From contig JAMPDR010000021.1 in assembly GCA_023665555.1 (NCBI GenBank), positions 1-35,829 of the forward strand: a DNA stretch of 35,829 bases, read 5' to 3'. This stretch comes from Ruminococcus sp. (GTDB lineage Bacteria; Bacillota; Clostridia; Oscillospirales; Acutalibacteraceae). The notes under the pieces were generated by a model. It made no database searches, was not told where the DNA came from, and saw nothing but the letters and a program-made list of their open reading frames with translations. Position 1 is the stretch's first letter; every line of letters begins with the position of its first letter. Both the position numbers and the translations under genes were made by a program. Of the stretch, positions 1 through 35,829 are shown one piece after another.

Positions 1-29
1 CACCATAACCATAGAGATTCAAAACAGCC

Positions 30-73
30 GGGGCTTTGTCGGCTGTCTTTATTTGCAGTCTTATTGGAAGATT
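30..73. repeat. 44-bp dispersed intergenic repeat, copy 1
   Basis: This stretch matches 9727-9770 at 41 of 44 positions by eye, and both copies are preceded some 18 bases upstream by the same ten bases, ACCATAACCA. Both lie in non-coding DNA and the flanks differ. It is probably part of a genome-wide intergenic repeat; its function is unknown. Confidence 0.7.
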
Positions 74-153
74 GTTTTTTTATTTATCTTCTATTTTGAG
101 TCAGTATATAATTTCATTGCGCGGATAAAAAGCTATGGATATAATTTATCTCA

Positions 154-222
154 CTCGCGGCCGCACCTTTTCACTATTACTTATTACTTCTGCGCAACAG
201 CATGCTCCTCATTCCTAATTAT
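154..222 (-). repeat. Dispersed stop-codon-adjacent repeat, copy A
   Basis: Read on the minus strand this contains AGAAGTAATAAGTAATAGTG followed by a GC-rich CGGCCGCGAG end. Related copies are at 4068-4107 (plus), 4241-4310 (minus) and 19590-19632 (plus). Copy A overlaps the last codons and the stop codon of the exonuclease gene. Similarity to copy C extends into the coding part (the CTGC/CAGCA section), so the repeat appears to supply the C-terminal codons of that protein. Confidence 0.6.
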
Positions 223-1464
223 TTTCATTACATCTTCAATCAAGGTTCTATGCTCACCACTTAAACCCTCACCTTTCAATGCGACGGAAACAATCTTGTC
301 AAGAACATTTTTGCTCAGTCTACCGCTTATGAGATATGGATATGTCTTGTCAAAATCATATTCAAGCGACAGCAGGAAAAATCTCACAATTCTTGATTTT
401 ACTGCGGCTGATTTGCATTTAAACTGCGACACATAGTCAAGAAATTCATCCAGAAACTCAGTTTCAACATAATAGCGGTTGAGTATATTAAAGCCGATTA
501 TCATGCCGTATTTATCGCCGGAGTTGAGCCAACGTAAAATTACATCCTTCAACTCAGGCTGTTTCTTCTCAAATATACCGGGTCTGATATAATCGCAGGT
601 TTCAACGCTGTTGATAAACGGTATAAACTCATCAATCAATGCAACACATGAACTAAATTTTTTCTTCTTGGATATGAGAATCGCATGAAGATTATTTTCA
701 TCATAATATGTATGAGGATAGTTTCGGATGAAATCAATTGCCCTGTTGCTTTTGCAAAGCATAAAAGAAAGTTTGTGAAGATTCTTTTCTTCTACACCTA
801 CAACGCAATCAGGTTCAAGATACGGAAATTTTGCGAGTGTTTTCATTTTATGTTTTTCAGTTCCGTATGACATTAATTTTTTCAGATATTTTTCTTCAAA
901 GGTCTTTTTACTGATTCTTCTGCGGCACCTTTGCACATCATAAATTTTAACATAATCTTCGACTTTCATGCCGTTTTTGATATAATCAACCAAAAGCATT
1001 GCACAACCGTAGCTGTCACTGCCTGCATGATGATGTTCAAGGTCAATTCCGACGTGCTCACAAAGTTTGTCCAAAGTGTGTCCGTCAAGTTGCGGATAAC
1101 TCACAAGTCCCATTTCATAGGTACAAAGATACTTTACTGTCGGTTCCCATTCAATGCCATATGACTTCAGGCACTCGCAAAGTACTTTGAGGTCAGATGT
1201 TGCATTATATGCCGCCAAAATGCCATCACTCATCATTTCCCTAACCTTCTCCCAAATTTCGGGAAAAGTTGGTTTATCGGCAACCATATCCGGTGTTATA
1301 CCGATAAGTTTCACTATGAATGGATCAAACGCAGTTTCAGGATTGACGAGAGAATAGAAACTTTCGGTAACTTCCCCATTTTCAACAACTGTGATTCCGA
1401 TTGCACTTATACGTGAAATGTTGCTTGGCATTTCAAGGTCAAATGAAATATATTTTTCAGTCAT
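184..1464 (-). CDS. DEDDh exonuclease fused to an AlkD-like HEAT-repeat domain
   Basis: The protein has 426 residues in two parts. Residues 1-165 are a DnaQ/epsilon-type 3'-5' exonuclease: Exo I has D9 and E11, Exo II has D91 in a YNATSD context, and Exo III has H145-x-A-x-x-D150, so the DEDDh metal site is complete. Residues about 185-400 resemble the AlkD-type DNA alkylation-repair family, with the family-like stretches YYDENNLHAILI and ETCDYIRPGIF and a series of short helices. From memory of the family, the Trp before the catalytic Asp (NWATCD-type) is Val here (SVETCD), and a second Trp in the following helical repeat aligns with Arg, so glycosylase activity is doubtful although Asp291 is kept. 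The start is set by GGAGAA upstream of ATG. No signal peptide is seen, so it should be cytoplasmic. The last codons lie inside a dispersed repeat. It may act in DNA repair, but the substrate is unknown. Confidence 0.85.
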   Translation of the reverse strand: MTEKYISFDLEMPSNISRISAIGITVVENGEVTESFYSLVNPETAFDPFIVKLIGITPDMVADKPTFPEIWEKVREMMSDGILAAYNATSDLKVLCECLKSYGIEWEPTVKYLCTYEMGLVSYPQLDGHTLDKLCEHVGIDLEHHHAGSDSYGCAMLLVDYIKNGMKVEDYVKIYDVQRCRRRISKKTFEEKYLKKLMSYGTEKHKMKTLAKFPYLEPDCVVGVEEKNLHKLSFMLCKSNRAIDFIRNYPHTYYDENNLHAILISKKKKFSSCVALIDEFIPFINSVETCDYIRPGIFEKKQPELKDVILRWLNSGDKYGMIIGFNILNRYYVETEFLDEFLDYVSQFKCKSAAVKSRIVRFFLLSLEYDFDKTYPYLISGRLSKNVLDKIVSVALKGEGLSGEHRTLIEDVMKIIRNEEHAVAQK

Positions 1465-1493
1465 TAATCTTTCTCCAAAAATTCATTAGAAAC

Positions 1494-1522
1494 ATTATAT
1501 CAAAACTATTAATCATATTCAA
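1494..1522 (-). promoter_or_regulatory. Sigma-A-type promoter of the exonuclease gene
   Basis: On the minus strand, TTGAAT (1517-1522) and TATAAT (1494-1499) are separated by exactly 17 bases. It lies about 30 bases upstream of the exonuclease start and is divergent from the GH3 promoter. Confidence 0.7.
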
Positions 1523-1565
1523 GTTAAAACATAAAATTGATATTTATAACGGTAAAATTATATTA

Positions 1566-1594
1566 TTGACATCTTAACTTTTATATAATAAAGT
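1566..1594 (+). promoter_or_regulatory. Probable sigma-A promoter of the GH3 gene
   Basis: TTGACA (1566-1571) lies 17 bases before TAAAGT (1589-1594). A better -10 hexamer, TATAAT at 1584, is only 12 bases away and so probably not used. An AAGGAGA ribosome binding site follows at 1615. Confidence 0.5.
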
Positions 1595-1627
1595 AAACAC
1601 TGATATCAAAAATAAGGAGAAATACAT

Positions 1628-4069
1628 ATGAAACTTATGAAAACGCTTGACCGTATGGTCGGTAAAATTGTTAACTCAGTCACAAACACCGTTTCGCAAA
1701 CATCTGTTGCATCGGGTGAAATCTGTAAATCGAGTGAGGAAATTTCACGTCTTTGCAGACAACTGAGTGCAGAAGGAATTGTTATGCTAAAAAATGACAA
1801 CAATGTTCTGCCGCTTTCAAAAGACAGAGTTGTTTCCGTTTTCGGCAGAGTTCAAAAGGATTACTTCTATGTAGGCTACGGTTCCGGCGGCGATGTTAAC
1901 GCGCCATATAAAATAAATCTTATTGACGGGCTTCGTGCATGCAATGATATCACAGTCAACGAAGAACTGGCAGCGGTATATGAAAACTGGATTAAGGAAA
2001 ATCCGGTTTATGACGGTTATTGGGGTCACTGGCCTATGTGCTATGATGAAATGCCGGTCACAAGCACACTCGTTAAATCAGCCGCCGAAAAATCAGATAC
2101 GGCCATCATAGTTTTCGGCAGAGCCGCCGGAGAGGACCGAGAAAACACTCTCACCGAGGGAAGCTATTATCTGACTAAAACCGAAAAAGAACTGCTGGAC
2201 ACAGTTTGCAGAAACTTTGAAAAGGTTGTTGTACTGCTTGACTGCGGAAGTATCATTGATATGTCATGGGCGAAAATATATGATAAAAAGATTTCATCCT
2301 TACTTTATGTTTGGCAAGGCGGCATGGAAAGCGGGAATGCAATTGCCGAAGTTCTTTCAGGCAAAGTATCACCGAGCGGCAAACTTGCAGATACAATTGC
2401 CAAAAAATATTCCGACTATCCATCTGCAAATTTTTTCGGAAATAAGGAATACAACGAATACACCGAGGACATCTATGTTGGCTATAGATTTTTTGAAACC
2501 TTTGCCAAGGATAAGGTTCTTTATCCGTTCGGATTCGGAAAAAGCTATGCCGAGTTTGATGTGAAAACAACAACGACACGAATCAATGGCGATATTGTTA
2601 ATATATTTGTGACAGTCAAAAACATCAGCGAAAAATACAGCGGTAAAGAAACTGTTCAGGTTTATGTTAATGCTCCGCAGGGTCAACTAGGCAAACCTCT
2701 GCGCTCACTTGCTACATTTCAAAAGACAAAAATGCTTGCTCCCGGTGAGGAAGAAAAAATTAAACTTACGTTCAAAATAAGCGACTGTGCATCATATGAC
2801 GACATTGGCATAACAGGTCACAAAAGTGCATATGTTCTTGAAAAAGGCAGTTATGAAATATATGTCGGAACAGATGTACGCTCTGCCACAGCTGTCAGAA
2901 CTTTTGATATACCAACACTTAAAGTTGTTGCCCAGCTGACACAGGCAGCAGCCCCCTCTCCTGCTCATCCGTTTGAAAGGCTCATTGCCAAAACCGACGA
3001 AAGCGGTAATATCAAGGCTGTTACCATGCCTGCTCCCACTATGCAGATATCACTGAAAAAACGCATTAAAGATAACTTGCCGCAATCAATTGCTCAAACA
3101 GGTGACGTTGGATATAAACTTGCCGATGTCAAAAGCGGCCGTATAACCATGCAGGAATTTGTTGCGCAACTCAGTTTCGACGAACTTGAGGCTATCACAA
3201 GGGGCGACTACGTTATGAACAGTCCGCTAGGCGCGGCAGGAAATGCCGGAGCATTCGGCGGTGTTCTCGAATCACTCAGAGAAAAGGGAGTCCCCGCCCT
3301 CATAACAACTGACGGTCCGTCAGGTATTCGTCTTGCGGCATGCTGCTCATTACTGCCTAACGGTGCAGTTCTCGCTTGCAGTTTCAACAAGGAACTTATC
3401 ATCCGGCTTTATGCTGAACTTGCAAAAGAGATGAAAGACAGAGGAAGCGACATCCTGCTTGCCCCCGGAATGAACATTCACCGCAATCCTCTTTGCGGAA
3501 GAAACTTTGAATATTTCTCAGAAGATCCGCTCGTATCGGGAATCACTGCATCAGGTGTTGTTGAGGGTATTCAGTCACAAGGTGTTTCAGCTTGCCCAAA
3601 GCATTTTGCATGCAATAATCAGGAAGTAAACCGTACTCACAATGATTCGCGAGTTTCCGAACGAGCACTCCGCGAGATATATCTCAAAGGTTTTGAAATT
3701 GTTGTTAAAACTGCCAAGCCTAAAAACATCATGACATCATATAACAAAATAAACGGTGTTTGGGGACATTACAACTATGACCTTTGCACCACGATACTTC
3801 GCGGCGAATGGGGTTACAAAGGCAATGTTATGACCGACTGGTGGATGCGTTCAAGCGAATCACCCGAATTCAAAGGAACGAAAGATCAGGCATATCGTGT
3901 CAGAGCACAGGTAGACGTCCTCATGCCCGGCGGAAAAAGAACAGGAGCACGTAAACCCGACGGTTCAATGAAATCATCTTTTGGAAAGAAAGACGGAATC
4001 ACACTCGGAGAACTGCAAAGAAGCGCAATGAATGTTCTCAGCTTTGCACTTGAAATGATTGAAAATTGA
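1628..4069 (+). CDS. GH3 beta-glucosidase with swapped (circularly permuted) domain order
   Basis: This 813-residue glycoside hydrolase family 3 enzyme would remove terminal beta-glucosyl or related residues from oligosaccharides. The usual order is reversed: the alpha/beta sandwich domain comes first (EGIVMLKNDNNVLPL near residue 50, and a GEDR motif with E169 as candidate acid/base). It is followed by a fibronectin-III-like part near 300-420 after YPFGFGKSY. The TIM-barrel domain is last, at about 520-770, with KHFACNNQE and the nucleophile D737 in MTDWW. From family knowledge, this reversed order is documented for Ruminococcus albus and Butyrivibrio fibrisolvens beta-glucosidases. There is no signal peptide, which implies cytoplasmic cleavage of imported oligosaccharides. 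The start follows AAGGAGA. Immediately after the stop lies repeat copy B. Confidence 0.92.
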   Translation: MKLMKTLDRMVGKIVNSVTNTVSQTSVASGEICKSSEEISRLCRQLSAEGIVMLKNDNNVLPLSKDRVVSVFGRVQKDYFYVGYGSGGDVNAPYKINLIDGLRACNDITVNEELAAVYENWIKENPVYDGYWGHWPMCYDEMPVTSTLVKSAAEKSDTAIIVFGRAAGEDRENTLTEGSYYLTKTEKELLDTVCRNFEKVVVLLDCGSIIDMSWAKIYDKKISSLLYVWQGGMESGNAIAEVLSGKVSPSGKLADTIAKKYSDYPSANFFGNKEYNEYTEDIYVGYRFFETFAKDKVLYPFGFGKSYAEFDVKTTTTRINGDIVNIFVTVKNISEKYSGKETVQVYVNAPQGQLGKPLRSLATFQKTKMLAPGEEEKIKLTFKISDCASYDDIGITGHKSAYVLEKGSYEIYVGTDVRSATAVRTFDIPTLKVVAQLTQAAAPSPAHPFERLIAKTDESGNIKAVTMPAPTMQISLKKRIKDNLPQSIAQTGDVGYKLADVKSGRITMQEFVAQLSFDELEAITRGDYVMNSPLGAAGNAGAFGGVLESLREKGVPALITTDGPSGIRLAACCSLLPNGAVLACSFNKELIIRLYAELAKEMKDRGSDILLAPGMNIHRNPLCGRNFEYFSEDPLVSGITASGVVEGIQSQGVSACPKHFACNNQEVNRTHNDSRVSERALREIYLKGFEIVVKTAKPKNIMTSYNKINGVWGHYNYDLCTTILRGEWGYKGNVMTDWWMRSSESPEFKGTKDQAYRVRAQVDVLMPGGKRTGARKPDGSMKSSFGKKDGITLGELQRSAMNVLSFALEMIEN

Positions 4070-4310
4070 AGTAATAGATAATATTGAATAGTGAAGTAGT
4101 TCGCGAGAAAGATATAGGTAATCTATAGTTCTTACTTCAAAAAACAGATAGCAAATTCATTATAATCGCTAGTATAATAAACCTATGATTGTACTATAAT
4201 TTATTTTCCGGACGAAAACAAAAATTGAGGATTTTTTAATTCGCGACCTTACTGCTTCACTATTTCTTATTATCTATTACTCCTGCATAGCAGCACTCTT
4301 AACTCCCAAT
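4068..4310. repeat. Inverted pair of dispersed repeats (copies B and C), MITE-like
   Basis: Copy B (4068-4107, plus) begins GAAGTAATAGATAAT and ends TTCGCGA. Copy C (4241-4310, minus strand) reads GAGTAATAGATAATAAG and ends GGTCGCGA. They are arms of about 40 bases in inverted orientation around about 130 bases of AT-rich, non-coding DNA, which is the layout of a miniature inverted-repeat element. Copy B starts at the GH3 stop codon. The rest of the GH3-pgk gap holds only the pgk promoter region. Confidence 0.6.
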
Positions 4311-4383
4311 ACCCCATTCATACTAATATACATAATATATAAAATCGCATACACAGCTATGCATATTTTTTATAGCTAAACAC

Positions 4384-4412
4384 TTGAAAATTTTCCTGTT
4401 TTGTTATAAAAT
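4384..4412 (+). promoter_or_regulatory. Probable promoter of pgk
   Basis: TTGAAA (4384-4389) and TAAAAT (4407-4412) are separated by 17 bases, about 60 bases before the pgk start. An overlapping TATAAA at 4405-4410 would give a 15-base spacer. Upstream, AGCTAT and ATAGCT form a weak 6-bp inverted repeat. Confidence 0.5.
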
Positions 4413-4474
4413 GGGAAACGGTTATGTAATAATATCTATACTTTAACTTAACAAGTAGAAAGGAATTATCAGAC

Positions 4475-5671
4475 ATGATGAACGTACTCAACAAAAAATC
4501 AGTTGAAGACATTGACGTAAAAGGCAAGAAAGTCCTTGTCCGTTGCGACTTCAACGTAAAAATGGAAGACGGCGTTATCACAAGCGATAAGAGAATCGTT
4601 GCCTCTCTTCCCACAATTCAGTATCTCCTTGACCACGGTGCAAAGCTTATTCTTTGCTCACATCTCGGCAGACCAAAGGGTGAATTCAAACCTGAATTTT
4701 CACTTGCTCCTGTTGCTGCAAGACTTAGCGAACTTCTCGGTCTTGAAGTTAAGATGGCTAAAGATGTTGTCGGCGAAAGTGCAAAGGCTCTTGCTGCTGA
4801 CCTTAAAGAGGGCGAAGTTCTTCTTCTCGAAAACGTTCGTTTCCATGCAGAAGAAACAAAGAATGACCCCGAATTTTCAAAGGCTCTTGCATCACTTGCA
4901 GAAATCTATGTAAACGACGCTTTCGGTTCGGCTCACAGAGCACACAGTTCAACAACAGGTGTTGCTGATTATCTTCCTGCTGTCGGCGGTTTCCTTATCC
5001 GTAAGGAACTTGAATATATCGGCGGCGCACTTGAAAACCCGAAAAGACCTCTCGTTGCTATCCTCGGCGGTGCAAAAGTATCAGATAAAATCGGTGTTAT
5101 CACAAACCTCATAAATAAGGTTGACACTCTCATCGTTGGCGGCGGCATGGCTTACACATTCTTCGCTTCACAGGGTCACTCAGTCGGTACTTCTCTTTGC
5201 GAAGAGGACAAGCTTGACCTTGCAAGAGATATGATGAATCTTGCAAAAGAAAAGGGTGTAAACTTCCTTATTCCCGTTGACAACGTTGTAGGTAAAGAAT
5301 ATGACGCTGACACAGAGCATATGGTTGTTAACTCCGACGACATTCCTGATGGCTGGATGGGTCTTGATATTGGTCCTAAGACATCACAGATGTTCGCTGA
5401 CGCAATCAAAGATGCAGGCACAGTAATTTGGAACGGACCTATGGGTGTTTCTGAATGGAAGAACTTCGCAAACGGCACAATCGCTGTTGCAACTGCAATC
5501 GCTGAAAGCGGTGCAATCTCAATCGTTGGCGGCGGTGACTCTGCTGCTGCTGTTGCAAAACTCGGCTTCGCTGACAAGATGAGCCACATTTCAACAGGCG
5601 GCGGCGCTTCTCTTGAGTTCCTTGAGGGTAAGGATCTTCCCGGTGTTGTTGCACTCAACGATAAAGATTAA
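4475..5671 (+). CDS. pgk: Phosphoglycerate kinase
   Basis: This 398-residue cytoplasmic enzyme transfers phosphate between 1,3-bisphosphoglycerate and ADP, the first ATP-forming step of glycolysis. Full-length family features are present: the N-terminal substrate-binding segment [14 protein letters not shown], the hinge region, [12 protein letters not shown] in the nucleotide domain, and the C-terminal GGGDSAAAV. The start at 4475 is chosen because AAGGA lies about 10 bases upstream; the second ATG (4478) is also possible. It is the first gene of a glycolytic cluster with tpiA and gpmI. A palindromic element begins directly after the stop codon, so readthrough into tpiA would carry a long hairpin. 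No gap or eno gene lies in this window. Confidence 0.97.
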
Positions 5672-5833
5672 GGAAACTCTGAGTTAATCCAAGGCGCACA
5701 TCTTGTGCATATATTTTCCGTCATTTTTGTCCAAAAATCCTCGTTAATACACAAAGTATTGCCTGCGGTTTTTGAACAATCTGACGAAAAATCTATTGCA
5801 CAATCTGCACACCTTTGATTAATCAGACCTTCC
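5672..5833. mobile_element. 162-bp palindromic MITE-like element between pgk and tpiA
   Basis: The left end GGAAACTCTGAGTTAATC and the inverted right end GGAAGGTCTGATTAATC are terminal inverted repeats. The whole element folds back on itself: each arm of about 80 bases aligns with the other with roughly three quarters identity (TTGTGCA, TTTTCCGTC/TTTTTCGTC, CAAAAA and AATAC recur in order). It starts at the first base after the pgk stop. No clear target-site duplication is seen and it encodes no transposase. In RNA it would form one long hairpin. A junction of two such ends alone is found at 18730-18755. Confidence 0.75.
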
Positions 5834-5863
5834 CATTCAGCGCAGACCGTTTGAATTAACAAA

Positions 5864-5905
5864 CCATCAATTCATTCAAATAATCCATCAATTCATTCAA
5901 ATAAT
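5864..5905 (+). repeat. Perfect 21-bp tandem duplication upstream of tpiA
   Basis: The unit CCATCAATTCATTCAAATAA plus T occurs at 5864-5884 and again at 5885-5905 with no mismatch. It ends 8 bases before the AAAGGAG ribosome binding site of tpiA, so it lengthens the untranslated leader and may alter initiation. It looks like a recent slippage event. Confidence 0.9.
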
Positions 5906-5928
5906 AATTATCAAAGGAGTTAATTAAA

Positions 5929-6696
5929 ATGAATAAAGCAGTTCGTAAAGCAGTTATCGCAGGTAACTGGAAAATGAATAAAACACCTTCTGAAACAACA
6001 GCCCTCATCAACGAGATGAAGCCGCTCCTTGCTGACGCTGATTGCGACGTAGTTCTCTGCGTTCCTTTCATCGACATTGCAGCAGCAGTTGAGGCAGCAA
6101 AGGGTTCAAACATCAAAATCGGTGCTGAAAACGTTCACTTCAAGGCATCAGGCGCATACACAGGCGAAGTTTCAGCTGACATGCTCAAAGAAGCAGGAGT
6201 TGAATATGTTGTAATCGGTCACAGCGAAAGAAGAACATACTTCGGCGAAACAGACCAGACTGTTAACCTTCGTTCGCTCGCTGCTCTCAATGCAGGCCTT
6301 AAAGCTATCATCTGCGTTGGTGAAACACTTGAGCAGAGAGAACTCGGCTACACCGAAACTCTTCTTAAATATCAGACAAAGATGGCTCTCACAAACGTAA
6401 CAGCAGAACAGCTTAAGAACGTAATCATCGCTTATGAGCCTGTTTGGGCAATCGGCACAGGTGTTACAGCAACTGCTGACCAGGCTGACGAGGGCAACGG
6501 TTATGTTCGTGCAGCAATCGCTGAGGCATACGGTGCTGACGTTGCTGAAACAGTAACAATTCAGTACGGCGGCTCAATGAATGCTAAGAACGCTGACGAA
6601 CTTGTTTCAAAGGTAAATGTTGACGGCGGTCTTATCGGCGGCGCATCACTCAAAGCTGAGGACTTCTCAGTTATCGTTAAAGCTGCAAGCAAATAA
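5929..6696 (+). CDS. tpiA: Triosephosphate isomerase
   Basis: This 255-residue TIM-barrel enzyme interconverts dihydroxyacetone phosphate and glyceraldehyde 3-phosphate. Catalytic residues are visible: K15 in AGNWKMN, H98 in IGHSERR and E170 in AYEPVWAIGTG. The phosphate-binding YGGSM and GGLIGGASL loops are at the C-terminal end. The ATG follows AAAGGAG at optimal spacing. It sits between pgk and gpmI and is closed by its own intrinsic terminator, so gpmI may be partly separately transcribed. The codon use (many GCA, CTT and ATC) looks like that of pgk and gpmI, as expected for highly expressed genes. Confidence 0.97.
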   Translation: MNKAVRKAVIAGNWKMNKTPSETTALINEMKPLLADADCDVVLCVPFIDIAAAVEAAKGSNIKIGAENVHFKASGAYTGEVSADMLKEAGVEYVVIGHSERRTYFGETDQTVNLRSLAALNAGLKAIICVGETLEQRELGYTETLLKYQTKMALTNVTAEQLKNVIIAYEPVWAIGTGVTATADQADEGNGYVRAAIAEAYGADVAETVTIQYGGSMNAKNADELVSKVNVDGGLIGGASLKAEDFSVIVKAASK

Positions 6697-6714
6697 TTCA
6701 ATTCAAATATTGCA

Positions 6715-6742
6715 AAAAGGAGTTGCTGCGGCAGCTCCTTTT
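6715..6742 (+). terminator. Intrinsic terminator after tpiA
   Basis: A 12-bp stem AAAAGGAGTTGC / GCAGCTCCTTTT (one G-U pair) with a TGCG tetraloop is followed by T-rich bases. A second hairpin, AGCGCAT / ATGCGCT, lies at 6759-6785 within the leader of gpmI. Confidence 0.8.
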
Positions 6743-6854
6743 CTAAGAGAACAAACTTTCAGCGCATATTAATAATATGATGCGCTTTGGCTTTGCAGAT
6801 ACAGATAGCTTACACCCGCATAGTTAATTTAATCTAATGAAAGGTTGATATCAA

Positions 6855-8387
6855 ATGAAAAAACCTGTTTTACTTTGCATTATGGACGGCTTTGGAAAGA
6901 ATCCGTCAGACTACGGCAATGCTATTGTTGCCGCAAACACACCCAACCTTGACAAACTCATGAGCGAAAACCCAATGACTTACATCGGCGCATCAGGCAT
7001 GGACGTTGGTCTTCCCGACGGTCAGATGGGCAACAGTGAAGTTGGCCACACAAACATCGGTGCAGGACGTGTTGTTTATCAGGAACTTACAAGAATTACC
7101 AAGTCAATTGCAGACGGTGACTTTTTTGAAAATGAAGCACTCGTCGGTGCAATGGAAAACTGCAAGAAGAACGGCTCTGCGCTCCACCTCATGGGACTTA
7201 TGAGTGACGGCGGTGTTCACAGCCACAACACTCACATGTATGCGATCGTTGAACTTGCAAAAAGAATGGGACTTGAAAAAGTATTCGTTCATTGTTTCCT
7301 TGACGGCCGTGACGTTCCTCCTGCATCGGGCGCTGACTATGTTGCACAGACAATTGACAAACTTGGTGAAATCGGTGTCGGCAAAGTTGCAACCGTTATG
7401 GGCAGATATTACGCAATGGACAGAGACAACCGCTGGGAACGTGTTTCAAAGTCATATAACGCAATCGTTTGCGGTGAGGGAATCAAAGCTGACGACCCGG
7501 TTGCAGCAATCAAGGAATCTTATGAAACCGTTGATGAGGACGGCAAGAACCTCACTGACGAATTCGTTCTTCCGACTGTTTGCGCAGAGAACGCAACAGT
7601 TAAGGCAAACGACAGCGTCGTATTCTTCAACTTCCGCCCTGACAGAGCAAGAGAAATCACAAGAACCTTTGTTGATGAAGCTTTTGACGGCTTTGAAAGA
7701 AAGAACGGTTTCTTCCCTCTCTATTATGTATGCATGACTCAGTATGACGCAACAATGCCGAATGTACATGTTGCATTCAAGCCGCAGACCTTAGTCAACA
7801 CCTTTGGCGAATACATGGCAAAGAACGGCAAAACTCAGCTTAGAATTGCTGAAACTGAGAAATATGCTCATGTAACTTTCTTCTTCAACGGCGGTGTTGA
7901 AAAGCAATATGACGGTGAGGACAGAATTCTTGTTAACTCTCCGAAAGTTCCGACATATGACATGCAGCCGGAAATGAGCGCATATGAAGTAACCGATAAG
8001 GTTGTTGAAGCTGTTAAGAGCGGCAAATATGATGCTGTGATTCTCAACTTCGCAAACTGCGACATGGTTGGCCACACAGGCATTTTTGATGCAGCAAAGG
8101 CAGCTGTTGAAGCAGTTGATACCTGCGTTGGCAAGGTTGCAGAAGCTGTTCTTTCAATGGGCGGTGCAATGCTCATCACTGCCGACCACGGCAATGCTGA
8201 CAAGATGCTTGAAGATGACGGTTCACCGTTCACAGCACACACAACCTACCCTGTTCCGTTCGTTGTTGTTGGCTATCCTTGCGAACTTCGTGAGGGCGGT
8301 AAGCTTTGCGACATTGCTCCCACAATGCTCAAAATGATGAATCTCCCCCAGCCCGAAGAAATGACAGGCGAAAGCATTATAAAATAA
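6855..8387 (+). CDS. gpmI: 2,3-bisphosphoglycerate-independent phosphoglycerate mutase
   Basis: This 510-residue manganese-dependent enzyme interconverts 3- and 2-phosphoglycerate. It belongs to the alkaline-phosphatase superfamily. D11 in MDGFG and the phosphoserine nucleophile S61 in GQMGNSEVGHTNIG are visible, as are HCFLDGRDVPP, FNFRPDRAREIT, NCDMVGHTG and TADHGNAD, which supply phosphate- and metal-binding residues. The length is normal for the family. The ribosome binding site is AAAGG. It follows pgk and tpiA, giving an ordinary lower-glycolysis cluster. A hairpin stands just after the stop. Confidence 0.97.
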   Translation: MKKPVLLCIMDGFGKNPSDYGNAIVAANTPNLDKLMSENPMTYIGASGMDVGLPDGQMGNSEVGHTNIGAGRVVYQELTRITKSIADGDFFENEALVGAMENCKKNGSALHLMGLMSDGGVHSHNTHMYAIVELAKRMGLEKVFVHCFLDGRDVPPASGADYVAQTIDKLGEIGVGKVATVMGRYYAMDRDNRWERVSKSYNAIVCGEGIKADDPVAAIKESYETVDEDGKNLTDEFVLPTVCAENATVKANDSVVFFNFRPDRAREITRTFVDEAFDGFERKNGFFPLYYVCMTQYDATMPNVHVAFKPQTLVNTFGEYMAKNGKTQLRIAETEKYAHVTFFFNGGVEKQYDGEDRILVNSPKVPTYDMQPEMSAYEVTDKVVEAVKSGKYDAVILNFANCDMVGHTGIFDAAKAAVEAVDTCVGKVAEAVLSMGGAMLITADHGNADKMLEDDGSPFTAHTTYPVPFVVVGYPCELREGGKLCDIAPTMLKMMNLPQPEEMTGESIIK

Positions 8388-8393
8388 ACAATC

Positions 8394-8423
8394 AACTGCT
8401 TGCGGAGAAATCTGCAAGCAGTT
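8394..8423 (+). terminator. Hairpin after gpmI
   Basis: A perfect 10-bp stem AACTGCTTGC / GCAAGCAGTT closes a 10-base loop. No T-tract follows (ACTTATAAG), and the next gene starts 20 bases later. It could be a weak terminator, an mRNA-stabilising hairpin or an attenuator. Confidence 0.55.
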
Positions 8424-8442
8424 ACTTATAAGAGGAACAGTT

Positions 8443-8889
8443 ATGGCGACATGGAGTTCAATCAGGCATAAACTTGAAAATGATTATCTCGCTCAGTCAC
8501 TGCGTGGACATATTCAATATTATGTAACAACCTATAACAAATCACACGACCATGAGGGAAGAGCGGCAATCCGGCTTGACGGCAAAGAAATTCTGTGCGG
8601 CAGCTATTACACTGCACTTGATTCCACTTACACATCAGCGATAAATGAGGAATCGCTCAATTCAGGCGCATTTGATCAACGTTGTTTTTACTCTGCTTTT
8701 GAGGAATTTGACAATCAAAGCATTGATGAAAGTATAAAAAGTGACAACCTGCTGATAACAATTTTTGCTCTTCTCGATAGGCGAATCGGAAAGCGTCGAT
8801 TAAATGAGATGAAAGAATCAATTCAAAATCAACCTGAGGTCATACAGATGTTTTATAACATACGTATGGACGCAGAGGGATTGAACTAA
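8443..8889 (+). CDS. Small cytoplasmic protein, SF0329-like
   Basis: This 148-residue protein has no signal peptide or membrane segment. The N-terminus (WSSIRHKLENDYLAQSLRGH, then a YYVTTY strand and an IRLDGKEILCGS strand) resembles the widely spread but uncharacterised SF0329-type family; this is from memory and not certain. The rest is helical and acidic. The start follows AGAGGAA at good spacing. It begins 55 bases after gpmI, beyond the hairpin, and is closed by a terminator shared with the convergent YxeA-like gene. No function can be given. Confidence 0.8.
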   Translation: MATWSSIRHKLENDYLAQSLRGHIQYYVTTYNKSHDHEGRAAIRLDGKEILCGSYYTALDSTYTSAINEESLNSGAFDQRCFYSAFEEFDNQSIDESIKSDNLLITIFALLDRRIGKRRLNEMKESIQNQPEVIQMFYNIRMDAEGLN

Positions 8890-8895
8890 AGAATT

Positions 8896-8926
8896 AATCC
8901 TCCTTGCAGAAATGCGTGGAGGATTT
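8896..8926. terminator. Terminator between convergent small genes
   Basis: The stem AATCCTCC / GGAGGATT, with a further TGCA-gaaa-TGC inner pairing, is followed on the plus strand by TTTTTT. It fits best as the plus-strand terminator of the SF0329-like gene. The minus-strand gene ends just to the right, at 8931, so the stem may serve both directions. Confidence 0.85.
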
Positions 8927-8930
8927 TTTG

Positions 8931-9269
8931 CTATTTAATTTTACCCTGTACCTTCTGAGGTAAATCGTTCAACTGAACTTCTTCCCACTTGTGAACACCC
9001 ATTGACCGCACTTCAAGTGAGATATATGCTCCCTCTCTCAACTCTTTTGTTGTTTTGAACGTGAGTTTTTTCTCTTTGCCGTCTTTGTCGAAGCATTGCA
9101 AAGTATATTCATACTTCAGTTCATCAGTTTCGGATAATTTTTTAACTACGGTGTTGTCAACTTTAGCGTAATAGATTTTATCATAGCTTTCAAGATAATA
9201 GAATCCTCCGGCAACACACCCAATCACAAGTGCCAACACAATCACAAAAACTAAAATTCTACCTTTCAT
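8931..9269 (-). CDS. YxeA-like (DUF1093) exported small protein
   Basis: This 112-residue protein has an N-terminal hydrophobic segment (residues 4-24), which contains VIGC at 15-18. That fits a lipobox, so it may be a lipoprotein or simply membrane-anchored. The exported part has the pattern seen in YxeA proteins of Firmicutes: YYAKVD, YEYTLQCFDKDGKEKKLTF, KELREGAYISLEV and a final KWEEVQLNDLPQKVQ, a small OB-like beta barrel. The molecular function of the family is not established. The ribosome binding site is AAAGGAAG before ATG. It is convergent with the preceding gene, and its upstream region opens the 660-bp intergenic stretch. Confidence 0.8.
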   Translation of the reverse strand: MKGRILVFVIVLALVIGCVAGGFYYLESYDKIYYAKVDNTVVKKLSETDELKYEYTLQCFDKDGKEKKLTFKTTKELREGAYISLEVRSMGVHKWEEVQLNDLPQKVQGKIK

Positions 9270-9726
9270 TTCATATTACTTCCTTTCGTTTTGTGTGATT
9301 ATATTTTAATTAGAAGATGCTGATTTTCCCATCGATTGTTCTTACATTTCATCCTCATAAACTTACAATTTTGTAAGGGATGTCTAAGTTTGTGGTTTCC
9401 ACGCCGTAGCAATGTTATCAACTTAAGGATTTATGCAAGTTTTAATATATCTAATAGAATTATTCCCCAATTATAACTTGTTGCAATTGTAGGCTTGTCC
9501 TCATGCCGGACAGGCACTTACTTATTCTTTGAAAAAGAAACAAGTAAGCAATAAGAAACTCTGACGTACGCAAAAACAACGAAAAATCACAAGCGATTTT
9601 CCGTCGCATTTTGCTATAGGTAAGTAAGGTACTAACCCCATTTCCTTAGGACGTCCTACACTTTGAACGAACGTGTGGGTGGCTGAGGCAAGTTTGCGAC
9701 CATAACCAATCCGAGTGCCTGAGGAA

Positions 9727-9770
9727 GGGGCTTTGTTGGCTATCTTTATTTTCAGTCTTATTGGAAGATT
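9727..9770. repeat. 44-bp dispersed intergenic repeat, copy 2
   Basis: This is the second copy of the element at 30-73 (three differences), in the same orientation and preceded by the same ACCATAACCA at 9699-9708. Confidence 0.7.
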
Positions 9771-9877
9771 TTACTCGTTTCTCCTTAAGCTAATGACATT
9801 CCCCACCGCAAGCGGGGAAAACACATGTCAAATGGATTCTCGAGGCAAACACTCTATCAATTTTGTAAGGCAAAATA

Positions 9878-9906
9878 TTGACTTTCAGCCGCATAAGTAA
9901 TAAAAT
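9878..9906 (+). promoter_or_regulatory. Promoter of the four-paralog operon
   Basis: TTGACT (9878-9883), a 17-base spacer and TAAAAT (9901-9906) lie 27 bases before the first gene of the array. A GCGGAGG ribosome binding site follows at once, so the leader is short. Confidence 0.7.
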
Positions 9907-9933
9907 ATTGTCAAAAAAAGCGGAGGTGTTACC

Positions 9934-10752
9934 ATGGCAAAGCAGAAAAAGAAAAAACATAAAAAGCACTATCCGCCGCTGTCGAAAATGGATAAAAATA
10001 TATACAGATCTTTTACTGCCTTAAGTTTTTTGCTGTGTTTTTCTTTTATTATAATTCGATATAAATGGACAACAAACTATTTTCATAACCGGGAAAATGT
10101 GTTAGCTTACAATCCGTCAGCATCATTGATGGCTATGATTCCGTTCGCATTTACAATATTGATATGTACTCTAATAATCGGTGATATACTGCTGGACGGC
10201 AAATATCCGATTTTCGGCAACCCAAAGGTTGATTACAATGACCCGAAATATCTCTTCACCTTACCGAGATTTGACAAGAGGTACGATTCGGCACTATACA
10301 AAAAGAAAATGAAACTTACAAAAGCGGCTAAGCGAACGATTGTATCATTTGTTATCGTATTTCTGGTAACATATTCAATCTCTTTATTAGCTATCTTCGG
10401 ACGAACCGAACTGCAAACAAACGCAATCGAAACCTACAATTGTTTCAACATCATGAAAAATCAATACAGCTACAGCGATGTTGTTTCACTTGACATTGAA
10501 AGTCATCCACAAGGTCGTTTCAGCAGATATAATCCCACAAGCATATCAATATATCTGACTTTCAGCGACGGAAAAAACATGTGTTTTGACGATTCAACTT
10601 TTAATGGAAACGTTTACGCTATGAACACGGTTGTTGAAAAACTATCTGATACAGAAAAGCAGATCGACGACAGCCATCTGGATGAATTTATCAATCACTA
10701 TGAATTTACCGATGATGAAATAAGAATAATCAATCAACTGTTTGATAAGTAA
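9934..10752 (+). CDS. Paralog 1 of a four-member three-TM membrane protein family
   Basis: This 272-residue protein is not recognised. It starts with a very basic tail (KQKKKKHKKHYPPL), then has hydrophobic segments at about 27-43, 64-87 and 135-156. A cytoplasmic-looking linker between the second and third carries the family signatures YPIFGNPKVDYN and TLPRFDKRY. The C-terminal part (160-272) alternates short strands (SISIYLTFSDGKNMCF) and ends in a helix, DDEIRIINQLF. This layout could be a bacterial PH-like domain on a membrane anchor, which is inference only. It is most like paralog 4 (YNC, YSYSDVVSLDIES, FNGNVYAMNTVV). The start follows GCGGAGG. It is the first gene of a tight operon, 23 bases before paralog 2. 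Confidence 0.85.
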   Translation: MAKQKKKKHKKHYPPLSKMDKNIYRSFTALSFLLCFSFIIIRYKWTTNYFHNRENVLAYNPSASLMAMIPFAFTILICTLIIGDILLDGKYPIFGNPKVDYNDPKYLFTLPRFDKRYDSALYKKKMKLTKAAKRTIVSFVIVFLVTYSISLLAIFGRTELQTNAIETYNCFNIMKNQYSYSDVVSLDIESHPQGRFSRYNPTSISIYLTFSDGKNMCFDDSTFNGNVYAMNTVVEKLSDTEKQIDDSHLDEFINHYEFTDDEIRIINQLFDK

Positions 10753-10775
10753 TATTTATCCTAAGGAGAGTAACC

Positions 10776-11555
10776 ATGGTAAAGCAAAGGAAGAAAAAAC
10801 ATAAAAAGCACTATCCGCCGCTGGCGAAAGTGGATAAACTTATTTTTAAAGGTATCGGAACACTGCTGTTCACATTTGGCTTGATTTTTGTTTTAGCATC
10901 AACGAGTCATTTTATGTATATTAAATATCTCACGGGTAACACATTGGCGGTTGATAATTCAATAATAATATTCATAATACCGTTTGCACTCTTCGTATTT
11001 CCTCTTTCCATTATTCTGTATTCAAATGAGAAACCGTTGTTCGGAAATAAAGATGTGAACTATTTCGATTTGCAAAAATACAAGAAAACACTGCCGATAT
11101 TTGACAAACGATATATCAACAAAAAAGCTGTTGCTGCCTTTAGCATAAAAACAGCCATCGTCATTCTCATTGCCATTTCGCTTGCAATTGTTCTGAAGTT
11201 TAGTTTTACTCAAAGATATGAACTGACTGAAAACGGAATTTATCACTACAATATACATAACGAGCAAGTTGAAACCATTGATTATGACAACGTAACCTCT
11301 TACAAAATTATAACATCACAACAATACGGGAAACGCAGTCTACGTTCTGCTCAGCTTTATATTATGCTTGAATTTGATAACAAGAATTTAACCTTTGATT
11401 TCAATCAGTTCAGAGATGTATATGCTCTGAAAACTGCGGATGATTTATTAAAAGAACAAAACAAAAGTTTTGACTCATCCAGGCTTGACAGATTTATTGA
11501 AATTGAATCATTCAACGAACAAGAAGAACAAATAATAAGAGGACTTTTCACTTAA
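10776..11555 (+). CDS. Paralog 2 of the three-TM membrane protein family
   Basis: This 259-residue protein has the same architecture: a basic start KQRKKKHKKHYPPL, hydrophobic segments near 24-42, 61-82 and 118-140, PLFGNKDVNY, TLPIFDKRY, and a C-terminal strand-rich part ending EEQIIRGLF. It groups with paralog 3 (RYELTENGIYHYNI against RYEITQYGIDRYNI). The first 60 bases are almost identical to those of paralog 1 while the rest has diverged strongly, which suggests recent duplication or gene conversion at the 5' end. The ribosome binding site is AAGGAGAG. No enzyme motif is seen. The function is unknown. Confidence 0.85.
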   Translation: MVKQRKKKHKKHYPPLAKVDKLIFKGIGTLLFTFGLIFVLASTSHFMYIKYLTGNTLAVDNSIIIFIIPFALFVFPLSIILYSNEKPLFGNKDVNYFDLQKYKKTLPIFDKRYINKKAVAAFSIKTAIVILIAISLAIVLKFSFTQRYELTENGIYHYNIHNEQVETIDYDNVTSYKIITSQQYGKRSLRSAQLYIMLEFDNKNLTFDFNQFRDVYALKTADDLLKEQNKSFDSSRLDRFIEIESFNEQEEQIIRGLFT

Positions 11556-11569
11556 GGAGGTAAACCAAA

Positions 11570-12358
11570 ATGAAAGAAGTAAAAAGAAAAGAGAAAAAGT
11601 ATCCAAAACTGTCAGAAACTGATAATGCAATTTATAAGACAATCGGTATTCTTATGATGGCTTCCGCTTCGGTAATTATGTTTCTTTCATTTTGCAGAAT
11701 TATGTTTAAAAAGTATCTTATTGACGGAGTGTTAGCGGTTAATAACAGCAGTCAAACATATTTGCTCTTTCCATTGGTTTTCTATCTTCTTATTGGCGGT
11801 GCTATATGTTTTTACGGCAAAAAGCCTATATTTGGCAATCCTAAGATCAACTATCTTAATCTTAAGAAAAAGTATGTGCCGGTTTTGCCGGTTTTCGATA
11901 AGAGATATATAAATGCAAAATCTGTTATCATCTTTTTTACAAAAATTCTGATTATTGTCACTATAGGAATATTCACTGCCGTATTGTTCAAATTCAGTAT
12001 TACAAGCAGATATGAAATTACGCAATACGGCATTGACCGATATAATATTTATGGAAATCAAACCGAACACCTTGACTTTGACCAAATCGAAAGCTGTGAT
12101 ATTTATGGGTGCTATCAAACTTATAAAAGAACACTCAGATTTAATGATACTAAAATAAATTTTTATATTAACTTAAAAAACGGTAAAACAATTTGTTTTC
12201 AGGATAATGAATTTAAAGACATCATGTCAATCGGAAAATTCAGTGAAATAATTAAAAACAAGCCCAAGACAACTGATAGCAGTTACATTGATTTATATAT
12301 AAAAGAACATTCACTTTCAGATAAAGAAGAACAAATAATAAGAGGACTTTTTCAGTAA
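11570..12358 (+). CDS. Paralog 3 of the three-TM membrane protein family
   Basis: This 262-residue protein has a shorter basic head (KEVKRKEKKYPKL), three hydrophobic segments near 25-45, 63-84 and 120-143, the linker signatures KPIFGNPKINY and LPVFDKRY, and a C-terminal domain beginning RYEITQYGIDRYNI and ending EEQIIRGLF. Its last about 28 coding bases are the same as in paralog 2. It starts 14 bases after paralog 2, whose stop codon is part of the TAAGGAGG ribosome binding site, so the two are translationally close. Its function is unknown; membership of the family is clear. Confidence 0.85.
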   Translation: MKEVKRKEKKYPKLSETDNAIYKTIGILMMASASVIMFLSFCRIMFKKYLIDGVLAVNNSSQTYLLFPLVFYLLIGGAICFYGKKPIFGNPKINYLNLKKKYVPVLPVFDKRYINAKSVIIFFTKILIIVTIGIFTAVLFKFSITSRYEITQYGIDRYNIYGNQTEHLDFDQIESCDIYGCYQTYKRTLRFNDTKINFYINLKNGKTICFQDNEFKDIMSIGKFSEIIKNKPKTTDSSYIDLYIKEHSLSDKEEQIIRGLFQ

Positions 12359-12383
12359 GTAAGCATACAACGAGGTAAACACA

Positions 12384-13223
12384 ATGGCTAAACATAAAAA
12401 GAAAACGTATTCAGTTGATAAAAGAGATTATCCGCCGCTGTCGAGGCTTGATAAGTTTATTTATTACTTTGTGACAACCGCAAGCATTATCACTTTATGG
12501 CTGCTTACTATTTTGCGAATTGCAGACTTGAAAAGTTATTTCTTCAAAAGCGATGAAACGCTTGCCTATTCACCTTCGCTTTCCATTTTCTTCAACACCT
12601 GCTTCCCTATGTTTGTTACCGTATTTATTATAATCTTCATGGACGTTTTCAACACACGTGCTCACCCTATTTTCGGCAACAAAAAGGTTGATTATTACAA
12701 CACTTCAAAATATCTTTTCACACTTCCGATGTTCGACAAGCGATATAAGAATGTGAAAAGCAAGAGTAAAAAGAAATTGTCACGTTATTCAAAGCGTTTT
12801 ATTGCTATCACTTTAGCGGTGATGATTTTGTTTATTTTCGTGTCACTGTTAGGTATTTTCGGTCGTGACGAGCTGTCAAACGATTCAATCAAAAAATATA
12901 ATTGTTTGAATCAACTTAAAAAAAGTTATAGCTACAGCGAAGTCATTTCATACAGTCTTGAGAGCAATTTGGAAACATCTTATTCACGATACAGTTCAAG
13001 TCGCTATCCCAACATCTCGCTCACGCTCACATTGAAAGACGGAAAAAATATGCAATTTGATTTCAGACATTTCAATGGAAATCTTTATTCTATGCAGACT
13101 GTCGTCGATAAACTCAGCTATGCGAAAAAGAGCGTTAACGATGAGTATCTGAATGATTTTATTGATGAATATGACTTTTCAGAAGAAGAAATACAAATTT
13201 TGAATAACCTCTTTGACGATTAA
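12384..13223 (+). CDS. Paralog 4 of the three-TM membrane protein family
   Basis: This is the longest member, at 279 residues. The basic head is extended (KHKKKTYSVDKRDYPPL). Hydrophobic segments are at about 31-48, 66-87 and 139-158. Signatures are HPIFGNKKVDYYN and TLPMFDKRY, with a C-terminal domain containing YSYSEVISYSLES and SLTLTLKDGKNMQFDF and ending EEEIQILNNLF. It is closest to paralog 1, so the order in the operon is A-B-B'-A'. The ribosome binding site is a weaker CGAGG. A very strong hairpin follows. It may work as a subunit of a hetero-oligomer with the other three. Confidence 0.85.
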   Translation: MAKHKKKTYSVDKRDYPPLSRLDKFIYYFVTTASIITLWLLTILRIADLKSYFFKSDETLAYSPSLSIFFNTCFPMFVTVFIIIFMDVFNTRAHPIFGNKKVDYYNTSKYLFTLPMFDKRYKNVKSKSKKKLSRYSKRFIAITLAVMILFIFVSLLGIFGRDELSNDSIKKYNCLNQLKKSYSYSEVISYSLESNLETSYSRYSSSRYPNISLTLTLKDGKNMQFDFRHFNGNLYSMQTVVDKLSYAKKSVNDEYLNDFIDEYDFSEEEIQILNNLFDD

Positions 13224-13230
13224 TTTAAGT

Positions 13231-13272
13231 ATGCGGGTAAGTTCTCATCTGAATGACAGAACTTACCCGCAT
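13231..13272. terminator. Strong hairpin between convergent transcription units
   Basis: A perfect 15-bp stem ATGCGGGTAAGTTCT / AGAACTTACCCGCAT closes a 12-base loop. It sits between the end of paralog 4 and the convergent esterase gene and can fold in either direction. The T-tract is poor (ATTATTATA). Confidence 0.8.
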
Positions 13273-13286
13273 ATTATTATAAAGAG

Positions 13287-14276
13287 TTATGATATCGTTT
13301 CAGGCTGTGGACTATAGCAGTTGTTCACCGCATATTTGAACCCCTCTAACAAGAAATCACGTGAATCCTTATACATTGATGTAAACTTGAACAGATCAAA
13401 ACCATGAAAACATCCGTCATAGGTTTTCAATTTAGTTTCCACACCTGCCGCCTTTAGGTTTTCAATATAGAAAAGCGTTTCATCGTGAAACGGGTCAATC
13501 GTGCCCACATATGTAAGCGTCGGCGGCAGATTGCTATAGTCAGTTTCACGCGCAGGAGCAGCATATTTCGGAACATTATCCGTTCCGCATAAATCACCAA
13601 GATAGAGTTTCCATGCCGCCTCATTTGACTTGCTGTTCCATATCGGAGCATCGTTATTCTGCGAGGATTGAGTTATCATTCTGTCGTCAAGCATGGGATA
13701 AATCGGCATTTGGAAAGCAACGGAAATTTCGCCCCTATCCCTTGCAAGCAATGTAACGGCAGCTGTCAGACCGCCGCCTGCACTATCACCGCCGACAAAC
13801 AATTGGTCATCTCTTATTCCGAGTTCACCGGCATGATTTTTGAGCCATTCAAGCGCCATATAGCAATCATTCAGTGCAGCCGGATACGGTGCTTTGGTTG
13901 CGTTCATGTAATCGGGAGCAAGTACTACGCAACCCGACACAGCAATCAAATCGTCAATATATCCGCTGTCCTGTTCCGGAATTCCAAGAGCATAACCGCC
14001 GCCGTGCAGCCACAAAACACCCGGCACATTACTTTTGCGATTCTTGGGCAAATATAGACACATGCGAAGTTTTGAGCCATCATTACGATTAAGATATACT
14101 TCTTTTAATTCGGCATTTTTTACTTTGAACAGTATACTGCCTACATGATCAAGAGCAAAATTGCAAAACTTGAACTTCTTCTCACTGAAACTTTCCCAGA
14201 CAGATCTTATCGCAGAACCAATAAAGCGAAGTTCCGGATTTATCATTTCTTGGGTTATGCTGAATTTTTTTAACAT
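13287..14276 (-). CDS. Alpha/beta-hydrolase, HSL-family esterase
   Basis: This 329-residue carboxylesterase is of the hormone-sensitive-lipase (acetyl-esterase) type. Its oxyanion-hole motif is HGGGYALG at 91-98, the nucleophile is S165 in GGDSAGG, the acid is D261 in GTIDPFHDE, and the histidine is H291 in CFHGFD. There is no signal peptide, so it probably deacylates small esters in the cytoplasm, for instance acetylated sugars released by surface esterases; the substrate is not known. It starts at an ATG after CGAGG. It stands alone on the minus strand, after the SGNH gene, with a hairpin in the gap. Confidence 0.9.
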   Translation of the reverse strand: MLKKFSITQEMINPELRFIGSAIRSVWESFSEKKFKFCNFALDHVGSILFKVKNAELKEVYLNRNDGSKLRMCLYLPKNRKSNVPGVLWLHGGGYALGIPEQDSGYIDDLIAVSGCVVLAPDYMNATKAPYPAALNDCYMALEWLKNHAGELGIRDDQLFVGGDSAGGGLTAAVTLLARDRGEISVAFQMPIYPMLDDRMITQSSQNNDAPIWNSKSNEAAWKLYLGDLCGTDNVPKYAAPARETDYSNLPPTLTYVGTIDPFHDETLFYIENLKAAGVETKLKTYDGCFHGFDLFKFTSMYKDSRDFLLEGFKYAVNNCYSPQPETIS

Positions 14277-14334
14277 TGCCCAACCTCGATATTTTTATTT
14301 AATTTAATTATATCACAACAAACATTAAACAGCA

Positions 14335-14363
14335 AGTGCACAAGCCTTAAAGACCTGTGCACT
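14335..14363 (-). terminator. Hairpin after the Big_2 esterase gene
   Basis: On the minus strand, AGTGCACA and TGTGCACT form an 8-bp stem, extended inward by partial GTC/GGC pairing, 7 bases after the stop codon. It is followed only by TGCTGTTTAATG, so termination strength is uncertain. Confidence 0.6.
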
Positions 14364-14369
14364 ATTTGT

Positions 14370-17000
14370 TTATTTTACAGTAACAACGCAGGTTTCAACA
14401 GTGTTATTTTCGGCTGATTTAACCTTTATTCGGCATGTACCCTTGCCGACTGCCTTAACCTTACCGTTGCTGTCAACTGTTGCAACTTTTGAGTTAGTTG
14501 TTGACCAAATGACCTTCTTATTAGTTGCATTTGCCGGAAGTACCTGAGCATTGAGTTTATAGGTCGCCCCGACTTGCATTGTCAACTTCGTAATATCAAG
14601 CTTAATGCCTATAGCCACAACTTTCGGCACTGTAACAGTGCATTTTGCACTGACTGAACCATCAGCAGACTTGCAGGTGATCGTTGCTTTACCCGCACCA
14701 ACTGCAGTAATCTTACCGCTTGAATTAACCTTTGCAACCTTAGTATTACTTGACGTCCATGTGAGTTTTTTATTGGTTGTATTAGACGGTGATACGGTTG
14801 CCTTAAGTGTGTAAGTATTTCCTGAGATAACTTCAACGGCTGTTTTGTTCAGCTTGATGCTCTTCATTTTAACATTCTTAACGGTAATTGTACACTTCGC
14901 AACCTTGCTGCCATCCTTTGTTGTGCAGGTAATTGTTACCTTACCTGCCTTAACACCCTTTACAACACCTTTTGAACTGACAGTTGCAATCTTTTTATCA
15001 CTTGTTTTCCATGTGACGTTCTGATTGCTTGCGTTTGTCGGATTAAATGTTGGCTTAAGCGTGAGTGTTGAGCCAACATTCACATTTGCCGAAGTTTTGT
15101 TAAGTTTAATGCTCTTAACCTTAACGGCCTTAACTGTCACAACGCAAGTTACTGTTTTTCCACTATCAACAGTTTTGCAGGTGATTATTGCCTTACCCGG
15201 AGCAACGGCTTTAACAAGTCCGTTCTTGTCAACAGTTGCAACCTTTTTGTTGCTTGAAGTCCATTTAACCGATTTATTTGTTGCAGTGGACGGTGAAACT
15301 GTTGCAGTAAGCTGAACTGTTTTCTTATCATTGACTGTTGCCTTGGTTTTATTGAGTTTTACTCCTGTAGGTGCAGTCACAACTGTTACCTTACACGTAG
15401 ACTTAAGTCCGCTGTCAACAGATTTACATGTGATTGTTGCTGTGCCGTTTTTGATTGCCTTAACAGTACCGTCTGCACTTACGGTTGCAACAGCAGTGTT
15501 GCTTGATGACCAGGTAAGTTTTTTATTCACTGCATTTGACGGTGAAACTGTTGCTGAAAGTTTCTTGGTCTTACCAACATTTATTTTCGCTGTAGATGAA
15601 TTCATCTTAACACCGAGAACATGCTGTGTTACACCAACAAGCTTAAGCGGAAAATTCTGTGCCCATACCTGCTGAAGCAGATCAGTGGGGTGTGCACCGT
15701 CAACTGTATATTCGGGACGGAAAGCAGCAGGATCATCTTCGCTTTTTGAAATATCGTTAAAATTGATATAGCCATCATGTTCTTTTGATTTGCTGAGCCA
15801 TGAGTTAACATCAAGAGCAATCTGCCAGTCAGCATTAAATTCTTCATCTGTTCTCAGATATTTATCACCGGTGTTAAAATAGTTTCTTGTGTTTCCCTTC
15901 CACTGAGTGATGCCGATTGCAATCACCTTTTTACCTGCATCATGGCACATTTGGAACACAGTTCTGTAACCTTCAATAATTTCTTCCGCTGTCGGCTGTT
16001 GAATATCCGGATATTGTTCTGCAATATCGGTACAGACTGGATGCATGATATCATTTGCACCGATTTTGACAATAACATATTTTATGTTTGACTGAGAAAG
16101 AACATCTCTTTCAAGGCGGTCAATAAGTGATTCGCCGAAAACGAGTCCTACATATCCAAGGCCTTCACCGAGGAGTCTGTTTCCGAGAATACCTTTACCG
16201 AGAACACCAACATTCTTTGTTCCCGTTTTGCTGATCTGTTCGGCAAGATACATCGGGAACTCATTTGTAATTGTTGAGTCACCTATAACAGCGACAGAAT
16301 ATGAATCCTTGTCCGCCAAAACGTCCATACTTGCAAGGCACGGAACGATGCTTACAATACTTACGGAAAGTTTGAGATCGGATATACCGGCTAACTTAAG
16401 AAGAGCCTGCAAAGCGGTCTTGTTTGCAACCTTGTTGCTGATTCCAACCGTTTTTGATTCAGTGCTGTTGCCGCCGAAATCAAGGAATGTTGAACCGCCT
16501 GAAAGTCCCATGGTTTTTATTTCGCTTGCCTCTTTTGCATACATACTGATAGCTATGTTCTCCATAGCATTAACCTTGAAACTGATTGCATCGGAATAAA
16601 TCTCTTTGCCGGCAGGAATCTCAACAGACTTTGAACCATTGAAGGTGACATATTTCAATGTACTTTGATCAATTTCTGATGTGGCATCAGCCGGAGTAAT
16701 TGATGTAACGGCTGATTTTGCAACTGTAACCATTTCAAGCTTTAACGGTCTTGTTCCGTAGTAGTTTGAAAATCTCAAGCGGATTTTTGAACCGCCTGTG
16801 GTAGATGTGATTACGGTTCTAGCGGTGACATTACGCAAAATTGCTGCGATGTTGTCATAACCGTCAATCGCAATCTGAGTTGGTGCTGTTCCCCATGCGG
16901 CTGTCCACTTAGTATCAGCAGCGCTTGAAAAAACAACCGCAGATACTGCAAGAACAATCGTCATTACCAGCAGTGTCAACATCTTGACTAACTTTTTCAT
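14370..17000 (-). CDS. Secreted SGNH/GDSL esterase with five Big_2 domains
   Basis: This protein has 876 residues from the ATG at 17000, which is preceded by GGGGGAAA; a TTG five codons earlier is less likely because it overlaps that ribosome binding site. Residues 1-28 are a signal peptide ending near FSSAA. A beta-rich N-terminal domain (30-220) is followed by an SGNH hydrolase at about 233-455, with S242 in IGDST, N316 in IGAND, and D434 and H437 in DGAHP. Five bacterial Ig-like Big_2 repeats of about 80 residues follow, each with a TWSSSNxxVATV core and an xxGxxTITCKS strand. It probably removes acyl groups from plant polysaccharides at the cell surface, the Big_2 tail acting as a spacer or binder. 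No sortase motif, SLH or dockerin domain is seen at the C-terminus, so how it is retained is unclear. Confidence 0.9.
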   Translation of the reverse strand: MKKLVKMLTLLVMTIVLAVSAVVFSSAADTKWTAAWGTAPTQIAIDGYDNIAAILRNVTARTVITSTTGGSKIRLRFSNYYGTRPLKLEMVTVAKSAVTSITPADATSEIDQSTLKYVTFNGSKSVEIPAGKEIYSDAISFKVNAMENIAISMYAKEASEIKTMGLSGGSTFLDFGGNSTESKTVGISNKVANKTALQALLKLAGISDLKLSVSIVSIVPCLASMDVLADKDSYSVAVIGDSTITNEFPMYLAEQISKTGTKNVGVLGKGILGNRLLGEGLGYVGLVFGESLIDRLERDVLSQSNIKYVIVKIGANDIMHPVCTDIAEQYPDIQQPTAEEIIEGYRTVFQMCHDAGKKVIAIGITQWKGNTRNYFNTGDKYLRTDEEFNADWQIALDVNSWLSKSKEHDGYINFNDISKSEDDPAAFRPEYTVDGAHPTDLLQQVWAQNFPLKLVGVTQHVLGVKMNSSTAKINVGKTKKLSATVSPSNAVNKKLTWSSSNTAVATVSADGTVKAIKNGTATITCKSVDSGLKSTCKVTVVTAPTGVKLNKTKATVNDKKTVQLTATVSPSTATNKSVKWTSSNKKVATVDKNGLVKAVAPGKAIITCKTVDSGKTVTCVVTVKAVKVKSIKLNKTSANVNVGSTLTLKPTFNPTNASNQNVTWKTSDKKIATVSSKGVVKGVKAGKVTITCTTKDGSKVAKCTITVKNVKMKSIKLNKTAVEVISGNTYTLKATVSPSNTTNKKLTWTSSNTKVAKVNSSGKITAVGAGKATITCKSADGSVSAKCTVTVPKVVAIGIKLDITKLTMQVGATYKLNAQVLPANATNKKVIWSTTNSKVATVDSNGKVKAVGKGTCRIKVKSAENNTVETCVVTVK

Positions 17001-17063
17001 ATAAATTTCCCCCAATTTATTCGGCTCATCTTATCGAAGCCAATAAAAAATATTTACCATATA

Positions 17064-17092
17064 ACTATAATCTTTTATTGAACATTTGTCAA
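17064..17092 (-). promoter_or_regulatory. Promoter of the Big_2 esterase gene
   Basis: On the minus strand, TTGACA (17087-17092), exactly 17 bases, then TATAGT (17064-17069), about 65 bases upstream of the start. This is a near-consensus sigma-A promoter. Confidence 0.8.
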
Positions 17093-17143
17093 CAAATCGA
17101 GCCGTCTATGAGGAAAAATTCACACAAAATTCATTGTTATGCA

Positions 17144-18637
17144 TTATTTTTTGTTAATGTTGTTACTATTTGTAACCTTTCTGCCGGTTTGGGCAGTTGA
17201 TTTTTTACTTGGCTGCGTCTGTTTTTGAGATTGTTTATTTCCTGTGTTTTTGCTTTTTTGAGCAGGTCTTTTCTTCTTCTTTTTTCCGTGAGGCGGAACA
17301 ATTTTCAATTTCGGTTTTTTCTTTGCATACATAAGGTATATCTTTATAGCCATAAAGGTAACAAGAACGATTAGAGCCAGAACCTCAATCACAATAAATA
17401 CAGTCGATTTCAGAACACCGGCTATTACTGACATTGTGAAACCTAAAAGGCTCAGACCAATGTCCTCTGCGGCAACAAGATTAATCGTTGCGATTTCCTG
17501 ATTCGCATAATAAACCTTGGCTTGACAAATAACATCGCCTGCACTGACAGGGGCATGCACTTTTTCACTCATTGTTTCTGCAATAGGCTCAATCAGAACA
17601 GAATCATTTGAAACCTTTTGAGGAACAAGGGCGGAAACTTCTTTTTCCGGGGTGAGTCTGAGCGAATCTTTTCCCTTACCTGCAACAAGATCCACTGCTC
17701 CTACCACTTGTCCGGGTGCAGCAATAACCTTGAAGCGAATATTGTTGTATACCCACGCTATCATCTGCCTGGCATCTGTCATGCTCGTGTTTTCGAGAGA
17801 AGAGTCATCATCAATGTTGACCATATCGCCCTTCATCACAACAGTCAGATAAGAATATCCATCCTTTGTTGACACAGCTGCAACGCACTCACCTGCATCA
17901 TCAGTTGATGTTTGTTTTGCACCTGTTATAGAACTGTGATAGTAATCCGGAATGGTTGCGGTCATCATTTTGTTGCTTGCACGATATACACGCTCTGTAT
18001 TATCGCCCGTTTTTGGCATTGTAACTTCCTTTGCGCTGAACGCCTCTGAGAACACAGGCGACGACAAAGCATATTTGATTATCTTCGCAACATCCAATGC
18101 GGTGGTATATTGATTTTCCGCATCAAATCCGAGCATATCAACAATATTCGTGTCAGTACAACCGATTTTTTTCACTATCTCCATCATTTTTGCAACAAAA
18201 GTTTCTTTACTTCCTGCAATACTTTTGGCAATAACGCTTTCAACGTCATTTGCACTGTAAATTATCAGACAATCGACAAGCTGCCTTTTTGTATATACAT
18301 CGCCGACTTTAAGTCCTGCAACTCTAACACCGTAATCATATTTCACAAGTGAAAGCATGTCATCAGTGATTGTGATTTTTTCATCAAGATTGCCCCAGTT
18401 TTCAATCGCAACAACAGCTGCAATCAGCTTGGCAAAGCCGGCAGGTGCAACCCTTTGACTTTCGTTTTTATTGAACATAACCGTTCCGTCGTCAAGACTT
18501 ACCATATAATACGAATATGATTTCAACTCACTGACAAATTCTTCAGAATTAAAATCTGCCCCTGCAAAAAGCGCGGCTGAACAGCTTGTCAATATGGTCA
18601 ATGCGGTGAAAATGAATACAGTTATTTTTTTAATCAT
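17144..18637 (-). CDS. DacA-like (peptidase S11) membrane protein lacking the catalytic serine
   Basis: The 497-residue protein has an N-terminal export signal (1-28; LTSC at 16-19 could be a lipobox). Its domain at 35-280 aligns with D-Ala-D-Ala carboxypeptidases, a C-terminal-domain-like beta part follows to 395, a transmembrane helix lies at about 410-437, and a very basic tail with KKKKK runs to the end. The SxxK motif reads G67-F-A-K70 where PASTTK-type sequence is expected: serine to glycine, codon GGC. SAN (128-130) is intact, but KTG reads K241-Q-T. Two of three penicillin-binding motifs are therefore altered, while the fold appears kept. It is probably a non-catalytic peptidoglycan-binding or regulatory homologue. 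The start is at ATG after AGGGAAA. Confidence 0.85.
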   Translation of the reverse strand: MIKKITVFIFTALTILTSCSAALFAGADFNSEEFVSELKSYSYYMVSLDDGTVMFNKNESQRVAPAGFAKLIAAVVAIENWGNLDEKITITDDMLSLVKYDYGVRVAGLKVGDVYTKRQLVDCLIIYSANDVESVIAKSIAGSKETFVAKMMEIVKKIGCTDTNIVDMLGFDAENQYTTALDVAKIIKYALSSPVFSEAFSAKEVTMPKTGDNTERVYRASNKMMTATIPDYYHSSITGAKQTSTDDAGECVAAVSTKDGYSYLTVVMKGDMVNIDDDSSLENTSMTDARQMIAWVYNNIRFKVIAAPGQVVGAVDLVAGKGKDSLRLTPEKEVSALVPQKVSNDSVLIEPIAETMSEKVHAPVSAGDVICQAKVYYANQEIATINLVAAEDIGLSLLGFTMSVIAGVLKSTVFIVIEVLALIVLVTFMAIKIYLMYAKKKPKLKIVPPHGKKKKKRPAQKSKNTGNKQSQKQTQPSKKSTAQTGRKVTNSNNINKK

Positions 18638-18686
18638 TAGCTTTCCCTCAACATCCTGTAATTTATTTGAAAAATCCTTTCAATGT

Positions 18687-18715
18687 TTGCATTATTGAAA
18701 AAGATGTGTTAAAAT
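18687..18715 (+). promoter_or_regulatory. Possible promoter upstream of the metallophosphoesterase
   Basis: TTGCAT (18687-18692), 17 bases, TAAAAT (18710-18715). The palindrome at 18730-18755 lies directly downstream, over the expected transcript start, so it could act as an operator. The distance to the gene is about 135 bases. Confidence 0.35.
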
Positions 18716-18729
18716 GTCATTTGACAACA

Positions 18730-18755
18730 GGAAACTCTGATTAATCAGAACTTCC
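18730..18755. repeat. 26-bp palindrome equal to two fused MITE ends
   Basis: GGAA-ac-TCTGATTAATCAGA-ac-TTCC is a palindrome with a perfect 14-bp core. Its halves match the terminal repeats of the element at 5672-5833 (GGAAACTCTGA and TCTGATTAATC). It may be a deletion derivative or excision footprint of that element, or a protein-binding site from which the element ends derive. It lies in the divergent dacA-like/phosphoesterase intergenic region. Confidence 0.6.
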
Positions 18756-18851
18756 ACATATGATTATATCAATTATCAGAACAAAAATAAACGGTTTTGA
18801 ATAAAAATTTACACATTTTTCTCATTACATTTTATACATGGTGGTAGACTT

Positions 18852-19550
18852 ATGATTTATGTTACAGGTGACACTCACGGAATATCTTCAAGATTCGACG
18901 ACCCACGGCTGCACGCACTGAAAAAAGGCGACACATTGATTGTATGCGGTGATTTCGGATTCATTTGGGATGGCTCAAAAGATGAGATGAGCGTTCTCAA
19001 AAAACTATCCAAGAAAAAATATAATATCTGCTTTGTTGACGGAACTCACGAAAATTTTGAAATGCTCAACCGTCTGAAAATTAAGCGTTGGAACGGCGGC
19101 AAAGTTCATCAAATCTCAGAAAACATTTTTCATTTGATGAGAGGGCAGGTTTTCACAATTGAGGGACAAAAAATCTTCACCATGGGCGGCGGCGAAAGTC
19201 CCGATATAGAAATTCGCTTTGAGATGAACACATGGTCTGAAATGGAGATTCCAACACGTGATGAATTGATTGAGGGTGTTGACAATTTGCAAAAATATCA
19301 GGGCGAGATCGATATCGTCATTTCACATGAACCCCCGGCCAAAATTAAGGATTTCCTGCTGCTGAAAACTCAAAACGATGCAAGTATCACCGCCATCAAT
19401 ACCTATCTTGAGGATGTAGGAAAAAGCTGCAAATTCAAGCATTGGTATTTCGGCTCGCTTCATCTTGATAAGTTCATCTCAACAACACACATTTGTGTGT
19501 TCAACAACATCATTAATGCGGTAACGGGTGAACCGATTAGGAAGAAATAA
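18852..19550 (+). CDS. Calcineurin-like metallophosphoesterase
   Basis: This 232-residue cytoplasmic phosphoesterase shows D7 and H9 in GDTHG, D34 in CGDFGFIWDG, and GTHEN at 64-68 where classical members have GNHE/D (T65 replaces the metal-bridging Asn). It also has SHEPP, and a final YFGSLHLD where GHxH is usual. The length suits a single-domain enzyme. The changes may mark a subfamily and not loss of function, since WNGGKVHQI and HLMRGQVFTI, which I associate with a recurrent clostridial group, are well kept. The substrate cannot be stated. The ATG follows GGTGG. A terminator at 19622 closes the unit. Confidence 0.85.
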   Translation: MIYVTGDTHGISSRFDDPRLHALKKGDTLIVCGDFGFIWDGSKDEMSVLKKLSKKKYNICFVDGTHENFEMLNRLKIKRWNGGKVHQISENIFHLMRGQVFTIEGQKIFTMGGGESPDIEIRFEMNTWSEMEIPTRDELIEGVDNLQKYQGEIDIVISHEPPAKIKDFLLLKTQNDASITAINTYLEDVGKSCKFKHWYFGSLHLDKFISTTHICVFNNIINAVTGEPIRKK

Positions 19551-19589
19551 ATCTTCATTTCTTGTATACAAGAAACGAAAGCAGAACTC

Positions 19590-19632
19590 AAGTAATAAGT
19601 AATATGGAACAGTGAATAAGTAAGGTCGCGGA
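19590..19632 (+). repeat. Dispersed stop-codon-adjacent repeat, copy D
   Basis: AAGTAATAAGTAATATGGAA leading to AGTGAATAAGTAAGGTCGCGG matches copies A-C (see 154-222 and 4068-4310). It starts about 40 bases after the phosphoesterase stop, and its GC-rich end forms the left arm of the terminator. Confidence 0.6.
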
Positions 19633-19651
19633 TAAACACATCTGCGGCCTT
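19622..19651 (+). terminator. Terminator of the metallophosphoesterase
   Basis: AAGGTCGCGGA pairs with TCTGCGGCCTT (two G-U pairs) around TAAACACA and is followed by TTCCTTTTT. The left arm is the GC end of repeat copy D, so the repeat appears to have been used as terminator material. Confidence 0.75.
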
Positions 19652-19777
19652 TTCCTTTTTATCCACTAAATGAAACAGTTATTACATCTCATCAGGACCA
19701 ATTTAATTCTGCGGACTGCCGCGTTCAATTTGTACAATCTTCCACGCAATATCAGCCGTACGCAAGTACCGAATCTA

Positions 19778-19812
19778 TAAAAACTCCGCCGAGTACATTT
19801 GATACCCGACGG
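19778..19812 (-). terminator. Intrinsic terminator of the GH5 gene
   Basis: On the minus strand, CCGTCGGGTA / TACTCGGCGG (two G-U pairs) is followed by AGTTTTTATAG. It lies 16 bases after the GH5 stop codon. Between it and the previous terminator there is no gene. Confidence 0.85.
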
Positions 19813-19828
19813 ATAATTTTTTATATTC

Positions 19829-21097
19829 TTATTTAAGATATTCTGCAACGTTGTTGTCATAGTGTCCGGTGTCTTGGAAACCATTTTCTGTGCGTATACA
19901 TGAGCCCCATTTACGAGCAATTTCTTCATATGAATCAGTTTTAAGCTTTGCTCTTTCGAAGCCGTCTTTACTGCCGCGCAAGCACCAATCTGATGACCAC
20001 ATTCCGTGACCTGTGGCCTTATATGTCCACAAGAACCAACTATAATCAATCTTATCCATGAATGAGAAGCAGTTATCCCATGTTGTTTTCTGATGCGGAT
20101 AGAATTCACCCATCATCATCGGAACGTTGAAATGAATCAGCTTTGTAAACAGTGCGAACAGATTGAAAATGAAGTTTGAGTTGTTATAAAAATGAACCTG
20201 GTAAACAACGTTTGTCCAACCCTTAAGATATGAATGAGGAAGTGCAAGCGCTGTCCAAATGCACTCCATTGTGATGATATGGTCACTGTCAACACTTCTT
20301 ACATCATCATAAAGCTGCGTGTAGATTGTTTCATTATTTACTCTGCGCTTGATTGCAGTGCAATCAACATCACACATCGGCTCGTTGAGCAGATCATACA
20401 TTGCAACGGCAGGATTGCCATTGAATCTTTCAGCAATTGCTTTCCAAAGTTCACCTGTCAGCTGACGGTATCTTTCGCCCTGCTCAGTCTTTTCATAAAG
20501 ACCGCAGGATAAACCCTTTCCGCTGTGCGGAGCATCGCTCTGATAACCAACTGCACCATGCATGTCGAGAACAACATATAGTTCTCGCTTTGAACATTCT
20601 TCAACTACCCAGTCAAGACGCGAAAAATCCCAATCGCCGTTTTCGTCCAGGATTTTTCTGCCGTTATCGTCATAATAGAAGTTTCTGAACCAAAACGGAA
20701 CACGAACACTGTTGAAACCCATCTCCTTGATCAAATCAAGGTCATATTCTGTAATCCAGTTATCCATATAGGTATCAAAAAGTTCATATGCCCTTTCCTC
20801 ACCAAAACGCTCAGTGAGCAGTTCAAGTGCTTCATAGTGTGAACTTACATCCTCATACGGACATAACCAATCTTCCCAAATCATCCATGCACCGAGATTC
20901 ACGCCCTTAAGCTGAACCTCTTTACCCTCAGCATTGACAATTTTGTTGCCTTCAGCTTTCAGAAAATCCTTTTCTGTGAAGCCGGTTGTCTTACCTGTTG
21001 CTACACCTTCCCCTTCAGCAAATACCACAGGGCATACTGAGAAGAGCATGATCACTGCAAGCAAAAGAGCAAGCACTTTTCTTGTTGTTTTTTTCAT
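19829..21097 (-). CDS. Secreted GH5 family glycanase
   Basis: This 422-residue extracellular beta-glycanase starts with a signal peptide (1-27, cut near VFA). The TIM barrel has LKGVNLGAWMIWEDW near 63-77, FNSVRVPFW, VLDMHGAVG, the acid/base E239 in DLLNEP, HFY at 302-304, and the nucleophile E331 in MMGEF. The start resembles glucanases and exo-glucanases of GH5 more than classic endoglucanases; the substrate (cellulose, beta-1,3-glucan or mannan) cannot be fixed. No carbohydrate-binding or dockerin module is present. A strong AAAGGAGGAA precedes ATG. It starts 48 bases after the last gene of the aro operon with no clear terminator between, so readthrough is possible. Confidence 0.9.
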   Translation of the reverse strand: MKKTTRKVLALLLAVIMLFSVCPVVFAEGEGVATGKTTGFTEKDFLKAEGNKIVNAEGKEVQLKGVNLGAWMIWEDWLCPYEDVSSHYEALELLTERFGEERAYELFDTYMDNWITEYDLDLIKEMGFNSVRVPFWFRNFYYDDNGRKILDENGDWDFSRLDWVVEECSKRELYVVLDMHGAVGYQSDAPHSGKGLSCGLYEKTEQGERYRQLTGELWKAIAERFNGNPAVAMYDLLNEPMCDVDCTAIKRRVNNETIYTQLYDDVRSVDSDHIITMECIWTALALPHSYLKGWTNVVYQVHFYNNSNFIFNLFALFTKLIHFNVPMMMGEFYPHQKTTWDNCFSFMDKIDYSWFLWTYKATGHGMWSSDWCLRGSKDGFERAKLKTDSYEEIARKWGSCIRTENGFQDTGHYDNNVAEYLK

Positions 21098-21145
21098 GTG
21101 TATTCCTCCTTTATTTATATGTGAAAGCCATGTAGCTTTACCACC

Positions 21146-22174
21146 TTAATATTGATCGGCAAGTTCGTATATCAGCTTTTCTGTGTCCTTCCAGCCGATA
21201 CACGGGTCAGTGATGGATTTACCGTATACACCCTCACCTATTTTTTGGCATCCGCCCTCAATATAGCTTTCTATCATCAAGCCTTTAACAATGCTGTCAA
21301 CATCCTTGCTGTGACGGCAGGAATGAAGAATCTCCTTAGCTATTCGCGGCTGTTCAAGATATTTCTTTGCAGAGTTGGAATGATTTGTATCAATAATGAC
21401 AGCAGGATTTGCAAGTTCTCTTTCTTGATACAACTCAAAAAGTCTGATCAAATCTTCATAGTGATAGTTTGGAAGTGCCTGACCGTGCTTGTTGACATAT
21501 CCTCTCAGTATTGCATGAGCAAGAGGATTGCCGTAAGAATGAACCTCCCAGCCGCGATAGATGAAATCATGCTCATGCTGAGCAGCAGTGATTGAGTTCA
21601 TCATAACCGAAATGTCACCGCCTGTGGGATTTTTCATACCGACAGGAATATCAAGTCCGCTTGAAGTGAGTCTGTGTTCCTGATTTTCAACTGATCTTGC
21701 ACCGATTGCAACATATGAAAGCAAGTCATTCAAATAGCGGTAATTATCCGGATAAAGCATTTCATCAGCACAGGTAAGACCTGTTTCGTTGATTGCTCTC
21801 ATATGAAGTTTTCTGATAGCTACAATGCCGCCGATGAGGTCGGGTTCACCGTTAGGATCGGGTTGATGGAGCATACCTTTATATCCGTCACCTGTTGTTC
21901 TCGGTTTATTAGTATAGATTCTCGGAACAATGAAAATCTTATCCTTAACTCTTTCCTGAACAGGCACAAGACGTGAAATATAATCCATCACTGAATCCTC
22001 GTTATCAGCCGAGCAAGGACCGATTACAAGAACAAGCTTCCTTGTTTTGCCCTCAAAAATATCTTTAAGTTCCGAATCACGCACTGCCTTGATTTTTTCA
22101 CCCTCAGCAGAAAGCGGAAATTGCTTTTTAATTTCCATCGGAATTGGCAGTTTAAATTTGAAATCCATATTCAT
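21146..22174 (-). CDS. aroF: 3-deoxy-7-phosphoheptulonate synthase (DAHP synthase, class I)
   Basis: This cytoplasmic enzyme condenses phosphoenolpyruvate and erythrose 4-phosphate, the first shikimate-pathway step. It belongs to the AroF/G/H (type I-alpha) family, with VIGPCSADN, PRIYTNKPRTTGDGYKG, SVENQEHR, VGMKNPTGGD, DTNHSNS and a final YGKSITDPCIGW. The start is set at the ATG at 22174 (MNMDFKF, 342 residues) because AAAGGA lies 11 bases upstream and it leaves 16 bases after the tyrA stop; a TTG at 22201 would overlap that stop and has no ribosome binding site. It is the last of nine aro-operon genes, so the first step of the pathway is encoded last. The symbol is by class; aroF, aroG and aroH cannot be told apart here. 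Confidence 0.93.
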   Translation of the reverse strand: MNMDFKFKLPIPMEIKKQFPLSAEGEKIKAVRDSELKDIFEGKTRKLVLVIGPCSADNEDSVMDYISRLVPVQERVKDKIFIVPRIYTNKPRTTGDGYKGMLHQPDPNGEPDLIGGIVAIRKLHMRAINETGLTCADEMLYPDNYRYLNDLLSYVAIGARSVENQEHRLTSSGLDIPVGMKNPTGGDISVMMNSITAAQHEHDFIYRGWEVHSYGNPLAHAILRGYVNKHGQALPNYHYEDLIRLFELYQERELANPAVIIDTNHSNSAKKYLEQPRIAKEILHSCRHSKDVDSIVKGLMIESYIEGGCQKIGEGVYGKSITDPCIGWKDTEKLIYELADQY

Positions 22175-22190
22175 ATTAATGCATTTCCTT

Positions 22191-23045
22191 TCATTTGTCA
22201 AATAATTTTCTTCTTGCTGTCGAGTTCTTCATCATTTCCATCATGCCTTCTCTGTTATCCTCAATAAGATAGCCTTCCAGTTTTTCAAACTCTTTTTTGA
22301 AAAGATCCATCTGACGAAGAAGTGATTCTTTGTTAAGCAGAAATAATTCACTCCACATAACTTCATTTATATTTGCGATTCTAGTTAAATCGCGGAAAGA
22401 GTCACCTGTGTATTTTTCAAGATGTTCATGCTCATAGCATGTCATAAGTGCAACAGCAATGCAATGCGTAAGCTGAGAAACAAATCCTATCATTTCGTCA
22501 TGCTCTTCGGGACTCAACTGTGTGATTCTTCCGAAACCGAGAATCTCACCTATACGTTTGCACGCTTCGATGCCGTCCTCAGTGTTCTTTTCGGTCGGAA
22601 CAACAACATAGTTTGCACCGAAAAAGATTTTTTCGTCACTGTTTTCAATGCCGTAAACCTCTTTACCAGCCATCGGGTGAGCAGAAATAAATTCAACATC
22701 ATCCGGCAGCATATTCTGTATCTTTTCAACTATGCACTTTTTAACGCCTGTTACATCGGTAATAATCGTTCCGCTCTTTATGTACTTACCGTATTGCTCG
22801 ATCCATTCAACAAAAACATGCGGATAAAGTGAGAATACGATTATATCAGCATTTGCAATCATTTCCTCATTCGGCTCAATTGTGCCTTTTTGAATCATTT
22901 CGTGCTCAATGGCATAATCAATTGTGCTTTGAGTTCTTGTGATTGCCTCAACATAATATCCTTTTTCTGTAAGACCACGCGCATAGCTGCCGCCCAAAAG
23001 CCCAAGTCCGACAATCAAAAATTTTGTGTTTTTATTAATCATCAT
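22191..23045 (-). CDS. tyrA: Prephenate dehydrogenase
   Basis: This 284-residue NAD(P)-dependent enzyme oxidatively decarboxylates prephenate to 4-hydroxyphenylpyruvate for tyrosine. The Rossmann motif GLGLLGGS is at 13-20, and SAHPMAGKE, VSQLTHCIAV and FRDLTRIANINEVMW are typical of the family. No ACT or chorismate-mutase domain is attached, so feedback control by tyrosine is not evident here. The start overlaps the end of aroA by 11 bases, with GGAGGT inside aroA as ribosome binding site, so the two are probably translationally coupled. The second codon is also ATG. Confidence 0.93.
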   Translation of the reverse strand: MMINKNTKFLIVGLGLLGGSYARGLTEKGYYVEAITRTQSTIDYAIEHEMIQKGTIEPNEEMIANADIIVFSLYPHVFVEWIEQYGKYIKSGTIITDVTGVKKCIVEKIQNMLPDDVEFISAHPMAGKEVYGIENSDEKIFFGANYVVVPTEKNTEDGIEACKRIGEILGFGRITQLSPEEHDEMIGFVSQLTHCIAVALMTCYEHEHLEKYTGDSFRDLTRIANINEVMWSELFLLNKESLLRQMDLFKKEFEKLEGYLIEDNREGMMEMMKNSTARRKLFDK

Positions 23046-24246
23046 TTATTTCTACCTCCACACCGAGATTCTTTATCTTTTCAAAAAAGTCCGGAAAACT
23101 TTTAGCCGCCGCCTGAGCATCGTCAATTTCACCGCCAAAAACCGAAGCAAGAACCGCAAGCGACATCACAATTCTATGATCGTTATGACCATGGAGCAAT
23201 TCAATTGGAGTATGCAGCTTTACATCGTGAACAGTAATCTCGTTTTCACCAACATCAATTTCAGCGCCGAACTTTGAAAGTTCCTGTGCCATAACCACTC
23301 CGCGATCGCTCTCTTTGATTTTAAGCCGCTTTGTTCCGATGAGTTTTGCACCGTTTCTTGCTGCTGCAAGTGTCATAAGTATCGGTGCAAGATCAGGACA
23401 GTCGGATACATCAAGAGTAGGAGTTTCCGATTCAATAAGAGCAAAATACTTTCTGTATATCATATCGCCCTGCAAGCTTTTTTCATTCATACCCTCAACA
23501 CAAACATCGCCGCCGAGCAAATTAAATGCATCTAAGAATGCTGAGCCTGAATAGTCGCCTTCAACGTTAAGCGACTGAGGAAGATACTTTTGATTACCTT
23601 TTATTAATAATGTGCAATCGTTCTCCCATTCAACTTTCACACCGAACGTATTCATCGCGTCAATCGTCATGTTAATATAGCTGCGGCTTTCAATCGGCGG
23701 AACAATATTGATCCTGCTGTCGCCATCTGCAACAGCCAAGGCGAACAGCAAGCCTGTTATAAACTGACTGCTGATATTTCCCTTAACGCAAAAAGCACCC
23801 GAAGTAAGCGCGCCCTTTATTTTCAGCGTTTCACCTGATTCGAAAACCAAGCCTTTTTCGCGGCAAATATCTTCATAAACCTGCATAGGACGCTGCATCA
23901 ATCTGCCTGCACCTGAAAAGGTTTGCTGTGTTTCAGACAGTAAAAGTATCGGCACAAAAAAGCGAAGTGTGCTTCCGCTTTCGCGACAGAAAAAGTGCTT
24001 TGATTCGTTCATAAGCGGACTTGCCAAGCCTTTTATTCTAACAGTACTTCCGCTGACTTCAACCTCAGCACCCATATTTTTTATGCAATCAAGCGTTGCA
24101 AGAATATCCTGCGAAAAAGTCACCGCTCTGATTTCACTTTCGCCATCCGCCAGCGCTGCACAAATCATCAGCCTGTGAGCCACACTTTTTGAAGTCGGCG
24201 CATATGTTGTGCCTTTTGCAACACTTTTTTTAATCTTTGCAATCAT
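23035..24246 (-). CDS. aroA: 3-phosphoshikimate 1-carboxyvinyltransferase (EPSP synthase)
   Basis: This 403-residue enzyme joins shikimate 3-phosphate and phosphoenolpyruvate. K20-S21 in PTSKSVAHR, the GESGSTLRF-type site (CRESGSTLRFF), ISSQFITGLLFAL, a DYSGSAF segment and LKIKESDRG show a full two-domain inverted-barrel protein. The RESGS and SVAHR variants may affect inhibitor binding, but this cannot be judged by eye. ATG 24246 is the only usable start in this frame, since TGA lies nine codons upstream, yet the AAAGGAG site is some 70 bases away across a hairpin. It overlaps tyrA at its end. Confidence 0.94.
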   Translation of the reverse strand: MIAKIKKSVAKGTTYAPTSKSVAHRLMICAALADGESEIRAVTFSQDILATLDCIKNMGAEVEVSGSTVRIKGLASPLMNESKHFFCRESGSTLRFFVPILLLSETQQTFSGAGRLMQRPMQVYEDICREKGLVFESGETLKIKGALTSGAFCVKGNISSQFITGLLFALAVADGDSRINIVPPIESRSYINMTIDAMNTFGVKVEWENDCTLLIKGNQKYLPQSLNVEGDYSGSAFLDAFNLLGGDVCVEGMNEKSLQGDMIYRKYFALIESETPTLDVSDCPDLAPILMTLAAARNGAKLIGTKRLKIKESDRGVVMAQELSKFGAEIDVGENEITVHDVKLHTPIELLHGHNDHRIVMSLAVLASVFGGEIDDAQAAAKSFPDFFEKIKNLGVEVEINDD

Positions 24247-24323
24247 TTTATCGCCATGCGATACAGGATGTCACTCAAATAGGTACGAAAACTTTATGAG
24301 CCTGCCCGTAATCGCTCCTTTCT
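24247..24323 (-). promoter_or_regulatory. Hairpin between ribosome binding site and start codon of aroA
   Basis: On the minus strand, AGAAAGGAG (24315-24323) is followed directly by a hairpin with left arm GCGATTACGGG (24305-24315) and right arm CCTGTATCGC (24258-24267), plus an inner CTCA / TGAG pairing. The ATG comes 11 bases after the hairpin. The spacing of AAAGGA to ATG in aroE and aroF of the same operon is also 11 bases, without a hairpin. The structure may bring the distant ribosome binding site next to the start. Confidence 0.5.
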
Positions 24324-24330
24324 GCAATTT

Positions 24331-24771
24331 TCACACTGATTCTTCCAGATAATCAATCAAAAAGTCGATACCGCGCAGATATCCATCAGTGCCAAGACCT
24401 GTGATTGTTTTAACGGCAGCCTTACGGATATAGCTTATCTGGCGGAAATCTTCCCTGTCCTCAACCTTTGAGATATGCACCTCAACAGTCGGAATCGACA
24501 CTGACTTGACTGCATCCAAAATTGCAACGCTTGTGTGAGTATATGCCGCCGGGTTGAACACAATACCGTCTGCATCGCCATATGCCTGCTGAATTTTATC
24601 AACAAGTGCACCCTCATGATTCGATTGATAACACTCAACTGAGATATCTTTTTCCTTGCAGTAGTTTTCGATTTTTGCAATCAAGTCTGCATAGGTTTCT
24701 TTTCCGTAATGCTGCGGCTCTCTTATGCCGAGCATATTTATATTAGGTCCGTTAAGAACGAGAATTTTCAT
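24331..24771 (-). CDS. aroQ: 3-dehydroquinate dehydratase, type II
   Basis: This 146-residue enzyme dehydrates 3-dehydroquinate to 3-dehydroshikimate. Features of the dodecameric type II family are NGPNINMLGIREP, catalytic Y22 in HYGKETY, QSNHEGALVDKIQ, FNPAAYTHTSVAI and H99 in VEVHIS. The ribosome binding site GAGAGG lies 9 bases before ATG. It starts 18 bases after the aroE/aroK fusion and is followed by an 84-base gap holding the aroA hairpin leader. Confidence 0.95.
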   Translation of the reverse strand: MKILVLNGPNINMLGIREPQHYGKETYADLIAKIENYCKEKDISVECYQSNHEGALVDKIQQAYGDADGIVFNPAAYTHTSVAILDAVKSVSIPTVEVHISKVEDREDFRQISYIRKAAVKTITGLGTDGYLRGIDFLIDYLEESV

Positions 24772-24789
24772 CTGTTTAACCTCTCTTTG

Positions 24790-26013
24790 TCAAAGCTTTT
24801 CAATTATGCGATCAACCGCGTTTTCAACGATTCCGTCAACGGCAATTTCTTCATCTGCCGTTGATATATATATCGGATATCTCTCCTCAAAGCGTCTTTT
24901 CAAGTCATCGAAGTTACTTGAAAGCGGTCTGTCATCGGTGGGCATTATATCGTCAAGCGGTCGATTCAAAAAGAATATTTTTCCATTTGACTTAAGATGA
25001 TCTATGTTCTCACTGCGAAGAACCGCACCGCCGCCTGTTGCGATAACGTAACCGTTTTTGCCGCTTATATCTCTTATTGCAGCAGTTTCAGTATCACGAA
25101 AATACTTTTCACCGAAAGACGCGAATATATCTGATATCTGCCTGCCCTCGGAAGATACGATCAAATCATCAGTATCAACAAAATCTTTGCCAAGTTTTTC
25201 AGCAAGCGCCTTGCCTATCGTGCTTTTTCCGCATCCCGGCATACCTGTCAGAACAATATTTTGCTTTTGTGAAAGCAACTTTTTATATACATCTTCATAA
25301 ACCTGCTCATCATATTTCACACCGAGGAAAATCTCACTTGCAAGCACCGCTTGCGATACTAACATATAAAGTCCGCAGCAGCCTTTGATTCCCAACGATT
25401 CAGTCTGTCTGACCAACTTCGTTTTGAGCGGATTATATACGACATCTGTAACTCCCTCAAGAGCTGTGAATCCATCAAGCGAAATTGCGGCCGTGTCATT
25501 GTTCGGGAACATTCCGCACGGAGTTGTGTTGATGATGTATTCAGCATCTCCGTGAAGAGTTTTCACGTTGTCATAATTAACTTCGCTCTTCCTTCCGACG
25601 TTATATATTTCACATGCTCCTAAACTTTCAGCAACGGCAAATGCAGTTTTTGAAGTTCCGCCTGTTCCGAGAATAAGTACTTTTTTACCCGTAAAATCAA
25701 AGCCATTTTTGAGTATCAGCTTTCTCAGGCCGCCGAAATCGGTATTATAGCCATACAGCTTACCGTCACGGTTCACGATCGTATTGACCGCGCCGATTTT
25801 TTCGGCCGCTTCATCTATGTAAGAAAGATACGGTATAACATCATGCTTATATGGAATGGTGACATTTATTGCCTTAAATTCACGTTTTGTCATGAAGTCA
25901 TGTAAATTCTCCTTGGCAATAGGCATCAAGTCATATTCATAATCGGCAAAGGATTCGTGAATTACCTTTGAAAAGCTGTGTCCGAGTTTTTCACCGATCA
26001 AACCGTATTTCAT
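24790..26013 (-). CDS. aroE-aroK: Fused shikimate dehydrogenase - shikimate kinase
   Basis: This 407-residue bifunctional protein catalyses two successive steps. Residues 1-245 are shikimate dehydrogenase: GHSFSKVIHE substrate site, K56 in NVTIPYKHDV, D92 in GYNTDFGG, NADPH loop LGTGGTSKTA, and a GLYMLVSQA end. Residues 250-407 are shikimate kinase: Walker A GMPGCGKST at 257-265, DTDDLI at 280-285, R306 in YFRDTET, ATGGGAV at 325-331, and a DDRPL lid. Both halves look complete, without a frameshift. The order in the fusion matches reaction order. The start follows AAAGGA at 11 bases. It lies between aroC and aroQ. Confidence 0.95.
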   Translation of the reverse strand: MKYGLIGEKLGHSFSKVIHESFADYEYDLMPIAKENLHDFMTKREFKAINVTIPYKHDVIPYLSYIDEAAEKIGAVNTIVNRDGKLYGYNTDFGGLRKLILKNGFDFTGKKVLILGTGGTSKTAFAVAESLGACEIYNVGRKSEVNYDNVKTLHGDAEYIINTTPCGMFPNNDTAAISLDGFTALEGVTDVVYNPLKTKLVRQTESLGIKGCCGLYMLVSQAVLASEIFLGVKYDEQVYEDVYKKLLSQKQNIVLTGMPGCGKSTIGKALAEKLGKDFVDTDDLIVSSEGRQISDIFASFGEKYFRDTETAAIRDISGKNGYVIATGGGAVLRSENIDHLKSNGKIFFLNRPLDDIMPTDDRPLSSNFDDLKRRFEERYPIYISTADEEIAVDGIVENAVDRIIEKL

Positions 26014-26038
26014 ATTAATCGCGTTCCTTTCTTTCGGC

Positions 26039-27130
26039 TCATGCTTTCAAAAAGTCTGTGCCGAATCTCATTGCAAGCATATCACAAATTGTGAGCGCAG
26101 TAACTGAATCAACAACAACTGCCGCCCTGTGTATGATTGCCGGGTCGTGTCTACCCTTAATTTGCAAAACTGCATCTTCATTTTTCACGAAGTCAACCGT
26201 ATTCTGTTCTTTATATATTGACGGTGTAGGTTTAACCGCACAGTTAAAGAGAATCGGCATACCGTTTGTGATTCCGCCGTTGATACCACCGTTGTTGTTG
26301 GTTGATGTGACAACATCGCCGCCATTCATTCTGAACGGATCATTTGCAGTTGAACCTGCCATTTTGGCAAATTCAAAACCGGCACCAAACTCGACACCCT
26401 TAACCGCAGGAACACTGAACAACGCATGAGACAGCATACTTTCAGCTGTATCGAACCACGGCTCGCCAACTCCGGACGGAACACCGAGAACGGCTGTTTG
26501 AAGAATACCGCCAACACTGTCGCCCTCACTTCTGACTTCAACAATTTTCTTTTCAATCTCACTGCTTGCTATGTCGTCAAGGACGGGAAAAGTCTTTTCG
26601 GCAATGATATTAAAATCGGATTCATAATCATTAAATGATCTGTCATTCACACCTGCGCATGAAAGAATATGAGTACAAACTCTGATGCCTTTCTTTTCAA
26701 GTGCCTTGATTGCAATCGCACCTGCCGCAACAAGCGGAGCGGTGATTCTTCCTGAAAAATGTCCGCCGCCTCTGTAGTCTTGGAAACCGTGATATTTGCA
26801 AAATGCAGTGTAATCTGCATGTCCCGGACGGGCAAGATCCTTTGTTGCAGAATAGTCCTTGCTTTTTGTGTTTTCGTTTTGTATGATCATGCAAATCGGT
26901 GTACCTGTTGTTTTACCTTCAAAAACACCGCTTACAATGTGACATCTGTCACTTTCGCGTCTTGCAGTTGAAACATTGTTCTGTCCTTGTCTTTTTGCAA
27001 GCTGTGACGCGATAAACGCTTCATCAACTTCAACTCCAGGTGCAAAACCGTCAAACACTGCACCGATTGCTGTGCCGTGACTTTCACCGAAAATTGTTAC
27101 GGCAACCGATTGTCCGAATGTATTTTTCAT
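26039..27130 (-). CDS. aroC: Chorismate synthase
   Basis: This 363-residue FMN-dependent enzyme forms chorismate from EPSP. Recognisable segments are FGESHGTAIGAV, RRESDRCHIVSG, FEGKTTGTPICM, DYRGGGHFSGRIT, EVRSEGDSVGG and the late KGRHDPAIIHRA. The sequence is full length for the short bacterial form. ATG 27130 starts the conserved MKNTFGQSVAVTIFGESHG, so the start is certain, although no ribosome binding site lies at normal distance: AGAAAGGA is about 45 bases upstream behind a hairpin. It lies downstream of aroB in the operon. Confidence 0.95.
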   Translation of the reverse strand: MKNTFGQSVAVTIFGESHGTAIGAVFDGFAPGVEVDEAFIASQLAKRQGQNNVSTARRESDRCHIVSGVFEGKTTGTPICMIIQNENTKSKDYSATKDLARPGHADYTAFCKYHGFQDYRGGGHFSGRITAPLVAAGAIAIKALEKKGIRVCTHILSCAGVNDRSFNDYESDFNIIAEKTFPVLDDIASSEIEKKIVEVRSEGDSVGGILQTAVLGVPSGVGEPWFDTAESMLSHALFSVPAVKGVEFGAGFEFAKMAGSTANDPFRMNGGDVVTSTNNNGGINGGITNGMPILFNCAVKPTPSIYKEQNTVDFVKNEDAVLQIKGRHDPAIIHRAAVVVDSVTALTICDMLAMRFGTDFLKA

Positions 27131-27183
27131 ATTTTTATGTTACTGACAATGACAGTACATTGCGCCTGCGTCAGTTCCTTTCT
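27131..27183 (-). promoter_or_regulatory. Hairpin-spaced ribosome binding site of aroC
   Basis: On the minus strand, AGAAAGGA (27176-27183) is followed directly by a stem ACTGAC (27170-27175) / GTCAGT (27142-27147) with inner CAATG / CATTG pairing, then exactly 11 bases, then the aroC ATG. A six-codon open frame, MYCHCQ, runs inside the hairpin (27160-27140) and stops 9 bases before aroC. The design repeats that of aroA. Confidence 0.5.
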
Positions 27184-27184
27184 G

Positions 27185-27230
27185 ATTTATTATTAGGCAA
27201 ATCCGCCGCGATGATCGCGCCGAAATTTGT
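27185..27230 (-). promoter_or_regulatory. GC-rich hairpin in the aroB-aroC gap
   Basis: On the minus strand AAATTTCGGCGCGAT and ATCGCGGCGGATTT form an imperfect stem centred on a CGCGAT-c-ATCGCG palindrome, shortly after the aroB stop. No T-tract follows, so it is more likely a stability or processing element than a terminator. Confidence 0.45.
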
Positions 27231-27241
27231 TCAGCGTTTGT

Positions 27242-28240
27242 CTAGAGCAATGCTTTGAGCGACTGCACATCGGTTTCCTCAAAACGAAAACTGCCGATTT
27301 CATCGCATTTTACAATTGTTACATTTTTGCCGCTTGCTTTTTTGTCATGCGTAAGAGCCTCAAAAACTGCCTGTTTGTCATAATCAAAACTTGTCGGCAG
27401 TCCGACATTTTCAAGGGCGGCAATAACACGCTGTTTGATTTTTTCACTGCACATCGGAATCATTCCGAGTGCAACACATTCACCGTGATAAAGATCGTGC
27501 AAGCCGGCAGAACTTTCTATTCCGTGACCGATGGTATGACCGAAATTAAGCACCTTGCGAAGTCCTGCTTCTTTCTCATCCTGCTCAACAACTCCCCTTT
27601 TGAAAAGAAGAGATTTTTCAATAATCTTATCTATATTATCCATGTAGTTTTCAGTTTCAAACAGTTCAAAAAGCGATTCATCGGCAATTATTCCTGCTTT
27701 TATCGCTTCAGCAAGTCCGTTTGAAACCTGTCTTTCCGGCAGGGTTTCAAGAACATTCGGATCAATGATGACCTTTTTCGGCTGATAGAAAGCTCCGATG
27801 ATATTTTTGATACCGTCAAGGTCAATTGCTGTTTTTCCGCCGATTGAAGAATCCACCTGTGAAAGCAGCGTTGTTGGTATATTATAAAAATCAATGCCAC
27901 GCATATAGCACGCTGCGGCAAAACCTGCCATGTCACCTGTTACACCGCCGCCTACGGCAATTACGCAGTCTTTGCGTGAAAATCCCTCAGCCAGCAGATG
28001 CTGACAGATAGTTTTAAACACATCAAAATTTTTGCTTGCTTCACCTTGAGGGAAAACATGGATGAATGCATTTTCAAGCGAATCTGCAACTGTTTTTGCA
28101 TATTGTTCCGGTACACCGCTGTCGGTTACGATAAGTGCCTTATGTGATCCTATAGAAATCAACTTACCTGCATTTTTTAGTGCACCTCTTTCAAGAATTA
28201 TGTCATAAGAAGAATCCTTGGTTTTAACGGGTATAATCAT
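27242..28240 (-). CDS. aroB: 3-dehydroquinate synthase
   Basis: This NAD- and metal-dependent cyclase turns DAHP into 3-dehydroquinate. Diagnostic features are DSGVPEQYA, PQGEASKNFD, AVGGGVTGDMAGF, IPTTLLSQVDSSIGGKTAID, the metal histidines in LNFGHTIGHGIE, and YHGECVALGM. I place the start at ATG 28240 (MIIPVKTKDSSYDI, 332 residues); a GTG four codons earlier lies only 2 bases from AAAGG, while ATG is 14 bases away, so neither is ideal. The ribosome binding site follows right after the pheA stop. Confidence 0.94.
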   Translation of the reverse strand: MIIPVKTKDSSYDIILERGALKNAGKLISIGSHKALIVTDSGVPEQYAKTVADSLENAFIHVFPQGEASKNFDVFKTICQHLLAEGFSRKDCVIAVGGGVTGDMAGFAAACYMRGIDFYNIPTTLLSQVDSSIGGKTAIDLDGIKNIIGAFYQPKKVIIDPNVLETLPERQVSNGLAEAIKAGIIADESLFELFETENYMDNIDKIIEKSLLFKRGVVEQDEKEAGLRKVLNFGHTIGHGIESSAGLHDLYHGECVALGMIPMCSEKIKQRVIAALENVGLPTSFDYDKQAVFEALTHDKKASGKNVTIVKCDEIGSFRFEETDVQSLKALL

Positions 28241-28261
28241 AACTGGATTCACAACCTTTCA

Positions 28262-29344
28262 TTAAATCATATTGTTGTTTTTGAATGTTCCGATAAATTT
28301 CAGTCTGTCACAACAATCCGACAGTTCATCGAGCATATACATGCCGCGCTTACATTGAAGATTGCCCGAAATTTCAACATAAAAGTAGTAGTTCCACATC
28401 AGTTCTTTCATGGCACGGCTCTTGATACATCTCATGCTGAAGCCATGATTACCGATGGTGTTGATTGCTTTAGCAAGTGAACCGGACTCATCAGGAACGG
28501 TAAATACGATTATTGAGTGATCGTTATCTGACTTATTCATGGAACGTGAGAACACAGCGAATCTTGTTGTATTAACGTCACTTTCGTTGATGTTCTCTCT
28601 GATTATTTCAAGACCGTAAAGTTCTGCTGTTTCCTTACTTGCAATCGCCGCAATTGTCGGATCGCCCGACTGCGATACATACTGTGCCGCCCTTGCGGTA
28701 TTTGCGCATGACTTTGTTTGATAATCCATGCTGCGAATAAACGGAACGCACTGGTCAAGTGCCTGTTGATGGCTGATAACCTGCTTGATATCCTCCGCTT
28801 TTGTTCCCGGAAGTGCAACAAGGTTGTGATGTATTGCAAGCGAATATACATCATTGACATAAAGCGAACCTGAGAAAATCAAGTCAATAACCTGACCCAC
28901 CTCGCCCGCATTACTGTTTTCAATCGGAATAACTGCACAGTCACAGTCGCCGTTTTCAACCGCTTCATATGCACTTTTGAAGTCCTTATATGAAATTTTG
29001 TTTCCATCCGGAAACACCTTACAAGCAGCTATATATGCATATGCGCCCTCAACTCCGCTGTAGGCAATGTTCATACCTTTCAAAATTTTTTGCTGATAAC
29101 GCTTTGAGATATCCATCGTGTTTCTCTGGAAGTTTACAAAATACCCTCTTATTTCTTCATCATCTATATACTCAGCAGTTTTTCTGACAAGTTCATCTTC
29201 TCTTGCACCATTAAAAATCGGCAGTCCGTGCTCCTTTTTATGCTCGGCAACAAGTTTAACTGCGTTCATTCTTTTCTCAAACAGCTTGGCAATTTCCTTA
29301 TCAGTTTCGTTGATTATTTCTCTTGCCTGTGAAAGTTTATCCAT
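28262..29344 (-). CDS. pheA: Bifunctional chorismate mutase / prephenate dehydratase (P-protein)
   Basis: This 360-residue protein leads chorismate to phenylpyruvate. Residues 1-88 are an AroQ-fold helical chorismate mutase (R25, K30 and K36 region, then FNGAREDELV). Residues 92-270 are prephenate dehydratase (YSGVEGAYAYIA, VIPIENSNAGEV, SHQQALDQC and the catalytic NTTRF). Residues about 280-355 are an ACT regulatory domain. In that domain the phenylalanine-binding motifs differ from the usual GALV and ESRP: GSLA and KSRA are seen, which may weaken feedback inhibition. The ribosome binding site is AAGAGG. It lies second in the aro operon. Confidence 0.94.
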   Translation of the reverse strand: MDKLSQAREIINETDKEIAKLFEKRMNAVKLVAEHKKEHGLPIFNGAREDELVRKTAEYIDDEEIRGYFVNFQRNTMDISKRYQQKILKGMNIAYSGVEGAYAYIAACKVFPDGNKISYKDFKSAYEAVENGDCDCAVIPIENSNAGEVGQVIDLIFSGSLYVNDVYSLAIHHNLVALPGTKAEDIKQVISHQQALDQCVPFIRSMDYQTKSCANTARAAQYVSQSGDPTIAAIASKETAELYGLEIIRENINESDVNTTRFAVFSRSMNKSDNDHSIIVFTVPDESGSLAKAINTIGNHGFSMRCIKSRAMKELMWNYYFYVEISGNLQCKRGMYMLDELSDCCDRLKFIGTFKNNNMI

Positions 29345-29371
29345 ATCTTTAACCTCTTATTTAACCGTTTA

Positions 29372-30565
29372 TTAATCTGTGGTTTTATATTCCTCTGCAA
29401 GTTTTTCAAATGCGGGTAATGAGCGTTCAATCATCTCAGGTGAAACGCAATATGATACTCTGACATATCCGGGGAATCCAAACGAATCACTCGGAACAAG
29501 CAGCAATTCATATTTTTTTGCTTTTTCACAAAAAGCTGCAGCATCTTCTTCGGGGGACTTAAGGAACAGATAAAATGCTCCGTCAGGTTTTACAACTGAA
29601 AATCCGCACTTCTCAAAAGCATCTACCAAAGTATCACGGTTCTTTTTATATACTGACAAATCAGCAGTCATACCGATGCATTGAGGGATAATCATCTGGA
29701 AAAGGCTCGGTGCGCAAACATAGCCCAGTGCCCGTCCTGCACCGCAAACAGCCTTATAAATCTGAACACTGTTATCAACTTCACTCGGAACGAGTATATA
29801 TCCGATTCTTTCGCCGGGTAGTGAAAGCGACTTGCTGAACGAATAGCACACAATCGTATTTTTATAATACTTTGTGAGATACGGAACAGTAACACCATCA
29901 TAAACCAACTCACGATACGGTTCATCGGAAATGAGAAAAATGCTTTTACTGTATTCATCCTCTTTTTGACGAAGAATGTCGCACATTTTGATTATTGTTT
30001 CTTCACTGAGCACAACACCTGACGGATTGTTTGGTGAATTAACAACAACAGCCTTAGTTTTAGATGTGATGGCTTTTTCAAAAGCATCCAGGTCAACTTG
30101 GAGTGTATTGCTGTCACAGAGAACCACAACAGGCTTAAGTCCTGCCGATTCAGCAAAAACTCTGTATTCAGGAAAGAAAGGAGCAAAAAGTATAATTTCA
30201 TCATCCTGCTCACTCAGAGCCTTAAAAGTTATTGAAAGTGATGCGGCAGCACCGCAGGTCATGTAAAAATTTTCAGCAATAAATGATGTGCCGTAGGTTT
30301 TATTGAGATATTGAGCAATAGCACTTCTTACATCAGTATCACCGACTGCCGAAGTATATCCGTGAAGAGCAGTTGAATCCATCGAAGTAAGCAAGTCCTT
30401 AATCGTGTCATTAACAACAGACGGAGCAGGTACACTCGGATTACCAAGACTGAAATCAAAAATATTCTCCCGTCCTATCTCAGCGGCTCTTTTTTTGCCG
30501 TATTCAAAAATCTCTCTTATAACAGAACTGTTTGCACCCAATTCATACATTCTTTGTGAAAACAT
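29372..30565 (-). CDS. Class I/II PLP-dependent aminotransferase
   Basis: This 397-residue fold-type I aminotransferase shows NSPNNPSG (N180), D214 and Y217 in ISDEPYREL, the PLP lysine K245 in SFSKSLSLPGERIGY, and a final VRVSYC with the substrate-carboxylate arginine. As first gene of the aromatic operon it probably transaminates phenylpyruvate and 4-hydroxyphenylpyruvate to phenylalanine and tyrosine, completing the pathway. The sequence alone would also fit an aspartate aminotransferase, so no gene symbol is given. GGAAAGG lies about 13 bases before ATG, after a structured leader. Confidence 0.9.
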   Translation of the reverse strand: MFSQRMYELGANSSVIREIFEYGKKRAAEIGRENIFDFSLGNPSVPAPSVVNDTIKDLLTSMDSTALHGYTSAVGDTDVRSAIAQYLNKTYGTSFIAENFYMTCGAAASLSITFKALSEQDDEIILFAPFFPEYRVFAESAGLKPVVVLCDSNTLQVDLDAFEKAITSKTKAVVVNSPNNPSGVVLSEETIIKMCDILRQKEDEYSKSIFLISDEPYRELVYDGVTVPYLTKYYKNTIVCYSFSKSLSLPGERIGYILVPSEVDNSVQIYKAVCGAGRALGYVCAPSLFQMIIPQCIGMTADLSVYKKNRDTLVDAFEKCGFSVVKPDGAFYLFLKSPEEDAAAFCEKAKKYELLLVPSDSFGFPGYVRVSYCVSPEMIERSLPAFEKLAEEYKTTD

Positions 30566-30584
30566 ATTTTAACATAACCTTTCC

Positions 30585-30654
30585 GCTGTAACGGCATAAA
30601 CGTTGCCGCAGCTTTTGATGCTTTGTGAATTTTTCGGATATCGTATAGATATCC
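30585..30654 (-). promoter_or_regulatory. Structured 5' leader of the aro operon
   Basis: Two hairpins lie between the promoter and the first gene: GGATATC / GATATCC (30636-30654) at the expected 5' end, and CGGCA / TGCCG with outer GCTG / CAGC (30585-30612) ending just before the GGAAAGG ribosome binding site. There is no T-box, Trp-rich leader peptide or terminator run. They may control mRNA stability or initiation. Confidence 0.45.
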
Positions 30655-30664
30655 ATTCTAAGTA

Positions 30665-30693
30665 AGTATACTATAAAATAAGAAAACGGTCAA
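30665..30693 (-). promoter_or_regulatory. Promoter of the nine-gene aro operon
   Basis: On the minus strand, TTGACC (30688-30693), 17 bases, TATACT (30665-30670). It is close to the sigma-A consensus and is the only strong promoter seen upstream of the operon. Confidence 0.85.
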
Positions 30694-30741
30694 TAAATAT
30701 ATTGTATTTTTATACATAAAAACAGTCGATTATTTTCGGTA

Positions 30742-30770
30742 TTGCCTTTAATATAAATTTGTGATAGAAT
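30742..30770 (+). promoter_or_regulatory. Promoter of the CE2-like esterase
   Basis: TTGCCT (30742-30747), 17 bases, TAGAAT (30765-30770), with GGAAAGGA upstream of the ATG at 30807. It is divergent from the aro promoter, with about 50 bases between the two -35 boxes. Confidence 0.65.
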
Positions 30771-30806
30771 GTGTGACAGCAAAATTCACGCGGAAAGGAT
30801 AAGCAA

Positions 30807-32090
30807 ATGAAAAAATCTTCGGTAACAGTAATATGTATATTGATAGTAGTATTCACCGTTATCGTTTCAATTTCGGTGAAATATTCAAGCGTCACACTTC
30901 TCAACGGATTCGGCATCAAATCAACAACTGATGAATTAAGCATCGGTGACTACAGCGGATATGAAACAACCGCGTACGAAACAATTGCATACACGGTTGA
31001 AAACACGTATGAACTTACCTACCCTCTCAGTGCAAAAACATTTGAACCGGACATGTCTTTTGTTAAACCGATTGGCAGAACCGTTTATTACCAGGGAGAA
31101 AGATGGATGTCCATGTCAGGCAGCGGAATTGAATTCAACTGCAAAGCTGATTCCATTGACATCACACTTCTTTCTGAAAACAATTCATATATCACTTATA
31201 ATCACAAGCCGAGAATTGCAATTTTCGCAGACGATCTGCTTATATTTGAGCAAAGTCTTGACAAAGATGAAACAACAGTTCACATTGATCTTTCTGACCT
31301 TGGCGGCAAAGCGGTTATCAGTGTGATTAAACTTTCGGAATCCATGCATTCATGTTTTGGCATCGGAAACATCACTGTTTACGGCGGCGAGGATATTACT
31401 CCGACCGCTGATAGAGCGCTAAAACTTGAATTCATAGGCGATTCTATCACTTGCGGCTATGGAATTGACGAAACGAGAAGCAATGCTGCTTTTTCAACAA
31501 GAACGGAAAACTTCGCAAAAAGCTATGCGTACCTGACAAGCAAACTTCTCGATGCTGATTACAGTGCAATTGCTTTTTCCGGATACGGTGTTGCATCAGG
31601 ATTTACAACAAACGGCAGACGCAACGAGGATGCAGTAATTTTCAAATATTATGACAAATCCATCACTAACAAACAAAATGATGATTATTTTCCGGGCGAT
31701 GAATGGGACAGTCAATCATACATTCCGGACGTTGTTATAATCAACCTTGGAACAAACGATGCATTATATTGCCGAACGCCGACACGCAGAACCGAGTTTG
31801 TTTCAGAATACAAACGGTTGCTGACTCTTATAAGAGAAAAAAATCCCGACGCATATATTTTATGTATTCTCGGCGATATGAACAATTCACTTTTCCCATC
31901 AATCGAAACTGCAATTGAAGAATACCAAGCAGAAAGCTATGACTACAGAGTTTCAAGCACAAAAATTGATTTCAAAATGGGCGAAAACCCAATTGTTATT
32001 GCAGGTCACCCAGGTGCTGAATCGAACATCATTGCCGCGAACGACCTTGCAAATGAGATTATAAAACTCAGAAATGACGGGAAGGTATAG
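30807..32090 (+). CDS. Membrane-anchored CE2-like SGNH esterase
   Basis: This 427-residue protein has an N-terminal hydrophobic signal or anchor (6-24), then a low-complexity Thr/Tyr/Glu linker. A jelly-roll domain (about 90-195, ending GIGNITVYGG) is followed by an SGNH hydrolase: S213 in EFIGDSITCGYG, N317 in NLGTNDA, and H401 in AGHPG. This two-domain layout with EFIGDSITCGYG is that of carbohydrate esterase family 2, which removes acetyl groups from xylan or mannan; some members also bind cellulose. As in CE2, no Asp is evident beside the histidine. It would act outside the cell beside the other glycan enzymes here. The ribosome binding site is GGAAAGGA; a terminator follows. Confidence 0.88.
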   Translation: MKKSSVTVICILIVVFTVIVSISVKYSSVTLLNGFGIKSTTDELSIGDYSGYETTAYETIAYTVENTYELTYPLSAKTFEPDMSFVKPIGRTVYYQGERWMSMSGSGIEFNCKADSIDITLLSENNSYITYNHKPRIAIFADDLLIFEQSLDKDETTVHIDLSDLGGKAVISVIKLSESMHSCFGIGNITVYGGEDITPTADRALKLEFIGDSITCGYGIDETRSNAAFSTRTENFAKSYAYLTSKLLDADYSAIAFSGYGVASGFTTNGRRNEDAVIFKYYDKSITNKQNDDYFPGDEWDSQSYIPDVVIINLGTNDALYCRTPTRRTEFVSEYKRLLTLIREKNPDAYILCILGDMNNSLFPSIETAIEEYQAESYDYRVSSTKIDFKMGENPIVIAGHPGAESNIIAANDLANEIIKLRNDGKV

Positions 32091-32122
32091 TTGGAGAATC
32101 CAATAAATCAATAGCGAATAAT

Positions 32123-32151
32123 AAGGCCCTTCGGTAAGCTGAAGGGTCTTT
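32123..32151 (+). terminator. Terminator of the CE2-like esterase
   Basis: AAGGCCCTTC / GAAGGGTCTT stem (one G-U pair), with an 8-base loop and TTCT after it. The palindrome TGTCATGACA follows at about 32160. Confidence 0.8.
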
Positions 32152-32217
32152 TCTGTCGTTGTCATGACACACTGCATTTATTCGGAAAAATCACAACAAA
32201 TTGACCATAACATGTTA

Positions 32218-32664
32218 TTATCCATTTACTCTTATCAATTTGCTTCCGCTGCGCATCTCATTTTGAGAAAAATCAAAAAGAAGTGCCAATTTTTTATCAT
32301 ATTGCACAAGTCTGCCGACTGTACGGTAATGATATTGTGAATCCAACTTCCAAGATTCAAACAACTGTCTTGCAAATTGTGTACACTCAATTCGATTATA
32401 TTTGGAGTTTTTATATCCTCTTATCCACTGCACTGCTTCTCTTTCCTTAGACGGAATAGGCCTGATTGCTATACATTTTTCCTTTTCTTTTATACGAACT
32501 TCTATACTTTCGCAGTTATTCAAGGCATCATGTGAAGCCGCATTAAATGCAATAGCTGTATTCCAAATGGTCATCGTAGGTTCTGCTTGATGACAGAAAT
32601 ATTTTCTCTGTACAACTTGAAAACCTTCCAACGAAACTGTTTTAATATCTATATCAAATGCCAT
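32218..32664 (-). CDS. Stand-alone recombinase-associated domain protein (short)
   Basis: This 148-residue protein has no known family that I recognise, but it is homologous to residues about 391-520 of the serine recombinase upstream and to the 197-residue neighbour. Shared points in order are: L-x-G-F-Q-V-V at 12-18, P29, I38-x-F-N41, CIAIRP at 64-69, a W near 80, YHYRTVG at 111-117, and LLFDF at 128-132. It lacks the PE-x-W tail found in the other two. It starts 17 bases after the 197-residue gene with AAAGGCAG as ribosome binding site, so all three are one unit. It is the last gene of the unit. It may be a partner subunit or accessory DNA-binding protein of the recombinase; this is inference. 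Confidence 0.8.
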   Translation of the reverse strand: MAFDIDIKTVSLEGFQVVQRKYFCHQAEPTMTIWNTAIAFNAASHDALNNCESIEVRIKEKEKCIAIRPIPSKEREAVQWIRGYKNSKYNRIECTQFARQLFESWKLDSQYHYRTVGRLVQYDKKLALLFDFSQNEMRSGSKLIRVNG

Positions 32665-32681
32665 TATATCTCAACTGCCTT

Positions 32682-33275
32682 TCATACGAAAATATACCCT
32701 TCGGCTAAATCAATTTTATATGATTCTTCATGTTTTTCAACAGGAATACCAAAACACTCACGCCAATCTTCAGGAAGATATGCCCGACTTCTTCTTTTAC
32801 CGACATTTACAAAAAGTTCAAAATCGTTCAATTTAAACAGATACAAAGCTTCATCACCTGCCACGGCGGGTTTACCTAACATTTTATAGCGATATCGTTT
32901 ATCCCAATTCATGAGTTCAAAAAGTTTCGCGGCAAATATTTGGCATATCATATCTCGGTTTCGTATTTCCTTTTCTCCGCCGCCTGTTGCCCATCTTAAA
33001 GAATTCGGTGTATCTTCATCACAAGGACGAACTATCAGTCTTTTCTGTTCAGGATGTATCAAAAGCTGGATGTGAGTAATGCTCGGAAATTTTCTAAGGC
33101 ATGCCATATTGAATTTGATTCGATTTTCCCACACAGTAACAGCAGGCTCTCTTGAATGCGCAAATAATTCTGCTTTTGTTACCTGGAATCCCGCAAGGTT
33201 TACTATTTCTCGTTCTTCAGATTCTGAGATTTTTTCCTGTATATTCTTAAAATCTTGTATATTTTTTTCATTCAT
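32682..33275 (-). CDS. Stand-alone recombinase-associated domain protein (long)
   Basis: This 197-residue protein has a charged helical start (1-25) and then the same domain as in the recombinase C-terminus: NLAGFQVTKAELFAHSREPA at 26-45, IKFN at 53-56, HIQLLIHPEQKRLIVRPC at 68-85, RW at 94-95, YRYKMLG at 128-134, and LFKL. It continues into the tail AYLPEDWRECFG at 165-176, which parallels AYICPEEWGDSFG in the recombinase. It overlaps the recombinase stop by 8 bases, implying translational coupling and roughly matched production. No catalytic residues are recognised. It is best seen as an obligate partner of the recombinase. Confidence 0.85.
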   Translation of the reverse strand: MNEKNIQDFKNIQEKISESEEREIVNLAGFQVTKAELFAHSREPAVTVWENRIKFNMACLRKFPSITHIQLLIHPEQKRLIVRPCDEDTPNSLRWATGGGEKEIRNRDMICQIFAAKLFELMNWDKRYRYKMLGKPAVAGDEALYLFKLNDFELFVNVGKRRSRAYLPEDWRECFGIPVEKHEESYKIDLAEGYIFV

Positions 33276-35103
33276 CTTTTTTACCTGCTTTCTGCTTTAA
33301 GGTTTCTGCACACTTCATTACTTCAATATCATTCAAAATTTCAAATGAAAGTTGCCCGTCAATAGGGCGACTTTTTTCGTTCGCCCCTAAGCTGGTATTT
33401 GGCGGAAGATAATACAATATATTATCTAAACTAAAATTGTAAAACTCCGATCCAAAAGAGTCGCCCCATTCCTCAGGACAAATGTAAGCTTTTTTATTTA
33501 TCGTTTTATCATCTCCTCCTGTTTTTTCTTTAATAGTTACATATGGCATTGCTTCTGATAGATTGAATATTATAATCTTGTCATTACCTTTTTCAATAAA
33601 TGTACCTGTAACCTTATACATGTAATCAGGAAACCATTCCATAATTTGATATAATACACTACAGAAATGTGAACAAGCTATAACTTTAGTAGATATTGGC
33701 TGATTCATATTTTTATGCCACGGAATACTATTCATATCTTTTTTCGAACATGCTCTAATTGCAATTTTCCGTTCTGTTGAATGAAGCAGAAGCTGAATAT
33801 GACTGGCAAAATCAAATTTCCTTGCGCACACGCAATTGAAGACTATTTTTTCTTTACTTAAAGATATAGCAGGAAGTTCAGAGCGAGATGATAAAAAATT
33901 ACCTCTTACAACTTGATATCCTGATAAATCAAACTTGCTGAAATAGTTTTTCATTATATTTGTCTTCTCCTTATATATCTGAATACTGTTAGATGCATTA
34001 TAGTAAATACACGGATCGTCACTTGCCCAATGATGATTGATTGGTACATACCCGGAAAGTGCCCCACCATCAATAACATGCATAATCGGAACACTACCTT
34101 TATAGCCATGCTTTCTGTTTTCGAACAACTCCTGCACCGCATCAAACTGTTGTACCGTTATAATAGCCTCATGGACATCCGTATATAAATATTGATCCCT
34201 GTCCTGTCTGTTTTTTCGCTTTTTATGTTCAAAAACATCCGATGTAAATTGTTTCCATGTCAGCACATTTCCGCAATATCTTTCATTTTTGAGAATATAT
34301 GAAACAGATCCTTCACTCCACTTCGTATTACCCAGCTTTGTTTCGCATCCGATATCCTCCAATATATTGCAAATGCTTTTTATTGAAAAGCCGGACAAAA
34401 AGGCATTATAAATAAATCGTACAACCTCGGCTTCAGATTCTTCAATCTCAAGTTTTCCGTGCTTTACATAATTTCCAACTGCATCACGCGGTCTTCGATA
34501 TCCAAATAATTCCGGTGTTAAAAGCTTTTTACTTTTAAATCTTTCTTTCAAAGACCAGTTCATACTTTCACTTTTCTTTATGGATTCCTCTTGCGCGAAT
34601 GTTGCTAATATTGTCAGTTTCAATTCAGAATCCTCTGAAAGAGTGAACAAGTTATCCGTTTCAAAAAATACACCAACCGGATGATTAAGGTTTTTTAACT
34701 TTCTAACAAGGGAAACACAATCCACAAGGTTTCTGGCAAATCTTGACACACTCTTAGTAACAATCAAATCAAATTCACCATCTATACAACGGGAAATCAT
34801 ATCATTAAATTCATCGCGGTTTTTTAAAGATGTTCCGGATATCCCTTCATCAGCAAATATATGTTTCAATTCCCAATTTGAATGATTGCTTACAAGCCGT
34901 CTATAATGATCCTGCTGTAACTCAAATGAAGACAGTTGCTCATCTCTATCAGTTGATACGCGACAATATGCACAAGTTCTAAATATATGATTACTGCCAA
35001 AAAGATCCGCTTTGTCCTTAGCGGGAATAAACAATGTTGCTCCTGATTCGCCTTTAATTATACCTATATTGGATTCACGCTTATCAAAATTATTGCCATG
35101 CAT
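33268..35103 (-). CDS. Serine recombinase with an atypical C-terminal domain
   Basis: The 611-residue protein has a resolvase catalytic domain at about 40-185 (S50 in CRVSTDRDEQ, GISGT, and R121 and R124 in SVSRFARN). A recombinase DNA-binding domain follows at 199-330 (LFGYRRPRD, SVSYILKNERYCGNV). The Cys4 zinc ribbon usual for large serine recombinases is absent; instead there is GGALSGYVPINHHW at 346-359. A domain at 391-525 follows (GYQVVRGNF, IVFNC, HIQLLLHSTERKIAIRAC, YMYKVTG), then AYICPEEWGDSFG. The same domain occurs alone in the two following genes. AGAGG lies 7 bases before ATG. It probably integrates or excises a mobile element, with target unknown. Confidence 0.9.
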   Translation of the reverse strand: MHGNNFDKRESNIGIIKGESGATLFIPAKDKADLFGSNHIFRTCAYCRVSTDRDEQLSSFELQQDHYRRLVSNHSNWELKHIFADEGISGTSLKNRDEFNDMISRCIDGEFDLIVTKSVSRFARNLVDCVSLVRKLKNLNHPVGVFFETDNLFTLSEDSELKLTILATFAQEESIKKSESMNWSLKERFKSKKLLTPELFGYRRPRDAVGNYVKHGKLEIEESEAEVVRFIYNAFLSGFSIKSICNILEDIGCETKLGNTKWSEGSVSYILKNERYCGNVLTWKQFTSDVFEHKKRKNRQDRDQYLYTDVHEAIITVQQFDAVQELFENRKHGYKGSVPIMHVIDGGALSGYVPINHHWASDDPCIYYNASNSIQIYKEKTNIMKNYFSKFDLSGYQVVRGNFLSSRSELPAISLSKEKIVFNCVCARKFDFASHIQLLLHSTERKIAIRACSKKDMNSIPWHKNMNQPISTKVIACSHFCSVLYQIMEWFPDYMYKVTGTFIEKGNDKIIIFNLSEAMPYVTIKEKTGGDDKTINKKAYICPEEWGDSFGSEFYNFSLDNILYYLPPNTSLGANEKSRPIDGQLSFEILNDIEVMKCAETLKQKAGKKDE

Positions 35104-35313
35104 TGCTATGCCTCTTTGTTATTCATTCTAAATACCAAATACAAATTCTATCATTTAATATATGACATAGTATTCAACAAGTGTTTCAGTACATAGATAT
35201 TTTACAACAATTACGCAATTTTGTAATGAAAAACACCACCATAATTTATATAACATACTGAAATATGTTACCCCATTTTATTGTGTTAATCAGCCTTCTC
35301 GGAGGTACATATT
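35104..35313. promoter_or_regulatory. Divergent control region between recombinase and regulator
   Basis: These 210 AT-rich bases separate two divergent genes. Within them are ATTAC / GTAAT at about 35210-35227 and a palindromic site at 35251-35270. A possible plus promoter is TTGTAA (about 35221) with TTATAT (about 35246), 19 bases apart. No clear minus promoter could be chosen. An att site may lie here but cannot be proven. Confidence 0.4.
35251..35270. promoter_or_regulatory. Candidate operator of the Cro/CI-type regulator
   Basis: TAACATA-ctgaaa-TATGTTA is a perfect 7+7 inverted repeat over 20 bases. It overlaps or follows the likely -10 region of the regulator gene and lies between the divergent genes, the usual place for a self-regulating repressor site. 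Confidence 0.55.
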
Positions 35314-35619
35314 TTGAATAAAGATTTATACGAACTCAATCAAATTAAAGAATTAGTAGAAAGAATTGACCAACTGCGAGTTGAACATAATTATTCCATT
35401 TATAAACTTGCTGTTAAAGCCGGACTTTCTGTTAACACTCTAAAATATCTATATAAAAAGAAAAGCTTTCCAAATATTCGTACACTCTTCAATATTTGTG
35501 AAGCCTTTAATATTCCGATTTGGCTGCTATTTTATAAAGATGCAGACAACTTATATTTAACAAAAAGTGAATATCGGCTTATTAAGAACTACAAAAATCT
35601 ATCAGAAACCGGTAAGTAG
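35314..35619 (+). CDS. Cro/CI-type (XRE) helix-turn-helix regulator
   Basis: This 101-residue DNA-binding protein has its HTH_3 domain at residues about 15-72: IDQLRVEHNYSIYKLAVKAG, the recognition helix LSVNTLKYLYKKK, then FPNIRTLFNICEAFNIPIWLLF. The rest is a short acidic/basic tail. It starts with TTG at 35314: GGAGGT lies 7 bases upstream and there is no ATG in frame. It diverges from the recombinase, and a 20-bp inverted repeat lies between, so it probably represses itself and perhaps recombinase expression, as in phage- or ICE-like modules. Its 3' end overlaps the left arm of a hairpin. Confidence 0.85.
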   Translation: MNKDLYELNQIKELVERIDQLRVEHNYSIYKLAVKAGLSVNTLKYLYKKKSFPNIRTLFNICEAFNIPIWLLFYKDADNLYLTKSEYRLIKNYKNLSETGK

Positions 35620-35633
35620 CTGCTGATAGATTT
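35595..35633 (+). terminator. Hairpin overlapping the end of the XRE gene
   Basis: AAATCTATCAG (35595-35605, inside the last codons) pairs perfectly with CTGATAGATTT (35623-35633). The loop is 17 bases and the T run is short (TTTG), so it may terminate weakly. The following 160 bases hold no gene that I can see. Confidence 0.55.
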
Positions 35634-35792
35634 GTCTGAAAACATTAAATAATTCAACTTACGCAACACTGCATCATTGAATTTGCATATCACATAAAAT
35701 ATATCTGAAGGCTGGTTATTAAAGTGAATTGATCGTTTTATATATTTCACTGATCAAAGATGTAGCACCAAATAAAAAGGGCAGTAAAAAAG

Positions 35793-35829
35793 ACCGAATG
35801 TTTCAAGCGTTTAATCTGAAATATTCGGT
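35793..35829 (-). terminator. Minus-strand terminator at the right edge
   Basis: On the minus strand, ACCGAATATTTCA and TGAAACATTCGGT (one mismatch) enclose an 11-base loop and are followed by CTTTTTTAC. This is a typical intrinsic terminator for a minus-strand gene lying beyond the window. Confidence 0.75.

Follow-up and report, generated by a model that had tools for sequence, protein, structure and literature searches.

A serine recombinase operon with stand-alone copies of the recombinase's own C-terminal domain, a possible multi-subunit recombination unit

To our knowledge, the known serine integrases keep att-site recognition and the control of direction within a single chain, aided by no more than one small factor. 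The recombinase described here, R, resembles the large serine recombinases of the phiC31, Bxb1 and TnpX type in its Resolvase and Recombinase domains and its catalytic residues, but differs from them in having no zinc ribbon, a new C-terminal domain, and two or three stand-alone copies of that domain (A, B and C) in its operon. Like recombination directionality factors, these are small proteins encoded alongside a serine recombinase; unlike such factors, they are homologous to the C-terminal domain of R itself, come several at once and are directly coupled to it. Another comparison is with the SCC recombinases CcrA, CcrB and CcrC: the best NCBIfam model for R is CcrB (residues 42-388, E 8e-25, scoring 87 bits where the cut-off is 900), and CcrA and CcrB occur together. 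The match to CcrB ends before the new domain, however, and we know of no stand-alone domain proteins among SCC recombinases. Among elements that carry spare recombinases, the closest published parallel we found is the gin element of Bacillus cereus, which interrupts a sporulation gene and has three serine recombinases, with a girA-girB operon, girC and girX (PMC5595907). The girAB operon is reported to be dispensable for gin rearrangement and its role to be unclear; girAB comprises two recombinases, in contrast to the recombinase and catalysis-free paralogues of its C-terminal domain seen here (PMC5595907). Our paper searches turned up no description of a system of this form, in agreement with the preliminary description of the locus.

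In the window, i.e., the whole stretch of 35,829 nucleotides from Ruminococcus sp. that was analysed, the module consists of three consecutive minus-strand genes, and the ORF coordinates agree with the 8-bp overlap and 17-bp gap originally described. R (33268..35103, 611 aa) comprises a Resolvase catalytic domain (residues 45-191), a Recombinase domain (223-330), a linker without zinc ribbon and the new domain (approximately 391-545), with the part shared with A and B at 33439..33936. A (32682..33275, 197 aa) and R have 8 bp in common, and B (32218..32664, 148 aa) begins 17 bp past A. A remnant of the third stand-alone copy, C, lies at 32178..32225 on the same strand; its ATG at 32225 overlaps B by 8 bp, as in the related locus L130, and a stop follows after 15 codons. 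An XRE-family regulator of 101 aa (35314..35619, plus strand; PF13443, E 2.4e-7) is divergent from R, and its homologue adjoins the module in L130, where positions 247-779 match 35189-35718 of the window at the DNA level. The intergenic region between them (35104..35313) is the position of an AAA_25 gene in relatives; it contains one 16-nt inverted pair (81%), and a search of it for direct repeats of at least 9 and for a recombination site found neither. On the other side, a boundary region (32091..32177) separates the module from a host gene (30807-32090), presumably SGNH-type, with its terminator-like hairpin; DNA similarity to relatives stops near 32196. The last 55 bases of the window (35775-35829), beyond the XRE gene, are found unchanged in a stretch ending in contig C104 (8388-8442); a repeat is therefore the probable reason why the contig breaks off here. 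Another contig of the same genome (G000:C89, L183 1-3646) has tandem ordinary serine recombinase frames, one apparently split or frameshifted.

One domain is common to R, A and B, as had been proposed, at scores far beyond chance. By BLASTP, residues 390-555 of R match A at E=4e-28 (29% identity over 161 residues), A matches B at E 1e-18 and the R domain matches B at E 4e-12; with R as the query of a whole-genome search, the genes that follow it come up at 6e-21 and 2e-6. Profile-profile comparison of the four classes, with at most 86 homologues per class, gives E values of 1e-55 for R-A, 6e-40 for A-B and 1e-34 for R-B, and of 2e-20, 2e-16 and 2e-14 for C against R, A and B, respectively. Neither A nor B has a match in Pfam, NCBIfam or PADLOC, and in PHROGs they have only chance-level matches; R has no Pfam domain past residue 330. 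At E<=0.1, R, A and B of the window and C of L130 match no PADLOC defence model, matches being limited to the XRE and AAA_25 proteins (best 3.6e-10 for HTH_VI and 1.4e-5 for mad8).

The structure models bear a weak resemblance to MraZ, a family of repressors. The order of strands and helices looks like that of MraZ/AbrB-like double repeats, whose fold is two beta-alpha-beta-beta units, and the best PDB superposition covers 87 residues at 3.4 Å with a weak score. There is no sequence-profile similarity to the MraZ/SpoVT-AbrB family: in hhalign comparisons with 21 MraZ proteins no domain class exceeds its 60 column-shuffled controls, of which 35 (R), 17 (A), 45 (B) and, in the best case, 5 (C) score as high, and Pfam, in which 76 members together matched 20 families, gave no match to MraZ. 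Foldseek with the model of A finds no PDB match at E<=0.001; its top rows are the sliding clamps DnaN/PCNA, from E 0.02, with probability at most 0.3 and an rmsd of approximately 17 Å.

Pfam identifies the Resolvase (PF00239, E 1.3e-23) and Recombinase (PF07508, E 7.1e-24) domains of R but no Zn_ribbon_recom (no PF13408 match at E<=1), which upholds the earlier statement that the zinc ribbon is missing. Among 76 homologues, the stretch corresponding to residues 326-389 has no Cys in 59, one in 16 and two in 1, whereas all four ordinary recombinases tested from two module-bearing phages have Zn_ribbon_recom. The catalytic residues are intact: R48 and S50 are kept in 75 of 75 homologues, the 76th (L132) having a gap at that place, and R121 and R124 in 76 of 76. 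The structure model of R has a mean pLDDT of 78, with block means of 83-94 over residues 411-520, and as a monomer it predicts no helix longer than 11 residues within 332-591. The recombinase is called a hypothetical protein in all seven phage records whose annotation was examined.

Scans found 144 encoding stretches in one viral collection (80 kept), 38 genome loci and 20 phage records, which fall into two branches. The gene order is R-A-B-C in branch I, to which the window belongs, and R-A-C in branch II, some of whose phage records carry the label Ca. Heliusvirales. In many branch II loci R-A-C is followed by a protein of approximately 320 aa, presumably ParB-like by its look (none of three tested reached the cut-off of a Pfam family), and by one of approximately 300 aa that was DUF6551 in 3/3 tested. 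Of the 56 branch I loci with space for an AAA_25 gene, 36 have one directly upstream of the unit, as do 2 of 60 in branch II. Counting loci with at least 1700 bp downstream, with A as the query and duplicates included, three domain genes stand behind R in 50/53 branch I loci and two in the remaining 3 (the window, L132 and L158); in branch II there are two in all 58. The original picture of two small homologues is therefore right for branch II and too low for branch I, which usually has three.

With A as the query, an order-level survey gave matches in 12 of 197 genomes (own included), two or three in each. A profile of the R domain, which is free of the bias of an A query, matched 12 of 200 same-family genomes (own included), with 11 matching frames of at least 598 aa that were counted as recombinases by length alone; ten of these have a second, separate match to the domain close by, and the one in G726 has none. 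That small genes accompany the recombinase, rather than being usually absent, is thus borne out both by the locus counts and by this survey. Across the phylum the same profile matched 4/398 genomes (own included), among them G523 with three side-by-side matches and G374 and G275 with one each, and the stretch read around the G374 gene contains no recombinase. Since the G726 recombinase has no small partner, and domain genes occur with no recombinase in view (G374, and the single match of G275), the domain apparently has another life as well.

Several individual loci are also worth recording. L208 (1414-1857) has a stand-alone domain gene of 147 aa and no recombinase in the stretch seen, and in L140 the operon stands on a contig whose title reads Spirochaetales. 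In L039 (7514-8320) the catalytic start of R is fused in frame to the second half of A, apparently by natural deletion or an assembly fault. L045 (8256-14828) has serine recombinase genes of 544, 581 and 528 aa in tandem, with slight overlaps, running straight into R-A-C. In part of branch II a short recombinase-like protein without CxxC (approximately 205-230 aa) overlaps the start of R (L044 10876-11502; likewise L040-L043, L047, L095, L113, L116, L117, L119, L120, L123, L125 and L126).

In a tree of 147 domain sequences, with a bootstrap that had yet to settle and with flagged long branches, C (100/99), B (100/100) and R (72/99) each occupy one side of a branch, and A needs 3 changes. Because the tree keeps R, B and C distinct, the duplications seem to predate the spread of the operon, and the R domain, A, B and C do not look like interchangeable copies. 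A natural split was observed in G784 (L224 230-1872): the recombinase there, 401 aa long, ends short of the domain, and a stand-alone gene of 146 aa, overlapping the recombinase gene by 4 nt, encodes the domain, which is what a separable recombinase subunit would lead one to expect. Given that the paralogues stay distinct and that one genome has the domain split off its recombinase, it is plausible from the sequences that R forms a mixed complex with A, B and C.

The window copy shows no signs of decay in R, A and B. A is 86% identical to that of L130; in the comparison with L130, dN/dS comes to 0.09 in R and 0.14 in B, and in A synonymous differences are saturated and nonsynonymous ones few. 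Relative to L130, two losses are seen in the window: the AAA_25 gene, which even in L130 is short (161 aa), and most of C. The first codons of the C remnant are like those of C in L130 and L131, and 22 of its first 33 bases agree with L131 in a count by eye. All three C-less branch I loci break just past the start of C (32178-32225 in the window, from 6725 in L158, at approximately 3454 in L132) and join unrelated DNA after the first C codons, less clearly so in L132. The shared break point hints that there may be a recombination site at the start of C, in a sample of three loci that is small and is biased because a later break leaves enough of C to be counted.

Such a break bears on the idea that R is the integrase, with A, B and C turning it from integration to excision and back in place of a recombination directionality factor: an attachment site at that point would part C from R-A-B on integration in the window, L158 and L132. 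The coupling of small genes to the recombinase in nearly all loci is also consistent with built-in control of direction, as are five related Heliusvirales phage records (PV036446, PV036437, PV036415, PV036436 and PV036434; L128 and L201-L204), in which the right prophage end lies 2.8 kb upstream of R and a repressor precedes R in the same direction. These share sequence up to ...GAGGTTAAAC(A/G)GG at that point, beyond which four have host-like sequence, presumably comEC, and the fifth ends. This common end is likely a shared attachment site; R is therefore not adjacent to it, and neither is the ordinary recombinase pair. Another recombinase of at least 380 aa with CxxC, or a pair, is within reach in 20/28 branch I and 17/22 branch II wide-flank loci, so R is not obviously the only integrase of its element. 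The module also lies inside an element of approximately 9.2 kb (L156 7030-16306; also L155 and L157) that splits a gene, which we read as spoIIID; in L155 and L156 the block is common to two species representatives (97%), the halves of the gene would rejoin in frame across the element, and it is an ordinary 515-aa serine recombinase that stands at the right end. Moreover, C is whole and adjacent in 50/53 branch I loci, chromosomes included, and on balance we find this use of the small proteins unlikely.

Solitary chromosomal cassettes, with no other recombinase in their flanks, raise the alternative that R-A-B-C may itself be the integrase that moves a self-mobile unit, XRE-[AAA_25]-R-A-B-C, of which each cassette would be an inserted copy. 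They comprise XRE-R-A-B-C in L146, L154 and L163, forms with AAA_25 in L142 and L151, and one without a whole C in L158; their flanks have nothing in common beyond the XRE gene, and the intact active-site residues of R fit an active integrase. Yet no common end sequence past C and no empty site was found for these cassettes, and prophage remnants that retained a regulated operon explain them equally well; in our assessment self-mobility is improbable. A role of A, B, C and the R domain mainly as regulators of transcription or replication of the element, with recombination secondary, seems more improbable still. The MraZ-like resemblance of the models, the single domain genes without recombinase in view and the neighboring XRE and AAA_25 genes lean that way, but in nearly all loci the small genes keep a constant order behind a recombinase with an intact active site and a fused copy of the domain.

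Our preferred reading, and the strongest inference from these data, is that R-A-B(-C) is a multi-subunit serine recombinase; the full account, with control by the XRE protein and upkeep of a circular form, has in our judgment about an even chance of being right. R would provide catalysis and part of the DNA contact, and its C-terminal domain, together with the catalysis-free A, B and C, would sit on the DNA beside or between R subunits, jointly recognizing and folding the site. Several dedicated subunits would thereby replace the zinc ribbons and coiled coils of the one-chain large serine recombinases. The unit, presumably governed by the XRE regulator, would act as a second recombination system beside the ordinary integrases in temperate phages and other elements. 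The job that we favor for it is upkeep of the circular form, e.g., multimer resolution with accessory-site subunits, because an AAA_25 gene in one branch and DUF6551 and ParB-like genes in the other are coupled to the unit; multimer resolution does not explain the solitary chromosomal cassettes. A more specific version is tentative and rather doubtful: that site recognition is spread over the four paralogues R, A, B and C, which would assemble on the DNA in a fixed order and serve as a dedicated topological filter or as a selector of targets, partnered in one branch by an AAA_25 ATPase, both in gut phages (Ca. Heliusvirales) and on Clostridia chromosomes.

Overall, the observation in the preliminary description is confirmed and enlarged by the third copy, C, and the XRE regulator, and its interpretation is partly supported. 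The module is not rare in the viral collection, the order and the family, yet it is found in only 4/398 genomes across the phylum. If the multi-subunit reading is true, a conserved enzyme has handed recognition and the control of direction over to two or three paralogues that lack catalysis. Site-specific recombination would then have a new layout, which would help in understanding how selectivity evolves and could possibly be useful in genome engineering.
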